The notes under the pieces were generated by a model that worked only from the letters and a program-made list of their open reading frames with translations, ran no database searches and was not told where the DNA came from. A stretch of DNA of 64,000 bases from Vibrio marisflavi CECT 7928 (GTDB taxonomy: Bacteria; Pseudomonadota; Gammaproteobacteria; Enterobacterales; Vibrionaceae), in contig NZ_CAKLDM010000002.1 in assembly GCF_921294215.1 (NCBI RefSeq), positions 2,418,001 to 2,482,000 on the forward strand, in the 5' to 3' direction. Positions 1 to 64,000 of this stretch are shown one piece after another (within the stretch, counting starts at the first letter, position 1; each line of letters begins with the position of its first letter). A program made the position numbers and the translations under genes.

Positions 1-938
1 GATTTCATTTCCAGCAGTCGAGATTCCAAATATTTATTGCCCAACGCCTCAGCAGACAAAGCTAGAGATTGATTTAAAGGAACACCAGCTCTCAGCATAA
101 GTGCAAACGTGCGGGAAAACCTCGACAACTGCGCTCGATTAATGATTCCACCAACAATAGGAATTCTTAAACGAAAATGATCCCACCGTTCTCTACCGCG
201 AATGGTGTTGGTCCAAACCTTAAAGATGAAAATAAACGCTGCAAATAGGGCAATGAGAATCACCCATTGATTGACAAAGAAGTTAGAAGTAGCAATCAAC
301 ACTTGAGTTAGGAAAGGAAGCTCAACGCCAAAGCGTGCAAACATCGTCGCGAATTGAGGAATAACAAAAATGTTCAGAGCAAACATGGCAACGACGATAA
401 AAGTTATCACCAACACAGGGTATCGCATTGCAGTTTTGATTCGCTTACGTGTTTCCAACTCTTGTTCGTAGTAACCAGATAATTGCTCCAACGCTTCGTC
501 GAGACGTCCAGTATTCTCACCAACGTTTATCATTGATGTAAACAATGTGCTGAAGACTTTCGGGTGCATTTGCATCGCGCCAGAAAGGCTTCTTCCACTA
601 GAAAGCTCGGTACTGACATCTTCTAACGCGTCTTTCAGGCGTTTGTTAGTACAGTTTTGAGTTAACCCTTTCATTGAACGTAAAATTGGTATGCCTGCTT
701 TGGTCAAGCTAAAAAGCTGGCGACAAAAGATAACCAAAATTTCTAACGGAACCGAACGGGAAAAAAGTGTTGCTAGATCCAAAGCATTTTCAGAAGCTTG
801 CTTACCTTCCGCAATTTCAATCGGAATAACACCTTTGCTCATCAGTGTTTCAGCAGCAAGCTCTTGTGTTGCGGCTTCAACACTGCCAGAGGTTTTGCTT
901 CCATCCTGTTTTCTTCCTTGATAACGATAAACTGGCAT
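1..938 (-). CDS. mshG: MSHA pilus inner-membrane platform protein MshG, 3' part cut by window edge
   Basis: Reading from an ATG at 938 on the minus strand, the frame stays open to the window edge, giving about 312 N-terminal residues of a GspF/PilC-type protein. The start reads MPVYRYQGRK, the typical opening of this family, which contacts the assembly ATPase. A first T2SSF helical domain follows (IFCRQLFSLTKAGIPILRSM), then hydrophobic segments (VLVITFIVVAMFALNIFVIP and WVILIALFAAFIFIFKVW) and the beginning of the second T2SSF domain (RFSRTFALMLRAGVPLNQSL). In type IV pilus machines this protein is the inner-membrane platform on which the ATPase drives pilin polymerisation. It starts 15 bases after the mshE stop and is the last msh gene visible; the pilin genes mshBACD would lie beyond the left edge. 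The assignment rests on family features plus operon position. Confidence 0.93.
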   Translation of the reverse strand, partial: MPVYRYQGRKQDGSKTSGSVEAATQELAAETLMSKGVIPIEIAEGKQASENALDLATLFSRSVPLEILVIFCRQLFSLTKAGIPILRSMKGLTQNCTNKRLKDALEDVSTELSSGRSLSGAMQMHPKVFSTLFTSMINVGENTGRLDEALEQLSGYYEQELETRKRIKTAMRYPVLVITFIVVAMFALNIFVIPQFATMFARFGVELPFLTQVLIATSNFFVNQWVILIALFAAFIFIFKVWTNTIRGRERWDHFRLRIPIVGGIINRAQLSRFSRTFALMLRAGVPLNQSLALSAEALGNKYLESRLLEMK

Positions 939-953
939 CTATGTTCCACTCAA

Positions 954-2678
954 TTACATCAAAATGGCTTCAACGGACCCTGAACTATCACCCTCACCCA
1001 GATGCATTACTTCGTCCAAACTAATCACACCTTCTAAAGCTAGTTCCATAGCGGTGGCTAGCAGGGGCTTATACTGTTTAGAGTTTCTCGCGGACTCAGC
1101 GAAGGCCACCGCATTATTGTCTCGTAGAGCGTCCATCATAGAATGGTCTAGCTCGAGCATTTCGAACACACCTATACGGCCTCTATAGCCAGTCAAATTG
1201 CAGTTTTGGCAACCATTACCTTTGACAAAACTACTCGCTTTTTGGTTTGGAAATCTCATATCTAACCAGTGCAATCGAGCTTCATCTATCGAGTCTTGAG
1301 TCTTACAATCCGGGCATACTTTACGCACTAGTCTTTGAGCAATAACTGCCCTCACTGCACTTGCAACAAGGTAGCCAGGAGCCCCCATATCGATAAGACG
1401 CAGCGCACTATCTACTGCGTCATTTGTATGCAAGGTACTTAAAACCAAGTGACCCGTTAAAGCTGCTCGCAAGCCGATCTCTACCGTTTCTTGATCACGC
1501 ATCTCCCCGACCAAAATAATATCTGGATCTTGACGAAGAAATGTTCTCAAAACAGTAGAAAAAGTAAGATCGATTTTGGGGTTAACCTGCACTTGGTTGA
1601 TGCGAGGTAAACGGTATTCGACTGGGTCTTCTACGGTGATGATCTTCTTGGCTGGCTGATTGAGCTCCATTAGCGCACCGTATAAGGTGGTGGTTTTACC
1701 CGAACCTGTTGGCCCCGTGACAAGTATCATGCCGTGTGGCCGTTTTAGCTGCCCTCTAAACCTAACCAGCAAATCACTTGGAATACCTGACTCTTCTAAT
1801 TTCCGCACTCCCGTAGATTGATTGAGTAACCTCATTACTACAGATTCACCATGCTGAACGGGCATAGTGGACATACGAATATCAACAGATTGACCTTTAG
1901 AACGAATATTAAAACGGCCGTCCTGAGGTAGTCGCTTCTCTGATATGTCCAAATTTGCCATCAGCTTCAGTCTTAAAACGAGTGCAGATGCGATATTCAC
2001 TTCGTTAAGCAAAGTTTCATGCAAAATCCCATCAACCCGTTGGCGCAATCGAAGTACATTCGCGTCAGGCTCAATATGAATATCCGATGCTCCCACTTGA
2101 ACTGCATCTTCAAACAAAGAGTTGATTAACTTAACAACGGTAACCTCATCGCTATCGTCCTCTTCTGTATCAAAGTCGAACGCCTCGTTTGTTTCATGCT
2201 CTGCTTGCAGCTGCTCCGCAAATGATGCGATCTCTTTCGTACGGCGATAGTAGCGATCAAAAGCCTCTACTAACTGCTTTTCTGGAGCAATAGCAAACTC
2301 TATCGAGTATTGTGACAATTGACTGAGTAGCGACTCTTGTGCAAATAGATCAGCCGGATCGCTCATTGCGACACGCAAAGTCTCTCCGTTTTGGCCAAAT
2401 ACTAAAGCGCGTAACCTTCGAGCATGAACTTCAGGTAGCAACTGCACTGCATCAATATCAACTTGAGCTCGACCAAGATCGATAAGTGGCAGCGTTAATT
2501 GTTGAGACAAAAAGCTAAGCATCTGATGTTCAGATAGAAAACCAAGATCGATGAGTGTATCACCTAGCTTTCTGCCCGTTTGCTTTTGGCTTACTAGCGC
2601 TTCTTCCACTTGCTGCTCAGTTATGATGCCTTCTTCAACCAATAAGTCACCGAGCCTTTTACGCAGCTTAATTTGCAC
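954..2678 (-). CDS. mshE: MSHA pilus extension ATPase MshE with c-di-GMP-binding N-domain
   Basis: 574-residue GspE/PilB-type secretion ATPase that powers MSHA pilus extension. Residues about 8-31 and 37-60 form two tandem MshEN motifs (RLGDLLVEEG...Q and KLGDTLIDLG...Q), the module known in V. cholerae MshE to bind cyclic di-GMP. The ATPase domain has Walker A GPTGSGKTTT near residue 321, Walker B DIILVGEMRD near 390 and the His box STLHTNDA shortly after. CPDC (about 454) and CQNC (about 489) form the tetracysteine zinc site of this family. The start is GTG at 2678, preceded by a full AAGGAGG Shine-Dalgarno; the gene overlaps the end of mshN by 11 bases, so translation is probably coupled. 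Pilus extension is therefore likely controlled by c-di-GMP, an inference from the intact motifs. Confidence 0.97.
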   Translation of the reverse strand: MQIKLRKRLGDLLVEEGIITEQQVEEALVSQKQTGRKLGDTLIDLGFLSEHQMLSFLSQQLTLPLIDLGRAQVDIDAVQLLPEVHARRLRALVFGQNGETLRVAMSDPADLFAQESLLSQLSQYSIEFAIAPEKQLVEAFDRYYRRTKEIASFAEQLQAEHETNEAFDFDTEEDDSDEVTVVKLINSLFEDAVQVGASDIHIEPDANVLRLRQRVDGILHETLLNEVNIASALVLRLKLMANLDISEKRLPQDGRFNIRSKGQSVDIRMSTMPVQHGESVVMRLLNQSTGVRKLEESGIPSDLLVRFRGQLKRPHGMILVTGPTGSGKTTTLYGALMELNQPAKKIITVEDPVEYRLPRINQVQVNPKIDLTFSTVLRTFLRQDPDIILVGEMRDQETVEIGLRAALTGHLVLSTLHTNDAVDSALRLIDMGAPGYLVASAVRAVIAQRLVRKVCPDCKTQDSIDEARLHWLDMRFPNQKASSFVKGNGCQNCNLTGYRGRIGVFEMLELDHSMMDALRDNNAVAFAESARNSKQYKPLLATAMELALEGVISLDEVMHLGEGDSSGSVEAILM

Positions 2679-3879
2679 TTGAGCCTCCTTCGAGTGAGCT
2701 TAGAAGTTTGAGCCGTTCACGAATAAATTTCTGCGAGCTTTTAGAAATCCCGACTCTAGTCAAAGCATTTTGATAAGATTTGCTGGCACTTTTCATATCC
2801 AAGTTGCGTTCTTGCTGTATTGCTAAGCCTAACCACCAGCGTCCGTTGCTACTGTCTTGTGTCACCAGCATCTGATACGTTTCTAATGCCACTGCATCTT
2901 GGTTGTTTTTCTGAGCCAATGCTGCTCGTAAAGAAAGATAAGGCGTTGTAGGGTTAGCAGGCAAATAAACTAAAGGAACCAATGCAGCCTCAGCTCTATC
3001 TTCTTTAAGTAACAATTTGGCCAATGCCAATCTAAGATTCTCACCGCTCTTATTCAGCTGTATTCCTTGCTGCAATAGCTCGAACGCTTTTCTCGCATCT
3101 CCTCGACCGTAATAAAGGGCCGCAAGCTTTTGCCTCACAACTTCGTCAGTTGGAACATAACGCAGCGCAGCAGAGTACTCTTTCAAGGCACCTTTAATGT
3201 TGTTGGCATCGAGCGCTTTTTGTGCCTCTTCAATCGCTTTATCAGCTAACTGCCTATGCGTTAGCTCGACATGCTCAATTACAAAGCCATCCGTAGGTGT
3301 AGTAATGGTTGTTTTTTTTGTAGCAGGAGCTACAGCTGGAGTTATTGCTTGAACTGGAGGTACTTGAGTGGCTTGTGATTGAGCAGGTTTTACCGCACTT
3401 GCTGTTTGGGTCGCCTTGGTTTGTTTCGCTGTCTCTTTTGGTGAAACAACATGTGGTTTCACCGCCTTCTTAGGCTGGATCGGTGCAACCTCTTTCGCAG
3501 TATATACCGTAGCTACATCAGGAGTAGCAACAATCGTTGGAGAAGAGGCTGGCATAGGCTTAGCAGTACCTTCAGCTGTTTTTTCACTGGTGACATTCGC
3601 CACTATTTTCGTTTTTTCTTCAGCCGATTCTGGTTTTTCTGTCGCTTGGTGTTCTACAGCTTGAACCGTTTTATTTGTAGCCTGAGAATGATTGCCCGAT
3701 TCATTTTGAGAAGCCACAAACGCCCAGCCTCCAACCGCTAGCAATAAGCTCGAAACACCGACTGTCCAAGGCCATATTTTGAATTGCCTAATAGGCTTAA
3801 CTTCAATGCGCTCGATCTGGCTTGTCGCACTATTGTCTTTCTCTGTTAACTTCGAAAGAGCATCATTAATCGTACTCAT
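2668..3879 (-). CDS. mshN: MSHA biogenesis protein MshN (TPR protein)
   Basis: 403 residues. A short cytoplasmic segment (about 1-33) is followed by one membrane anchor (about residues 36-54, IWPWTVGVSSLLLAVGGWAF). Then comes a long Ala/Pro/Lys/Thr-rich, low-complexity periplasmic stretch (about 60-200) and a C-terminal tetratricopeptide region (about 210-390, for example the KAIEEAQKALDANNIKGALK and RLALAKLLLKEDRAEAALVP helices). The layout matches MshN, thought to be a periplasmic scaffold of the MSHA machine, but its precise job is not established. The start ATG overlaps the mshM stop as ATGA, and its own end overlaps mshE, placing it firmly inside the operon. The linker is poorly conserved in general, so identification depends mainly on architecture and synteny. 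Confidence 0.92.
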   Translation of the reverse strand: MSTINDALSKLTEKDNSATSQIERIEVKPIRQFKIWPWTVGVSSLLLAVGGWAFVASQNESGNHSQATNKTVQAVEHQATEKPESAEEKTKIVANVTSEKTAEGTAKPMPASSPTIVATPDVATVYTAKEVAPIQPKKAVKPHVVSPKETAKQTKATQTASAVKPAQSQATQVPPVQAITPAVAPATKKTTITTPTDGFVIEHVELTHRQLADKAIEEAQKALDANNIKGALKEYSAALRYVPTDEVVRQKLAALYYGRGDARKAFELLQQGIQLNKSGENLRLALAKLLLKEDRAEAALVPLVYLPANPTTPYLSLRAALAQKNNQDAVALETYQMLVTQDSSNGRWWLGLAIQQERNLDMKSASKSYQNALTRVGISKSSQKFIRERLKLLSSLEGGSSAN

Positions 3880-4721
3880 CCACTACTCCATCCCCATAGC
3901 AGCGGTGATTTAAATTTTGGCTTACGACTATCAAAAGTGTCATGAATGGCAGAATAAAGATGCAAATTTGTCACGCGCCTTTCACCACTACTAAAGGCCA
4001 GCACTAATGTTTTATGACAAATTTGGTTAATAAGCCTAGGTATGCCATGACTTGCCTTCCACACCGCCTTCTTTTGGCTAAGGCTAAAAAGTTTTTCAGA
4101 CACAGAAGACTTGGTTAAACGACTCTCGATATAGGCAACAGTTTCTTCTAGAGATAACGGCCTAAGGTTAGCCGAAAAAGTGATTCTCTGGCGAAACTGG
4201 CGAAGATGATGCTGCTCTAAACGCCTATCTAACTCTGGCTGACCGAGCAATACAATACTAAGCAACTTGTCATGCTCTGTTTCTAAGTTTCCAAATAGCC
4301 TAAGGACTTCTAGGGCTTCATCCTCTAGCGCCTGCGCTTCATCGACAATGACAACCACTTTTTGCCCTGAACTCGTCACTTCGATAAGTTTCTTCTGAAT
4401 ATCATCAACAATAGACGCTGGATTCGTGACATCAAGGGAAAGCTCAGATGCGACCGACTGCCTTAACTCTGCACCTGTTAGCGCTGAGTTAGGTAAGTAG
4501 ACTAACTGAACCGTATTTTCCAAATGCCGAACTAACATTCGGCATACCATCGTTTTACCTGTCCCAACTTCTCCAGTGACCTTTATTACGCCTTCTCCCA
4601 TATCTAGGGCAGCATTAACCGTTTGAATAGCCTCGTAGTGCGGGGCTAAGCCAACAAATAACTCTGTATTGGGCGTAAGGTGAAAGGGGTACTGCGTAAA
4701 TCCAAAATGGCTGAGATACAT
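3876..4721 (-). CDS. mshM: MSHA biogenesis ATPase MshM (ExeA/GspA-like AAA)
   Basis: 281-residue AAA-type ATPase of the ExeA/GspA group. The N-terminus MYLSHFGFTQYPFHLTPN is the family signature; Walker A is GEVGTGKTMVCR (about residues 45-56), Walker B VVVIVDEAQAL (about 122-132), followed by a LLGQPELDRRL sensor segment and a LRQFRQRI arginine-finger region. ExeA relatives help insert or assemble secretins through the cell wall; here the adjacent gene mshL encodes the secretin, so MshM probably assists its placement (inference). Unlike ExeA it lacks a long C-terminal periplasmic peptidoglycan-binding part. It sits 5 bases after mshL and overlaps mshN by four bases. Confidence 0.93.
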   Translation of the reverse strand: MYLSHFGFTQYPFHLTPNTELFVGLAPHYEAIQTVNAALDMGEGVIKVTGEVGTGKTMVCRMLVRHLENTVQLVYLPNSALTGAELRQSVASELSLDVTNPASIVDDIQKKLIEVTSSGQKVVVIVDEAQALEDEALEVLRLFGNLETEHDKLLSIVLLGQPELDRRLEQHHLRQFRQRITFSANLRPLSLEETVAYIESRLTKSSVSEKLFSLSQKKAVWKASHGIPRLINQICHKTLVLAFSSGERRVTNLHLYSAIHDTFDSRKPKFKSPLLWGWSSG

Positions 4722-4726
4722 AATCG

Positions 4727-6340
4727 TTACTTCGCCTCAGGGAACCAGTCGTTAAGTAAACCCTGAGAGCGCTCCAGTTCCTTTTGCCACGTGTTCACAC
4801 CAACAACCGTTGGCTTCAATAAAATCACAAGCTCAGTTTTCTGAGTGTATTCAGATACATTTCTAAACAAGTGACCTAACCCCGGAAGATCGCCTAAAAA
4901 TGGGATTTTAGACACCTCGTTTGAAACATTGGTCTTCATCAAGCCACCAATAACCACAACATCTCCATCTTGAGCACGGATGACAGAATCTGACTCTCGA
5001 ACGGAGCTCAGAGCGAGTGGCAACGTAATCGTGTCAGAACCATAGGTAATGCTTTTATCTTGATCTTCGACTTCGATAACCGCTGGATGAACGTGCAAAA
5101 TGACATTTCCTTGCTCATCGATTTGCGGTGTGACGTCCAACGAGATACCGGAGAAAAATGGGGTCAACTCGATATCAAATGTGGTTTCAGTGTCAGTTCC
5201 GCTGTAAACAACGCTAGAAACATCTGTGACAAAATATTCATCAGTACCAACTTTTATCACTGCCTTTTGGTTATTTGCTGCAGTAACTCTAGGGCTAGAT
5301 AATACGTTTACATCACCCTGTGTTTGCATAAAACTCAAAACACCAGAGAAAGTGCCATCTGAAACGGTAATGTTAGTCTGGCCATTTAGCAGCGTGCCGA
5401 TATCATCCAACCCCGGCAGGGTTGAGGCACCTAGCCTTTCAATCACCACTTTTCCATCCCCAAGAGATAAGTTTGACCAGTTAATTCCTTGCTGATAGCC
5501 ATCACTCAAAGTGACTTCGATTATTTTCGCCTCTAGAATTACTTGGCGGTGCATACGCTGCTGAGAAACTCCTAAAAAGTTTCGTACTTGGCGTATTTCG
5601 TCAGGAAATGCTCTAACTGTGACTAAGCTAGCTTGCGGAACTACAACAACACTTTGACCTTTGCCAGAGCCGATTAGTTCTTGAATCGCGGTTTTGAGTT
5701 GTGGCCAAAAGTCGCTTTCACTCACCGTTTCAATCTCAGTTCCTCCATTTGAAGAAGTTGAGGAAGAGCTTGATGACGAATCACCAGAAGAAGATGTAGA
5801 GCTGCTGGAGTTGTTAGTCGTAATGGTACTGGTACTAATTGAAGTCAGTGAGCGGCCACTTCGCTTAAACTGGATGTAATCAACAGGGATGCTGACTGTT
5901 CTTAACCCTGCTGGGAATACTTGGATGACATTACCTGCTTTTTCAATATCAAACCCATAGATATCGCGCACAACGGAGAATACCTCATCCAGCGTTACGT
6001 CTGACAAGTTGACGGTAATATTGCCACTTACTTCAGGGTGGATGGCAATACTGTACTGGGTTCCTTTGACCAAACTCGTGAAAAAGGCCTTGGCATCGAT
6101 TCCATCAGCTTTAATGTTGTAGCGTTTGATCGTTTCCGATTCTGTTGAAGCGCTTTGACTTAAGTCAGGCATCAAGTCAGCCTCTACAGAGGGTGGGAGC
6201 TTGTCGAGGTTATGATGGCTAGATTCAGCGACCGCTTGCTTTAGAGCATGTTTAGCCTCCACAGGGTCCCGATGGCCTAGCCCCATAGTGCATCCAATCA
6301 ATAATATAGAACTAACAAAAACTATTAGATATCTATACAT
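4727..6340 (-). CDS. mshL: MSHA outer-membrane secretin MshL
   Basis: 537-residue secretin that forms the outer-membrane channel for the MSHA pilus. It begins with a lipoprotein signal peptide ending in the lipobox LIGC (Cys at about residue 17). An STN/N-domain follows (about 75-150, IKADGIDAKAFFTSLVKGTQ and a short-repeat GNITVNLSDVTLDEVF). The C-terminal half is the secretin beta-barrel with VLSSPRVTAANNQKAVIKVG and the terminal VVIGGLMKTN...KIPFLGDLPGLGHLF motif. Between the N-domains lies a low-complexity run of Ser/Thr/Asn at about residues 165-200. Its length is close to that of other MshL proteins. It is flanked by mshK (14 bases) and mshM (5 bases). Confidence 0.96.
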   Translation of the reverse strand: MYRYLIVFVSSILLIGCTMGLGHRDPVEAKHALKQAVAESSHHNLDKLPPSVEADLMPDLSQSASTESETIKRYNIKADGIDAKAFFTSLVKGTQYSIAIHPEVSGNITVNLSDVTLDEVFSVVRDIYGFDIEKAGNVIQVFPAGLRTVSIPVDYIQFKRSGRSLTSISTSTITTNNSSSSTSSSGDSSSSSSSTSSNGGTEIETVSESDFWPQLKTAIQELIGSGKGQSVVVVPQASLVTVRAFPDEIRQVRNFLGVSQQRMHRQVILEAKIIEVTLSDGYQQGINWSNLSLGDGKVVIERLGASTLPGLDDIGTLLNGQTNITVSDGTFSGVLSFMQTQGDVNVLSSPRVTAANNQKAVIKVGTDEYFVTDVSSVVYSGTDTETTFDIELTPFFSGISLDVTPQIDEQGNVILHVHPAVIEVEDQDKSITYGSDTITLPLALSSVRESDSVIRAQDGDVVVIGGLMKTNVSNEVSKIPFLGDLPGLGHLFRNVSEYTQKTELVILLKPTVVGVNTWQKELERSQGLLNDWFPEAK

Positions 6341-6354
6341 TTATAGTGATTACC

Positions 6355-6684
6355 TTAATCCTTTATGCTTAAAGGAAACAACTTTAGTTTCCACTGCTTT
6401 CCTTGGCTTGATATCGTTACCGAATCCTGTCCAACTGATTTAACGACGTAACGACCAATTCTGTCATTTGTTTTTACTACACGGTTATCGAGCGTTGCGT
6501 AGCACTTCCCTTGATCTTCACACATAATACTTTGTAGCTTAGGCAACACGACTGACTCTTGCTTACCCTTTTCTTCCACTTCCTTTGGTTTTACCCAGCC
6601 TAAAGGAGCTGTAGGGTCTTTCGCTGCTGACCAAGCAGCAGGCATAATTGTTAGTGCAAGAAACAACATCAGCCACTTAACCAC
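6355..6684 (-). CDS. mshK: MSHA biogenesis protein MshK
   Basis: 109-residue small periplasmic protein with an N-terminal signal sequence (MVKWLMLFLALTIMPAAWSA). The mature part carries a KDPTAPLGW motif and a short beta-rich domain (RVVKTNDRIGRYVVKSVGQD) resembling the pilotin/PilP-like or GspC-like homology region proteins that link inner-membrane complexes to secretins. Its role as an MSHA assembly factor is inferred from position. The start is GTG at 6684, chosen because AGGAG stands 7 bases upstream; it overlaps the last codons of mshJ by 8 bases. One Cys pair (CEDQGKC) could form a disulfide. Confidence 0.9.
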   Translation of the reverse strand: MVKWLMLFLALTIMPAAWSAAKDPTAPLGWVKPKEVEEKGKQESVVLPKLQSIMCEDQGKCYATLDNRVVKTNDRIGRYVVKSVGQDSVTISSQGKQWKLKLFPLSIKD

Positions 6685-7327
6685 CGATAAACTCCTGCCT
6701 CGTCCCTAGCGTATAAACTTGAATCACTAAGCGTGCTGTCGGGTACTCCTCAACTGTGTATTGAAAACTGCGCCAGTAATATTTAACAGGTAACGCCTCC
6801 AATGCTTGCAGATAACTCAGTATCGAAAAGTAATTGCCCGTTACCTCTAAACGAATCGGGTGTAAGTAATAACCAGTATATTGGCTAGACTCTTTGTCTT
6901 TAGTGATCGGTTCAGCTTTGAGTGACTCCATCGACACTAAATTGACTCCCTTAGTATCCCTTAGCACCTTCTCCAACAGTTGCGCCATTTGAGTTGGAGA
7001 GATCAAATTCTCAATTATTTTTGAAAGCTGCAGCGAAAGCTGTTGGCTTTGTTTTAGAAGCCTTTTAAGCTCTGTATTAATGTCTTGGTTCGGGTCACCT
7101 TTCAATTTTGCTTTTGCAAAACGAATATCTTTGTTGAGCGACTTAATTTTCTTTTCTGCAACAAGCACTTTTTTATCTGATGCCTGTTTTAATTCTATGG
7201 CAGGTTCCAAAATAATTGAGAATAACAGTAGGGAAACGCCGACCAGCCCACAAAAACCTACGAGCAACTTCTCTCTGTGAGTCATTTGAGAGAATTTTTC
7301 CGAAACAGACTGCCAGTACTGTATCAT
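6677..7327 (-). CDS. mshJ: MSHA biogenesis protein MshJ (PilO/GspM-like)
   Basis: 216 residues with one transmembrane helix near the N-terminus (about 22-43, LLVGFCGLVGVSLLLFSIIL) followed by a coiled-coil stretch (about 44-105, rich in Lys/Gln/Leu) and a small ferredoxin-like C-domain. This is the architecture of PilO/GspM proteins, which form the inner-membrane alignment complex with PilN/GspL-type partners. MshI, the preceding gene, carries the corresponding PilM/PilN-like parts. The ATG at 7325-7327 overlaps the mshI stop by one base (TGATG), implying translational coupling. Confidence 0.9.
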   Translation of the reverse strand: MIQYWQSVSEKFSQMTHREKLLVGFCGLVGVSLLLFSIILEPAIELKQASDKKVLVAEKKIKSLNKDIRFAKAKLKGDPNQDINTELKRLLKQSQQLSLQLSKIIENLISPTQMAQLLEKVLRDTKGVNLVSMESLKAEPITKDKESSQYTGYYLHPIRLEVTGNYFSILSYLQALEALPVKYYWRSFQYTVEEYPTARLVIQVYTLGTRQEFIGG

Positions 7328-8769
7328 CAGTTGCCTCCTTCTTTAGACTTGAGTTCAAAGGAGATGAGTTTTTGATCATTGCGGCTTATTTTTAATTTTT
7401 CGAACGTCCTTCCTACTAAATTAAGTTCTGACTTAAATTGGTTTATCCAGCTGGGAATAGAGTCTGCACTACGTGCTAACCCGGTTATGTCCAACTTACG
7501 TGAATCCATGACAATAGAACTAAGAGAGATATCGTCTCGGCCAATTTCAGCTAGAGACTTCATGACTCCTGAATATCCTAACTGCTGAGATTCATCATAC
7601 TCACCCACAGCTTTGAGTGAGTCTTTTTTGGATTGAATTTCCATCTTCAGCCGAGAAACTGCAGCTACTTTGTCTGCCGCTGGTTTATGTTTTTGCAGCT
7701 TAGCTTGAAGACGAATAAGCTGGTTGGATAGAATTGTTTCTTGAGACTTGTAGCTCGCGAGTGAACTCTCAAGTTGAGAGTTCTGATAACTGAAAAATAA
7801 TGTTGCTGTCCCAACAATCGCAGCCACAATACACCAACTAGCTAACACATTTCCTAAGGTTAAATATTCCGTTTTCGGCTTTAGGTGCTGCGGGTATAGG
7901 TTGATATAATTGCTCAGCAACATATCTGAGCCAGACACCAATAAACTGCCACTATCTGTGTTTTCTTCCGTTAAAGGCGTGACTTTCACACTGACTCTTT
8001 CACTTAATTCAGCAGCAAGAGACGTGTTGTCCTCTTTATCACAATAAACAAGTAAATGGTGCAGTGACGTACCTTTTAGCTGAGATGAAAGGTAGTCAAT
8101 CGAGCGTTGCAGCTCCAGCGCTGCACCATCTAACGCCAGTCCACTACTTGCAGGGCCAGACAATGGATGGGAAATGCCTCTGAGGGTACGATGAAAAACA
8201 CACTTTTTGTTGATATAGGCACGCAGCTGATAATTGCCATGCAAACTTCTTTGTAACAATAAAAAATTACTAAGATCACCTGCCAGAAGTCCCCATAGAT
8301 CTTCTTCAATTAATACTCGACCTAATGAATGCCCGAGGCTAATTGCAATTTGATTGAGGTTTAGAATGAGAGATTTAGATACGGTATATACTTCAAGCTT
8401 ATTGGTGTTTGGCAGTTCAAACGCATCTGCGACCAAATCAGCAACCCGATCTGTGGTCAAATCTTTTAAGAGAAATGGCAATGCAGTATTCCATTCTTCT
8501 TTAGGCAGGTTTGGCTTATCAATTTGATAGTCTTGATATAAACCGGGATGCAAAATCACATCCAGTACAACTTTTTGAGAAAGCTTCTCTAAAACGCTTT
8601 GCAGAATAGGTAGCCAATCTCCATCTTGGCCGATCGATACTTTTTCTGGAAGTTCAACAATGGGAGCATTGGAAGAAAAGTAGATAGCATGAAGCTGCAC
8701 AACTGCATTTACATGCAATTGCCCAGCCTTCTGAGACTTGATCCTTTCTATGAGTGACGTCAATTCCAT
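7327..8769 (-). CDS. mshI: MSHA biogenesis protein MshI (PilM/PilN-like)
   Basis: 480-residue bitopic protein. About 300 N-terminal residues resemble the actin-like PilM/GspL cytoplasmic domain. A single transmembrane helix lies at about residues 308-328 (LASWCIVAAIVGTATLFFSY), then a coiled coil (SLASYKSQETILSNQLIRLQ) and a PilN-like periplasmic domain (about 385-478). It therefore looks like a PilM-PilN fusion, the form usual for MshI. It probably links the cytoplasmic ATPase to the periplasmic ring together with MshJ. It is 12 bases downstream of mshH and overlaps mshJ by one base. Confidence 0.92.
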   Translation of the reverse strand: MELTSLIERIKSQKAGQLHVNAVVQLHAIYFSSNAPIVELPEKVSIGQDGDWLPILQSVLEKLSQKVVLDVILHPGLYQDYQIDKPNLPKEEWNTALPFLLKDLTTDRVADLVADAFELPNTNKLEVYTVSKSLILNLNQIAISLGHSLGRVLIEEDLWGLLAGDLSNFLLLQRSLHGNYQLRAYINKKCVFHRTLRGISHPLSGPASSGLALDGAALELQRSIDYLSSQLKGTSLHHLLVYCDKEDNTSLAAELSERVSVKVTPLTEENTDSGSLLVSGSDMLLSNYINLYPQHLKPKTEYLTLGNVLASWCIVAAIVGTATLFFSYQNSQLESSLASYKSQETILSNQLIRLQAKLQKHKPAADKVAAVSRLKMEIQSKKDSLKAVGEYDESQQLGYSGVMKSLAEIGRDDISLSSIVMDSRKLDITGLARSADSIPSWINQFKSELNLVGRTFEKLKISRNDQKLISFELKSKEGGN

Positions 8770-8781
8770 TGATACTCGCCG

Positions 8782-10791
8782 TTATTTTCTTCGCCAACGA
8801 TTCCTTCGTCCTATCTTAACCATAGATTGAACTGGCTTAGATTTACCTTGTTTGTCTAATGGGAAGATTTGCTTTTCTGCATGCAAATATCGACCTTGCA
8901 TTCCATTAACACCCAATTCCATTAAAGTGTTTCGCTCTTGCTTAGAATCGACCCCTACAGCTATCACTTTAGTATCTATACTCGCACAGGCACCAACTAA
9001 ACTCCGCACAAACAGTTGGTTTTCGTGCCTTTGATCAATTTGTTTGACCAAACTTCTATGCAGTTTTAAATAATCAATATTGAGATCTTTCAGATAGTGC
9101 GTACTCACTACTGAACGACCAGCTTGGTCCACACAAACTTTAAAACCGAATCCTAGCAGCATTTTTACGACTGGGCGCATGTAATCTAAATGCTCAACCA
9201 GTCTAGCCTCTGCAAACTCAAAAGTTAGCCTGTTTCGATATAATGACGGCAATTGTAAAAGCTCATCTCTAAACCATTTAAAATGATTCTTATCAGCAAA
9301 TGGAGTGATATGCATATTGATAGAATAGAGCTTCAATGAAGTAGGATCAGACATCATATATTTGAATATACGATGCAGAGCGGCCCTATCAAGCCTACTT
9401 TCATAGCCCACGGCTTCTAAGGCAGCGTTATATCTTGAAGCTTGCAGCAGACCTCGCTCTGGGTCATCAATTCGAACAAACAGCTCATTGTGGGCTAAGG
9501 CCAGCTCACTTTGTGCATTGTAAACAAAGCACTCTTGTTCAAAAACAAACAGTTGATTTGGCGCAATTGCCTGATCGAACAAACTTCTCCACCGAACGGT
9601 TCCTCGCTCATCATCAAATCGAGCCGTTTTCTTGAATTTACTCCAAGTATTGACCTGCTGAAGTTGAGCACTTTTAACTGCAGATTCAACCTCTTCCATA
9701 ATCGCTACTTGGTGCTCTCCTTCTTGATAAACAGTAAACCCTATATGGCACCAATCATCTTTATCCAACGGAGAAGGAGGCTCTATTTTTTGCAGCTGCT
9801 TAAGACAGCTTTGGGCAATATAAGTCAGATCTTTTGAGCTCAACTGCGGTGCGAAAATAGCAAAATCAGAAGAATAATAACGAGACAAAATAATGTCTGG
9901 GTAACGCTGCACAATGTTGGAGACTCGCTCGCCGATTTCTACGATGAAGTCGTCTGCAACTCGCTTGCTATTTTCCTCACGAATCTGCTCAATGTCCTCG
10001 ATTCGTAGCAACATCACTCCTCCTCGGACACCACTTTCAGACAGAGCAGATTCTAGCTTGCTATCAAACATGACGCGGTTTGCAGTACCTGTCAGTTGAT
10101 CGAGAAAAGTTTGGCTACGAATAAAAGTATCAAAACGGCTGCGCTCTTGCCGAGCATCTTGCAACTCTTCAATCAAAGTGTCCAACGCTTCACTGGCAGT
10201 AAAAGGCCACTCGCGAAAGTCACCTTTCGCGTATTCTTCCACTCGACCTGCCAGTATCATTCGACCGCGCTCTTCTAATAGCTCACATCCATAGAGCTGT
10301 TCTTTAAGCCACTTTAAGCCTCGAATAAGGCAGAATATGACCAAAGCTACGGCTAACGTTATTGATGATAAAGCCCCCATTGAATACCCATATCCTAGAT
10401 ATGGAGGGACAGCTTTAATAGACATTTGATAGGTCGGATTTAACTTAAGACGATATGTCTGGCTATATAGGAATGCTGGGTTTGTATGGGATTTCTTATC
10501 GACAAATTGATAAACCAAGCCCTGATTATTTGACAAAGTCATGTCGACAACATTTGCTGCGTGCAGAATTTTCGGCATCCAAATACGAAATGATTTGACT
10601 GAGTTCGGCTGCTGAAGCTCTTTGTCTACCACTTGGACAATGCCAGACAAGTAATGATTCTGATACTCCTGTCCAATTCGCTTAAAAGACAGTGATCCAC
10701 CAATGAATATAATAAACATCGCACTGATAACAATAATCGTTACAAATGCGACCAGCCTTGCACTGAGCTTTAAGGTAGGAGTACTCCTCAT
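8782..10791 (-). CDS. mshH: MshH, CsrD-like regulator with degenerate GGDEF and EAL domains
   Basis: 669 residues, first gene of the msh operon. Two transmembrane helices (about 11-33 and 134-155) flank a periplasmic segment and are followed by a HAMP-like linker. The GGDEF-type domain (about 225-380) has YYSSDF where GGDEF is expected, and the EAL-type domain (about 400-645) begins with LFVRID where EALVR is expected. Key catalytic residues are thus missing, so it should neither make nor hydrolyse c-di-GMP. The same degeneracy is the hallmark of E. coli CsrD, which directs RNase E turnover of the Csr small RNAs; MshH is its Vibrio counterpart. A CsrD-like role is inferred. The ATG at 10791 has only a close AGG in front, a weak ribosome site. 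Confidence 0.92.
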   Translation of the reverse strand: MRSTPTLKLSARLVAFVTIIVISAMFIIFIGGSLSFKRIGQEYQNHYLSGIVQVVDKELQQPNSVKSFRIWMPKILHAANVVDMTLSNNQGLVYQFVDKKSHTNPAFLYSQTYRLKLNPTYQMSIKAVPPYLGYGYSMGALSSITLAVALVIFCLIRGLKWLKEQLYGCELLEERGRMILAGRVEEYAKGDFREWPFTASEALDTLIEELQDARQERSRFDTFIRSQTFLDQLTGTANRVMFDSKLESALSESGVRGGVMLLRIEDIEQIREENSKRVADDFIVEIGERVSNIVQRYPDIILSRYYSSDFAIFAPQLSSKDLTYIAQSCLKQLQKIEPPSPLDKDDWCHIGFTVYQEGEHQVAIMEEVESAVKSAQLQQVNTWSKFKKTARFDDERGTVRWRSLFDQAIAPNQLFVFEQECFVYNAQSELALAHNELFVRIDDPERGLLQASRYNAALEAVGYESRLDRAALHRIFKYMMSDPTSLKLYSINMHITPFADKNHFKWFRDELLQLPSLYRNRLTFEFAEARLVEHLDYMRPVVKMLLGFGFKVCVDQAGRSVVSTHYLKDLNIDYLKLHRSLVKQIDQRHENQLFVRSLVGACASIDTKVIAVGVDSKQERNTLMELGVNGMQGRYLHAEKQIFPLDKQGKSKPVQSMVKIGRRNRWRRK

Positions 10792-10953
10792 AACCTATCG
10801 AATTCCATTTCCTGAAATGTAATTGGGCGATTTGCATGGTTATAAACCAAGCTATCGCTAATGTGTCGATATTGTCATCATTAACAGACGTTTGTCTACA
10901 TTAAACTTCAATGCTTGCCCAGTTTGAAGTGTATTGCCTACCCTCAGTTACTA

Positions 10954-10979
10954 AAAAGCCGCAATAAATTGCGGCTTTT
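10954..10979 (-). terminator. ssb terminator
   Basis: AAAAGCCGCAAT and its perfect complement ATTGCGGCTTTT, 12-bp arms separated by two bases, located 15 bases beyond the ssb stop. Read on the minus strand it ends in a T run. The symmetry would also let it act on the plus strand. Confidence 0.88.
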
Positions 10980-10994
10980 ATAAAGAATGGTTGA

Positions 10995-11531
10995 TTAAAA
11001 CGGAATATCGTCATCAAAATCCATTGGAGGCTCATTATATTGTGGCTGAGCTGGTTTAGGTGCTTGCTGAGTTGGAGCTGAAGGTTGAGCCTGCATCGCT
11101 GGTGCTGGCTGCTGAGGCTGACCCCATCCACCTTGAGGCTGTCCACCCATACCTTGATTCGCTGGAGCTCCACCTTGTGCACGGCCACCTAGCATTTGCA
11201 TAACGCCGTTAAACCCTTGCACAACTACTTCTGTTGTGTAGCGATCTTGGCCGCTTTGATCTTGCCACTTACGAGTTTGTAATTGACCTTCAATATAAAC
11301 CTGAGAGCCTTTGCGCAGGTACTCTCCTGCAACTTCAGCAAGCTTGCCAAACAATGCAACACGGTGCCATTCGGTTTTTTCACGCTGCTCACCTGTTGCC
11401 TTATCACGCCATGTTTCAGACGTCGCGATAGTGATGTTCGCTACAGCACCACCATTTGGCATATAACGAATTTCTGGGTCGTTACCCAGATTACCCACTA
11501 AGATTACTTTATTCACTCCACGGCTTGCCAT
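10995..11531 (-). CDS. ssb: single-stranded DNA-binding protein
   Basis: 178-residue SSB, which binds ssDNA as a tetramer during replication, recombination and repair. The OB-fold domain spans about residues 1-112 ([40 protein letters not shown], and the [16 protein letters not shown] strand). Then comes a Gly/Gln/Pro-rich disordered linker (about 113-168) and the conserved acidic tip MDFDDDIPF that recruits partner proteins. The length equals that of E. coli SSB (178). The gene is divergent from qstR. Unlike the E. coli ssb-uvrA arrangement, uvrA is separated by qstR and galU, and I found no convincing LexA box in the ssb upstream region. Confidence 0.98.
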
Positions 11532-11822
11532 GTTTTGCTCCGTCTAAATTCAATTCGGCTTTCAAATAACATAGTAGGATACCATGCTTTGCTACAACGA
11601 CAAATCTTGATTATTTAGGTATCAATCAAGTTGGGTTTGAAAATGGCTGTCATGAAAGTTCTTGCAATCCATTTATTCGAAGCAGATCAAGTCACAGCAC
11701 TACTGATTAAAATGCGTATTACTTTACACTAAGAATCTAGACGCAATTTCTTGGTTTCGTCTCGCCCCATGCCTGTAAATTTTGGAAGATAGCCACTCTT
11801 TTACAGTTATATATGAAAACAG

Positions 11823-12473
11823 ATGAAAAAAACCGACTACTCTAGAACAATTTACGCTTTATGCTTAGATAAAGAAGCACCTTGCCAACACTTTACTCAT
11901 ATAGAACAAGCCTATCGCAAAACCATCCCAAAAATTGAAGTAGAAGACTTACTCATCGCCTCCCCGCAACACCCGCACAAAATACTGCTTATTGACTATC
12001 GTCACTACCAAGAAATTATGACCAAAGTGATGACTTTACCCATTGCGTCAAATCGTTATGAAATCATCGTATTCAATGTAGAAAAAAGGCTAGTCACCGA
12101 AGAGCTTATCTCTATGGGGAATTTAAAGGGATTGTACTATCGTGATGATGACAAAAACGACATTGCAGCAGGTTGCAAGAAAATTGTCGACGGAAAGAAT
12201 TGTCTACCACGCAATATACTATGTCAGTTATTACACTATTATCGACACATTGTTAGCCATCATCCAACCAGTGTAAGCGTTGATTTAACCAGTCGGGAGG
12301 TTCAAATTTTACGCAGCCTGCAAACTGGCGCTTCTAACTCGAAAATCGCAGAGGCGCATTTCATTAGTGAATTCACCGTCAAATCCCACCTTTACCAAAT
12401 TTTTAAAAAACTGGCAGTTAAGAATCGAGTTCAAGCGATTGCCTGGGCCAACCGAAATTTGGTCAACCAATAA
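11823..12473 (+). CDS. qstR: LuxR/CsgD-type transcription factor, probable QstR
   Basis: 216 residues: a degenerate receiver-like N-domain (about 1-125) and a C-terminal LuxR-type helix-turn-helix (about 148-210, SREVQILRSLQTGASNSKIA ... FTVKSHLYQIFKKLAVKNRV). No phospho-accepting Asp pocket and no VpsT-like W-[FLM]-[TS]-R c-di-GMP motif can be seen. In V. cholerae the gene between ssb and galU in this orientation is qstR (VC0396), activated by TfoX and HapR and controlling competence and type VI secretion; the same neighbourhood is the main basis for the symbol. The start ATG at 11823 has no strong Shine-Dalgarno; an ATG at 11813 is out of frame. Confidence 0.85.
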   Translation: MKKTDYSRTIYALCLDKEAPCQHFTHIEQAYRKTIPKIEVEDLLIASPQHPHKILLIDYRHYQEIMTKVMTLPIASNRYEIIVFNVEKRLVTEELISMGNLKGLYYRDDDKNDIAAGCKKIVDGKNCLPRNILCQLLHYYRHIVSHHPTSVSVDLTSREVQILRSLQTGASNSKIAEAHFISEFTVKSHLYQIFKKLAVKNRVQAIAWANRNLVNQ

Positions 12474-12553
12474 CTTTTACTATTCTTGGGTTAAGTGAAT
12501 CATGTTATTGTACTGCGATAAATTAACTCAAATATTCAAGCCAGAGTCTGAAA

Positions 12554-13426
12554 ATGATTAAAAAGTGTCTTTTCCCTGCTGCAGGTTACGGAACCCGCTT
12601 CCTACCAGCTACCAAATCCATGCCCAAAGAAATGATGCCAGTAGTGAACAAACCACTGATTGAGTACGGCGTAGAAGAAGCTATTCAAGCAGGCATTGAT
12701 GGAATGTGCATCGTCACCGGGCGAGGCAAACACTCTATCATGGACCACTTTGATATGAACTATGAGCTGGAACACCAAATCAAAGGCACAAACAAAGAAG
12801 AGCTGCTGGTTGATATCCGTAAAATCATTGATACGGCAAACTTCACCTACATTCGCCAGCGCGAAATGAAAGGTTTAGGTCATGCAATACTAACTGGCCG
12901 TGAGTTAGTCGGCGATGAACCATTTGCTGTCGTTCTAGCCGATGACTTGTGCGTTAACAAAGATCAAGGTGTGCTGGCTCAAATGGTCGCCTTGTATAAA
13001 CAGTTCCGCTGCTCAATAGTTGCTGTTCAAGAAGTACCTGAAGATGAAACTCACAAATATGGCATCGTTCAAGGTGAAATGATCAAAGATGGACTTTACC
13101 GAGTTGATGACATGGTTGAAAAACCTGAACAAGGCACTGCCCCGAGCAACCTTGCGATTATTGGCCGCTATATTTTAACACCCGACATTTTTGAGTTAAT
13201 CGAACAAACAGAGCCGGGCAAAGGTGGTGAGATTCAAATTACCGATGCGCTACTAAAACAAGCAAAGTCGGGATGTGTACTAGCCTATAAATTCAAAGGT
13301 AAACGATTTGATTGCGGTAGCGTTGAAGGTTATATCGAAGCAACTAACTTCTGCTTTGAAAATTTGTACCTAAAAGACAAAGTAACAGCAGAGCTTGGCA
13401 AACAAACGACTCAGAAAGAAAGCTAA
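12554..13426 (+). CDS. galU: UTP-glucose-1-phosphate uridylyltransferase
   Basis: 290-residue nucleotidyltransferase that makes UDP-glucose from UTP and glucose 1-phosphate, feeding envelope polysaccharide, LPS core and galactose metabolism. The N-terminal nucleotide-binding motif AAGYGTRFLPATKSMPKEM (about residues 9-27) and the VVLADDLCV metal-site segment (about 127-135) are intact. FDCGSVEGYIEATN near the C-terminus is typical of bacterial GalU. It starts 80 bases after qstR on the same strand. The length is close to the usual 290-300. Confidence 0.97.
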   Translation: MIKKCLFPAAGYGTRFLPATKSMPKEMMPVVNKPLIEYGVEEAIQAGIDGMCIVTGRGKHSIMDHFDMNYELEHQIKGTNKEELLVDIRKIIDTANFTYIRQREMKGLGHAILTGRELVGDEPFAVVLADDLCVNKDQGVLAQMVALYKQFRCSIVAVQEVPEDETHKYGIVQGEMIKDGLYRVDDMVEKPEQGTAPSNLAIIGRYILTPDIFELIEQTEPGKGGEIQITDALLKQAKSGCVLAYKFKGKRFDCGSVEGYIEATNFCFENLYLKDKVTAELGKQTTQKES

Positions 13427-13451
13427 TTCTTCGCCACATTGCATTCATAAA

Positions 13452-13471
13452 TACTGTTTATTTATACAGCA
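13452..13471 (+). promoter_or_regulatory. LexA (SOS) box upstream of uvrA
   Basis: TACTGTTTATTTATACAGCA contains the core CTGT-N8-ACAG and matches most of the consensus TACTGTATATATAYACAGTA. It lies 68 bases before the uvrA ATG, where an SOS box is expected, and overlaps the region just upstream of a possible promoter (TTGGCA at 13479-13484, TAATAC at 13501-13506). uvrA is a classical SOS gene, so repression by LexA is the likely function. Confidence 0.85.
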
Positions 13472-13493
13472 AAATTAATTGGCACTCTGTTCA

Positions 13494-13531
13494 CTCTATG
13501 TAATACTTGTTCAACTTGGTATTACATAGAG
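13494..13531. repeat. 13-bp perfect inverted repeat in front of uvrA
   Basis: CTCTATGTAATAC (13494-13506) and GTATTACATAGAG (13519-13531) are exact reverse complements separated by 12 bases. The second arm ends eight bases before the uvrA start and covers the purine-rich ribosome-binding region; the first overlaps a possible -10 element. It could be an operator or an RNA hairpin that hides the Shine-Dalgarno. No matching known site comes to mind. Confidence 0.75.
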
Positions 13532-13538
13532 CAGAACA

Positions 13539-16361
13539 ATGGACAAAATTGAAGTTAGAGGGGCTCGAACTCACAACCTCAAAAATATCAGTCTGACAAT
13601 CCCTAGAGATAAGCTGATCGTCATAACCGGCCTTTCTGGTTCAGGCAAATCATCGCTTGCTTTTGATACGCTGTACGCTGAGGGCCAAAGGCGATATGTC
13701 GAATCTCTATCTGCCTATGCGCGGCAGTTTCTTTCTCTCATGGAAAAGCCTGACGTTGATCATATCGAAGGCCTCTCTCCTGCTATTTCAATCGAGCAAA
13801 AGTCCACTTCTCATAATCCAAGATCGACAGTGGGTACCATAACAGAGATCTACGATTACCTGCGCTTGCTTTACGCGCGTGTTGGCGAGCCCCGCTGCCC
13901 AGATCACCATACTCCCCTTGCAGCACAAACGATTAGCCAAATGGTCGACAGTGTTTTAGCTTGTCCCGAAGGCGCAAAAATGATGTTGCTAGCGCCTATC
14001 GTCAAAGAGCGTAAAGGGGAACATGTAAAGACTTTAGAAAACCTTTCTGCTCAGGGCTTTATTCGAGCTCGGATCGATGGGGAGATTTGCGATCTCTCTG
14101 ATCCACCAACTCTTGAGCTACATAAAAAACACACCATCGAAGTAGTGGTTGATCGCTTTAAAGTACGCCAAGATCTTCAACAACGTTTGGCCGAATCATT
14201 TGAAACAGCACTGGAGCTTTCTGGTGGTGTCGCGGTGGCGGCTCCTATGGAAGGAGGTGGTGAAGAAATTGTATTCTCTGCCAACTTTGCTTGCTCTCAT
14301 TGTGGCTACAGCATGCAAGAGTTAGAGCCGAGGTTGTTCTCTTTTAATAACCCTGCTGGTGCCTGCTCAACATGTGACGGATTAGGTGTTCAGCAATACT
14401 TCGACCCTGAAAGAGTGATCCAAGATGAAAGCTTGAGTCTGGCCGAAGGAGCGATTCGGGGTTGGGATAAAAAGAACTACTATTATTTCCAGATGCTCAC
14501 CTCTCTAGCTGATCACTATGATTTCGATTTGACGGTTCCATTCAAGTCTCTACCAAAGAAAGTGAAACAGGTTATTTTAACCGGTTCAGGTAGAACCGAA
14601 GTTGAGTTTAAGTATGTCAATGACCGAGGTGACGTACGCCTTAAACGCCATCCATTTGAAGGCATCCTCAACACACTTGAAAGGCGCTATCGAGATACTG
14701 AATCCAACGCTGTCCGTGAAGACTTAGTCAAATACATCTCGACAAAAACGTGTTCAAGCTGCAACGGTTCTCGACTAAGGCTTGAAGCGAGAAATGTGTT
14801 TATTCAAGATACGCCACTTCCGAATATCGTAGAGCTCAGCATTGCTGAAGCACTAGAGTTTTTCCAAAACTTAAAATTGGAAGGACAACGAGCACAAATT
14901 GCCGAAAAGGTGATGAAAGAAATCAATGACCGATTACACTTCCTAGTTAATGTAGGCCTCAACTACCTCAATTTATCACGCAGTGCTGAAACCTTGTCAG
15001 GTGGGGAGGCTCAGCGCATTCGCTTGGCAAGCCAAATTGGAGCCGGCCTTGTTGGGGTTATGTATGTACTTGATGAACCTTCGATTGGTCTGCATCAACG
15101 TGATAACGAACGACTACTACAAACACTTGTTCACTTGCGAGATTTAGGAAATACCGTTCTCGTGGTGGAGCATGATGAGGACGCAATCCGCGCAGCAGAT
15201 CATGTTATTGATATTGGCCCCGGTGCAGGTGTTCACGGTGGTGAAGTTATTGCCCAAGGTAAAGTTGAAGATATTATCGCTAACCCTAATTCATTGACTG
15301 GACACTACCTTGGTGGTGCAAAAGAAATTTCGATCCCTAAGCAGAGAACACCTATCGATAAAAAGAAAATGGTGTCGCTACTTGGAGCCTCTGGCAATAA
15401 CCTAAAAAATGTCACCCTAGATCTACCTGTTGGGTTATTCACTTGCATTACTGGTGTGTCTGGTTCTGGTAAGTCGACCTTAATCAATGATACTTTCTAC
15501 AAAATTGCGCATACCCAACTCAATGGTGCAACAACAGAAACCCCATCACCATACAGAGAAATAAAAGGGCTTGAGCACTTTGATAAAGTCATCGACATTG
15601 ACCAAAGCCCAATAGGGCGAACCCCTCGTTCTAACCCAGCCACTTACACTGGTATTTTTACTCCAATACGCGAGCTATTTGCAGGTACGCAAGAATCTCG
15701 TTCAAGAGGTTATAAACCCGGTAGGTTCAGCTTCAACGTTCGAGGTGGACGCTGTGAAGCCTGCCAAGGCGATGGGGTTATCAAAGTCGAAATGCACTTT
15801 TTGCCAGACGTTTATGTCGCTTGTGATGCTTGTAAAGGCAAGCGATATAACCGCGAAACTTTGGAGGTCAAATACAAAGGCAAATCCATTGATGAAGTGC
15901 TACAAATGACAGTTGAAGATGCACGTGAATTCTTTGACCCGGTTCCTGTCATTGCACGTAAACTTCAAACCCTGATGGATGTTGGTCTTTCCTACATTCG
16001 CCTTGGGCAAGCAGCAACGACTTTGTCTGGTGGTGAAGCTCAGCGGGTGAAGCTAGCAAGGGAGCTATCGAAAAGAGATACAGGAAAAACCTTGTATATC
16101 CTTGATGAACCCACTACCGGATTGCACTTTCACGACATCCAACAACTACTATCCGTTTTACATCGCCTACGCGATCACGGCAACACGGTTGTCGTTATTG
16201 AGCACAACTTAGATGTCGTAAAAACCGCAGACTGGATCGTCGATTTAGGGCCTGAAGGTGGCCAAGGTGGCGGTAAAATTATTGCTCAAGGCACGCCGGA
16301 ACAAGTGATGGAAGTCAAAGGTTCACACACCGCTAGGTTCTTAAAACCGATGTTAACTTAG
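13539..16361 (+). CDS. uvrA: excinuclease ABC subunit UvrA
   Basis: 940-residue damage-recognition ATPase of nucleotide excision repair, acting as a dimer that loads UvrB. Two ABC cassettes are complete: Walker [13 protein letters not shown] (about 31-42) with signature [12 protein letters not shown] (about 488), and Walker [11 protein letters not shown] (about 640) with signature [12 protein letters not shown] (about 830). Zinc modules appear as CSHC...CSTC (about 253-283) and CEAC...CDAC (about 740-766). The length equals E. coli UvrA (940). A LexA box and a long inverted repeat precede it; a hairpin terminator follows. It is transcribed in the same direction as galU and pglL. Confidence 0.98.
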
Positions 16362-16411
16362 GCTTATGCTCAACTGAGCGTGTTCAAGTAATCCAAATTG
16401 AGTATACTTTT

Positions 16412-16439
16412 AAAAACCAGCTTGTTAATGCTGGTTTTT
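16412..16439 (+). terminator. uvrA terminator
   Basis: AAAAACCAGC and GCTGGTTTTT are perfect complements around an 8-base loop and continue into TGTTTTG, 50 bases beyond the uvrA stop. It separates uvrA from the glycosyltransferase gene. Confidence 0.88.
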
Positions 16440-16474
16440 GTTTTGTAATTTATTGGGCTCACGGACGAAAATCT

Positions 16475-18250
16475 ATGGCGATATTGCACACTGCTGGTAC
16501 AAAACTAGAAGTAGAAGCACCAGCGGCACCGCTGAATAGGCACTTCATATTCTCGCTAGGGTTTATATTCCTTGTCGCCATGCACTTCTTTACACCAAAC
16601 CCTGGCGGTTCAGGCTTAGCATTATCATTTAACCCGGTAATCTGGTTTGGTTTAAGTATTACTTTAGCAATTGGCCTTTATCAGTTAGCAACCAACCATA
16701 CCTTTCGCTATTCACGTCTGACAATAGGCCTACTGGCAAGCTGTATTTTGCTTACCGTACCGGAGTTTTATACAAGCGCGAATATTGAGGAGTCAGTTAC
16801 TCGATTAGCAGGACTCTGGGTTGGGCTATTATTCTTTTTCTTGCTGCAGCAGTTCCACTTTAGCAACAAGCAAAAGCAAAGGATTCTTTGGTTTATTATT
16901 TTAGCCGTAGTGATTGAGTCACTGTTTGGTTACTTTCAGTATCTTTTTCTGCAACCTGGCAACCTTTTCGGCTACAACACAGTAGTAAACCGGCCATACG
17001 GCATATTTCAACAGCCAAATGTGATGGCCAGCTTTTTAGCAACCGGGCTCGCCCTTTCAGGCTACCTTCTTGCTCGTCAGCCAATTAAATATCAAAGCCA
17101 AATCAGCGCTGTCTCGCTCCTATACATTATCCCAGCATTAACGTTACCTCTATTGATTGTGTTGGCTTCACGAACAGGGTGGCTTGGCACCGCCATTTCG
17201 ATATTCATGTTGCTGCCGTATTTGTACTATAACTCAACAGTGAAACGATTTGCTGGCTGGGGAGCGTCGATTATCGTTGGTGTACTCCTTGGGTTTATTA
17301 TCGCCTTTGCATCTCATGGTGAAAAAAACATTGAGCAAAAAGCCAAGTTAGATAGCCCTAGGTCTTATATCTACAAACAAACCATCGATATGTTCATCGA
17401 GAAGCCGTTTACTGGTTATGGCTACGGAAAGTTTGAGCCCTCTTATCTGCTCTACACAGCTCGTCAACATCAGTTAAACCCTGATTATAAGCCGGGGCTA
17501 CCATCGTTAACTCATCCACATAACGAACTGCTTTATTGGGCTGTAGAAGGCGGATTAGTCCCTGTATTGGGTATTTTATTGGCAGCAGGCTTGGTGCTAC
17601 TGCGTATTCACCGGGGTAAAAAAGGCACCCGGCTGGCAACCTTTGCACTGTTTGTGCCCATAGTGCTGCATTCACAACTCGAATACCCCTTCTACCATTC
17701 AGCGATTCACTGGATCATTTTTATCATTTTTCTCTATTGGGTTGACCAGCGCTCAGCACTTTACAAGACGCGCCCTTTTAGTGAAATAACCAAAGCTCTA
17801 TTGCGCATTGCCAGCTTGATGCTGCCAATCGTGGTCGGTTTTTATATGATCAGCGCCTTACATACAAACTATGTTCTCACGAAATTTGAAAAATCGAATC
17901 CGCCAAACCCAGAGATATTAAGCAGGGCAAGTAATCCTGTTGTATGGAAAGATAGATTGGACTGGGATATTTACAGCACCTACTTGAAAATCGGCTTAGT
18001 AAAGAAAGATGCTAAGTTTATCCAACCCTATATTGATTGGTCACAAAAGGTTATCAAGAGAAAGCCGCGTCCCGCATTTTATACCAACTTGATTATCGCG
18101 TACCAAGGAATGGGGGAAGATAGAAAAGCGGAGGAAATCAGAACAGAAGCGAAATATCTATTCCCGAATAAAGACTTCGCTGATGTTAAATACATTCCAC
18201 CATCAGCTGGTGTGAAAACTGAAAGAAGAATTGATGAGCCCTCAGAATAG
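16475..18250 (+). CDS. PglL-type protein O-oligosaccharyltransferase (Wzy_C family)
   Basis: 591-residue polytopic membrane protein with about 12 hydrophobic segments. The central Wzy_C domain carries a large periplasmic loop with the TGYGYGKFEPSY and LTHPHNELLYWAVEGG motifs characteristic of the WaaL/Wzy/PglL superfamily. The C-terminal soluble part (about 470-590) corresponds to the Wzy_C_2 extension found in PglL-type oligosaccharyltransferases, which move lipid-linked glycans onto Ser/Thr of periplasmic proteins such as pilins. O-antigen ligase or polymerase is the alternative, but the absence of an O-antigen cluster nearby and the C-terminal extension favour PglL. The acceptor is unknown; no glycosylation genes adjoin it. 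Its stop codon lies inside a short hairpin shared with the convergent neighbour. Confidence 0.82.
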   Translation: MAILHTAGTKLEVEAPAAPLNRHFIFSLGFIFLVAMHFFTPNPGGSGLALSFNPVIWFGLSITLAIGLYQLATNHTFRYSRLTIGLLASCILLTVPEFYTSANIEESVTRLAGLWVGLLFFFLLQQFHFSNKQKQRILWFIILAVVIESLFGYFQYLFLQPGNLFGYNTVVNRPYGIFQQPNVMASFLATGLALSGYLLARQPIKYQSQISAVSLLYIIPALTLPLLIVLASRTGWLGTAISIFMLLPYLYYNSTVKRFAGWGASIIVGVLLGFIIAFASHGEKNIEQKAKLDSPRSYIYKQTIDMFIEKPFTGYGYGKFEPSYLLYTARQHQLNPDYKPGLPSLTHPHNELLYWAVEGGLVPVLGILLAAGLVLLRIHRGKKGTRLATFALFVPIVLHSQLEYPFYHSAIHWIIFIIFLYWVDQRSALYKTRPFSEITKALLRIASLMLPIVVGFYMISALHTNYVLTKFEKSNPPNPEILSRASNPVVWKDRLDWDIYSTYLKIGLVKKDAKFIQPYIDWSQKVIKRKPRPAFYTNLIIAYQGMGEDRKAEEIRTEAKYLFPNKDFADVKYIPPSAGVKTERRIDEPSE

Positions 18251-18256
18251 GGCTCA
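18235..18256. terminator. short hairpin between convergent genes, possible terminator
   Basis: TGAGCCCT and AGGGCTCA, a perfect 8-bp stem with a six-base loop that contains the pglL stop codon. No clear T tract follows on either strand, so intrinsic termination is uncertain, but its place between convergent genes fits that role. Confidence 0.5.
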
Positions 18257-18271
18257 CCGAAGTCGAAGTGT

Positions 18272-19393
18272 TTAGTTAGTTAACGTTTCTTCTAATGCCT
18301 TTAAGCACAGAGAGACATTTTCTGGTCGAGCTCCATAACCCATTAAGCCGATACGCCATGCTTTTCCTGCTAAGCTACCTAGCCCAGCACCTACTTCTAA
18401 GTTGTAGGTATTGAGCAGGTGTGCTCGAACTTTTGCTTCATCGACTCCTTCAGGGAAGTAAACGGCATTGAGCTGTGGTAAACGACTACTTTCCTCAACC
18501 ACAAACTTAAAGCCTAGTTTTTCCAAGCCGACTTTAAGCTTTTCATGCATATCTTGATGACGTCGCCACGCGTTTTCAATGCCTTCATTTTGCAACATGA
18601 CTAAGGATTCATGTAAAGCATATAAACTGTTTACTGGCGCGGTATGATGATAACTACGTTTACCTTCACCACTCCAATAGCCAAGCACTAGGCTTTGATC
18701 TAAGAACCAACTTTGAATTGGAGATTGGCGAGATTGAATTTTCTCTATCGCTTTCGCTGAAAAAGTAACAGGTGATAAACCGGGAACGCAAGATAGACAC
18801 TTTTGACTCCCCGAATACACCGCATCCAATTGCCAATCATCGACTCTCAGCTCAACACCACCTAGAGAAGTCACAGTATCAACGATCGTTAGCACTCTGT
18901 ATTGTTTGGCAAGTTCACCTAACGCTTTAGCGTCAGACAATGCACCCGTTGATGTTTCAGCGTGAACAAATGCCAGTATTTTGCAGTCTGGATTGTCTTT
19001 CAGCGCTTGTTCTACCTTGTCGGTAGAAACAGGGGCACCCCACTCATCGTCGACAATGATAGCCTCACCACCAATTCGGACAACGTTTTCACGCATGCGC
19101 TCACCAAACACACCATTTCGACAAACAATCACTTTATCGCCTGGCTCTACAAGATTGACAAAACATGCTTCCATTCCCGCACTGCCCGGCGCGGAAACTG
19201 CAATTGTAAACTCATTTTTTGTCTGAAATGCATACTTAAGAAGTTGCTTCAGCTCATCCATCATAGAAATAAAAAGTGGGTCTAGGTGCCCGACAGTTGG
19301 TCGACTTAAGGCTTGTAAAACTTGAGGTGATATATCTGACGGGCCTGGTCCCATAAGAATGCGTCGCGGTGGAATAAAGCTTTGAATCGTCAT
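18272..19393 (-). CDS. class V aminotransferase (alanine/serine-glyoxylate aminotransferase-like)
   Basis: 373-residue PLP enzyme of fold type I. The N-terminus MGPGPSDISPQVLQALSRPT and GHLDPLF are typical of alanine-glyoxylate and serine-glyoxylate (or serine-pyruvate) aminotransferases. The PLP-binding lysine is in SGSQKCLSCVPGLSPV (about residues 194-209), after the cofactor Asp in TIVDTVTSLGG (about 168-178). The C-terminal domain ends WRIGLMGYGARPENV. The exact amino donor cannot be read from sequence. It converges with the glycosyltransferase gene and diverges from lysC, sharing a 421-base intergenic region that holds the lysine riboswitch on the other strand. In V. cholerae a similar gene stands at the same place (VC0392). 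Confidence 0.9.
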   Translation of the reverse strand: MTIQSFIPPRRILMGPGPSDISPQVLQALSRPTVGHLDPLFISMMDELKQLLKYAFQTKNEFTIAVSAPGSAGMEACFVNLVEPGDKVIVCRNGVFGERMRENVVRIGGEAIIVDDEWGAPVSTDKVEQALKDNPDCKILAFVHAETSTGALSDAKALGELAKQYRVLTIVDTVTSLGGVELRVDDWQLDAVYSGSQKCLSCVPGLSPVTFSAKAIEKIQSRQSPIQSWFLDQSLVLGYWSGEGKRSYHHTAPVNSLYALHESLVMLQNEGIENAWRRHQDMHEKLKVGLEKLGFKFVVEESSRLPQLNAVYFPEGVDEAKVRAHLLNTYNLEVGAGLGSLAGKAWRIGLMGYGARPENVSLCLKALEETLTN

Positions 19394-19529
19394 GTTATCT
19401 TCCTATATTCAATGATGCGAATAGTTACATTAGAGTACTTTTTGCACACAAACAACTACAAAGGACTTGTTTTGTTAACAATTATTGATTGACAATTTTC
19501 TGATAAACACGTTCAATAAATGGGCTTAA

Positions 19530-19705
19530 TGCAGGAGAGGAGCACTGCCCAGGCAGGCATTTTGTGGAGCCATAACTCCAAAACAAGATGCTGATGGGGA
19601 GCAGTGCCGAGATGATTTCAACGTATGGGTTGAGATTGTCGGTTATCGGGGCTGAATCCCCTTAACTGTCACTGGTCTCCCCAGTGAAGAGCTTCTGAAG
19701 GTATC
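19530..19705 (+). promoter_or_regulatory. lysine riboswitch (L box) of lysC
   Basis: The stretch aligns segment by segment with the E. coli lysC L box: AGAGGAGCACTGCCCA, GTGGAGCCA, GGGGAGCAGTGCCGAGATGA, GTCGGTTATCGGGGCTGAAT, CCCCTTAACTGTCACTGG and the closing GAGCTTCTGAAGG. The highly conserved GGGGCTGAATCCCC hairpin and GCCGAG junction are intact. It should bind lysine and reduce lysC expression when lysine is plentiful. It ends about 110 bases before the lysC start codon. Confidence 0.93.
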
Positions 19706-19753
19706 TATTACAATATATAAGCCTTTCTCTATAGCTCAGTTGGTCTCTTCAAC

Positions 19754-19792
19754 ATTAAACATCATCTAGGTTATTGTAACCTAACGTTTAAT
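19754..19792 (+). promoter_or_regulatory. terminator-like hairpin directly before the lysC ribosome site
   Basis: ATTAAAC (19754-19760) pairs with GTTTAAT (19786-19792), and inside it TAGGTTA (19767-19773) pairs with TAACCTA (19777-19783) around a TTG loop. TGATATTTTTC follows and then the GGAG of lysC. It may be the expression platform of the lysine riboswitch, acting as a terminator or by closeness to the ribosome site; I did not find a clear antiterminator partner by eye. Confidence 0.55.
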
Positions 19793-19814
19793 TGATATTT
19801 TTCGGAGAATTACT

Positions 19815-21167
19815 GTGAGCAATTTCAACGTCGCTAAATTTGGTGGTACCAGCGTCGCAAACTTTGAAGCAATGAGCCGTTGCGCTTCAATTGTAGAAAA
19901 TAACCCTCAAACAAAACTGATCGTCAGCAGTGCGTGTTCAGGTGTCACAAATATCTTGGTAGCCCTAGCTAATGGTGTTCAAGATGCTGAACAACGTGAC
20001 AGTTTAGTAAACCAATTGGCAGACATACATCATGCAGTATTGGATCAACTCTCCGATCCTGTTGAAACAGAGAAAAGTATTCAAACCATACTCAGCTCAG
20101 TAGCTAGCGCAGCAGAAGCCGCCTCGTATCAACCAAGCAAAAAACTCACCGATCATCTGGTTTCAACCGGTGAGCTCATGTCGACATTGCTTCTCACGCA
20201 AATATTCAAAGAAAGAGGCAATAATGCGGTTCGCTTTGATATTCGAGATGTCATGAGAACTGATGACAATTATGGTAAAGCCGAAGCTCAACTTGAAACC
20301 ATTTTTTCTCTTGCTCAAGAAAAGCTTTTGCCACTGTGTGAGAGCAATATCGTCATTACTCAAGGCTTTATTGGTAGTGATTCTGAAGGCAACACCACAA
20401 CATTTGGCCGCGGTGGCAGTGACTACAGTGCTGCTCTGATAGCAGAAGCCGTTCAAGCTAATGGGCTAGAGATCTGGACAGATGTCCCTGGTATTTACAC
20501 CACCGACCCACGGATTGCTCCCAAAGCAACGCCTATCCCTGAAATTAGCTTTAGCGAAGCATCCGAAATGGCCAACTTCGGTGCAAAAATACTTCATCCA
20601 TCAACCTTAGTACCTGCTCTTCGCCATGATATTCCGGTATTTGTCGGCTCTTCTAAGCAGCCTGAAAAAGGGGGTACTTGGATACGCCATCAGGTGCAAA
20701 GTAAGCCTCTATTTCGCGCACTTGCACTGAGACGTAACCAAACTATGGTCACGCTTCGTAGTGCCAGCATGTTCCACGCTTATGGCTTTTTGGCCAAAGT
20801 ATTTGAAATCTTGGCCAAGCATAAGATATCGGTCGACCTAATCACCACTTCGGAAATCAGTGTTTCATTGACCCTAGACCAAACTGACACTACAGGCGGT
20901 GCCCCAGAGTTGCCAGCGACAGCGAAAGCTGAGCTTGAAGAACTATGTACCGTAGAAGTCGAAAATGACCTGTGCGTTGTAGCATTGATAGGTAACAATA
21001 TCAGCAAGCAAAAAGGTTATGCCTCGCAAGTATTTAGTGCTGTCGAAAACTTTAACCTCAAGATGATTTGTTATGGAGCAAGCCCAAACAATCTCTGCTT
21101 CCTTGTCCACGAGTCTGAATCAACAGACGCTATTGAGAAGCTGCACTTTGAGTTATTTGAGCAATAA
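19815..21167 (+). CDS. lysC: lysine-sensitive aspartokinase III
   Basis: 450-residue aspartate kinase catalysing the first step of the aspartate family pathway (lysine, threonine, methionine, isoleucine, diaminopimelate). The kinase domain has KFGGTSVANFEAM (about residues 8-20), TTFGRGGSDYSAAL (about 196-209) and WTDVPGIYTTDPR (about 219-231). Two ACT domains follow (about 310-450), the lysine-binding part. The length matches E. coli LysC (449). The start is GTG at 19815, supported by GGAG eight bases upstream and by the family N-terminus. Control by the lysine riboswitch plus allosteric inhibition gives two layers of lysine feedback. Confidence 0.97.
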   Translation: MSNFNVAKFGGTSVANFEAMSRCASIVENNPQTKLIVSSACSGVTNILVALANGVQDAEQRDSLVNQLADIHHAVLDQLSDPVETEKSIQTILSSVASAAEAASYQPSKKLTDHLVSTGELMSTLLLTQIFKERGNNAVRFDIRDVMRTDDNYGKAEAQLETIFSLAQEKLLPLCESNIVITQGFIGSDSEGNTTTFGRGGSDYSAALIAEAVQANGLEIWTDVPGIYTTDPRIAPKATPIPEISFSEASEMANFGAKILHPSTLVPALRHDIPVFVGSSKQPEKGGTWIRHQVQSKPLFRALALRRNQTMVTLRSASMFHAYGFLAKVFEILAKHKISVDLITTSEISVSLTLDQTDTTGGAPELPATAKAELEELCTVEVENDLCVVALIGNNISKQKGYASQVFSAVENFNLKMICYGASPNNLCFLVHESESTDAIEKLHFELFEQ

Positions 21168-21201
21168 ACCTTCAAATAAAGTCTCATCATCTTGGACCGA
21201 A

Positions 21202-21221
21202 AGAGCCACAAACGTGGCTCT
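21202..21221 (+). terminator. probable lysC terminator
   Basis: AGAGCCAC and GTGGCTCT, a perfect 8-bp stem with a four-base loop 35 bases after the lysC stop. The following sequence is A-rich rather than T-rich, so strength is doubtful. A second AT-rich hairpin (ATTATTC at 21274-21280 with GAATAAT further on, then a T run) could act as a back-up. Confidence 0.6.
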
Positions 21222-21364
21222 CATATAAAATAAAAATTCAAACCTTTCGGATATATTTGCCCTAAAAATGGCTATTATTCTGAACAACCGCCCGAATAAT
21301 AATTTTTTATTCAACATAATCATATCGTTAGTCACTCAAAATAAATTTTAGCTATTTCGACTGC

Positions 21365-21393
21365 TTGACAGCCAAAAATGGCGCTGTTAGTTT
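21365..21393 (+). promoter_or_regulatory. promoter of the isoleucine-rich leader and MFS gene
   Basis: A perfect -35 TTGACA (21365-21370), 17 bases of spacer and a -10-like TAGTTT (21388-21393). Transcription would begin near 21400, about 45 bases before the leader peptide start and about 195 bases before the transporter start. The upstream DNA is AT-rich. The -10 is imperfect, so the exact start is uncertain. Confidence 0.65.
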
Positions 21394-21444
21394 GAATTAA
21401 GTTAATTTTTCCAGTTAAAAGTTTTACAGGTTCGCACAATCACC

Positions 21445-21522
21445 ATGATGATCTTCTCGGCTAACACAATTAAACAAATTATTATCGAGATTATTATTAT
21501 CAGGCGGTGCGGGCTTGAGTGA
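21445..21522 (+). CDS. isoleucine-rich leader peptide (putative attenuator peptide)
   Basis: A 25-codon ORF starting ATG-ATG, with stop TGA at 21520-21522. Nine codons are isoleucine (positions 3, 9, 12-14 and 16-19); seven of them fall within codons 12-19, the only interruption being a Glu. The C-terminal part is RRCGLE. ATT and ATC are used, not ATA. A candidate ribosome site is ACAGG at 21426-21430, farther upstream than ideal. The ORF lies between a promoter and a terminator with a competing antiterminator, so it should act as the sensor of tRNA-Ile charging, like the ilv leader peptides. It was recognised by reading the intergenic region codon by codon and is too short for normal gene calling. 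Confidence 0.8.
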   Translation: MMIFSANTIKQIIIEIIIIRRCGLE

Positions 21523-21570
21523 GTTGTATATCTCAAACTAAGCCTCGCACCTTCGGGTCCGAGGCTTTTT
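21505..21570 (+). terminator. transcription attenuator: antiterminator versus terminator hairpins
   Basis: Terminator: AGCCTCG pairs with CGAGGCT, extended by ACC/GGT around a TTCG loop (21541-21567), then seven T's. Antiterminator: GGTGCGGGCTT (21505-21515) pairs with AAGCCTCGCACC (21540-21551) with one bulged base, which would consume the 5' arm of the terminator. The first antiterminator arm overlaps the last codons of the leader ORF, so a ribosome at the stop codon covers it (termination), whereas one stalled in the Ile run leaves it free (read-through). Confidence 0.85.
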
Positions 21571-21596
21571 TTATACCTAAATTTGGACGTCATAAA

Positions 21597-22889
21597 ATGA
21601 ACGTAAAAGCCTTATCAAAAGATCAGTACCAAGAAAGCTCAACCAATTATCGCGTCGCTTGGCTTGCGATAGCTCTTTGCTCCTGTTTCCTGTTTTACAA
21701 ATATGTTCTGCAGGTCTCTCCTTCTGTCATGACTGGTGAGCTAATGAAAGCGTTCAATGTGAACGGCGCTGGCCTTGGCAACCTAGCCGCCACATTTTTC
21801 TACAGCTACTTAGTCATTCAAATTACTTCAGGACCATCTTTAGATCGCTTTGGCGCTAGGTTTATTGGTGCTATCGCGTTGTTTGTCAGTGCAGCAGGTG
21901 CCTGGATTTTTGCCCATGCAACACAACTTGTATGGGCAGAAACAGGACGAGCTATGATGGGAGCCGGCGTAGCCTTTGCCACTGTTACTTACCTTAAAGT
22001 CGCGTCAACATGGTTTAGTGCTAAACGTTTCGCTTTTCTCAGCGGCTTAGTTCCTACCGCGGTCATGGTTGGGGCGGTATTTGGCCAAGTACCATTGGCG
22101 CATGTCGTTTCTGATGAGGGGTGGCGCCGTTCACTAGAACTCGTAGCAGTGCTAGGCGTTATTTTGTCAGTCGCTTTCTTGCTGTTCGTTCGTGATAAAA
22201 AAGGTTCCAGTAACGATGTACCAATGTCAGAGAAAGTACATTGGAAAGACAGTCTGCAAGTTTTGAAAAAGCCAGCTAACTGGATGCTTACACTATACAG
22301 TGGATTGGCTTTCGCTCCCTTAGCAGTATTCGCAGGCCTTTGGGGAAATCCTTTTTTAACTACCACCTATCACATCACAACCTCGCAAGCTGCTTCTTTA
22401 ACATCATTAGTATTTATCGGCTTAGGTGTTGGCGGACCTGTATTTGGTCTACTTTCAGACTATACAGGTAAACGTACGTCATGGATGTTTATCGGCGGCA
22501 TCATCACTTTAGTGAGTGTTATGGCCATCCTATATTCTCACCAACTCAATCATATTGAACTTAGCGTGTTGATGTTCCTTTTCGGCTTTGGCACTGGAGC
22601 ATTTATGATTGGCTTCGCGATGGCAAAAGATCTCAACTCACTGCTGCTTGCTGGCACCATAGTAGCAATGGTCAACACTGGCGATGCTATTCTTGGCGCG
22701 ATTACCGAACCACTTGTTGGCTACGCACTTGATTTAGGCTGGCATGGTAAAAAAGTGGCAGGGACACCAGTGTTCTCTACGCACGACTATGTACATTCGT
22801 TCAGTTTATTACCTATCTATCTTGTGCTTTCGCTTATCTTCCTTGCTCTGGCAGCAAAAATGATGAAAAAAGGCCAATACACTATCTAA
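21597..22889 (+). CDS. MFS transporter, Pht-like; predicted isoleucine/branched-chain amino-acid importer
   Basis: 430-residue major facilitator with about 12 hydrophobic segments. The first helix region reads FLFYKYVLQVSPSVMTGEL, followed by YSYLVIQITSGPSLDRFGAR, a pattern I associate with the Pht family of Legionella and Francisella amino-acid importers (threonine, valine and isoleucine permeases are known there). The motif-A-like loop DRFGAR and a second-half LLSDYTGKRTS loop are present. I place the start at ATG 21597: the longer in-frame GTG at 21519 would translate through the terminator hairpin. The isoleucine-rich attenuator directly upstream implies induction when isoleucine is short, hence uptake of isoleucine or a related amino acid. 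The substrate is inferred, not shown. A bidirectional terminator separates it from convergent metH. Confidence 0.82.
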   Translation: MNVKALSKDQYQESSTNYRVAWLAIALCSCFLFYKYVLQVSPSVMTGELMKAFNVNGAGLGNLAATFFYSYLVIQITSGPSLDRFGARFIGAIALFVSAAGAWIFAHATQLVWAETGRAMMGAGVAFATVTYLKVASTWFSAKRFAFLSGLVPTAVMVGAVFGQVPLAHVVSDEGWRRSLELVAVLGVILSVAFLLFVRDKKGSSNDVPMSEKVHWKDSLQVLKKPANWMLTLYSGLAFAPLAVFAGLWGNPFLTTTYHITTSQAASLTSLVFIGLGVGGPVFGLLSDYTGKRTSWMFIGGIITLVSVMAILYSHQLNHIELSVLMFLFGFGTGAFMIGFAMAKDLNSLLLAGTIVAMVNTGDAILGAITEPLVGYALDLGWHGKKVAGTPVFSTHDYVHSFSLLPIYLVLSLIFLALAAKMMKKGQYTI

Positions 22890-22896
22890 TAAAATT

Positions 22897-22920
22897 TAAG
22901 GCCAGCAATCGCTGGCCTTA
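22897..22920. terminator. bidirectional terminator between MFS gene and metH
   Basis: TAAGGCCAGC and GCTGGCCTTA, a perfect 10-bp stem with loop AATC, between the stops of two convergent genes. On the minus strand it is followed by AAATTTTATT. Confidence 0.85.
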
Positions 22921-22932
22921 TCAAGAAAAAGA

Positions 22933-25900
22933 CTAATCTAAATTAGGCGCTAGCCATTTCTCTGCAGTTTCTATATCCCAACCTTTTCGGTCGGCATAAC
23001 TCTCTAGCTGATCTTGCTGGATTTGAGCAACGGCAAAGTAACGTGAATCAGGGTGAGAGAAATACCAACCCGAAACTGACGCCCCTGGCCACATTGCATA
23101 ACTTGAAGTTAAAGACATACCAATAGTTTCTTCAACGTTCAGCAATTGCCACAAGCTTTCTTTTTCGGTGTGCTCAGGGCATGCAGGATAACCCGGTGCA
23201 GGACGAATACCTTGATAGCGCTCTCGAATAAGCTCTTCATTCGATAGGCTCTCATCAGCTGAATAGCCCCAAATTTCTTTTCGAACTCGTTCATGTAAGC
23301 ATTCGGCAAAAGCTTCCGCTAACCGGTCAGCAACCGCTTGGATCATGATCGCGTTGTAATCATCACCTTTTGCTTTATATTCGTCAGCAAGCTCTCTTTC
23401 ACCAATTCCACCAGTTACCGCAAACGCGCCAATCCAATCCTGTTTGCCCGACGCTTTCGGAGCAACATAATCAGAAAGGCAATAGTTGTAGCCTTTTGGT
23501 TTCTCGGTTTGTTGGCGAAGATTATGCAGAACTTTCAACACCTCGCTGCGAGATTCATCAGTGTAGACTTCAATATCATCGTCAATACTTGCTGCAGGGA
23601 AAAGGGCGCACATACCGCTCGCCTTAAGAAGCTTTTCTTTTTCTACTCGATCAAGCAGATCATTCGCATCTTTGAATAGCCTTTGCGCTTCTTCGCCGAC
23701 TTCCTCATGTTGCAAAATCGCAGGGTATTTGCCCATCAATGACCAAGTCATAAAGAATGGCGTCCAATCGATGTACTTTCGCAATTCAGCCACATCAAAG
23801 TCTTCGAACACATGCACTCCTGGCTTTACTGGTTTTGGCGGTGTATACCTCGCCCAGTCAATCGCCACTTTATTTTCACGCGCTTTTTCTAACGTAACAG
23901 GCTTAGTTCGCGGCGTTTTGCGATTGTGTTGATCACGTACTCGCTCATAATCTAGATCGAGCTTTTCGATAAAGGCAGGACGTAGCTCATCGGAAAGTAA
24001 CGAAGTACACACACCTACTGCACGAGATGCATTGTTAACATAGACAACTGGCTGGTGGTAGTTTTGCTCGATTTTCACAGCCGTGTGGGCTTTTGATGTC
24101 GTCGCACCACCAATTAGCAGTGGTAGGTCAAAGCCTTGACGCTCCATCTCTTTAGCAACATGCACCATTTCATCCAGCGAAGGAGTAATCAACCCTGATA
24201 AACCGATAATATCGACATTTTCTTCCTTAGCGACTTTTAGAATTTTTTCACAAGGCACCATTACGCCAAGGTCAATAATTTCGTAGTTGTTGCACTGTAA
24301 AACCACTCCAACGATATTTTTTCCGATGTCGTGCACGTCACCTTTAACCGTTGCCAATAATATTTTGCCGTTCGAGTGTCCCGCTTGTTTCTCTGCGTTA
24401 ATGAAGGGCTCTAGGTGCGCTACTGCTTGCTTCATTACACGTGCAGACTTTACTACTTGGGGTAGGAACATTTTGCCTTCACCAAACAGATCGCCAACCA
24501 CGTTCATACCGTCCATCAACGGCCCTTCGATCACTTCAAGCGGTCTACTTGCATTGGTACGAGCCTCTTCGGTATCTTCGACAATGAACTCAGTAATACC
24601 TTTGACTAATGCATGTTCAAGACGCTTCTCAACAGGCCAAGTTCGCCACTCTAGCGCTGAAGCATCATCCTCTTTGTTTGCACCTTTGCCGGCGTACTCT
24701 CCCGCAATATCCAACAATCTTTCCGTTGCATCATCACGGCGATTAAGCACCACATCTTCAACGGCTTCACGCAGCTTTTCAGGGACATTGTCATAGATCT
24801 CAAGCTGGCCAGCATTAACGATGCCCATATCCATACCATTTCTAAAACAGTGATACAGGAAGACTGCATGAATTGCTTCGCGCACATAGTTGTTACCACG
24901 AAAAGAGAACGAAACATTGGATACGCCACCGGAAATCATGGCATGCGGCAAGTCTCTTTTTATATCTGCGACGGCATTAATGAAGTCGACAGCATAATTA
25001 TTGTGCTCTTCGATACCAGTCGCGACGGCAAATATGTTCGGGTCAAAGATAATATCTTCTGGTGGGAAGCCAACTTCGTCGACCAAGATTCGATAAGCGT
25101 TGGTACAAATCTCCAGCTTACGTTCACGAGTTTCTGCTTGGCCAATCTCATCAAACGCCATCACGATAACAGCCGCACCATAACGGCGTATCAGTTTAGC
25201 ATGCTCTACAAAAATCTCTTTGCCTTCTTTCATTGAGATCGAGTTAACAATGCCTTTGCCTTGGATGCACTTTAGACCAGCTTCAATCACTTCCCATTTA
25301 GAAGAGTCGACCATGATTGGCACTTTTGAAATCTCAGGCTCCGATGCGCACAGCTTAAGGAACTTCTCCATGCACGCTTCGGCATCAAGCATGCCTTCAT
25401 CCATATTGATATCGATGATTTGTGCGCCATTCTCAACTTGCTGTCTAGCCACCTCAAGCGCTTCATCATAAAGCTCTTCTTTAATTAGTCTTTTAAAGCG
25501 TGCAGAGCCAGTGACGTTAGTCCGTTCACCGACATTGACGAATAGCGTGTCTTTTTCAATGGTAAGAGGCTCAAGCCCTGAAAGACGACAAGCGACTGGA
25601 ATTTCTGGCAAAGTACGTGGAGCAATAGATTCAACTGCCTCGGCCATTTTACGAATGTGCTCTGGAGTCGTACCACAACAGCCACCAATCATATTTAAAA
25701 AGCCACTTTCCGCCCATTCTTTAACATGAGATGCCATATCCTCAGGAGAAAGGTCATACTCACCAAAAGCATTAGGTAAACCAGCATTTGGATGCGCCGA
25801 CACAAAAGTTTCCGATATACGCGACAGCTCTTCCACATATGGGCGTAGTTCATCTGGCCCTAGTGCACAGTTCAAACCAAAGGAAATAGGGTTTACATGT

Positions 25901-26628
25901 CGCAGTGCATTGTAGAATGCTTCCGTTGTTTGACCAGAAAGAGTACGGCCAGAGGCATCGGTAATTGTGCCGGAGATCATGACAGGTAGCTTGATTGAAA
26001 GCTCTTCGAATACACTTTCTACCGCAAAAGCACACGCTTTAGCATTCAATGTATCAAAAATGGTTTCAATTAGAATTAGATCAGCACCGCCTTTAATCAA
26101 AGCTCGCGTCGATTCTGAATAGGCTTCAACAAGATCATCAAAGCTGACATTGCGAAAACCGGGATCATTAACATCTGGCGAAATGGAACAGGTACGGTTA
26201 GTTGGGCCCAATACACCAGCAACATAACGAGGCTTTTCAGGTGTTTTTGCTGTCCACTCATCAGCCACTTCTCGAGCTAATTTAGCTGCAGCAAAGTTAA
26301 TCTCTTCACTGAGGCTTTCCATATCGTAGTCAGCCATCGCGATAGTGGTCGCATTGAAGGTGTTGGTTTCAAGAATATCAGCACCAGCAGCTAAGTACTC
26401 CGAGTGAATATCTTTGATAATTTTTGGCTGAGTTAATACCAGAAGATCGTTATTTCCTTTTAAGTCGCAATGCCAATCGGCAAAACGCTCGCCTCGATAT
26501 CCTTGTTCATCAAGCTTATATCCCTGAATCATGGTGCCCATACCACCATCTATCAGTAAAATCCTTTGATTAAGTTGATCAACTATCTGCTGTCTAACTT
26601 CACTTTGATGCTTAGCGCTGCTTCCCAC
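22933..26628 (-). CDS. metH: cobalamin-dependent methionine synthase
   Basis: 1231-residue enzyme transferring a methyl group from 5-methyltetrahydrofolate to homocysteine. The homocysteine domain (about 1-345) has the zinc cysteines in GLNCALGP (about 252) and GGCCGTT (about 316-317). The pterin domain spans about 360-640. The B12 domain carries the DVHDIGKN motif that supplies the cobalt-ligating His (about 763-770) and [11 protein letters not shown]. The C-terminal reactivation domain (about 900-1231) has [15 protein letters not shown] for AdoMet. The length is close to E. coli MetH (1227). The start is GTG at 26628, with GAGG about seven bases upstream. Two MetJ boxes lie 52-67 bases upstream, predicting repression by S-adenosylmethionine. 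Confidence 0.98.
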
Positions 26629-26679
26629 AATACCGCCTCAATTTGCCAAATCTTTGCCCCATCCTACCATACAATCAAT

Positions 26680-26695
26680 AGGAGTCTAGACGTCT
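26680..26695 (-). promoter_or_regulatory. tandem MetJ boxes upstream of metH
   Basis: AGACGTCT (26688-26695) is a perfect 8-bp met box, directly abutted by AGGAGTCT (26680-26687), which matches six of eight. MetJ binds two or more adjacent boxes with AdoMet as corepressor. The spacing of 52 bases to the metH start suits promoter overlap. Confidence 0.8.
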
Positions 26696-26753
26696 AAAAA
26701 TTAAAAGTACCAATTCCTCACTCAGCAAGTTTCTCATACATTGATCCCAGTGA

Positions 26754-26773
26754 TATTTGAAACAATTCAAATA
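26754..26773. repeat. 20-bp palindrome between metH and the antiporter gene
   Basis: TATTTGAA and TTCAAATA, perfect 8-bp arms around ACAA. The inner TGAA-N4-TTCA resembles the MetR recognition sequence but is one base shorter than its TGAA-N5-TTCA. It could serve metH (minus) or the antiporter gene (plus). Confidence 0.6.
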
Positions 26774-26861
26774 GTGAGTAGGTGGTCAGTAAAAGTGTTT
26801 GCTATTTTATTAACATACCTTGAGAATCCGATTCACATTTCGTCTTACAGAGTTTAGGGAT

Positions 26862-28145
26862 ATGTCTGTATATTACACGCTTTGTTTTTTATCCGCTGCC
26901 GCCATGGTCATTGCCTTTATAAACAGTAAAATAGGCAAGATGCAAACCACTATTGCTATCACTGCTGGCTCAATGACTTTATCACTCCTTATCCTCATCG
27001 CAGGGCAAAATGACTGGTTTCATTTAACAACTATTGCTACAGATGTTGTCTCTAGAATCAACTTTGAAGATTTTTTGTTAAAAGGTATTCTCGGCTTTTT
27101 ACTCTTCGCTGGTGGGCTTGGCATTAAACTGCCACATCTCAAAGATCAAAAGTGGGAAATCACTGTCTTGGCACTGGGAGCGACCTTATTTTCGACTTTC
27201 TTTATCGGCTTTGTTTTGTATGCCCTTTGTCAATTGATCGGCATTCAGTTCGACTTGATCTACTGCTTGCTATTTGGCGCGTTGATTTCTCCAACCGATC
27301 CAATCGCTGTGCTCGCAATTGTCAAAAAGCTCAAAGCACCAGAACGTATTTCTACTCAAATTGAAGGAGAATCGCTGTTTAATGATGGATTTGGGCTAGT
27401 CATTTTTGTCACTCTGTTCACTATCGCTTTTGGCACAGAATCGCCAACGGTTGGCAGCGTCACGAGCTTATTTCTGCAGGAAGCAATAGGTGGTATCGCC
27501 TATGGGTTTGTATTGGGTTTAGTGTTCCATTACTTGATCTCTTCAACTGATGACCATTCAATGGAGCTGCTATTTACTATCGGAGTGCCTACTGCTGGCT
27601 ATGCATTTGCCGAAGTGCTGCACGTATCAGGCCCGCTCGCAATGGTTGTTTCTGGCATCATGATTGGTAACTGGACCCGTTACATTGGTTTTTCCAAAGA
27701 AAGTGACAAGCACCTCGACCACTTTTGGGAGCTCGTCGATGAGTTTCTCAATGGCGTACTGTTTCTACTTATTGGTATGTCGATGTTACTGTTTGAATTC
27801 CATGAAGAAGACTGGATTTTAATGGCTATTTCAGTACCACTCGTCCTTGCTGCTCGCTATCTGAGCGTGTTTCTCTCCTACATCGGATTCAAACGTTATC
27901 GCCATTATAACTCTTGGTCGATCAAGATATTAACTTGGGGTGGCTTACGAGGAGGACTTGCATTAGCAATGGCTCTATCTATCCCATCTGGGATCTGGGT
28001 GATCGAAGAAAAAGCTATTGATGTTAAAGAGATCATATTGGTCATGACCTACTCGGTAGTGGTGTTTTCAATCTTGGTTCAAGGTTCGACCATCACACCA
28101 ATGATCAATAAAGCCAACAAAGAAGAGCAACAAGCTCAAGATTAG
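26862..28145 (+). CDS. CPA1-family Na+/H+ antiporter (NhaP type)
   Basis: 427 residues from the chosen ATG, with 12-13 hydrophobic segments. The conserved ion-binding motifs of the CPA1 family are visible: ALISPTDPIAVLAIVKKL (about residues 143-160), ESLFNDGFGLVIFV (about 170-183) and the late WGGLRGGLALAMALS (about 362-376) motif. It should exchange Na+ (or K+) for H+ across the inner membrane; ion preference cannot be told. The in-frame TTG at 26820 adds 14 charged residues before the first helix and lacks a ribosome site, whereas ATG 26862 follows TTAGGGA and ACAGAG. V. cholerae has an antiporter gene at the same position next to metH. Confidence 0.9.
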   Translation: MSVYYTLCFLSAAAMVIAFINSKIGKMQTTIAITAGSMTLSLLILIAGQNDWFHLTTIATDVVSRINFEDFLLKGILGFLLFAGGLGIKLPHLKDQKWEITVLALGATLFSTFFIGFVLYALCQLIGIQFDLIYCLLFGALISPTDPIAVLAIVKKLKAPERISTQIEGESLFNDGFGLVIFVTLFTIAFGTESPTVGSVTSLFLQEAIGGIAYGFVLGLVFHYLISSTDDHSMELLFTIGVPTAGYAFAEVLHVSGPLAMVVSGIMIGNWTRYIGFSKESDKHLDHFWELVDEFLNGVLFLLIGMSMLLFEFHEEDWILMAISVPLVLAARYLSVFLSYIGFKRYRHYNSWSIKILTWGGLRGGLALAMALSIPSGIWVIEEKAIDVKEIILVMTYSVVVFSILVQGSTITPMINKANKEEQQAQD

Positions 28146-28154
28146 GTATAAAAA

Positions 28155-28179
28155 GGCCGAGCAATCAACATGCTCGGCC
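28155..28179 (-). terminator. pmbA terminator
   Basis: GGCCGAGC and GCTCGGCC, an 8-bp GC-rich stem with a 9-base loop. On the minus strand it runs into TTTTTATACC, so it ends pmbA transcripts; it may also stop antiporter transcripts from the other side. Confidence 0.82.
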
Positions 28180-28197
28180 CCACTTAAGTCTGTTAGC

Positions 28198-29541
28198 TTA
28201 TTCGCCAGCGACTTTCATCGACTCCAGCAAAATAGAACCTGTTTGGATCTGAGAGCGTGTCTCAACATCTGTACCCACAGCAACAATCTGTTGGAACATA
28301 TCTTTTAAATTGCTAGCAATAGTAATGCCTGAAACTGGGTATTGAATTTCACCATTTTCTACCCAGAAACCAGCCGCGCCGCGCGAGTAGTCACCCGTCA
28401 CGATATTCACGCCTTGTCCCATCACTTCCGTGACCAACAAACCTGTGCCCAACTCTTTGACTAACTGGTCAAAGTTTTGGCCTGTCGATTTTACAAACCA
28501 GTTGTGAATGCCACCAGCATGACCCGTTGGTGTCATGTTTAGCTTACGTGCGGCATAGCTGGTTAAAAGATAAGTCGATAGAACGCCATCAGTAATAATA
28601 TCCAGATCTTTGGTAATCACGCCTTCGTTATCAAATGGAGTTGAAGCTAAGCCTCTAAGTAGATGCGGTCTTTCATCAATGTAAAACCAGTCTGGTAAAA
28701 CTTGCTTACCTAACTGATCCAAAAGGAATGAAGACTTACGGTAAAGGTTGCCACCGCTAATCGCCATCATTAAATGGCCGATTAAACCCGTTGCCACATC
28801 AGAAGCAAACATCACCGGATATTGCCCCGTAGTCAGCTTTCTTGCATCTAAGCGTTTAACTGTTTTCTCAGCAGCTTTAAGCCCGACAGTTTCAGGAGAC
28901 CACAAATCATCACGATGTCTGGCAACGGTATAACTGTAGTCTCGCTCCATTTCGCCATTTTCACCTTGACCAATCACACAGCAACTTGTGCTGTGTCGGC
29001 TAGAGGCATAACTGGCAAGCAAACCATGGCTATTACCATAAACTTTTACGCCATAATGACTATCGTAGGTTGCCCCATCACTCTGCTTGATTTTTCCGCT
29101 GTAAGAGAGAGCTTTTTCTTCTGCTGCAATTGCTACTTTTGCCGCATAATCTGGGTCTGGAGTATCGGGGTGAAACAGATCAAGATCTAAGACTTCTTTG
29201 ACCATCAACTCTTTTGGAGCTGGGCCTGAGCAAGGATCTTCACTGGTGTATTGAGCAATATCTATCGCAGCCGCTACGGTTTGCTTGATCGCCTCTTCAC
29301 TAAGATCCGACGTTGAAGCACTACCCTTCTTTTGATCACGATAAACAGTGATACCTAAAGCACCATCACTATTGAATTCAACATTTTCAACTTCACACAT
29401 TCGGGTTGAAACACTTAAACCGGTCGATTTAGTGATGGCAACTTCAGCACCATCACAACTTGCTGAGGCCATATCTAGCGCTTTGGCAACGGCGGCTTCT
29501 AACTCAACACGTTGCTGAGCGACTTGCTGTTTTACATCCAT
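28198..29541 (-). CDS. pmbA: metalloprotease subunit PmbA/TldE
   Basis: 447 residues of the TldD/PmbA family. It forms a heterodimeric zinc-dependent peptidase with TldD (not in this window) that trims peptides such as microcin B17 precursor and degrades unfolded CcdA in E. coli. Visible family motifs include the [21 protein letters not shown]-terminus and the [20 protein letters not shown] segment (about residues 383-402). PmbA subunits lack the HExxxH zinc motif of TldD, and none is seen here. The length matches E. coli PmbA (450). The gene is divergent from darP, as in E. coli where yjgA and pmbA adjoin. Confidence 0.96.
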
Positions 29542-29578
29542 TTCGAATCTGACTGTTTGTTATGATTAGAAGTTAGAA

Positions 29579-29615
29579 TAACAAGAATTTCGCTTTCTCC
29601 CCACGATTCTTGTTA
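29579..29615. repeat. 10-bp inverted repeat between divergent pmbA and darP
   Basis: TAACAAGAAT (29579-29588) and ATTCTTGTTA (29606-29615) are exact reverse complements with a 17-base spacer, in the centre of a 119-base divergent intergenic region. It may be an operator; no regulator is assigned. Confidence 0.6.
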
Positions 29616-29660
29616 AAATAGTCATAATAATAGTTAGAGATAGTGATATAGGCAGGAAAG

Positions 29661-30182
29661 ATGGCTCGTAAAAATCAAAAAGCGCCTTGGGAACCTGAAG
29701 AAGAGATCATTTGGGTAAGCAAAACCGAAATGAAAAATGACATGGAAGATTTGCAACGACTTGGCGAACAACTGGTTGAGCTAAAGCCTTCCGTGTTGGA
29801 AAAGTTTCCACTAAGTGAAGAGCTAGCTGATGCCATTAAAGATGCCCAGCGGTTCAAAAATGAAGCAAAGCGCCGCCAATTGCAATACATTGGAAAACTG
29901 ATGCGCACCGAAGATCCTGAGCCAATTCAAGCGGCTTTAGATAAAGTTCGAAACAAGCACTCACAGGCAACAGCGGAACTGCATAAACTAGAGCAGCTGC
30001 GTGACCGTATTATTGAAGAAGGTGATAGTGCGATTGCTGATGCAATAGAGTTATATCCTAACGCAGATCGTCAGCGCTTAAGACAGCTTGCTCGACAAGC
30101 TAACAAAGAGAAAAAAGCCAGTAAGCCGCCGAAAGCCTCAAGAGAGATTTTCCAAACGCTTAAAGCATTAAACGAAGAGTAA
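29661..30182 (+). CDS. darP: ribosome maturation factor DarP (YjgA, DUF615)
   Basis: 173-residue, strongly charged, mostly helical protein. The opening [20 protein letters not shown] and the [13 protein letters not shown] segment (about residues 70-82) are hallmarks of the YjgA/DUF615 family. E. coli DarP (YjgA) acts late in 50S subunit assembly near the peptidyl-transferase centre. The C-terminus ([20 protein letters not shown]) is basic, consistent with rRNA binding. It is the plus-strand neighbour of pmbA, the conserved pairing, and ends in a clear terminator. Confidence 0.95.
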
Positions 30183-30189
30183 ATTGTAA

Positions 30190-30217
30190 GAGCCAACATT
30201 TCAGTTGGCTCTTTTTC
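30190..30217 (+). terminator. darP terminator
   Basis: AGAGCCAAC and GTTGGCTCT, a 9-bp stem with a six-base loop followed by TTTTTCTT, starting eight bases after the darP stop and just before the convergent thiQ end. Confidence 0.9.
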
Positions 30218-30220
30218 TTA

Positions 30221-30931
30221 CTAGCTCTGCTCTCCAGCCATAACAAACTTGCTTAAATAAGGATTGTCATGGCTAGCGGACAGTTCAGCGACCACAGCGG
30301 CGACTTCTACTTTTCCATTTGCGACAAAAGCGAAGTTTGTCGCAATCGCTCTTGCGTCACTCAAATGATGCGTCACCATGATGACGGTTATGCCACGTTT
30401 AGCAGCCAACGTCTTAACCAAAGACAACATCTCTTCTCGCAAGATTGGATCGAGTGCAGAAAAAGGCTCATCAAGCAGCCAAATGGAATGCGGCTGAACA
30501 AAACAGCGAGCAAGTGCCACTCTCTGCTTTTGCCCACCAGATAGCTGCTCTGGCAACCTATCCAACATCGCAGCCACTCCCACTTGCTCTGCAGCCAATT
30601 CAACCTGCTGCTTTTGACTGTCAGTCAATTTAAGCCCTGGGTGTAGCCCTAAACCAATATTTTCCCGCACCGTTAAGTGAGCAAAAAGATTGTGCTCTTG
30701 AAATAACATAGCAAAAGGTCTTTGATAAGGCTCTTGGCCCACAACCGATATGCCATCTACAGCAATGGAGCCTTTGGTCGGCTCGATAAAGCCGGCGACC
30801 AATGCAAGGAGCGTAGATTTTCCTGCCCCACTTGGGCCCATTAAGGCAACCACTTCACCTTGAGCAACTTCTAAGTCAAACAAGAACAACGCATCGTGAT
30901 AGTAGTAGTGGACATTATTAAGAGTCAGCAT
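30221..30931 (-). CDS. thiQ: thiamine ABC transporter ATPase ThiQ
   Basis: 236-residue ABC ATPase. Walker A GPSGAGKSTL (about residues 32-41), Q-loop LFQEHNLFAH (about 76-85), signature LSGGQKQRVALAR (about 128-140), Walker B IWLLDEPFSALDP and the switch His in MVTHHLSDA are all intact. With ThiP and ThiB it imports thiamine, its phosphates included. The start overlaps the end of thiP by 14 bases, so translation is coupled. It is the last gene of the TPP-riboswitch-controlled thiBPQ operon. Confidence 0.96.
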   Translation of the reverse strand: MLTLNNVHYYYHDALFLFDLEVAQGEVVALMGPSGAGKSTLLALVAGFIEPTKGSIAVDGISVVGQEPYQRPFAMLFQEHNLFAHLTVRENIGLGLHPGLKLTDSQKQQVELAAEQVGVAAMLDRLPEQLSGGQKQRVALARCFVQPHSIWLLDEPFSALDPILREEMLSLVKTLAAKRGITVIMVTHHLSDARAIATNFAFVANGKVEVAAVVAELSASHDNPYLSKFVMAGEQS

Positions 30932-32519
30932 ATTTCTTTCTCGAATTCGCTTTAAACAAAAACTCTACCAAGCTGAAACAGCCAAGACTTAGCAACAATA
31001 ATGTCAAAGACACTACCGCAGCCGCATTCATTTGATAGCTGCCCAAAAGCTGGAAAAGATATAAAGGAAGTGTTTTAAAGTCTTGGCTACCAAACAAGGC
31101 TATCGCACTTAAGTCGCCGATAGAGAACATAAAGCTGATAGCAAAAGCATGGGCTAACGGTTTCCTCAATGCGCGCCATTCTACCAACTTAAACCTTTGC
31201 CAGCCCTTCATACCTAAGCTTGGGCAAAGTAGCTGGTATTGCTGAGCAATATGCAGCATAGGCTGAGATAGCGTTTTGATGACGTATGGCAAAGCCATCA
31301 ATGCATTGACCAAAACCACAACAAGCAAAGCATAACTGAATGCATCAGCAAAAGAGCGAATCAGCAAGAACAAACCCGTGCTTGTCACGAGCCCCGGAGT
31401 AACCAAAATAATGGTACCAATGAGCTCAATTTGGTCTGCTTGAATATGTTTGTGTCGTAATCGCCAAGCACGACTAGAGGTGAGAATTGCCACCCCTGCA
31501 GCTAGCGCTATCATGGCAGCTAAAATAGCCACTTTTAGGGATGCAAACAGTGATAACCAAAACGACGAATCAGACAGCACTTTGCCAATATCAGAATTCA
31601 GTCCACTCACAACAACCATAAATAAAGGAGGCAATACAAATAAACACACAAGTGCTATCCAACTCCAGTCCCAGCACTTTGCTGGCCAGTTATCTTGAAC
31701 CATTCGCACACTGGCATTTGATGAACCAGTGCTTACCGATACAGGTTTTGCAAGACGTTGAATAGAGAAAGAGAGTGTCCCGCACAATATAATCTGCCAA
31801 ATGGCGAGTAAAGCTCCAGATTGCAAGTCAAAGTCAAACTTAATTGCCTGATAGATAGCAAGCTCAATGGTGGTTGATTTCGGGCCTCCGCCCAAAGCCA
31901 TTACCGTTGCAAAACTGGTGAAGCAGAGCATAAAAACCAAACCAATCACATGTGGTAACTGTTGACGGATTCTAGGCCACTCAACCCATTTAAATTTGTT
32001 CCAGTGGCTCATCCCTAAGTGTGCACATAGCTTATGTTGTTCAGCAGGTACTGTCTCCAATGCTTGCAATAACAAGCGGCTGGCATAAGGCAGATTAAAA
32101 AACACATGAGCCAGCAGAATACCGCTCAATCCATACACGGAAAACGGCATTTTCTCATTGAACTCTGTAAACCAACTAGCTAGTAAGCCACTGTTACCAT
32201 AAATAGATAAAATTCCAAACACACCAACCAATACAGGCAAAACCAATGTGGTTGCGAATAGCTTGAGCAGTAGAGTGCGGCCTTTAAATCTCCGGCGGGA
32301 TAAAGCATGGGAAACCGGAATTGCCAACCCAACACTAATCAGGGTCGATAGCGTTGCTTGATAAAAGCTAAAATAAGTAACGTGACGATAATATGGATCG
32401 CCCCAAACAGAGCCAATGCTGAGTGAAGGCGCATGAAGAATCAGTGCGGCAAGTGCGGATATAACAAAGGCCGCGATAACCACCGCGACCCATATTCCAA
32501 CTTTAGGTATTGAGTTCAA
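30918..32519 (-). CDS. thiP: thiamine ABC transporter permease ThiP
   Basis: 533-residue inner-membrane protein with about 12 hydrophobic helices in two similar halves, each with a binding-protein-dependent permease domain and an EAA-like loop (first half HLGMSHWNKFKWVEWPRIRQ, second half SLGMKGWQRFKLVEWRALRK). The fused two-domain form is typical of ThiP (E. coli 536). It forms the membrane channel for thiamine together with two ThiQ subunits. It lies 8 bases after thiB and overlaps thiQ. Confidence 0.96.
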   Translation of the reverse strand: MNSIPKVGIWVAVVIAAFVISALAALILHAPSLSIGSVWGDPYYRHVTYFSFYQATLSTLISVGLAIPVSHALSRRRFKGRTLLLKLFATTLVLPVLVGVFGILSIYGNSGLLASWFTEFNEKMPFSVYGLSGILLAHVFFNLPYASRLLLQALETVPAEQHKLCAHLGMSHWNKFKWVEWPRIRQQLPHVIGLVFMLCFTSFATVMALGGGPKSTTIELAIYQAIKFDFDLQSGALLAIWQIILCGTLSFSIQRLAKPVSVSTGSSNASVRMVQDNWPAKCWDWSWIALVCLFVLPPLFMVVVSGLNSDIGKVLSDSSFWLSLFASLKVAILAAMIALAAGVAILTSSRAWRLRHKHIQADQIELIGTIILVTPGLVTSTGLFLLIRSFADAFSYALLVVVLVNALMALPYVIKTLSQPMLHIAQQYQLLCPSLGMKGWQRFKLVEWRALRKPLAHAFAISFMFSIGDLSAIALFGSQDFKTLPLYLFQLLGSYQMNAAAVVSLTLLLLSLGCFSLVEFLFKANSRKKYADS

Positions 32520-32527
32520 TTTAGCCT

Positions 32528-33550
32528 CTAATCAGCTAATGCGTTCTGCCACTCACGAATCCAAGCTTTACGATCCTTAGCGACTTCTTGTGAAGAAAAG
32601 CTGAATGTATGTGTTGGCTTAACCAAAGTATCAAACCCTTTCGGCAACTTAACGTTAGTCACGGGGTACATCCAGTTTCCAGTTGGGATAACAGATTGGA
32701 AATCATCACTCAGCATAAATTGCATGAACTCGTCAGCAAGCTTAGGGTGCTTGGTTGTTTTCACTTTTGCTGCCACTTCAACTTGCAGGTACTCACCTTC
32801 AGAAAAACTTGCGGCCGCGTACTTATCTGTTTTCTCTTCAATCAGGTGGTAAGCCGGAGAAGTAGTGTATGAAAGAACCATATCGGCTTCGCCTTTTAAG
32901 AACATTGAGTACGCTTCAGACCAACCTTTTGTCACTGTTACTGTCTTTTTCGCTAGCTCTTTCCATGCTTGCGGTGCTTTGTCGCCATAGACCGATTTCA
33001 TCCACAGTAACAAACCTAGCCCCGGCGTCGATGTACGCGGGTCTTCGTAGATAACTGTTAAACCATTTTTGTTTTCAACCAAGTCTTTCAAACTTTTTGG
33101 TGGATTCTTGAGTTTGTCTTTGTTGTAAACAAAAGCAAAGTAGCCGTAATCAAAAGGGACGAATGTCTGATTAGTCCAACCGCCCGGAACTTTCAGCTTA
33201 GCTACATCGACATTGCTAGGAGCAAACAAACCAGTATTTTGCGCTTCAGTAATCAGGTTGTTGTCTAAACCTAAAACAATATCCGCTTTAGTGCTCTTGC
33301 CCTCAAGTCTTAAACGGTTTAATACAGATACACCATCATCCAAGGTGACAAATTTTAATTTGCAGTGATACTTACTCTCAAATGCTTTCTTAATTTTAGG
33401 GCCCGGACCCCAATCTGCAGCAAACGAGCTATAGGTATAAACAGTTAGTGTCTTATCGCCACTGTTGTCTGTGTCAGCAAGAGATGAAAAAGAAACAATA
33501 GCCAACATCGTAGTCATGGCTATAGATATAGATTTGATAAATTTGGTCAC
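32528..33550 (-). CDS. thiB: thiamine-binding periplasmic protein ThiB (TbpA)
   Basis: 340 residues with a signal peptide of about 25 residues (hydrophobic core MTTMLAIVSFSSLA, cleavage likely before DTDNSG). The mature protein is a type II periplasmic binding fold: LTVYTYSSFAADWGPGPKIK, the IVLGLDNNL hinge, PFDYGYFAFVYNKDKLKNPP and YEDPRTSTPGLGLLLWM are characteristic of TbpA. It delivers thiamine, thiamine phosphate and TPP to ThiPQ. The start is GTG at 33550 with GGAG about ten bases upstream. A TPP riboswitch lies 65 bases upstream and controls the whole operon. Confidence 0.96.
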   Translation of the reverse strand: MTKFIKSISIAMTTMLAIVSFSSLADTDNSGDKTLTVYTYSSFAADWGPGPKIKKAFESKYHCKLKFVTLDDGVSVLNRLRLEGKSTKADIVLGLDNNLITEAQNTGLFAPSNVDVAKLKVPGGWTNQTFVPFDYGYFAFVYNKDKLKNPPKSLKDLVENKNGLTVIYEDPRTSTPGLGLLLWMKSVYGDKAPQAWKELAKKTVTVTKGWSEAYSMFLKGEADMVLSYTTSPAYHLIEEKTDKYAAASFSEGEYLQVEVAAKVKTTKHPKLADEFMQFMLSDDFQSVIPTGNWMYPVTNVKLPKGFDTLVKPTHTFSFSSQEVAKDRKAWIREWQNALAD

Positions 33551-33614
33551 TGCTTACGCTCCATATACGCGGCGTAAATGAGGTAGGACCTATCGATGAA
33601 CATAGAGAATCCTA

Positions 33615-33722
33615 ACTCAATCCCTACGCCAGCATTATCCGGTTCAGGTTCCTGATCGATTGATCAATTGCGGGTTCCGAGCTGTGCTCGATCTCAGCCA
33701 TCGTGTAACTAGCTCCCCGATG
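33615..33722 (-). promoter_or_regulatory. TPP riboswitch (THI element) of thiBPQ
   Basis: On the minus strand: CGGGGAGCTAG, then GATGGCTGAGATCGAG, GGAACCC, and CAGGAACCTGAACCGGATAA followed by TGCTGGCGTAGGGA. These are the conserved GGGG...CTGAGA...ACCC...GAACCTGA-CCGGATAATGC-GGCGTAGGGA elements in the right order. A P3 extension with GAGCACAGCTC is present. TPP binding should reduce thiBPQ expression. The region from here to 34008 otherwise holds only the promoter zone of the plus-strand small gene, with no further gene visible. Confidence 0.96.
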
Positions 33723-34008
33723 AGTTGTTACGAATTGTAGTGTTAATAATGTGTTTTGGCTATATGCACTCGATGTCAATCATCCAAGTAATGGCTCGTG
33801 TGTATTTATCCCCAATAGTTCTATAGGATTTTACGTAGTCGTTACCAATATTTCCTTCATTAACAAGCATTAAAACTTAGTAACGTTTTCTAAGTATTAC
33901 ATCGATGGAAAAGCAGATCCGAGAAACATACACAATAGAGGATACATGCATAATAAAAGCATCAATCAAATGGTTATGTTTGTACTTTGATTAACAAGGA
34001 AGGTTGCT

Positions 34009-34248
34009 ATGAATCTAAATCCAACAGCATCAAAAGTGTACAATGCAGTGAGTGATATTTGCTGCAAACAAAACACCGCTCATTTACACGATGTAAAAGA
34101 ACTGTCTGGAGTAGCAGAGAACAAAATTCACCGAGTTATTTATTGCCTTGTCGAACTTGGTTATCTCAAAAAAATTCACCGGAAAGCGACTCACGAGACC
34201 AAGTCGAGTTATACCTTTGAGCTCATTCCGGCGAGTCAAGTCCATTAA
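34009..34248 (+). CDS. small predicted winged-helix DNA-binding protein, function unknown
   Basis: 79 residues. I do not recognise a named family. Residues about 5-60 read as helix-turn-helix with a wing: ASKVYNAVSDICCKQNTAHL, then KELSGVAENKIHRVIYCLVE (recognition-helix-like) and GYLKKIHRK followed by a beta wing (SYTFELI). The closest architecture is the small MarR/Lrp-like or replication-protein wHTH. It is probably truly translated: AAGGAAGG stands five bases before the ATG, and a terminator follows. An inverted repeat AATCAAA/TTTGATT (33964-33992) lies just upstream and could be an autoregulatory site (speculation). It stands alone between thiB and ubiX. Confidence 0.75.
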   Translation: MNLNPTASKVYNAVSDICCKQNTAHLHDVKELSGVAENKIHRVIYCLVELGYLKKIHRKATHETKSSYTFELIPASQVH

Positions 34249-34259
34249 TTAAATTTATC

Positions 34260-34288
34260 AAGCATAGCGTCATCAAGGTGCTATGCTT
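34260..34288 (+). terminator. terminator after the small wHTH gene
   Basis: AAGCATAGC and GCTATGCTT, perfect 9-bp arms with an 11-base loop, overlapping the stop of convergent ubiX. The following bases are CATTCC, so the T tract is poor on the plus strand; on the minus strand GATAAATTTAATTAA follows. Confidence 0.65.
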
Positions 34289-34913
34289 CATTCCTCTGAT
34301 CGTACCCCCATCTAGGCACCAGCTCTTGCTCGATGCCTAAATGATCCAAAATGCGTGCAACCATAAAGTCGACCAGATCATCGATAGATTTGGGATTGTG
34401 ATAGAACCCCGGAGAAGCAGGCATAATCGTCACGCCCAATTGCGACAACTTATGCATGTTTTCAAGATGTAGAGTGGAGAAAGGCGTTTCTCGAACCACT
34501 AGCATGAGCTGACCACGCTCTTTTATCACGACATCAGCTGCGCGCTCTATAAGGTTATCCGACATACCATGAGCAATTGACGCCACACTGCCAACTGAAC
34601 ATGGACAAATCACCATTTTTTTCGGCGCGGCTGAACCTGAAGCTACAGGAGAAAACCAATCTTCTTTGCCACATACCTCTAAGCGTTCGGGGTCACAGCC
34701 AAAAAGCTTTACTAACGCTTTCTTCGCTGCTTCTGGGCCACTAGGTAGTTTTAGGTCATGTTCAGTTGCCAACACAACTCGGGCAGCAGGAGAAATTAGC
34801 AAGTAGACTTTGTAATCTGCTGCCAATAAAGATTCGAGGAGCTTTAATCCATAAGGAGCCCCAGAGGCCCCTGTGAATGCAAGGGTAATTTCGTTTTGCT
34901 TTTTATTCGTCAT
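34281..34913 (-). CDS. ubiX: flavin prenyltransferase UbiX
   Basis: 210-residue flavoprotein that attaches a dimethylallyl unit to FMN, making the prenyl-FMN cofactor for the decarboxylase UbiD in ubiquinone synthesis. The Rossmann-like start [20 protein letters not shown], the [20 protein letters not shown] stretch (about residues 103-122) and [17 protein letters not shown] with PASPGFYH are the diagnostic motifs. The length fits the family (about 190-210). It follows mpl by 8 bases on the same strand, a common arrangement in Vibrio. Confidence 0.96.
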
Positions 34914-34921
34914 TCAAATAT

Positions 34922-36268
34922 CTAAAGCGACGATTTTAGCTTGCTGTGAATTCCACCAAAACCGCCGTTACTCATTACTAAAATATGATCGCCCGGCTGG
35001 GCTTCTTCGCTAATTTTAGCGACTAATGTATCAATATGCTCGCTAATAATGGCACTTTGAGTACATTTATCTGCAATGTCTTGTACCGACCAGCCAATGT
35101 TGTCGGGCTGATAGAGATATACAGAGTCGGCTTTTTTCAGTGAATCCGCCAAAATATCATTGTGAACCCCACGCTTCATTGTTGCTGAACGAGGCTCCAA
35201 AACTGCAATGATTTTACTATCTCCGATTTTGTTTCTAAGACCATCAATGGTAAGAGCTATCGCCGTTGGGTGATGGGCAAAATCGTCATACAATGACACG
35301 CCATTAAACTCTCCAAGTAACTCTAGACGTCGCTTGGTATTGACAAACTTTGCTAGAGCTTCGCAAGCTAAATCTGGCGTAACACCAACGTGGCGAGCAG
35401 CTCCAATCGCCATTAGTGCGTTTGCTACATTATGCTCGCCCACTAAGTCCCACTTCACTTCGCCCACAAGTTCACCGTGATAGAACACCTTAAACTGTGA
35501 GCCGTCTTTGTGAATGTTCTCTGTATTCCAGCCTTCAGCATCGCCTGTAGTTTGAGTGTCTGTCCAACAACCTCTTTCCAATACGTCATCAATAGCACCG
35601 TCGTTGGCTGGAGATAGAATCAAACCATTGCCTGGTACAGTGCGAACTAAATGGTGGAATTGGCGTTTAATCGCTTCAAGATCATCAAAGATATCCGCAT
35701 GATCAAACTCTAGGTTGTTGATCACTAAAGTCCGCGGATGGTAATGAACGAACTTAGAACGCTTATCGAAAAAAGCACTGTCATATTCATCAGCTTCAAC
35801 GACAAAAAACATGCTTTCGCCCAAACGGGCAGAAACACCAAAGTTACCAAGCACTCCACCAACCAAAAAACCCGGCTTGTAATCACAATACTCAAGTATC
35901 CAAGCTAACATACTAGACGTAGTCGTTTTGCCATGCGTACCTGAAACTGCAAGCACCCAGCGGTCTTTTAACAAAAACTCTTGTAACCACTGGGGGCCAG
36001 ATGTATATCTCATCGTCGAATTCAACACATGCTCAACACAAGGGTTACCACGACTTAAAGCATTACCAATGACAACTAGATCCGGCTCAGGGCTTAATTG
36101 AGAAGGGTCGAAACCTTGTATTATTTCAATACCTTGAGATTCAAGCAAAGTACTCATCGGCGGATACACATTCGCATCACTACCCGTAACCTTATGTCCC
36201 AACTGGCGCGCTAATACCGCAGCACCTCCCATAAACGTGCCACAAATTCCCAAGATATGAATATGCAT
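34922..36268 (-). CDS. mpl: murein tripeptide ligase Mpl
   Basis: 448-residue Mur-type ligase that recycles the tripeptide L-Ala-gamma-D-Glu-meso-DAP by joining it to UDP-N-acetylmuramate. N-terminal Rossmann motif HILGICGTFMGGAAVLARQL, the ATP loop SGTHGKTTTSSMLAW (about residues 110-124), the central EADEYDSAFFDKRSKF and the C-domain DDFAHHPTAIALTI place it in the Mpl/MurC group. The GTFMGG variant of the N-terminal glycine loop and length distinguish Mpl from MurC (which reads GIGGxGM). Divergent from fbp, as in E. coli. Confidence 0.96.
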   Translation of the reverse strand: MHIHILGICGTFMGGAAVLARQLGHKVTGSDANVYPPMSTLLESQGIEIIQGFDPSQLSPEPDLVVIGNALSRGNPCVEHVLNSTMRYTSGPQWLQEFLLKDRWVLAVSGTHGKTTTSSMLAWILEYCDYKPGFLVGGVLGNFGVSARLGESMFFVVEADEYDSAFFDKRSKFVHYHPRTLVINNLEFDHADIFDDLEAIKRQFHHLVRTVPGNGLILSPANDGAIDDVLERGCWTDTQTTGDAEGWNTENIHKDGSQFKVFYHGELVGEVKWDLVGEHNVANALMAIGAARHVGVTPDLACEALAKFVNTKRRLELLGEFNGVSLYDDFAHHPTAIALTIDGLRNKIGDSKIIAVLEPRSATMKRGVHNDILADSLKKADSVYLYQPDNIGWSVQDIADKCTQSAIISEHIDTLVAKISEEAQPGDHILVMSNGGFGGIHSKLKSSL

Positions 36269-36515
36269 TTACGACTGCCCTTCCTAGCAACTAGCTGTTG
36301 GTAAAAGATTATTATACCTAAGTAACACTTGGCTACTGAGGATTTGTTCATTTTCGGTAACAAAAGCGCAAAGGATTATTCTTGCATAGTTAAAGACATA
36401 CAAAATGAGATCTGTGTCAGTTAGTTTATTACCATTAATAAGATTCGCTACGTAGACTTAATACCTGAATGATAAAACCAAACTTCAACTAGTTATTTCG
36501 TTTTGAGAAAGTTAA

Positions 36516-37541
<1,026 letters not shown>

Positions 37542-37564
37542 CCCTATCTCTTTTTGAACTCACT

Positions 37565-37598
37565 AAAGCAAGCAGACAAATTCAAGTGTGCTTGCTTT
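37565..37598 (+). terminator. fbp terminator
   Basis: AAAGCAAGCA and TGCTTGCTTT, perfect 10-bp arms with a 14-base loop, 24 bases after the fbp stop. The T tract is only three bases and then CACTATTG, so termination may be partial. Confidence 0.7.
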
Positions 37599-37817
37599 CA
37601 CTATTGCGTTACCTCCCGTTCAGGCTAGAATTCATACATCCTAGTAAGCTCACGCAATGAACTCTGCAAACAAACTTTCTGCATGTGCTCTGTGCCGAAT
37701 GTGCTATGAATCAGCTTGGGTATACATTCCCGTCAAAAACGATTATTTTATGCAAAGTTTTGACGTTAAGAATTAATAAAGCCTACATGGCGTAAACACT
37801 TCAAAAAGGAAACTTGT

Positions 37818-38345
37818 ATGAGCCTAAATCAAGTACCAGCGGGTAAATCACTACCTGATGACATCTACGTTGTAATCGAAATTCCAGCAAATGCCGATCC
37901 TATCAAATATGAAGTAGATAAAGACTCTGGTGCGGTATTTGTCGATCGTTTTATGTCAGCTCCTATGTTCTACCCATGTAACTATGGTTATGTGAACAAT
38001 ACACTTTCTTTGGATGGCGACCCAGTTGACGTATTGGTACCAACTCCATACCCACTTATGCCGGGATCAGTGATTCGTTGCCGCCCAGTTGGCGTTCTAA
38101 AGATGACAGACGAGTCTGGTGAAGACGCGAAAGTATTTGCCGTTCCTCATACTAAACTTTCAAAAGAGTACGACCACATTCAAGATGTTGGCGATATCCC
38201 AGAGCTTTTAAAAGCACAAATCACTCAATTCTTTGAGCGTTACAAAGAGCTTGAAGCGGGTAAATGGGTAAAAGTTGATGGTTGGGCAGATATCGAAGCT
38301 GCTCGCGAAGAGATCCTTACTTCTTACGAAAGAGCGCAGAAGTAA
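37818..38345 (+). CDS. ppa: inorganic pyrophosphatase
   Basis: 175-residue soluble class I pyrophosphatase, hydrolysing pyrophosphate from biosynthetic reactions. The signature DGDPVDVLV (about residues 66-74) with its metal-binding aspartates, [16 protein letters not shown] near the N-terminus and the [19 protein letters not shown] segment are typical. The length equals E. coli Ppa (175-176), a homohexamer. AAAAAGGAAAC precedes the ATG by five bases, a strong ribosome site. Its terminator extends into the coding end of the convergent ytfP. Confidence 0.98.
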
Positions 38346-38363
38346 TAAGCTTTTTGCCGATAT

Positions 38364-38400
38364 AGAGTCGTAATCCATATCATTGATTACGGCTCTTTTT
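38364..38400 (+). terminator. ppa terminator overlapping ytfP coding end
   Basis: GAGTCGTAATC pairs with GATTACGGCTC (one mismatched pair) around a short loop, followed by TTTTTAT. The right arm and T run lie inside the last codons of ytfP (KKSRNQ) on the opposite strand. Confidence 0.82.
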
Positions 38401-38748
38401 ATAGCGATTGCACCAATCACCAGATACTATTTTCCCTTCAGATAGAGCCTCATCTTGATAGAGGTATAACCAAGCTTCTCCATAAGGTGTTTCAATCTTT
38501 TCTCGTCGGTATTCCAGCGGCACGCTCTCTAGCTTATCTAAAAGCTTCAACTCTTGTTCGCTAACAGCATACACTTCACCGATTATCGCAGTTCCGCCTT
38601 TTGTTAGGATTGCAGGATACTCGCCTAAATCATACATAGAGTAATTAGCAAGCGTCGTGAAAACTCCAATAAACTCTGCTCGAGAAATGTAGTGATGATT
38701 GTATTCACCTTTTCTCAAAGTGCCATATACGAATACCAAGTGCTTCAT
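38380..38748 (-). CDS. ytfP: gamma-glutamylcyclotransferase-family protein YtfP
   Basis: 122 residues of the GGCT/AIG2-like fold. The N-terminal VFVYGTLRKGEYNHHY substrate loop and the acidic residue in LDKLESVPLEYRREKIE (about residues 71-87) are the family marks; YGEAWLYLY forms a late strand. Members cyclise gamma-glutamyl compounds, but the substrate of YtfP itself is not established. It is the last gene of tamA-tamB-ytfP, 9 bases after tamB, the same order as ytfMNP in E. coli. Confidence 0.93.
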   Translation of the reverse strand: MKHLVFVYGTLRKGEYNHHYISRAEFIGVFTTLANYSMYDLGEYPAILTKGGTAIIGEVYAVSEQELKLLDKLESVPLEYRREKIETPYGEAWLYLYQDEALSEGKIVSGDWCNRYKKSRNQ

Positions 38749-38757
38749 TATATAGCC

Positions 38758-41700
38758 TTAGTTAAATTCAAACTGATACAGGATATCGACTGCACTGTCC
38801 AATCCGGACACGGCTTCTAGGTATAAATTGGAAATCATCTGGTATCGTACAGTAAACTCACCAACTGGATTAAATATACCTACACCGTATTTCACTTGCA
38901 GGTTTGGTAACACATAACCACTGACTACCACTTGAGAAGTATCCCCTGCACCAGCTGTATCTAATTGCAAGTCCTGCACGCCAAACGCTTGACCAATTTT
39001 TCCGACAACCTGACCACTTTGTGCCAAACTCAAGCCAATTAAGGTAGTCGTCATCGTACTGTTTCCAGAAGAATCGGTATCAATGTTTTGTCCACGCAGC
39101 AGATAAGACAAAGCATTCGCCTGGGGCATGGCTGGATCCGAAAAAACCGAAATTGTCGGATCATCGGCTGGGCCCTTCACCTTGATTCCAGCAGTCACAT
39201 CATCTTGAGTATTATCTGGATTACGAATCGCGGTTATATTGATATACGGCTGATCGATTGGACCATTCATTAGCACTTTGCCAGATTGAATCTGTAAATC
39301 TTGGCCGAAAGATTGGTATGTACCATCTAAGATATTCACCTCACCGACAACAAAAGGCCCTTTGTCATTTTGGGTAACACGCAATTCTCCTTGTAGCTTG
39401 CCTTTTAAGCCAAATGCAGAAACAGAGACATCGTTACCTATGGTGATTTTTACATCCGATTGAACTTTAAATGGCACTATTGGTTGGGTGGATTTAGGCT
39501 TGAGTTTGGAATTTAATATCACCTGATCCTTTGACACCTTAATCGCACTTGGTGGTAATTTTTCAACTACGATTTGCCCCCAAGGTAGAGCAATATTGCC
39601 TTTGATATCAGCAAGCTTTGGAGTGACTCGAATCGTTAAATCAGGCACCACCTTTAGCTTGGCCATCGACGTAGCGTTAACTAGTAAACCAGTAGCGGAA
39701 ACATGAGCATTAGCTTGCCAATCTTGCAAGCTACTCCAGTTTGCATCACCTGTAAGGTTTACTTTTCCTTCTGGGGTTTGTATCGCACCTACCAATGTGG
39801 ACTGTTTACCGTCAAATTTGATACTGACTTTTCCTGAATCGACATCAACTGGTGAAATATCCCCTTTAACAACAATTTGCTCGGCGGTCGCTGTACCATA
39901 TATTTCTGGGTGTTTAATTGCTCCTTTTAGCGCCAAGTCCGAGTTAATGTTTGCTCCTAACTTACTGTAAGAACCTATCAATGGCGCTAAGAAATTTAGG
40001 TTCAACTGAGAAACTTTTAACGCTCCATCAACGAGCTTGTTTTTTTGCCTCACATCTGGAATATCCAAGTGACCAGAGATATCACCGTTTTGTTTTAGAT
40101 TTACAGACCATTTTGAGCTCAATTGATTGTTCTTCAAACTTGCATCAAGGCCTATCGAGCTCCAAGCAATTGTGACTGGTTTGGGTAATTGTCGAATAAC
40201 CTCACCATCAGGTATAGAAAGTGATACTGATAATTTGGGAGGCTCATTGGGTGCCCATTTCATGTCTGCTTTTGCGTTCGCTACCCCTTTAAAGTCAATA
40301 CCTTTGGGCAAAAAACCTGCGACTTGATGCAAACTTAAATCATTTACAGATAGAGCAACTTTACCAGACTTACCGACGATTGCTTTCGAATCAAGGCAAA
40401 TAGAAGAGTTGCCATTTACCCAACAATGAGGTGAGACGCTTGCCTGTTGTTGACTGAACAAATAGGCAATATCAGTCGGTTTGTTCAACTGCCAAACACC
40501 AACTCTTGAGCGAACTGACATCGTCTCTAGTTCCCCGCTCCAAGATTCAGAAGGCTTGAAGTTTCCTTGCAAGCTTAGCTGAGTAGACACTCTTTGACTT
40601 CCAACATTCAACTTCAGAAAGTGCTGATTGAGTGTCCCCTTCAAGGCAGCTTTAACCGAATTAACTTCCTGATGATTATAGTCAATTTGCTCACCACTCA
40701 GCACGAGGTTAGATTGGTAATCGGAAAGTGGGGCTACGGTACCGTCAAGTGCAGCTTGTTTGATTGTTAAGTTGTTTTGCCAATCAAGGTTGACTGCTTT
40801 TAGCTTCAGAGCAACTTTAGGCTTCGCAAGAGAATCCGTCACACGCACTGTGCCGTTGATTTGACCTCCAAGCCCGGGCAATGTTTCAGACAGCTTAGGA
40901 AGTTTCACTGCTAACTGCATGTTCCATTGCTCGCCTAATTCCCCTTGCGCGGTAATAGAGTTCGGGCCATGAGCCAATACTAGATTTGGAGTGTTTACAA
41001 TATACTCGCCTTTACCGTGACTATCTGACACCGAGACTGAGCCATCCAAACGAAATGGTTGTTTTTGTATTGAGCCATTAACTGCCACGTTTGGAAGGTT
41101 AAGTTGCCACCCACCTTGCTCTGTGGTGGAGCCATTAGTCTCTATGCGTCCGCTTAAATCACCTTGAACTTCAGGCCACTGCTTATTGGGTTGAATATTG
41201 GTTAGGTTCAGATCAGCTTGCCATGAAAACAGAGTTTGCCAATCTAACTTCACGTTGCCAACTAAAGTGCCTCCTAATGTGTCTGCATTAAGCTGCTGAA
41301 ACTCGATACCATTTATAGAACCTGATCCTGTCGTTTTCAGAACTGTCCCTGGAATCTGCTGACCAGTCACATTGCCATCAAGAGAAAAGCCGTATTTATC
41401 CAAGTCTCCTTTCATCTTCAGTTTGGCTACCGCAAACTGATAGTCACTCTTACCTTGTAGCGGCCATTGGGAATTGGCACTCTCCAGAGTGAGATCAAAC
41501 GGCACATTAGAAACTAACGGATGCATGCTTCCAGATAGTTTGCCTTCTATCGGACCAGACAGTTGGCTATTGATCTCTAGATTGCCAATGCTACCAGCAA
41601 GAGAAAGCGCAATTTTCTGACCAGAAAAATTCGTTTGATTGATCGTCGCTTTCAGATCACTCGCAAGAGGATAATCGCCTTGTAAACTGACTTGACCTTT

Positions 41701-42522
41701 CATCTCACCATCGAAGTCAGGGCTTGCTACCGAGAGATAACCAACATCTATATTGTGACCTTGCCCACGACCTTCAAAAACAAATTTATTGATGACGAAG
41801 GGTTGGGGCTGCTTAAGCGTAAAACCATCAACTTCGAGCCTTTTAAGTTTGATGTCCAAAGGCAAAGTCACCTGCGGCAAAGTAATACTGCTTACTTTTG
41901 AACTTGGCTTCTTGCTGGGCTGAGCGTGTTGTGACTTACTAGACGCTGGCTGAGTACTCTGATCTGGAGCGACAACCAAACCTGAAATTTTGCTTGGGTC
42001 GATGGTTAGCTGGTTCCCCTGCCAACTACCCTGTGTTTTAAGGCGTGCGAGCGATATCTTATTGCCATAAACATTGACACTTATATCGGATAAATCTACT
42101 CGATCAAAAAACAGCGGTATTGGCAGCGATATAGAGCCTGTTGTTTCTTGTTTCGTTTTAGGTTGAGGTTTAGCCGTAACCTCAGTCAATTTGACGTTTG
42201 CCCCTTTAACTGAGATATCTTGAATGCATAGTGACGGTTTCAAAAAGCATGCTGGATTTAGACCTAAAGAAACATTTTTCACTTGAGAATCGACACCAAG
42301 TTTTTGATCTTTATAACTCACGTCGTATAAAGTGAAATGCGGAAATACGGCCCCGCTCGCTGCACCTATTTTAAGTTCTGGGACCGTTTTTTCTGCCCCC
42401 CAAACCAATAGCTTTAAGCCAACAGGTGTGTAAAACAAACCGATTATGCTTATCAAAGCGATAGCCACGAGCGATGCCATTATGTAGGAGAGCCATTTTG
42501 TCGAGTGAATGATCACCTTCAT
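38758..42522 (-). CDS. tamB: translocation and assembly module inner-membrane protein TamB
   Basis: 1254 residues, AsmA-like superfamily. An N-terminal membrane anchor (about residues 13-33, YIMASLVAIALISIIGLFYT) is followed by about 1200 residues of repetitive beta-structure predicted to form a lipid-conducting groove across the periplasm. The C-terminal DUF490 domain (about 930-1254) contains LKGKLQGELRVTQNDKGPFV and ends QVKYGVGIFNPVGEFTVRY. It works with TamA in outer-membrane protein insertion and phospholipid transport. The length matches E. coli TamB (1259). The start overlaps the tamA stop as ATGA, so the two are translationally coupled. Confidence 0.96.
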   Translation of the reverse strand: MKVIIHSTKWLSYIMASLVAIALISIIGLFYTPVGLKLLVWGAEKTVPELKIGAASGAVFPHFTLYDVSYKDQKLGVDSQVKNVSLGLNPACFLKPSLCIQDISVKGANVKLTEVTAKPQPKTKQETTGSISLPIPLFFDRVDLSDISVNVYGNKISLARLKTQGSWQGNQLTIDPSKISGLVVAPDQSTQPASSKSQHAQPSKKPSSKVSSITLPQVTLPLDIKLKRLEVDGFTLKQPQPFVINKFVFEGRGQGHNIDVGYLSVASPDFDGEMKGQVSLQGDYPLASDLKATINQTNFSGQKIALSLAGSIGNLEINSQLSGPIEGKLSGSMHPLVSNVPFDLTLESANSQWPLQGKSDYQFAVAKLKMKGDLDKYGFSLDGNVTGQQIPGTVLKTTGSGSINGIEFQQLNADTLGGTLVGNVKLDWQTLFSWQADLNLTNIQPNKQWPEVQGDLSGRIETNGSTTEQGGWQLNLPNVAVNGSIQKQPFRLDGSVSVSDSHGKGEYIVNTPNLVLAHGPNSITAQGELGEQWNMQLAVKLPKLSETLPGLGGQINGTVRVTDSLAKPKVALKLKAVNLDWQNNLTIKQAALDGTVAPLSDYQSNLVLSGEQIDYNHQEVNSVKAALKGTLNQHFLKLNVGSQRVSTQLSLQGNFKPSESWSGELETMSVRSRVGVWQLNKPTDIAYLFSQQQASVSPHCWVNGNSSICLDSKAIVGKSGKVALSVNDLSLHQVAGFLPKGIDFKGVANAKADMKWAPNEPPKLSVSLSIPDGEVIRQLPKPVTIAWSSIGLDASLKNNQLSSKWSVNLKQNGDISGHLDIPDVRQKNKLVDGALKVSQLNLNFLAPLIGSYSKLGANINSDLALKGAIKHPEIYGTATAEQIVVKGDISPVDVDSGKVSIKFDGKQSTLVGAIQTPEGKVNLTGDANWSSLQDWQANAHVSATGLLVNATSMAKLKVVPDLTIRVTPKLADIKGNIALPWGQIVVEKLPPSAIKVSKDQVILNSKLKPKSTQPIVPFKVQSDVKITIGNDVSVSAFGLKGKLQGELRVTQNDKGPFVVGEVNILDGTYQSFGQDLQIQSGKVLMNGPIDQPYINITAIRNPDNTQDDVTAGIKVKGPADDPTISVFSDPAMPQANALSYLLRGQNIDTDSSGNSTMTTTLIGLSLAQSGQVVGKIGQAFGVQDLQLDTAGAGDTSQVVVSGYVLPNLQVKYGVGIFNPVGEFTVRYQMISNLYLEAVSGLDSAVDILYQFEFN

Positions 42523-44234
42523 AGCTCAGGCCCTAACGAGAAGTGTATTCGGAATTTCTGTCCGGGAGTTGCATCAAGTCCCCAAGCAAAGTCCAATCGA
42601 ATCGGTCCTACTGGCGACGCCCAGCGAATACCAAACCCTGTTCCTCGTTTAAAATCTGGTTTAGAGTTAAAAGCATCACCATAATCATAGAAAACAGCCC
42701 CCCACCAGCTACCATAAATGCGGTGTTGGTACTCAAGCGAAGAAGTCGCAAGGTACTTCGCCCCTGTCAATGCGCCCGTTGAGTCCGTAGGTGAGATTGA
42801 ATCATAGCTGTAACCACGAATGCTATTATCACCACCAGCGAAGAAGCGAAGTGATGGAGATAGCTTATCAAAGTCCTCGGTAAAGTTACCGCCAAGATCG
42901 ATACGGAATAATCCTCGCTGATTTCGGCCATAACTTCTAATCCATGACGAACTCCCTTGAACTCTCAGTACTCTCGTTTCAGAAAAAAACTCCGGATCGC
43001 CATATTCAAAAGTAAAGTTCTCGCCGTCTCCCCAAGTCGGCATAGCGCCGCCTCTAATTCTCGTACGTGTAAATGACATTCCGGGCAGTACAAAATGACC
43101 AACGGCATCTTGTTCACCTTGCTCATAATTTTCCACTAAATAACGAATACGAGCAGTGCGGTGCCAACCGTCATCTAACAACCAATGTCGTTCAAATGAT
43201 AAGTTCGACTCGATACTCTTTGTATCTAAGTTATCAACTCTCTTTAATCCATACTGAACCAAATAGTAATCACGCAGCACATCTTCTAACGGGATCTTAT
43301 AACCAAGTGTGATCACCTGTTCAGGGTTGGACAGTGAAAAACTACTATTAAAGCTGTTGCCATTCGAGCTAAGCCAAGGTTTTTTCCACTTCAATGTGCC
43401 ACGAACACCCACATCTGTTGAATACCCCAACCCTGTTTCCAATTTATTGCGAGTCTCTGGAGCCAACTCGACGTTCATTGGTAACTCTCGGTTTGTTCCG
43501 ACATTAGATAAGTCTGGTGTCACCAATACCGAGGAAAACCAGTCAGTACTCGATAAGTTTTGGTTGAATTGAGTGATATCGTTAGCTAAATACGAATCAC
43601 CTTCTTTATAGGGTTGCAGCGATCGAACACGGCTTAGATGGATTTGACTGCCTGTTATGGTCGTTTTGCCAAATTGGTAACGCATTCCGCTGCTATAGTG
43701 AAGAATGATAAACGCTTCGTTAAGCGAAGGGGCAACCTCTAGTCGACTCTCTGTAAACTCTCCTTTGAAGTATCCTTTCCTCAAGGCTAGATTTCGAATG
43801 GAGCTTTTTAGCGTTTCATACTGGCCATGATTGAGTATTTCACCCACTTTTAAGCCGCTCAATCCCAATAGTTTTTGGAAGTCAGGATCCGATTTAGCCT
43901 CACCAGTAATCTGAAAGTCTATCTTTTTGACTAAAACGGGTTTTCCTGGCTTGATATTAACCACCAGCTTTGTGCCTTTACCTTCAACAGAGAAGCGAAA
44001 CTTAGCATGGTAATAACCGACTGCGTTCAATGCTTCATTGAGGCTTTTTTCTAACCGTGATTGAAAGCGTAATGTGACTCGATAATCGGATTTTGGGATA
44101 GCAGCTAGATAAGCATCGACGTTCTTTTCCAAATCACCACTTAAGCCATTTATCGATAGATCAACATCATTAGCCAGTGCCTTGCTGGGGAGAGCTAAAG
44201 CAATAATTAGTGCTGGTAATGACTTTCTCTTCAT
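42519..44234 (-). CDS. tamA: translocation and assembly module outer-membrane protein TamA
   Basis: 571-residue Omp85 protein. A signal peptide (MKRKSLPALIIALALPSKALA) precedes three POTRA domains (about residues 22-265) and a 16-strand barrel. The barrel has the Omp85 motifs GGDNSIRGY (about 464-472) and IRLDFAWGLD near the end, closing with FRIHFSLGPEL. The length is near that of E. coli TamA (577). It acts in the outer membrane with TamB, encoded directly downstream. A 227-base divergent region with a 14-bp palindrome separates it from msrA. Confidence 0.97.
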   Translation of the reverse strand: MKRKSLPALIIALALPSKALANDVDLSINGLSGDLEKNVDAYLAAIPKSDYRVTLRFQSRLEKSLNEALNAVGYYHAKFRFSVEGKGTKLVVNIKPGKPVLVKKIDFQITGEAKSDPDFQKLLGLSGLKVGEILNHGQYETLKSSIRNLALRKGYFKGEFTESRLEVAPSLNEAFIILHYSSGMRYQFGKTTITGSQIHLSRVRSLQPYKEGDSYLANDITQFNQNLSSTDWFSSVLVTPDLSNVGTNRELPMNVELAPETRNKLETGLGYSTDVGVRGTLKWKKPWLSSNGNSFNSSFSLSNPEQVITLGYKIPLEDVLRDYYLVQYGLKRVDNLDTKSIESNLSFERHWLLDDGWHRTARIRYLVENYEQGEQDAVGHFVLPGMSFTRTRIRGGAMPTWGDGENFTFEYGDPEFFSETRVLRVQGSSSWIRSYGRNQRGLFRIDLGGNFTEDFDKLSPSLRFFAGGDNSIRGYSYDSISPTDSTGALTGAKYLATSSLEYQHRIYGSWWGAVFYDYGDAFNSKPDFKRGTGFGIRWASPVGPIRLDFAWGLDATPGQKFRIHFSLGPEL

Positions 44235-44327
44235 GACTTAATAAGTAAAATTCAGCTAGATAGTATTGATTCTTTTAATCATAACGTGATTCTTAACCGC
44301 TATATGTATGAAATAGGTTAATAATCC

Positions 44328-44341
44328 GGTCTATATAGACC
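44328..44341. repeat. 14-bp perfect palindrome between tamA and msrA
   Basis: GGTCTATATAGACC is self-complementary over its whole length. It lies about 95 bases upstream of tamA and 120 upstream of msrA, compatible with an operator for either gene. No known regulator is assigned. Confidence 0.55.
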
Positions 44342-44461
44342 ACGAGTAATGTGTCAATTAGAGCTTTCTTACTAGATATTGTCCAGCTCTACGATAAATT
44401 GAAGATTGCCATATACAGACTAATCAATTGATATTACATAAATTCGCTACACAGGTGACCT

Positions 44462-45088
44462 ATGTTAGATAAGCAAAAAATCATATCGGCAAAAGAATCG
44501 CTACCGGGCCGCTCAGAAGCGATGAGAGTTAACGATACTCACTTTGTGAACGGCAGCAACCTGAAAATGTCATCATCGGATACGCAGCAAGAGGTTGTGC
44601 TTGGCATGGGGTGCTTCTGGGGAGCAGAACGTCTCTTTTGGCAAGTAGAAGGGGTCATTTCAACATCCGTTGGCTATGCTGGTGGCTACACGCCAAATCC
44701 AACTTACGATGAGGTTTGCTCTGGTAAAACAGGGCACACCGAGGTAGTACGAGTTGTTTTTGACCCACAAATTGTTCCTTTAACGACGTTACTAAAGCAA
44801 TTTTGGGAAAACCACGACCCGACTCAAGGTATGCGCCAAGGCAACGATATTGGCACGCAATATCGTTCTGTCATTTACACTAGAAATGAGCAGCAACTTG
44901 CCGTCGCCAAAACGTCTATGGCCGAATACCAATCGCTACTAAACAACCAATTAGCCATTACGACAGAAGTTGCTCTTCTCACAGAGTACTACTTTGCAGA
45001 AGACTATCATCAACAATATTTGGCAAAGAATCCTGAAGGGTACTGTGGTCTTGGCGGGACAGGTGTCTGCTTTCCACCAGAGAGATAG
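44462..45088 (+). CDS. msrA: peptide methionine sulfoxide reductase MsrA
   Basis: 208 residues. Reduces the S-epimer of methionine sulfoxide in proteins. The active-site motif GMGCFWGAERLFW (about residues 49-61) holds the catalytic Cys, and the C-terminal YCGLGGTGVCFPP holds the resolving cysteines. The long N-terminal extension (ISAKESLPGRSEAM) is shared with E. coli MsrA (212 residues), supporting this start. Adjacent to tamA and ytfK, the same gene neighbourhood as in E. coli. Confidence 0.97.
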   Translation: MLDKQKIISAKESLPGRSEAMRVNDTHFVNGSNLKMSSSDTQQEVVLGMGCFWGAERLFWQVEGVISTSVGYAGGYTPNPTYDEVCSGKTGHTEVVRVVFDPQIVPLTTLLKQFWENHDPTQGMRQGNDIGTQYRSVIYTRNEQQLAVAKTSMAEYQSLLNNQLAITTEVALLTEYYFAEDYHQQYLAKNPEGYCGLGGTGVCFPPER

Positions 45089-45134
45089 TGAAGTGAATAG
45101 CTGCGCGTTCTAACTAAACCCGCAGCTTTAAAAT

Positions 45135-45335
45135 CTATACTGGCAAAGCGGCAATTTCCTTATTGATCTCTCTAAACGCATTCAGCTTGGTTGAGTCCTC
45201 AACTTCAGGCACTAAAACCTTACCGTTATCAAACTGAAATTCACCAATTCCCGTAATAAAGAAGGTACCTTTAAACAACCTTTTTACGTACCTAGCCACT
45301 TGGTGGGGGCGATAAACTGAAAATTCTTGATACAT
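45135..45335 (-). CDS. ytfK: YtfK family protein (DUF1107)
   Basis: 66 residues. The pattern YRPHQVARYVKRLFKGTFFI, then GIGEFQFDNGKVLVP and a C-terminal helix matches the DUF1107/YtfK family. E. coli YtfK (68 residues) stimulates the (p)ppGpp synthase activity of SpoT under phosphate or fatty-acid starvation; whether the Vibrio protein does so is unknown. Rev-strand AAGGAGATAGGG precedes the ATG. Its position next to msrA and ytfJ parallels E. coli. Confidence 0.9.
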   Translation of the reverse strand: MYQEFSVYRPHQVARYVKRLFKGTFFITGIGEFQFDNGKVLVPEVEDSTKLNAFREINKEIAALPV

Positions 45336-45570
45336 ACAATCCCTATCTCCTTTAGGTACTTCAAATCCATCAAGTACAACTTACTAACAAAGTTATCACT
45401 AATTAGTAACCTTGTAATTATACTCTTTCTTCAAGCGCTCGCAATCTAAGGAAAATTTAAGTTACATTTTTATAACATTTTAACGCTATGTCATATTTTT
45501 AACGTTGAGTTATCCGTATACTTACTTTCCCTATCTATACTGCATCGATTAAAATTTAGGAGCCCATCAT

Positions 45571-46128
45571 ATGAAGTCCAATATTTTCAAATCTGCCATT
45601 GCCTTAATCGCATGCTCTCCCATACTCGCCTTTGCTAGTGGCTTGACCGTCGGACAACCTGTTCCTAAAGCGACGGTACAAGAATATGGACAAATCATGC
45701 TGAACGACGGTAATGAGTCGTACCAGAGCTGGAATACCAACGAGCTAGTCGGAAAGGTGAGAGTCATTCAAGCCATGGCAGGAAGAAGTAGCGCAAAACA
45801 AATGAACCAGCCTTTAATGGACGCTATTGGTGCTGCAAAATTCCCTAAAGACAAATACCAGACAACAACCATAGTCAACCAAGATGACGCTATGTGGGGA
45901 ACTGGCTCAATGGTTAAATCATCTGCTGAGGATAGTAAGAAAGAATTCCCTTGGTCTTCTATTGTGGTGGACGAGCATGGCGCAGTCGCAAAAGCTTGGC
46001 ACCTGAAGGAGCAATCCTCTGCGATTGTGGTCTTAAACAAAGATGGTCAGATCCTATTTGAGCATCAAGGTGCGCTAGATAAGGCGCAAATCAAACAGGT
46101 AATCGACCTAGTTAAGTCCAACCTATAG
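45571..46128 (+). CDS. ytfJ: periplasmic YtfJ family protein
   Basis: 185 residues with a signal peptide (MKSNIFKSAIALIACSPILAFA, cleaved before SGL). The rest resembles a thioredoxin-like fold (VGQPVPKATVQEYGQIML, VRVIQAMAGRSSAKQMNQPL, SIVVDEHGAVAKAWHLK), as in the YtfJ family. The redox CxxC is absent; MAGRSSAK occupies that place, so thiol-disulfide chemistry is unlikely. The function is unknown. TTAGGAGCCC gives a clear ribosome site. It is divergent from ytfK and followed by a terminator. Confidence 0.92.
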   Translation: MKSNIFKSAIALIACSPILAFASGLTVGQPVPKATVQEYGQIMLNDGNESYQSWNTNELVGKVRVIQAMAGRSSAKQMNQPLMDAIGAAKFPKDKYQTTTIVNQDDAMWGTGSMVKSSAEDSKKEFPWSSIVVDEHGAVAKAWHLKEQSSAIVVLNKDGQILFEHQGALDKAQIKQVIDLVKSNL

Positions 46129-46154
46129 CACTTCCTTTTATAGATCTGCTATTG

Positions 46155-46188
46155 AAGCCATCAGTTTACCTCAATTGTCTGATGGCTT
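46155..46188 (+). terminator. ytfJ terminator
   Basis: AAGCCATCAG and CTGATGGCTT, perfect 10-bp arms with a 14-base loop, 26 bases after the stop and followed by ATTCCATTTG. Confidence 0.75.
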
Positions 46189-46365
46189 ATTCCATTTGTC
46201 TAAACTACCAATTGTGTCAGCATATAGTAAGTTCAATACCTAACGCACATTCCTTCGTTCCAACAAGCAAGTAAACTTGTCTTATAGATACTTTCAACTA
46301 TTCTTCACACATATCAAAAGCTTATAAATCAGCATATAGAGATTTAAAACTTGGTGAGCTCAGTT

Positions 46366-47253
46366 ATGGAAGACAAAACTAAACCCGTTACCATAGAAAA
46401 TGAATCATCCAGCGCAAAGCAGAAGTCCAGTTATATTAAGGACAGCGCTAGCCGAGTGTTAAATATTGCTGGTAGTCACGGTTTAGATGCACTTCTTAGA
46501 CATGAGAAACCAGAGTCTACTGCACTAGAAAGATCTTCCGATAGAGAAGAAAGGCGGCAAGAGCTAAGGCAGAGAAACCTTGAGCAAATATTGAAGTTTG
46601 CTCATGGCTTTTGCAAAGATGAAACCGCAGGTGAACCAGACCCAGATTGGCTATTGCGTTTTTTCGATATGGCGCAAGAGATCCACAACTCTTCAATGCA
46701 GCGCTTATGGGCTCAAGTACTAAAAAGAGAAGTCACTAACCCCGGCTCCACCTCAATGAAAGCGCTCAAAGTACTACAAGACATGTCTTCTAAAGAGGCT
46801 CAGATCCTACAACGTGCGGCTTCTTTAGCATGTAGCTTTGGCGGTGATACTAGCCAGAAGCTGGTGATTGGATACAAAGCACAAGGTGGCATTTTTAGCT
46901 TTGGAAAGAATACAACCATGAATATCAATATTGGTAGTTTTAAATTGCCTTATTCAAGCTTGTTGGTCCTTATAGAACTTGGGCTTTTACATGGCTCGGA
47001 GCTTGAATCAGGAGAAATAGAAGTCGACCCTCCATTACCATTGAGCTACCAAGGCAAAAACATATCACTACAACCACTTGCTAAAGGGGTTCGATTACTC
47101 TATTACCGCTTTAGTCCAACAGGGAATGAATTATGTAAGCTACTGGGCAATAAACCGAGTATGAAATATTACGATCAGTTAGTAGCTATATTGAGTCAAA
47201 AGTTCATGCTGATCACCGATAGCGCGGGTGGTAGCGTCGATGAAACAGTTTAG
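46366..47253 (+). CDS. conserved uncharacterised protein (TIGR03899-like)
   Basis: 295 residues from ATG 46366, preceded by GGTGAG; an in-frame TTG five codons earlier is less likely. No signal peptide or membrane segment is obvious. It is hydrophilic and helical up to about residue 160 (REERRQELRQRNLEQILKFA, then WLLRFFDMAQEIHNSSMQRL and WAQVLKREVTNPGSTSMKAL). The LWAQVL...PGS pattern resembles DUF2806/TIGR03899-type proteins, a comparison from memory. The C-terminal half looks mixed alpha/beta and might be a winged-helix-like fold. The biological role is unknown. It ends directly against convergent cobA with no intergenic base. Confidence 0.8.
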   Translation: MEDKTKPVTIENESSSAKQKSSYIKDSASRVLNIAGSHGLDALLRHEKPESTALERSSDREERRQELRQRNLEQILKFAHGFCKDETAGEPDPDWLLRFFDMAQEIHNSSMQRLWAQVLKREVTNPGSTSMKALKVLQDMSSKEAQILQRAASLACSFGGDTSQKLVIGYKAQGGIFSFGKNTTMNINIGSFKLPYSSLLVLIELGLLHGSELESGEIEVDPPLPLSYQGKNISLQPLAKGVRLLYYRFSPTGNELCKLLGNKPSMKYYDQLVAILSQKFMLITDSAGGSVDETV

Positions 47254-48120
47254 CTAGCCGTACATATAGCTTTTGTTCTCTGCTTCTAACTCAATCTCTG
47301 TGGAGTTAAACCACTTCAGCTTTTCCGATAAAGCAACCACTTCACCGATGACAATAAGCGCTGGGGATTGAGCTTGCTTTGCTAATAGTGAAAGTTCAGA
47401 TAGCCGTCCCTTGAATACCTTCTGACAGCTCTGTGTTCCACGTTCAATAATGGCGATGGGGGTAGAAGCTCCGCGGCCATTTTCTAGCATTTTTTGCTGA
47501 ATATGTTGAGACTTAAGTAACCCCATATAAATAACCAGTGTCTGATTTTTCCGTGCTAACGTCGCCCAATCCATGTTGTCAGTTTCAGACTTTAGGTGAC
47601 CAGTAATAAACATTGCTGACTGCGCATAATCGCGATGGGTAAGTGGAATACCTGCATATGCTGTAGCTCCTGCAGCGGCTGTAATTCCGGGAACAATTTG
47701 AAACGAGATCCCCTCATCAGCTAACACTTCCACTTCTTCGCCACCTCGACCAAAAATAAATGGGTCACCACCTTTGATTCGAACGACTCGATTTCCTTTT
47801 TTGGCAAAATCGACAAGTAGCTGATTGGTTTTCCCTTGAGGAACGCTATGGTGTCCTGCTTTCTTACCTACACACACTAAGATGCATTGGCTATTCACCA
47901 ACGACATAATCTCCTCAGAAACCAAATAGTCATATAGGACAACGTCAGCTTGTTGCAGAAGATGATAAGCTTTGATAGTCAGGAGATCCGGATCGCCCGG
48001 TCCAGCGCCAACGAGGGCGACCTCTCCAGGCTGGATGATTTGCTTGCTACTGGTAGGCAATCGAGCCGTTTGACTTCGAGATAAAGGAAAAGCAGCAATA
48101 GAGTTTGATTTAGCCATCAT
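47254..48120 (-). CDS. cobA: uroporphyrinogen-III C-methyltransferase
   Basis: 288 residues from the ATG chosen. SUMT methylates uroporphyrinogen III at C2 and C7 with S-adenosylmethionine, giving precorrin-2 for siroheme. The tetrapyrrole-methylase motifs are clear: [20 protein letters not shown] (about residues 34-53), [19 protein letters not shown] (about 112-130) and [20 protein letters not shown] (about 141-160). It is a stand-alone CobA, without the CysG oxidase/chelatase domain. The start is uncertain: TTG 48129, ATG 48120 and ATG 48117 are all in frame and no strong Shine-Dalgarno is visible; the N-terminal 30 residues are not conserved in the family. Confidence 0.93.
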
Positions 48121-48256
48121 AGGTACCAATTAGCGGATGATGGACTGATTATGTCTTGTACACTTTATTGCTGGAAATTCTAATATGTCATTTTTAATAT
48201 AGAAAAAGAATAACAACGCGAGTTATAAGTGATTTACTCTACCGCTCTAAACGTGT

Positions 48257-48880
48257 TTACTTCTTCGCAAACCCACCTGAAGACAGACGGAAAAATATGA
48301 CTGAGCCAGACGATTTTTCCAGCTGAAGCATATCCAACTGACCTTCTGTATTAAGCTTGTAGCGAATAAGCTGTCCTTTTTGAATATGGCTTAACGGCTT
48401 ACTTCCGCCTTCTACACTGATGAGGTCATTGAGGTCCGACATGGATAAACCGTTAGTGCGAAATATCTTAGCTAACGTATCGCCAGCTTTGACCACATAA
48501 TCTTTCCAGCTTGTTTGCGAGTTACTAGGTTTAGTTGACGTCGCTGTGTCTGATGAGACGTTCGAGGTAGAGTTCTTGTTCGTGCTGGTTTCAGGCTGAG
48601 TCGTATTTTGCTCGCTGAGCCCAACTGGATTGATCTTAATTGCGACTCGCTTATTTAAGTTTGGAGCCATCTCCGAATCTTCAGATTTAGGTGACGGCAT
48701 TACGATCAGTAGAAAAACGACTGGTACTAAAACACTTAAAGAGCGTCTATGAAGTTTAGGAAGCTCAGACCAAGTAGCTTTCACTTTCGGTGTCAGTGAT
48801 TTCCACTCGATTTCAGCCCACTTAGTCTTTATCAAGTCCAAGTAGTCAACTTGCTTTGGCTTCTTCTTCCTACGATTCAT
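48257..48880 (-). CDS. OapA-family LysM-like peptidoglycan-binding membrane protein
   Basis: 207 residues. A basic cytoplasmic start (MNRRKKKPKQVDYL) is followed by one membrane helix (about residues 50-68, RSLSVLVPVVFLLIVMPS). Next is a Ser/Thr/Asn-rich linker, then a LysM-like domain (about 130-205, DYVVKAGDTLAKIFRTNGLS ... HIQKGQLIRYKL) with the OapA C-terminal style. OapA in Haemophilus affects opacity and adhesion, but the role here is unknown; a cell-wall function is inferred. The start at 48880 has AGGAG ten bases upstream; an upstream in-frame GTG (48910) precedes that ribosome site and is rejected. Divergent from fklB. Confidence 0.85.
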   Translation of the reverse strand: MNRRKKKPKQVDYLDLIKTKWAEIEWKSLTPKVKATWSELPKLHRRSLSVLVPVVFLLIVMPSPKSEDSEMAPNLNKRVAIKINPVGLSEQNTTQPETSTNKNSTSNVSSDTATSTKPSNSQTSWKDYVVKAGDTLAKIFRTNGLSMSDLNDLISVEGGSKPLSHIQKGQLIRYKLNTEGQLDMLQLEKSSGSVIFFRLSSGGFAKK

Positions 48881-49113
48881 TAACTGCACTCTCCTAAATC
48901 TAGCTAGCACAGTATAAAAACAGACACTGCGCGAGTATAGATAATTTAAAGTTTATAAGTTAGGAGTTCGCAAAATCTAGCACTTTTTCCTAAGTTATAT
49001 GAATGGCATCACACCACACTACGAATATGCCAACCACATCGGGTATCCATTTCATCTAAGCGCTGGAACTGGTATCCTCTGTGTTCATTTCGACAAAGTA
49101 AGAGAAACTTTAA

Positions 49114-49734
49114 ATGTCAGACGTTAAATTTGAAACTGTAGAGCAAAAAGCAAGCTACGGTATCGGTCTACAAATGGGCCAACAACTAGCAGGTAGTGGT
49201 CTAGAAGGACTAAATGTTGATGCTATCGCTGCAGGTATCGCAACTGCACTAACTGGTGATGCTCCAGCAATCGAAGTTGATGAAATCAACAAAGCACTTC
49301 AAGAGATCCAAACTCGCGCTGAAGCAGTTCGTCAAGAAGCAGCTAAAGCAGCAGCGGCTGACGGTGAAGCGTTCCTAAAAGACAACGCTCTACGTGATGA
49401 AGTGACTGTTCTTGAGTCTGGCCTTCAATATGAAGTACTAACTGAAGGTACTGGTGAAATCCCGACTTCAGACAAGCAAGTTCGCGTACACTACCACGGT
49501 GAGCTAACTGACGGTACTGTATTTGATAGCTCAGTATCTCGCGGTCAACCTGCTGAGTTCCCAGTAACTGGCGTAATCAAAGGTTGGGTTGAAGCATTGC
49601 AACTGATGCCTGTTGGTTCTAAGTGGAAACTATACATCCCACACGATCTAGCATATGGTGAGCGCGGCGCAGGTGCTTCTATCCCTCCGTTTGCAGCTCT
49701 AGTATTTGAAGTTGAGCTTCTAGATATCCTATAA
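49114..49734 (+). CDS. fklB: FKBP-type peptidyl-prolyl cis-trans isomerase FklB
   Basis: 206 residues. The N-terminal dimerisation domain (about 1-95, with [18 protein letters not shown] and an Ala-rich helix) is followed by a C-terminal FKBP domain (about 105-206): [38 protein letters not shown] and [20 protein letters not shown]. It catalyses proline isomerisation during protein folding. The length equals E. coli FklB (206). There is no signal peptide, so it acts in the cytoplasm, unlike FkpA. Codon usage is strongly biased, suggesting high expression. It ends with a palindrome and a terminator. Confidence 0.96.
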
Positions 49735-49737
49735 GCC

Positions 49738-49755
49738 TCAATATACGTATATTGA
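49738..49755. repeat. 18-bp perfect palindrome after fklB
   Basis: TCAATATACGTATATTGA begins three bases after the fklB stop. It is self-complementary over 18 bp with no loop, so it is more likely a protein-binding site or chance than an RNA hairpin; a separate terminator follows at once. Confidence 0.6.
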
Positions 49756-49761
49756 TGTAAG

Positions 49762-49788
49762 AAAACGTCGCTTTATGCGGCGTTTTTT
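49762..49788 (+). terminator. fklB terminator
   Basis: AAAACGTCGC and GCGGCGTTTT (one G-T pair) with loop TTTAT, running into six T's. Confidence 0.9.
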
Positions 49789-49837
49789 ATTGTCTTCTAA
49801 GCAGAGACATTTAACTTTTATCGACGCGTAAAACGCA

Positions 49838-49864
49838 AAAAGCCGAGCATGACGCTCGGCTTTT
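49838..49864 (-). terminator. alpha operon terminator
   Basis: AAAAGCCGAGC and GCTCGGCTTTT, perfect 11-bp arms with a five-base loop, 20 bases beyond the rplQ stop. On the minus strand it ends CTTTTTGCG. It could also act from the fklB side. Confidence 0.92.
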
Positions 49865-49883
49865 AGTTCATACGAACTACTGA

Positions 49884-50273
<390 letters not shown>

Positions 50274-50296
50274 CTAATCCTTCTAACTAGTATCGA

Positions 50297-51289
50297 TTAA
50301 TCTTCAGCGATAGACGCTGGTGGCCAATTTTCTAGGCGCATACCTAGAGACAAGCCACGTGATGCAAGTACGTCTTTAATCTCTGTAAGAGATTTCTTAC
50401 CAAGGTTTGGAGTTTTTAATAGCTCAACCTCAGTACGCTGTACAAGATCACCGATGTAGTGAATCGCTTCTGCTTTCAGACAGTTAGCAGAGCGAACTGT
50501 TAGTTCAAGATCGTCTACAGGACGCAATAGGATTGGATCGAATTCAGGCTTCTCTTCCTTCTCCTCAGGAACTCGTACATCACGTAGATCTACGAATGCA
50601 TCCAACTGCTCAGCTAGGATTGTAGCTGCGCGACGGATAGCTTCCTCAGGTTCAAGAGTGCCGTTCGTTTCCATATCGATAACAAGCTTGTCCAAGTCAG
50701 TACGTTGCTCAACACGTGCCGCTTCAACCGAGTAAGCAATTTTGTCTACTGGGCTGTAAGTTGCATCTACAAGCAAACGACCAATTGGGCGCTCATCTTC
50801 TTCAGTATGGATACGAGCTGAAGCTGGAACATAACCACGACCACGTTCTACTTTAATACGCATTGCGATTTCAGCATTGTCATCCGTTAGGTGACAAATA
50901 ACGTGTTCAGGGTTAGCGATCTCCACATCACCATCATGGGTGATGTCACCTGCAACAACAGGGCCCGAGCCTGATTTGTTCAACGTAATAAACACTTCAT
51001 CTTTGCCTTCGGCAACGCGAACAGCCAAACCTTTAAGGTTTAGAAGAATTTCAAGAATATCTTCCTGAACGCCTTCTTTAGTGCTGTATTCGTGTAATAC
51101 GCCATCAATCTCTACTTCTGTTACCGCACAACCCGGCATAGACGATAGAAGAATGCGGCGAAGTGCATTACCAAGAGTATGGCCGAAACCACGCTCTAAT
51201 GGCTCAAGAGTTACTTTTGCGTGTGTCGTGTTGATTTGTTCGATATCAACCAGACGTGGCTTAAGAAATTCTGTTACAGAACCCTGCAT
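50297..51289 (-). CDS. rpoA: RNA polymerase alpha subunit
   Basis: 330 residues (E. coli 329). The N-terminal assembly domain (about 1-235) contains [20 protein letters not shown], the dimer interface. After a linker ([13 protein letters not shown]) the C-terminal domain (about 250-325, [20 protein letters not shown] and [20 protein letters not shown]) binds UP elements and activators. Placed between rpsD and rplQ, as in other gammaproteobacteria, so that alpha is co-regulated with ribosomal proteins. Confidence 0.99.
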
Positions 51290-51313
51290 TGTGTCCTCTC
51301 TTTAGTTTAAACC

Positions 51314-51934
51314 TTACTTAGAGTAAAGCTCGACGATCAATTGTTCGTTGATGTCGGCTGATAGGTCTGAACGCTCAGGCATACGCTTGAATGTACCTTC
51401 CATTTTACCGGCATCTACTTCAATCCAAGTTGGTTTTTCGCGTTGTTCAGCAACTTCTAGAGCCGCTTTAATGCGAGATTGCGTTTTAGCTTTCTCACGA
51501 ATAGATACAACGTCGTTAGCCGTAACTTTGAAAGAAGGAACGTTTACAACTTTACCGTTTACTAGTATAGCCTTGTGGCTAACTAATTGACGTGCTTCAG
51601 CGCGTGTTGCACCAAAACCCATGCGGTAAACTACGTTATCTAGACGACCTTCAAGAAGTTGCAGCAAGTTTTCACCTGTGTTGCCTTTAAGGCGTGCAGC
51701 ATCTTTGTAGTAGTTACGGAATTGTTTTTCTAGAACGCCGTACATACGACGAACTTTTTGCTTCTCGCGAAGCTGAACGCCATACTCAGATAGACGACCG
51801 CGACGAGCGCCGTGTACACCTGGTGCGTTATCAATTTTACACTTGGTATCGATCGCGCGAACACCAGACTTAAGGAATAAGTCAGTGCCTTCACGACGGC
51901 TAAGCTTCAGCTTAGGACCCAAATATCTTGCCAT
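51314..51934 (-). CDS. rpsD: 30S ribosomal protein S4
   Basis: 206 residues, identical in length to E. coli S4. [20 protein letters not shown] opens the protein; the S4 RNA-binding domain (about 95-158) includes [21 protein letters not shown]4 starts assembly of the 30S body and is, in E. coli, the translational repressor of the alpha operon, acting on the leader before rpsM. No zinc cysteines are present. It is followed by rpoA at 24 bases. Confidence 0.98.
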
Positions 51935-51961
51935 GATCTTTCTCCAATATTCCTAGAAACG

Positions 51962-52357
<396 letters not shown>

Positions 52358-52369
52358 CTACCTTCCCGA

Positions 52370-52726
52370 TTATTTCTTGATCGGCTTACGCGGACCCTTA
52401 CGGGTGCGAGCGTTGGTTTTAGTACGCTGTCCACGTAGTGGTAGACTGCGACGATGACGAAGACCACGGTAACAGCCAAGGTCCATAAGACGCTTGATGT
52501 TCATTGATACTTCACGACGTAGATCACCTTCTACAGTGTACTTAGCTACACCATCACGCAGTTGATCAATCTGCTCTTCAGTTAGTTCACTGATCTTTGC
52601 ATTTTCAGCAATACCCACTTCAGCTAGGATAGCTTGAGAACGAGTTTTACCGATACCGTAGATTGCAGTTAATGCAATTACAGCATGCTTTTGATCAGGA
52701 ATGTTAATGCCTGCTATACGGGCCAC
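52370..52726 (-). CDS. rpsM: 30S ribosomal protein S13
   Basis: 118 residues (E. coli 118). [20 protein letters not shown], the helical [13 protein letters not shown] and the basic tail [20 protein letters not shown] identify S13, which bridges the 30S head to the 50S subunit and P-site tRNA. First gene of the alpha operon. Its start is GTG at 52726, preceded by AGGAGTGAATA, and lies in the leader that S4 is expected to control. Confidence 0.98.
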
Positions 52727-52821
52727 TATTCACTCCTAGTACTTAAATAAGAAATTATCCGCAGCAAAGCCCGTCGAGGATACGCTGCGGCATACTACTT
52801 CTTTTGCACGCAAAAGGTAGG
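52727..52821 (-). promoter_or_regulatory. alpha operon leader, likely S4-responsive
   Basis: The transcribed leader between the alpha promoter and rpsM. A stem CCGCAGC (52759-52765) with GCTGCGG (52784-52790) is the main visible structure, followed by AGGAG before the GTG start. E. coli S4 represses translation through a pseudoknot at the corresponding place; I could not confirm the pseudoknot by eye. Confidence 0.5.
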
Positions 52822-52827
52822 CCGAGG

Positions 52828-52856
52828 AATATACGCGACACTACCTTATATTTCAA
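52828..52856 (-). promoter_or_regulatory. alpha operon promoter
   Basis: On the minus strand TTGAAA (-35), 17 bases and TATATT (-10), close to consensus. It stands between rpmJ and rpsM, so the alpha operon can be transcribed independently of spc. GC-rich bases at the expected start fit growth-rate control. Confidence 0.8.
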
Positions 52857-52873
52857 GTAAAAATTTCTGCTAA

Positions 52874-52987
52874 TTAGCCTTGGCGCTGTTTGTGCTTTGG
52901 CTCACTGCAAATCACGCGAACAACACCGTTGCGCTTGATGATTTTACAGTTACGGCAGATTTTTTTAACGGAAGCACGAACTTTCAT
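52874..52987 (-). CDS. rpmJ: 50S ribosomal protein L36
   Basis: 37-residue protein: [20 protein letters not shown] then [17 protein letters not shown]. The Cys-x-x-Cys, later Cys and His ligate zinc, so this is the zinc-containing (C+) form. It is one residue shorter than E. coli L36. Located 39 bases after secY, the last gene of the spc operon. Found by reading the gap, being too short for most ORF cut-offs. Confidence 0.97.
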
Positions 52988-53026
52988 TGCTAAACTCCGT
53001 AATAGAAATCTGTAACTAAAGTCGAA

Positions 53027-54361
53027 TTAACGACCGTAGCCTTTCAGATTCGCTTTCTTCAACACAGAATCATACTGTTGTGACATCAGATGAGTCTGTA
53101 CCTGTGCCATAAAGTCCATGATAACAACCACTACGATTAGTAGTGATGTACCGCCAAAATAGAAACGTACGTTCCAAGCGATCATCATGAACTGTGGAAT
53201 CAGACAGATAAAGGTAATATATAGAGCACCCGCGAGAGTTAGTCTAGTCATTACTTTATCAATATATTTCGCTGTCTGCTCACCTGGGCGGATGCCGGGT
53301 ACGAATGCACCAGACTTCTTCAAGTTATCTGCTGTTTCACGCGGGTTGAAAACCAACGCCGTGTAGAAGAAACAGAAGAAAATAATTGCAGCTGCATAAA
53401 GCATTACGTAAAGCGGCTGACCTGGACTTAGTGCCAAAGACACGTCCGTCAACCAACCAAACATAGGGCTTTGGCCGTTTTGGCCGAACCACTGTGCAAT
53501 TGTTCCTGGGAACAAAATAATGCTCGATGCGAAAATTGCTGGAATTACGCCTGCCATGTTTATCTTCAGTGGCAAGTGAGTACTTTGTGCAGCAAATACT
53601 TTGCGACCTTGTTGACGCTTCGCATAGTTAACGACGATACGACGTTGACCACGCTCCATGAAAACAACAAAGTAAATAACTGCAAAAGCTAATACAGCAA
53701 TTAACAGCAGAAGAAGTACGTTCAATTCACCTTGACGCGCTTGCTCAATTGTTTGACCGATTGCATTAGGCAATCCAGCAACAATACCTGCAAAAATTAG
53801 TATCGAGATACCGTTACCAATTCCTCGCTCTGTAATCTGTTCACCTAACCACATTAGGAACATGGTGCCGGTTACTAAACTTACGGTTGCAATTAGCGTG
53901 AACATGGTTTGGTTGATAACAACCAGATTGTGGACCATGTGCGGTAGGCCAGTTGCGATACCTATAGCTTGGAATATTGCAAGTACAAGCGTGCCATAAC
54001 GCGTATATTGGGTAATCTTACGACGCCCTGCTTCGCCCTCTTTCTTGAGCTCAGCTAACGCTGGATGAACTACAGTTAGCAATTGGACAACAATCGAAGC
54101 CGAAATATACGGCATGATGCCCAATGCTAATATAGATGCACGCTCTAATGCACCACCGGAGAACATGTTAAACATTTCAACGATGGTACCTTTTTGCTGT
54201 TCGAACAAATTGGCAAGTACAGCTGCGTCAATACCAGGGATCGGCACAAAAGAGCCTGCTCGGAACACGATAAGCGCACCAATTACAAATAATAAGCGCG
54301 ACTTCAGTTCACTTAAGCCGCTCTGAGCACTACGAAAATCTTTTCCTGGTTTCTTAGCCAT
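53027..54361 (-). CDS. secY: protein translocase subunit SecY
   Basis: 444 residues (E. coli 443) with ten membrane helices. It forms the protein-conducting channel with SecE and SecG. The N-terminal region has [20 protein letters not shown], helix 2 the plug-associated [20 protein letters not shown], and loop regions carry [19 protein letters not shown] and [20 protein letters not shown]. The usual place at the end of the spc operon, between rplO and rpmJ, confirms it. Ribosome contact loops C4 and C5 appear intact. Confidence 0.99.
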
Positions 54362-54381
54362 CTGTACCTCGTTCCTCGAGA

Positions 54382-54816
54382 TTATTCCTCGATTTTACCG
54401 CCTGCAGTTTCGATTGCAGCTTTAGCGCCTTTAGTTACGCGCAGACCTTTTACAGTCACAGCTTTGTTGATTTCACCAGAAAGAACGATCTTAACGAATT
54501 CGATATTCTTAGTGATAACGTTAGCTGCTTTTAAGCTGTTCAAGTCCACTACGTCACCAGTTACTTTCGCTAGCTCAGCTAGACGAACTTCAGCAGACAC
54601 TAGGCTCTTACGAGAAGTGAAACCGAATTTTGGTAGACGTTGTTTTAGAGGCATTTGACCGCCTTCAAAACCTGGACGAACGCTTCCACCTGAACGTGAC
54701 TTTTGACCTTTGTGACCGCGGCCACCTGTTTTACCAAGGCCAGAACCGATACCACGACCTACACGCTTCTTAGAAGGTTTAGAGCCCGCAGCCGGTGATA
54801 GAGTATTCAAACGCAT
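54382..54816 (-). CDS. rplO: 50S ribosomal protein L15
   Basis: 144 residues (E. coli 144). [20 protein letters not shown], the Gly/Arg-rich [20 protein letters not shown] extension that reaches into 23S rRNA, and [18 protein letters not shown] are diagnostic. A late assembly protein of the 50S subunit. Spc operon, five bases after rpmD. Confidence 0.98.
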
Positions 54817-54821
54817 TCTGA

Positions 54822-54998
54822 TTACTCCTCAATTTTAACCATGTAGTTAACCTTGTTGATCATTCCGCGAACACACGGAGTATCTTCAAGTTCAACTGTA
54901 TGGTTGATTTTACGAAGGCCTAAACCTTTCAAGCACGCTTTGTGCTTAGGTAGGCGGCCAATTGAGCTTTTAGTTTGAGTAACTTTAATAGTTGCCAT
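54822..54998 (-). CDS. rpmD: 50S ribosomal protein L30
   Basis: 58 residues (E. coli 59), [20 protein letters not shown] and [15 protein letters not shown]. The short beta-alpha-beta-alpha-beta form of L30. It fills the gap between rpsE and rplO at its usual spc operon position, five bases from each neighbour. Too short for common ORF cut-offs but unmistakable. Confidence 0.97.
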
Positions 54999-55003
54999 GG
55001 TTC

Positions 55004-55504
55004 TTACTCCGAAATAGATTCAACAGTTAGACCACGTTTAGCAGCAACCATTTCTGGCGACTTCATGCTACCTAGTGCATCGATCGTTGCACGAACGATG
55101 TTGATAGGGTTCGTAGAACCGTATGCTTTAGATAGTACGTTATGTACACCAGCTACTTCTAGTACTGCACGCATCGCACCACCTGCGATAACACCAGTAC
55201 CTTCTGCAGCAGGCTGCATGTAAACTTTAGAGCCCGAGTGACGACCTTTCACCGGGTGGTGAAGAGTGCCTTCGTTCAAAGCGATCGTAGTCATGTTACG
55301 ACGCGCTTTTTCCATTGCTTTTTGGATCGCAGCAGGTACTTCACGGGCTTTACCGTAACCGAAACCTACACGACCGTTACCGTCACCAACTACTGTTAGT
55401 GCAGTGAAGCTCATGATTCGACCACCTTTAACCGTCTTAGATACACGGTTAACAGCGATTAGCTTTTCTTGCAAATCACTCGCTTGTTGTTGTTCTTTAG
55501 CCAT
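55004..55504 (-). CDS. rpsE: 30S ribosomal protein S5
   Basis: 166 residues (E. coli 167). [20 protein letters not shown] starts the double-stranded RNA-binding-like domain, followed by [20 protein letters not shown] and the [20 protein letters not shown] second domain. S5 helps decoding fidelity and mRNA unwinding at the entry channel. Spc operon, between rplR and rpmD. Confidence 0.98.
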
Positions 55505-55518
55505 CGATCAACCCTACC

Positions 55519-55872
55519 TTAGAATTTCAGACCAGCTTCGCGAGCAGTATCTGCTAGCGCCGCTACTCGACCGTGGTATTGGAAACCAGAACGATCAAAT
55601 GCAACAGTAGAAACGCCTTTTTCAAGAGCGCGCTCAGCGATAGCTTTACCTACTGCTTTAGCTGCATCGATGTTACCAGTGTTCTTCACTTGCTCACGGA
55701 TCGCTTTTTCTACAGTAGAAGCTGATGCGATAACCTCAGAGCCATTTGATGCAATAACCTGTGCGTACACGTGACGAGGAGTACGGTGTACTACTAGGCG
55801 AGTTGCACCAAGTTCTGCAATCTTACGACGTGCGCGTGTAGCACGACGGATGCGAGATGCTTTCTTATCCAT
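55519..55872 (-). CDS. rplR: 50S ribosomal protein L18
   Basis: 117 residues (E. coli 117). [20 protein letters not shown] is the basic 5S-rRNA-binding head and [20 protein letters not shown] the C-terminal motif. With L5 and L25 it anchors 5S rRNA in the central protuberance. Nine bases after rplF. Confidence 0.98.
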
Positions 55873-55881
55873 AGTGTTACC

Positions 55882-56415
55882 TTACTTCTTCTTAGCTTCT
55901 TTAGTACGCACGATTTCATCGGCGTAACGGATACCTTTACCTTTATACGGCTCAGGCTCACGGTAAGAACGAATGTCAGCCGCAACTTGACCAACTAATT
56001 GCTTGTCACAACCAGTTAGTACGATTTCAGTTTGGCTTGGGCATTCAGCTTTGATTCCCTCTGGTAGAGCGTGCTCTACTGGGTGAGAGAAACCTAGTGT
56101 TAGACCTACAGCTTTGCCTTTCATAGCAGCACGGTAACCAACACCTTTAAGCACTAATTTCTTAGTGAAGCCTTCAGTAACACCAACAACCATGTTGTTA
56201 ACTAGTGCACGAGCAGTACCTGCTTGAGCCCAAGCGTTAGCAACACCTTCTTTAGGACCGAAAGTAAGGTTGTTTTCTTCCTGTGCAATCACAACCGCGT
56301 TGTTTAGTACGCGAGTTAATTCGCCTTTAGCGCCTTTAACTGTGACTTCTTGGCCGTTTAGTTTCACCTCTACGCCAGCTGGAATAGCGACAGGTGCTTT
56401 AGCAACACGAGACAT
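55882..56415 (-). CDS. rplF: 50S ribosomal protein L6
   Basis: 177 residues (E. coli 177). Two similar L6 domains: [20 protein letters not shown] and [16 protein letters not shown] in the first, then [20 protein letters not shown] and [20 protein letters not shown] in the second. Located near the factor-binding site of the 50S subunit. Twelve bases after rpsH. Confidence 0.98.
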
Positions 56416-56427
56416 ATTCTACTCCTA

Positions 56428-56820
56428 TTACGCTACGTAGCAGATGATTTCACCACCAAGACCGGCTTTACGCGCAGCACGGTCTGACATAAGACCCTTG
56501 GAAGTGGATACTACAGCAATACCAAGTCCGCCCATCACGTTTGGTAGCGAGTCTTTGTTCTTGTAAACTCGTAGACCAGGACGTGAAACACGTTTGATTT
56601 GCTCTATTACTGGTTTAGCTTGGAAGTACTTAAGAGTAACTTCTAGCTCAGGTTTTGCTTCGCCTTCAACAGCGAAGTCAACGATGTAACCTTCAGCTTT
56701 TAGTAGTGCAGCAATTGCAACTTTAAGCTTTGAAGAAGGCATTTTAACAGCAACTTTGTTTGCTGCCTGACCGTTACGAATACGGGTCAGCATATCCGAA
56801 ATCGGATCTTGCATGCTCAT
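56428..56820 (-). CDS. rpsH: 30S ribosomal protein S8
   Basis: 130 residues (E. coli 130). [20 protein letters not shown] and the C-terminal [20 protein letters not shown] (rRNA helix 21 contact) are typical. In E. coli S8 is the translational repressor of the spc operon, binding the mRNA near rplE; the same role is likely here, though I did not locate the site. Confidence 0.98.
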
Positions 56821-56849
56821 ATGATTTACTCCAAATGATTAAGTGGCAA

Positions 56850-57155
56850 TTACCAGCTAGCCTTACGAAGTCCAGGAATCTCGCCTTTCATGCAAGCTTC
56901 GCGAACTTTGATACGGCTTAGACCGAACTTACGTAGGTAACCGTGTGGACGACCAGTTTGGTTACAACGGTTGCGCTGACGTGATGCACTTGAATCACGT
57001 GGAAGAGCTTGCAGTTTAAGAACTGCGTTCCAACGATCTTCTTCAGATGCGTTTACATCGCTGATGATAGCTTTTAGTGCTGCACGCTTTTCAGCGTATT
57101 TAGCAACTAGCTTTGCACGTTTTACGTCACGTGCTTTCATTGATTGTTTAGCCAT
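56850..57155 (-). CDS. rpsN: 30S ribosomal protein S14
   Basis: 101 residues (E. coli 101), [20 protein letters not shown] and [20 protein letters not shown]. Only isolated Cys residues and no CxxC pairs, so it is the long zinc-free (C-) form, in contrast to the zinc form of L36 in the same operon. Seventeen bases after rplE. Confidence 0.98.
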
Positions 57156-57172
57156 AACAGTAACCCTTCACC

Positions 57173-57712
57173 TTACTTACGGAATGGGAAGTTAAAGGCA
57201 GCCAGCAGAGCACGGCCTTCCTCATCGGACGCAGCAGTTGTCGTGATAGTAATATCAAGACCGCGTACACGATCGACTTTATCGTAGTCGATCTCCGGGA
57301 AGATGATTTGCTCGCGAACGCCCATGCTGTAGTTACCGCGTCCGTCAAAAGACTTAGCGCTAACACCACGGAAATCACGTACACGTGGAAGAGCAATAGA
57401 GATTAAACGCTCTAGGAACTCCCACATACGTTCGCCACGTAAGGTTACTTTACAACCAATTGGGTAGCCTTCACGAATTTTGAAACCTGCAACAGATTTA
57501 CGCGCTTTAGTGATAAGTGGCTTCTGACCAGAGATCATTGCCATATCAGATGCTGCGTTTTCTAGCAGTTTCTTATCGTTGATTGCTTCACCAACGCCCA
57601 TGTTTAGGGTGATTTTCTCAATCCTAGGGACTTGCATGACGCTTGTGTAGCTGAACTCTTTGGCAAGCTCAGCGACTACAGACGACTTGTAGTAATCATG
57701 CAGTTTCGCCAT
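57173..57712 (-). CDS. rplE: 50S ribosomal protein L5
   Basis: 179 residues (E. coli 179). [40 protein letters not shown], and [20 protein letters not shown] are signature stretches. L5 binds 5S rRNA and contacts P-site tRNA. In E. coli the S8 repressor site overlaps the start of this gene. Spacing to rplX is 23 bases. Confidence 0.98.
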
Positions 57713-57735
57713 AGTAGAACTCCAAATTACTTCTA

Positions 57736-58053
57736 TTAGTTAGAAACGGTTTCGCCGTTAGACTTGAAGAAACGAACTTTCTTGCCGTCTTCAATACGGA
57801 AACCGATGCGGTCTGCTTTACCAGTAGCTGCGTTGTAGATTGCAACGTTAGAAGCATCAATAGCTGCTTCTTGTTCAACGATGCCACCTTGTTGGTTCAG
57901 AGCCGGAACAGGCTTCTGATGCTTCTTAACAAGGTTGATACCTTCAACGATAACTTTACCGGTTGCTAGAACCTTAGTTACTTTACCTTTCTTGCCTTTG
58001 TCTTTACCGGCAAGAACGATTACTTCGTCATTACGACGGATCTTAGCTGCCAT
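57736..58053 (-). CDS. rplX: 50S ribosomal protein L24
   Basis: 105 residues (E. coli 104). The N-terminal KOW motif [20 protein letters not shown] (about 5-24) and [20 protein letters not shown] identify L24, an assembly initiator of the 50S subunit near the exit tunnel. Twelve bases after rplN. Confidence 0.98.
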
Positions 58054-58065
58054 TTCTCGTGCCTC

Positions 58066-58437
58066 TTACAGAACTTCTGGAGCCAGTGAAACAATCTTCA
58101 TGAATTTCGCGTTACGAAGTTCACGAGTCACTGGACCAAAGATACGTGTACCGACTGGTTGCTCAGTATTGTCATTCAACAATACGCAAGCATTACGGTC
58201 GAAGCGAATGACAGAACCGTCTGGACGACGTACGCCTTTACGGGTGCGAACTACAACCGCCTTCAGAACATCACCTTTCTTAACTTTACCGCGAGGAATT
58301 GCTTCCTTAACAGTAACTTTAATGATGTCTCCGATATGTGCATAACGGCGGTGAGAGCCACCCAGAACCTTAATACACATTACTCTACGAGCGCCGGAGT
58401 TATCCGCAGCGTCGAGTGTACTTTGCATTTGGATCAT
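58066..58437 (-). CDS. rplN: 50S ribosomal protein L14
   Basis: 123 residues (E. coli 123). [40 protein letters not shown] and [20 protein letters not shown] are conserved. L14 forms an intersubunit bridge and binds L19. First gene of the spc operon, with its own promoter 70 bases upstream. Confidence 0.98.
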
Positions 58438-58467
58438 TGTTAGTGCTCCGCTAAATATTAAAAACTA

Positions 58468-58481
58468 GACCCTCTCGGGTC
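58468..58481 (-). promoter_or_regulatory. hairpin in the spc leader
   Basis: GACCC and GGGTC around TCTC/GAGA, a compact stem-tetraloop in the transcribed leader between the spc promoter and rplN. No following T run, so it is a leader structure rather than a terminator; its role is unknown. Confidence 0.5.
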
Positions 58482-58506
58482 GGGCTGCCTCTTTAAAGGG
58501 ACGCGA

Positions 58507-58515
58507 ATTGTACCA
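58507..58515 (-). promoter_or_regulatory. spc operon promoter (extended -10)
   Basis: On the minus strand TGGTACAAT, an extended -10 (TG-N-TACAAT), about 70 bases before rplN and directly after the S10 operon terminator. The -35 region (CCCAAT) is poor, which an extended -10 can compensate. Confidence 0.65.
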
Positions 58516-58548
58516 CCCTTTCTTTCAATTGGGTAGCCAAAAAATAAA

Positions 58549-58573
58549 CGGCTCCAAAAAAAATTTGGAGCCG
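58549..58573 (-). terminator. S10 operon terminator
   Basis: CGGCTCCAAA and TTTGGAGCCG, perfect 10-bp arms with a five-base loop, 25 bases beyond the rpsQ stop; on the minus strand TTTATTTTTT follows. It separates S10 from spc transcription. Confidence 0.9.
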
Positions 58574-58598
58574 CTTTATTTTCATAGAAAAAACTAGA

Positions 58599-58853
58599 TT
58601 ACATCTTCGCTTTTTCTAGAACTTTTACCAGTGTCCAGCACTTAGTCTTAGACATTGGACGACACTCTGCGATTTCAACTGCGTCGCCTAGGCCACACTC
58701 GTTGTTTTCGTCATGTGCGTGTACTTTAGTCGTGCGCTTTACGAATTTACCGTAAATTGGGTGTTTAACCATGCGCTCGATAGCAACAGTGATAGACTTT
58801 TCGCCTTTGTTGCTAACAACACGACCTTGTTGAGTACGTTTTACTTCGCTCAT
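58599..58853 (-). CDS. rpsQ: 30S ribosomal protein S17
   Basis: 84 residues (E. coli 84). The OB-fold sequence [20 protein letters not shown] and [20 protein letters not shown] is typical; S17 is an early 16S rRNA binder. Last gene of the S10 operon. Its ATG overlaps the rpmC stop by one base (TAATG). Confidence 0.98.
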
Positions 58854-59044
58854 TATGCGCCTGCCTTCTCAGTCAAAACAGTTTTCACACGTGCGATATT
58901 ACGGCGTACAGCTTTTAGAGTATGAGTTTGCTGTAGTTGACCAGTTGCAGCTTGCATGCGCAAGTTGAACTGTTCACGTAGCAACTCAATTAGCTCTGCA
59001 TTAAGCTCTTCAACGCTTTTTTCGCGTAGATCTTGTGCTTTCAT
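58853..59044 (-). CDS. rpmC: 50S ribosomal protein L29
   Basis: 63 residues (E. coli 63). Two-helix protein [20 protein letters not shown] ... [20 protein letters not shown] near the tunnel exit, where it helps dock SRP and trigger factor. I start at ATG 59044, which overlaps the rplP stop as TGATG; a GTG codon directly upstream is in frame but would only add one Met. Confidence 0.97.
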
Positions 59045-59454
59045 CACATCACCTGCTTAGTTACAAATGTAGTTTTGAAAGGCAGTTTACGTGCCGCTAG
59101 GCGGAACGCTTCACGTGCCAATTCTTCAGGTACACCGTCCATTTCGTACATAACCTTACCAGGTTGGATTTGGGCTACCCAGTACTCAACGTTACCTTTA
59201 CCCTTACCTTGACGAACTTCAAGTGGCTTTTCTGTGATAGGTTTGTCTGGGAACACACGGATCCAGATTTTACCTTGACGCTTAACGTGACGAGTCATCG
59301 CACGACGAGCCGCTTCGATCTGACGAGCAGTTAGACGGCCACGGCCGACTGCTTTAAGACCAAATGTGCCGAAGCTTACGTCAGTACCTTTAGCAAGACC
59401 ACGGTTACGACCTGTTTGAACCTTACGGAACTTAGTACGTTTAGGTTGTAGCAT
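59044..59454 (-). CDS. rplP: 50S ribosomal protein L16
   Basis: 136 residues (E. coli 136). [40 protein letters not shown] and [20 protein letters not shown] are conserved. L16 helps place the A-site tRNA acceptor arm. Between rpsC and rpmC in the S10 operon. The RxxxGRN region includes the Arg (about residue 81 in E. coli) that is hydroxylated there by YcfD. Confidence 0.98.
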
Positions 59455-59465
59455 CTGTCGACTCC

Positions 59466-60164
59466 TTACTTACGGCCTTTACGCTGCTTCTTAGGCTTGT
59501 CGCCTTTTGGCTCTACTGCGTTAGCAGCTGGCATACCGCCTAGGATCTCACCTTTGAAGATCCAAACTTTAATGCCGATCACACCATATTGAGTGTGAGC
59601 CGAAGAAGTTGCGTAATCAATGTCTGCACGTAGTGTATGTAGAGGCACACGACCTTCACGATACCACTCAGAACGTGCAATTTCAGCACCGCCTAGACGG
59701 CCGCCTACTTGCACTTTGATGCCTTTAGCACCTAGACGCATAGCATTCTGTACCGCGCGCTTCATAGCACGACGGAACATAACACGACGCTCTAGCTGAG
59801 ACGCGATGCTGTCGCCAACAAGTTGTGCGTCCAGCTCAGGCTTACGTACTTCAGCGATGTTAATTTGCGCTGGTACACCTGCAATTTTAGCTACTGCAGT
59901 GCGTAGCTTTTCTACGTCTTCACCTTTCTTACCGATAACAACACCTGGGCGAGCAGTGTGAATAGTCACACGGATGCTCTTTGCAGGACGCTCGATAATG
60001 ATGCGTGATAGAGACGCTTTCGAAAGTTCCTTAGTTAGGAACTGACGTACCTTGAAGTCGCCGTCTAGGTTGTCAGCGAATTCGTTGGTATTAGCAAACC
60101 ATGTAGCATTCCAAGGCTTAACGATGCCAAGACGAATACCATTTGGATGTACTTTCTGACCCAT
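59466..60164 (-). CDS. rpsC: 30S ribosomal protein S3
   Basis: 232 residues (E. coli 233). [20 protein letters not shown], the KH domain with [20 protein letters not shown], and the C-domain [14 protein letters not shown] are typical. S3 guards mRNA entry together with S4 and S5. Eleven bases before rplP and nineteen after rplV. Confidence 0.98.
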
Positions 60165-60183
60165 TGCTTACTCTCCTAGTCTC

Positions 60184-60516
60184 TTAACGATCTGCTACAA
60201 CAACAGTGATGTGGCATGAACGCTTCAAGATACGATCTGCACGGCCTTTAGCACGAGGCATAATACGCTTCATGATAGGACCTTCATCTACGAAGATTTT
60301 AGCGACATTAAGATCGTCGATATCTGCACCTTCGTTGTGTTCCGCGTTAGCGATTGCTGACTCAAGAACTTTCTTAACTAGCTCAGCAGCTTTTTTGTTG
60401 CTGAAAGTTAGAGTTTCTAGAGCTTGGTCAACAGATTTACCGCGAATTTGGTCTGCAACTAAGCGAGCTTTCTGAGGCGAAATGCGAGCAAAGTTATGTT
60501 TAGCTAATGCTTCCAT
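60184..60516 (-). CDS. rplV: 50S ribosomal protein L22
   Basis: 110 residues (E. coli 110). [20 protein letters not shown] and the C-terminal hairpin region [20 protein letters not shown], whose loop lines the exit tunnel and is a site of macrolide resistance changes; no deletion is evident here. Of two adjacent ATG codons I choose the second, six bases after AGGAG and matching the family start. Confidence 0.97.
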
Positions 60517-60526
60517 CATCTACTCC

Positions 60527-60817
<291 letters not shown>

Positions 60818-60824
60818 TTATAGA

Positions 60825-61649
60825 TTATTTGTTACGACGACGTACAATGTACTTGTCAGTGCGTTTGTTCTTACGGGTCTTGAAGCCTTTAGTTGGCATA
60901 CCCCAAGGAGAAACTGGGTGACGACCACCAGAAGTACGGCCTTCACCACCACCGTGTGGGTGGTCTACTGGGTTCATCACAACACCACGAACGGTTGGAC
61001 GAACACCGCGCCAGCGGTTAGCACCAGCTTTACCTAGTTCACGTAGCATGTGCTCTGCGTTACCTACTTCACCGATTGTTGCACGGCCTTCAGATAGGAC
61101 TTTACGCATTTCGCCAGAACGTAGACGGATAGTTACGTATGAACCTTCACGAGCTACGATTTGAACGTATGCACCAGCAGAACGAGCTAGCTGAGCACCT
61201 TTACCAGGCTTAAGTTCAACACAGTGTACAGTTGAACCAACTGGGATGTTGCGCATCGGCAGAGTGTTACCTGCTTTGATTGGCGCATCTACACCAGATT
61301 GGATCTGATCACCTGCTTGAACACCTTTAGGTGCAATGATGTAACGACGCTCACCGTCTGCGTACAGAACTAGAGCGATATTTGCGCTACGGTTTGGATC
61401 GTATTCTAGACGCTCAACTTTCGCTGGAATACCGTCTTTAGTACGTTTGAAGTCAATTACACGGTAGTGGTGTTTGTGACCACCGCCGATGTGACGTACT
61501 GTGATACGACCGTTGTTGTTACGACCACCATTCTTAGAGTTTTTCTCTAGAAGAGGTGCGTATGGCTTACCCTTGTGTAGGTCAGCGTTAACAACTTTAA
61601 CAACGTGACGACGACCAGGGGAAGTCGGCTTACATTTAACAATAGCCAT
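60825..61649 (-). CDS. rplB: 50S ribosomal protein L2
   Basis: 274 residues (E. coli 273). [20 protein letters not shown], the RNA-binding core [20 protein letters not shown], and the C-terminal [20 protein letters not shown] containing the peptidyl-transferase-associated His. Essential for subunit association. Spacing to rplW is 15 bases. Confidence 0.99.
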
Positions 61650-61664
61650 TTCTAACTACTCCTG

Positions 61665-61967
61665 TTACTCAGCACCGCCAACGAAGTCAAGATCTTGACC
61701 TTCTTTCAAAGTTACGTAGGCTTTCTTAACGTCTGAACGACGGCCTTGACGCATACCTTGACGCTTGGTCTTACCCTTAGTGATAAGAGTATTTACAGAC
61801 TTAACTTCAACTTCAAATAGCTTTTCTACAGCTGCTTTGATCTCTTTTTTAGTAGCATCGATTGCTACTTTGAAAACAACAGTGTTTGCTTTTTCAGCAG
61901 TCATTGTTGCTTTTTCAGAGATAAGTGGAGCACGTAGAACTTTTAGTAGACGCTCTTCATTGATCAT
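61665..61967 (-). CDS. rplW: 50S ribosomal protein L23
   Basis: 100 residues (E. coli 100). [20 protein letters not shown] and [21 protein letters not shown]23 sits at the tunnel exit and docks trigger factor and SRP; the acidic FEVEV motif used for that is present. The ATG overlaps the rplD stop as ATGA. Confidence 0.98.
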
Positions 61968-62566
61968 GCCAGCATCTCCTCAACTTGCTTAACTGCTTCA
62001 GCAGTTATTAGAACCTTGTCAAACGCGATAAGGCTAACTGGGTCGATACCAGCAGCGTCACGTGCGTCAACTTTGTATAGGTTACGAGCAGCTAAGAATA
62101 GATTCTCGTCTACTTCACCAGTAACGATGAGTACATCGTTAAGCTCAAGTTCTTTAAGCTTAGCTACTAGCTCTTTAGTTTTTGGTGCTTCTACTGAGAA
62201 GTTATCAACAACAACTAGACGCTCTTGACGAACTAGCTCAGAAAGAATGCTCTTCATAGCACCGCGGTACATTTTTTTGTTTACTTTTTGGCTGTGATCT
62301 TGTGGTTTCGCAGCAAAAGTAACACCACCTGTACGCCAGATTGGGCTACGAATTGTACCAGCACGTGCACGGCCAGTACCTTTTTGACGCCATGGCTTAG
62401 CGCCACCGCCAGAAACTTCTGAACGTGTTTTTTGAGCACGTGTACCTTGACGAGCACCTGCTGCGTACGCAACAACTACTTGGTGTACAAGAGCTTCGTT
62501 AAACTCACGTCCGAAAGTAGTTTCGGAAACAGTTAGTGCATCAGCACCTTTAACCATTAGTTCCAT
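61964..62566 (-). CDS. rplD: 50S ribosomal protein L4
   Basis: 200 residues (E. coli 201). [20 protein letters not shown], the tunnel loop [20 protein letters not shown] and C-terminal helices. In E. coli L4 represses its own S10 operon by acting on the mRNA leader; the long leader before rpsJ suggests the same here. The loop carries the usual KGTGRARAG sequence without macrolide-resistance-type changes. Confidence 0.98.
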
Positions 62567-62583
62567 TACTTACTCCTGAGACG

Positions 62584-63213
62584 TTATGCTTTAACAGCTG
62601 GTTTAACGATCACGTTGCCACCTGTTGAGCCAGGGACTGCACCTTTAATAAGAAGCAGGTTGCGCTCAGCGTCAACACGTACGATCTCTAGGTTTTGAGT
62701 CGTTACACGCTCAGCACCCATGTGACCTGCCATTTTCTTGCCTTTAAATACGCGACCTGGAGTCTGACATTGACCGATAGAACCAGGAGCACGGTGAGAC
62801 AATGAGTTACCGTGAGTCATATCTTGAGTACGGAAGTTCCAACGCTTAACAGCGCCTTGGAAGCCTTTACCCTTAGATGTACCAGTAACGTCTACTTTTT
62901 TAGTTTCGTTGAAAAGCTCAACAGTTAGCTCTGCGCCAACTTCAAACTCTTCGCCGTTTTCTAAACGGAATTCCCAAAGACCGCGACCAGCTTCTACACC
63001 TGCTTTCGCAAAGTGACCAGCTTCTGGCTTAGTTACACGGCTAGCTTTCTTAGCACCAGCAGTTACCTGGATTGCTGCATAACCATCGTTCTCAAGAGAT
63101 TTAACTTGAGTAACACGGTTCGCTTCAACCTCAACAACAGTTACTGGGATAGAAACGCCTTCTTCGGTAAATACGCGGGTCATACCCACTTTACGTCCGA
63201 CTAGACCAATCAT
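62584..63213 (-). CDS. rplC: 50S ribosomal protein L3
   Basis: 209 residues (E. coli 209). [20 protein letters not shown], the extended loop [20 protein letters not shown] reaching toward the peptidyl-transferase centre, and [20 protein letters not shown]. An early assembly protein. The Gln in the loop methylated by PrmB in E. coli (NFRTQDxTHGN) is present. Fourteen bases after rpsJ. Confidence 0.98.
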
Positions 63214-63227
63214 TATTCTAATCTCCC

Positions 63228-63793
<566 letters not shown>

Positions 63794-63799
63794 CGCGGT

Positions 63800-63827
63800 A
63801 TTATACATGTCAGCGCTTTACATGCAA
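63800..63827 (-). promoter_or_regulatory. S10 operon promoter
   Basis: On the minus strand TTGCAT (-35), 16 bases, and a perfect TATAAT (-10). GC-rich discriminator (ACCGCGCAC) after it suggests stringent control. About 260 bases before rpsJ. Confidence 0.85.
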
Positions 63828-63879
63828 GGGTTGATTGAAAAATAAACGGAAAAGAATGGCGGCATATGAAAGGAAAATA

Positions 63880-63911
63880 TGAGGAGCTAAAAATATCAGC
63901 TTAACTCCTCA
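63880..63911 (-). terminator. probable rlmB terminator
   Basis: TGAGGAG and CTCCTCA enclose an inner AGCT pair; on the minus strand ATATTTTCC follows. It begins 11 bases beyond the rlmB stop and separates it from the S10 promoter. Confidence 0.65.
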
Positions 63912-63921
63912 ATTGAGATGC

Positions 63922-64000
63922 TTAGTTTGAACTGCGCTGACGTACTGCTTCAAATAGACAAATGCCAGACGCTACAGATACGTTCAGGCTAGATACACTT
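63922..64000 (-). CDS. rlmB: 23S rRNA (guanosine-2'-O)-methyltransferase RlmB, C-terminal end only
   Basis: The last 25 or so residues of an ORF entering from the right edge: SVSSLNVSVASGICLFEAVR then QRSSN and stop. This is the C-terminal knot of SpoU/TrmH methyltransferases, and SLNVSVA-GICLFEAVRQR closely matches the end of E. coli RlmB, which methylates G2251 of 23S rRNA. In V. cholerae the rnr-rlmB pair also lies upstream of the S10 operon. Only this fragment is visible. Confidence 0.88.
   Translation of the reverse strand, partial: SVSSLNVSVASGICLFEAVRQRSSN

Follow-up and report, generated by a model that had tools for sequence, protein, structure and literature searches.

A predicted isoleucine-responsive transcription attenuator before a Pht-like MFS permease gene in Vibrio marisflavi, with isoleucine and valine counterparts in Piscirickettsia-like genomes

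Described attenuators and Pht-type permeases

The attenuators of the trp, his, leu, thr and ilvGMEDA biosynthetic operons share a leader ORF with control codons, RNA arms that pair in alternative ways, masking of the second arm by a ribosome at the stop codon, and a terminator before the structural gene (for comparison, see the available part of PMC3766115 (2013)). The locus described here has the same elements and lies in a 64,000-nucleotide stretch of Vibrio marisflavi CECT 7928 DNA, called the window below, but it differs from the biosynthetic-operon attenuators in that its target is an MFS permease rather than an enzyme operon, its control run is of Ile codons alone, and it has apparently been transferred horizontally. 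A transporter can also stand behind an attenuator of another kind: Vitreschak et al. 2004 reportedly predicted histidine-attenuated transporters by comparative genomics and used the attenuators to infer substrate. Those systems place the attenuator before a transporter in the same way but concern histidine and other transporter families, and we know of no Ile/Val codon exchange among them.

The permease itself resembles the Pht family, MFS permeases that intracellular gammaproteobacteria carry as several paralogues in one genome and that according to the available parts of PMC5368251 and PMC4319460 include PhtA (Thr), PhtJ (Val), Francisella IleP (Ile) and AnsP (Asn). Attenuator control is not described in those parts, and the present gene differs in occurring also in Vibrio genomes that have ilvC. 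The accessible portion of PMC5368251 speculates that isoleucine acts on gene expression in Francisella through some mechanism still to be identified; for bacteria of this kind, attenuation is a candidate. In the open-licence papers searched, control of a Pht-type permease by an Ile attenuator was not found, and the RimP leader is the sole attenuator named in the available part of a survey of P. salmonis ncRNAs (PMC5955585). As far as these literature searches reach, the mechanism is classical, and the new elements are the Pht-like MFS target, the exchange of Ile and Val codons on one scaffold, and the apparent transfer of the unit.

Anatomy of the leader and its predicted switching

The leader lies between lysC and the permease gene. 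The Rfam search of the window returned the lysine riboswitch and the Alpha_RBS match listed below and nothing else, no family exceeding its gathering score at the leader. The features are as follows.

19527-19702: lysine riboswitch before lysC (Rfam search of the window)
19815-21167: lysC, aspartokinase III, upstream of the leader (family search)
21365-21393, forward strand: putative promoter, TTGACA (21365-21370), 17 bases, TAGTTT (21388-21393)
21428-21437, forward strand: arm 1, AGGTTCGCAC, able to pair with arm 2 at 21507-21516
21445-21522, forward strand: leader peptide ORF, MMIFSANTIKQIIIEIIIIRRCGLE and stop, 25 codons with 9 Ile, read from the sequence and conserved in V. sinus
21478-21501, forward strand: candidate control codons, Ile codons 12-14 and 16-19 (sequence, stall model, shuffles)
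21506-21516, forward strand: arm 2, GGTGCGGGCTT, within the leader ORF, able to pair with arm 1 or arm 3
21540-21551, forward strand: arm 3, AAGCCTCGCACC, common to antiterminator and terminator (2:3 duplex -19.0 kcal/mol)
21556-21567, forward strand: arm 4 of the terminator, GGTCCGAGGCTT (terminator -15.8 kcal/mol)
21566-21572, forward strand: terminator T-run, seven T (sequence, terminator scan)
21597-22889, forward strand: MFS transporter, 430 aa, Pht-like (Pfam MFS_1, E 2.4e-29)
52694-52802, reverse strand: Alpha operon ribosome binding site (Alpha_RBS) match (Rfam search of the window)

Beyond the permease gene, an ORF on the reverse strand at 22933-26628 is one that we take to be metH. 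The order lysC, leader, permease, metH-like ORF is common to V. sinus, which also has an ATG at the position matching the permease start.

The initial annotation had seen a 25-codon ORF at 21445-21522 with 9 Ile codons, seven of them in codons 12-19, and the letters bear this out. They also bear out its potential pairing of arm 2 with 21540-21551, which doubles as the 5' arm of a terminator hairpin (11 pairs between arms 3 and 4, TTCG loop) ending in seven T. The coordinates that it gave for GGTGCGGGCTT, 21505-21515, were off by one (actual 21506-21516), and it had missed arm 1, AGGTTCGCAC at 21428-21437. Its promoter stood in part: TTGACA occurs 66-92 bases 5' of the leader start in all eight related leaders, but the -10 hexamer TAGTTT is weak and the promoter scan did not list 21365. 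The AGG inside arm 1 may be the ribosome-binding site of the leader; AGG is found 5' of eight of eight leaders, and its distance from the start codon in the five Ile leaders, 16-17 bases, is a poor spacing.

Of the elements of a ribosome-mediated attenuator, the repeated codons for a single residue in a putatively translated leader ORF and the intrinsic terminator between leader and gene are both present here. Among the 1641 window ORFs of 10-50 aa on both strands, a single-residue run of seven in eight codons occurred in the leader ORF and its own antisense shadow only, and when the intergenic region was shuffled 5000 times by dinucleotides, an Ile run of seven in eight appeared once. Folding of the leader RNA, named at the outset as a check, also came out in favour of structure: the 151-nt RNA reached -44.9 kcal/mol where shuffles averaged -28.5 (sd 3.2; z -5.07), with 0 of 200 shuffles as stable, and bases 21430-21437 of arm 1 were paired in the MFE fold. 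Across the eight leaders, arm 3 begins 17-19 bases 3' of the stop codon, the 1:2 duplex ranges from -13.4 to -18.4 kcal/mol (-18.4 in the window), and the 2:3 duplex, which excludes the 3:4 terminator, from -15.4 to -19.0 kcal/mol; the 2:3 pairing is imperfect in the three Val leaders described below and in some Ile leaders.

We consider it very probable that this leader is a ribosome-mediated transcription attenuator through which a shortage of charged isoleucyl-tRNA switches on an amino-acid permease. In cells well supplied with Ile, the ribosome would reach the stop codon and mask arm 2, leaving arms 3 and 4 to pair and transcription to stop near 21572. Under Ile shortage, the ribosome would stall at codons 12-16 and arms 2 and 3 would pair, so that RNA polymerase would continue into the transporter gene.

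These states were modelled by folding the leader with the ribosome footprint removed and computing antiterminator and terminator probabilities with a partition model. The footprint was set to end 15 bases beyond the first nucleotide of the codon in the P site. For the window, a stall at codon 12 gave antiterminator 0.73 and terminator 0.17, and a stall at codon 16 gave 0.91 and 0.00; a stall at codon 19, the last of the run, did not free arm 2 and gave terminator 0.89. In the model it is thus the early codons of the run that decide the outcome. A ribosome at the stop codon gave terminator 0.90. Stalling at the first and at the middle codon of the run gave antiterminator 0.50 and 0.88 in V. sinus, and 0.55 and 0.82 in the Ile leader of a Piscirickettsia-like genome (G645), with terminator 0.90 and 0.89, respectively, at the stop. 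Codon placement in these three leaders is therefore such that, in the model, a stall frees arm 2 and a ribosome at the stop masks it. The stall rows for the Ile leaders of G545 and G428 were excluded, the runs picked by the script being poor, with no dense run. The geometry of trp/ilv type that had been proposed, with a stall freeing the arm and the stop codon covering it, fits the anatomy, the state modelling and the comparative evidence.

The model says less about a leader that is not being translated. The full ribosome-free RNA of the window favoured the terminator at equilibrium (0.89), and before arm 4 is made the 2:3 pairing, at 0.90, prevailed over 1:2. At L082, the Val leader of G645, all stalled states favoured the terminator at equilibrium, and the antiterminator (0.82) prevailed only as long as arm 4 was absent. 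The full ribosome-free RNA of all three Val leaders (L080, L081, L082) is predicted to favour the antiterminator (0.66, 0.63, 0.51), so that default-off behaviour does not extend to every leader; in the model, untranslated RNA is off by default at equilibrium alone, and among the Ile leaders alone.

Relatives in Vibrio and in Piscirickettsia-like genomes

At E <= 1e-30 the permease was found in 2 of 227 Vibrio genomes, the window genome (G000) and V. sinus S4M6 (G264), and not in the other 225. Alignment across Vibrionaceae, which the initial annotation had put forward as a check, is therefore inapplicable as stated; conservation of the leader turned up instead in V. sinus and three genomes of Piscirickettsia type, and its covariation part gave no support, the arms being too uniform. 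Window and V. sinus agree at 39% of positions between the lysC stop and the promoter, 73% over the promoter and 5' end, 8 of 17 bases at 21428-21444 (arm 1 to before the start codon), and 60% over the first ten leader codons. Identity then rises to 24/27 in the Ile run, where V. sinus has lost one Ile codon in frame, 21/21 at 21502-21522 (arm 2 to the stop), 12/19 in the spacer and 32/32 over the terminator (21540-21571), and falls to 16/25 after it. From this identity set against diverged flanks, we read selection as having preserved the control codons, arm 2 and also the terminator, arm 1 being weakly supported. As a separate observation, V. sinus carries on another contig a second, distant permease (L040, 33%), at which the scan flagged no leader.

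The closest relatives of the permease outside Vibrio, 72-74% identical, were found in three of three genomes of one family. Four stretches of these genomes matched plasmid records that were all from Piscirickettsia (37/37, 77/77, 105/105 and 310/310, the records of the third set covering at best 2% of the query), and three further stretches (L199, L202, L204) had no match in the plasmid collection; we take the three genomes as Piscirickettsia on the strength of these matches. Before the 72-74% permeases stand Ile-rich leaders, MMISALTVITRIIIALIIIRRCGPV, MMIISVLTVIILMMITLIIMRWCEPV and MMIISVLTVIILMIITLIIMRRCGPV, with the same arm 3 and terminator as the window; Met dilutes the Ile run in the last two (L052, L053), and one of the genomes has two in-frame stops in its Ile-type permease gene. 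The same three genomes all carry a paralogue, 53-55% identical to the window permease, that is preceded by a Val leader, MHLITSPVNLLINAVVVVVVLPLTRCRR or variants, with six consecutive Val. The Val leaders end on the same arm 2 core, GGTGC, and their arm 3 and terminator are alike at nearly all positions. Leader and transporter occur together in two families of bacteria.

R1, a covariance model that spans arms 2-4 and was built from the eight leaders, which therefore match it by construction, gave seven matches above 80 bits over 369 genomes of the class, all of them known leaders, the next match scoring 40.5. Over the 227 Vibrio genomes the window genome and V. sinus alone reached 88 bits, with the next at 41.5. 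Both searches used the stricter filters of Infernal, with loss of some weak matches. Covariation was uninformative because the arms vary too little: one pair of the 3:4 helix showed a two-sided change, with 181 of 500 shuffles as good, and none was seen in 2:3. In the antiterminator, 91.5% of cells pair, compared with at most 59.8% when the arms are slid.

It could be argued that an ordinary terminator happens to follow a chance Ile-rich ORF and that the transporter is not regulated by Ile. The missing covariation support is compatible with this, and so is a search of the window genome's own DNA that matched another AAGCCTCGCA...CGAGGC terminator, as similar terminators exist elsewhere. Yet V. 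sinus preserves the reading frame, the Ile run and arm 2 beside upstream DNA of 39% identity, the same layout recurs with Ile or Val runs in three Piscirickettsia-like genomes, and the shuffles almost never produced the run, so that we regard a chance origin as very unlikely and retain the attenuator.

A different proposal would derive the leader by duplication from the ilv attenuator native to the host, the copy being set before a transporter. The genome does have a native attenuator (L220), with leader MNLIARINTLVILIIVVIIDTARGRVGER, before an ilvG-type acetolactate synthase gene, and it is of the same mechanism class, with branched-chain codons. Its peptide, however, mixes Ile, Val and Leu, as is characteristic of the ilvGMEDA family and is not the case in the window leader, and its arms (CGCGGGGGCG / CCCCCGCAC) are unrelated in sequence. 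Both differences argue that the native attenuator was not the source. The nearest relatives found for the leader, moreover, precede the transporter's nearest relatives in the Piscirickettsia-like genomes, and duplication from the host's ilv attenuator is hardly credible.

In a midpoint-rooted tree of 38 permease proteins (L053 was left out for its in-frame stops), the two Vibrio members form a group with the Ile-type genes from Piscirickettsia (support 100/99), and this group of four joins the Val-type genes (support 100/99). Since the Vibrio pair groups with the Ile-type genes, leader and permease gene probably moved together. The simplest history would be duplication and Ile/Val divergence in the Piscirickettsia lineage, followed by passage of the Ile unit to the ancestor of the two Vibrio. 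From the tree grouping and the rarity of the gene in Vibrio we infer the direction of transfer, the donor being either Piscirickettsia-like or an unsampled third party.

A broader reading, to which we would give an even chance, is that a Piscirickettsia-type permease family is run by a modular attenuator in which codons are exchanged with substrate (Ile, Val, perhaps Cys), the Ile and Val versions sharing one RNA scaffold, so that the leader names the substrate. The sensor-permease cassette would move between families, and would have given this Vibrio a second, Ile-only layer of control beside the native ilv attenuator. The Ile/Val leader pair on one scaffold amounts to a natural codon-swap experiment for attenuator theory.

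Permease substrate, amino-acid need and other leaders

The permease scored below all NCBIfam model cut-offs in the NCBIfam search. It is an MFS_1 protein with sequence relatives in MAGs of Tatlockia (Legionellaceae; 42-44% identity), and is provisionally likened to the Pht proteins PhtA, PhtJ, AnsP and IleP. The plasmid collection held five records with relatives, at 29-34% identity only. A structure predicted from six sequences had a mean pLDDT of 53 and was set aside. By sequence, the PDB yielded four distant MFS chains, the best being MFSD1 (E 2.5e-5). MFSD1 is a lysosomal dipeptide transporter.

We propose that the permease is an isoleucine importer, on the grounds of its predicted induction by Ile shortage, the relatives in genomes that lack a detectable ilvC, and the Val leader on the sister paralogue. 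The attenuator might instead be real and the permease an exporter, or a carrier of Val, Leu, small peptides or another substrate; the MFSD1 match and the breadth of the MFS superfamily lend this some weight. Induction by Ile shortage makes little sense for an Ile exporter, however, the Val-leader paralogue suggests that leader and substrate are coupled, and Francisella IleP, a Pht-family MFS protein, imports isoleucine (PMC5368251, in the part available). We accordingly judge another substrate or direction unlikely, though it keeps appreciable weight, and prefer isoleucine import. MFS permeases of intracellular bacteria are numerous and hard to assign, and a leader run of Ile, Val or Cys would offer a testable prediction of substrate from DNA alone.

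No match to ilvC exceeded the cut-off in any of the nine non-Vibrio genomes, the three Piscirickettsia-like ones included. Among the remaining six, completeness is listed as 88% for G390 and 77% for G596, and G417 and G329 had sub-threshold matches. Both Vibrio genomes have ilvC. P. salmonis is without genes for Val, Leu and Ile synthesis according to the accessible part of PMC6277808, and in the available text of PMC5732189 the amino acids named as essential in silico are Ile, Leu, Val, Met, His, Arg and Cys. The Ile leaders, the Val leaders and a set of Cys-rich ORFs agree with that list, as far as this text extends.

The Cys-rich short ORFs stand upstream of a third Pht-like paralogue that the three Piscirickettsia-like genomes share; they read MTRCSALLSCCCCCC, MRNCSALILPLYCYSCCSCC and MKNCSALILPLYCCCSCCC at L083, L084 (reverse strand) and L085 (reverse strand), with no terminator seen at any of them. 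At L084 and L085 the ATG comes about 8-9 bases past a -10-like box, close enough that the mRNA may be leaderless, and these ORFs recall the polycysteine leaderless ORFs of mycobacteria. Six more distant relatives in the Piscirickettsia-like genomes (L208-L213) had no convincing leader in their upstream DNA.

Other leaders were sought in 127 regions upstream of permease-family genes (L039 repeats L001), a region being flagged for a branched-chain run of five in eight residues with a terminator downstream. Leader-like ORFs were flagged at L001/L039, L006, L051, L067 and L080-L082; L052 and L053, in which the Ile codons are broken up by Met, fell under the cut-off for that reason. Leu-rich ORFs further upstream in L069 and L082 were judged to be chance, as were runs without a terminator in L004, L071 and L073 and the seven regions flagged among the 80 of L089-L168 (L107, L113, L117, L120, L131, L133, L153). 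Runs without a terminator were also present at L054, L056, L068 and L083-L085, and these were retained as leads.

Of the 51 matches to R1 below 80 bits in the class genomes, 27 were inspected (L173-L198 and L042 of the window genome itself), and these look like generic terminators save for L193, which is L067, and perhaps L198. The latter (G547) is a GC-rich terminator hairpin directly 5' of another Pht-like MFS gene, and its short ORFs contain no amino-acid run. Three Vibrio matches at 39-42 bits (L228-L230) were rejected, as their letters complement the L220 leader and they appear to be the reverse strand of an ilv-type attenuator.

Possible attenuators precede related permeases at L064 (reverse strand), L067 (forward) and L069 (reverse), where leaders with NVVVNSTTRCGHML, RLVVKTTTRWGLML and TLTLLVVIIITSAGCG are each followed by a terminator of the CCCCGCAC type. 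Before permeases of 43-50% identity, L056 and L054 (both reverse strand) have the Ile-rich leaders IIISIIIIRLW and SIIILVISIS, and L068 (forward) the Val-rich leader VSVVVVVVVF; here the hairpins lie near or over the stop codon, with no clear terminator T-run, and perhaps reflect another mode of control.
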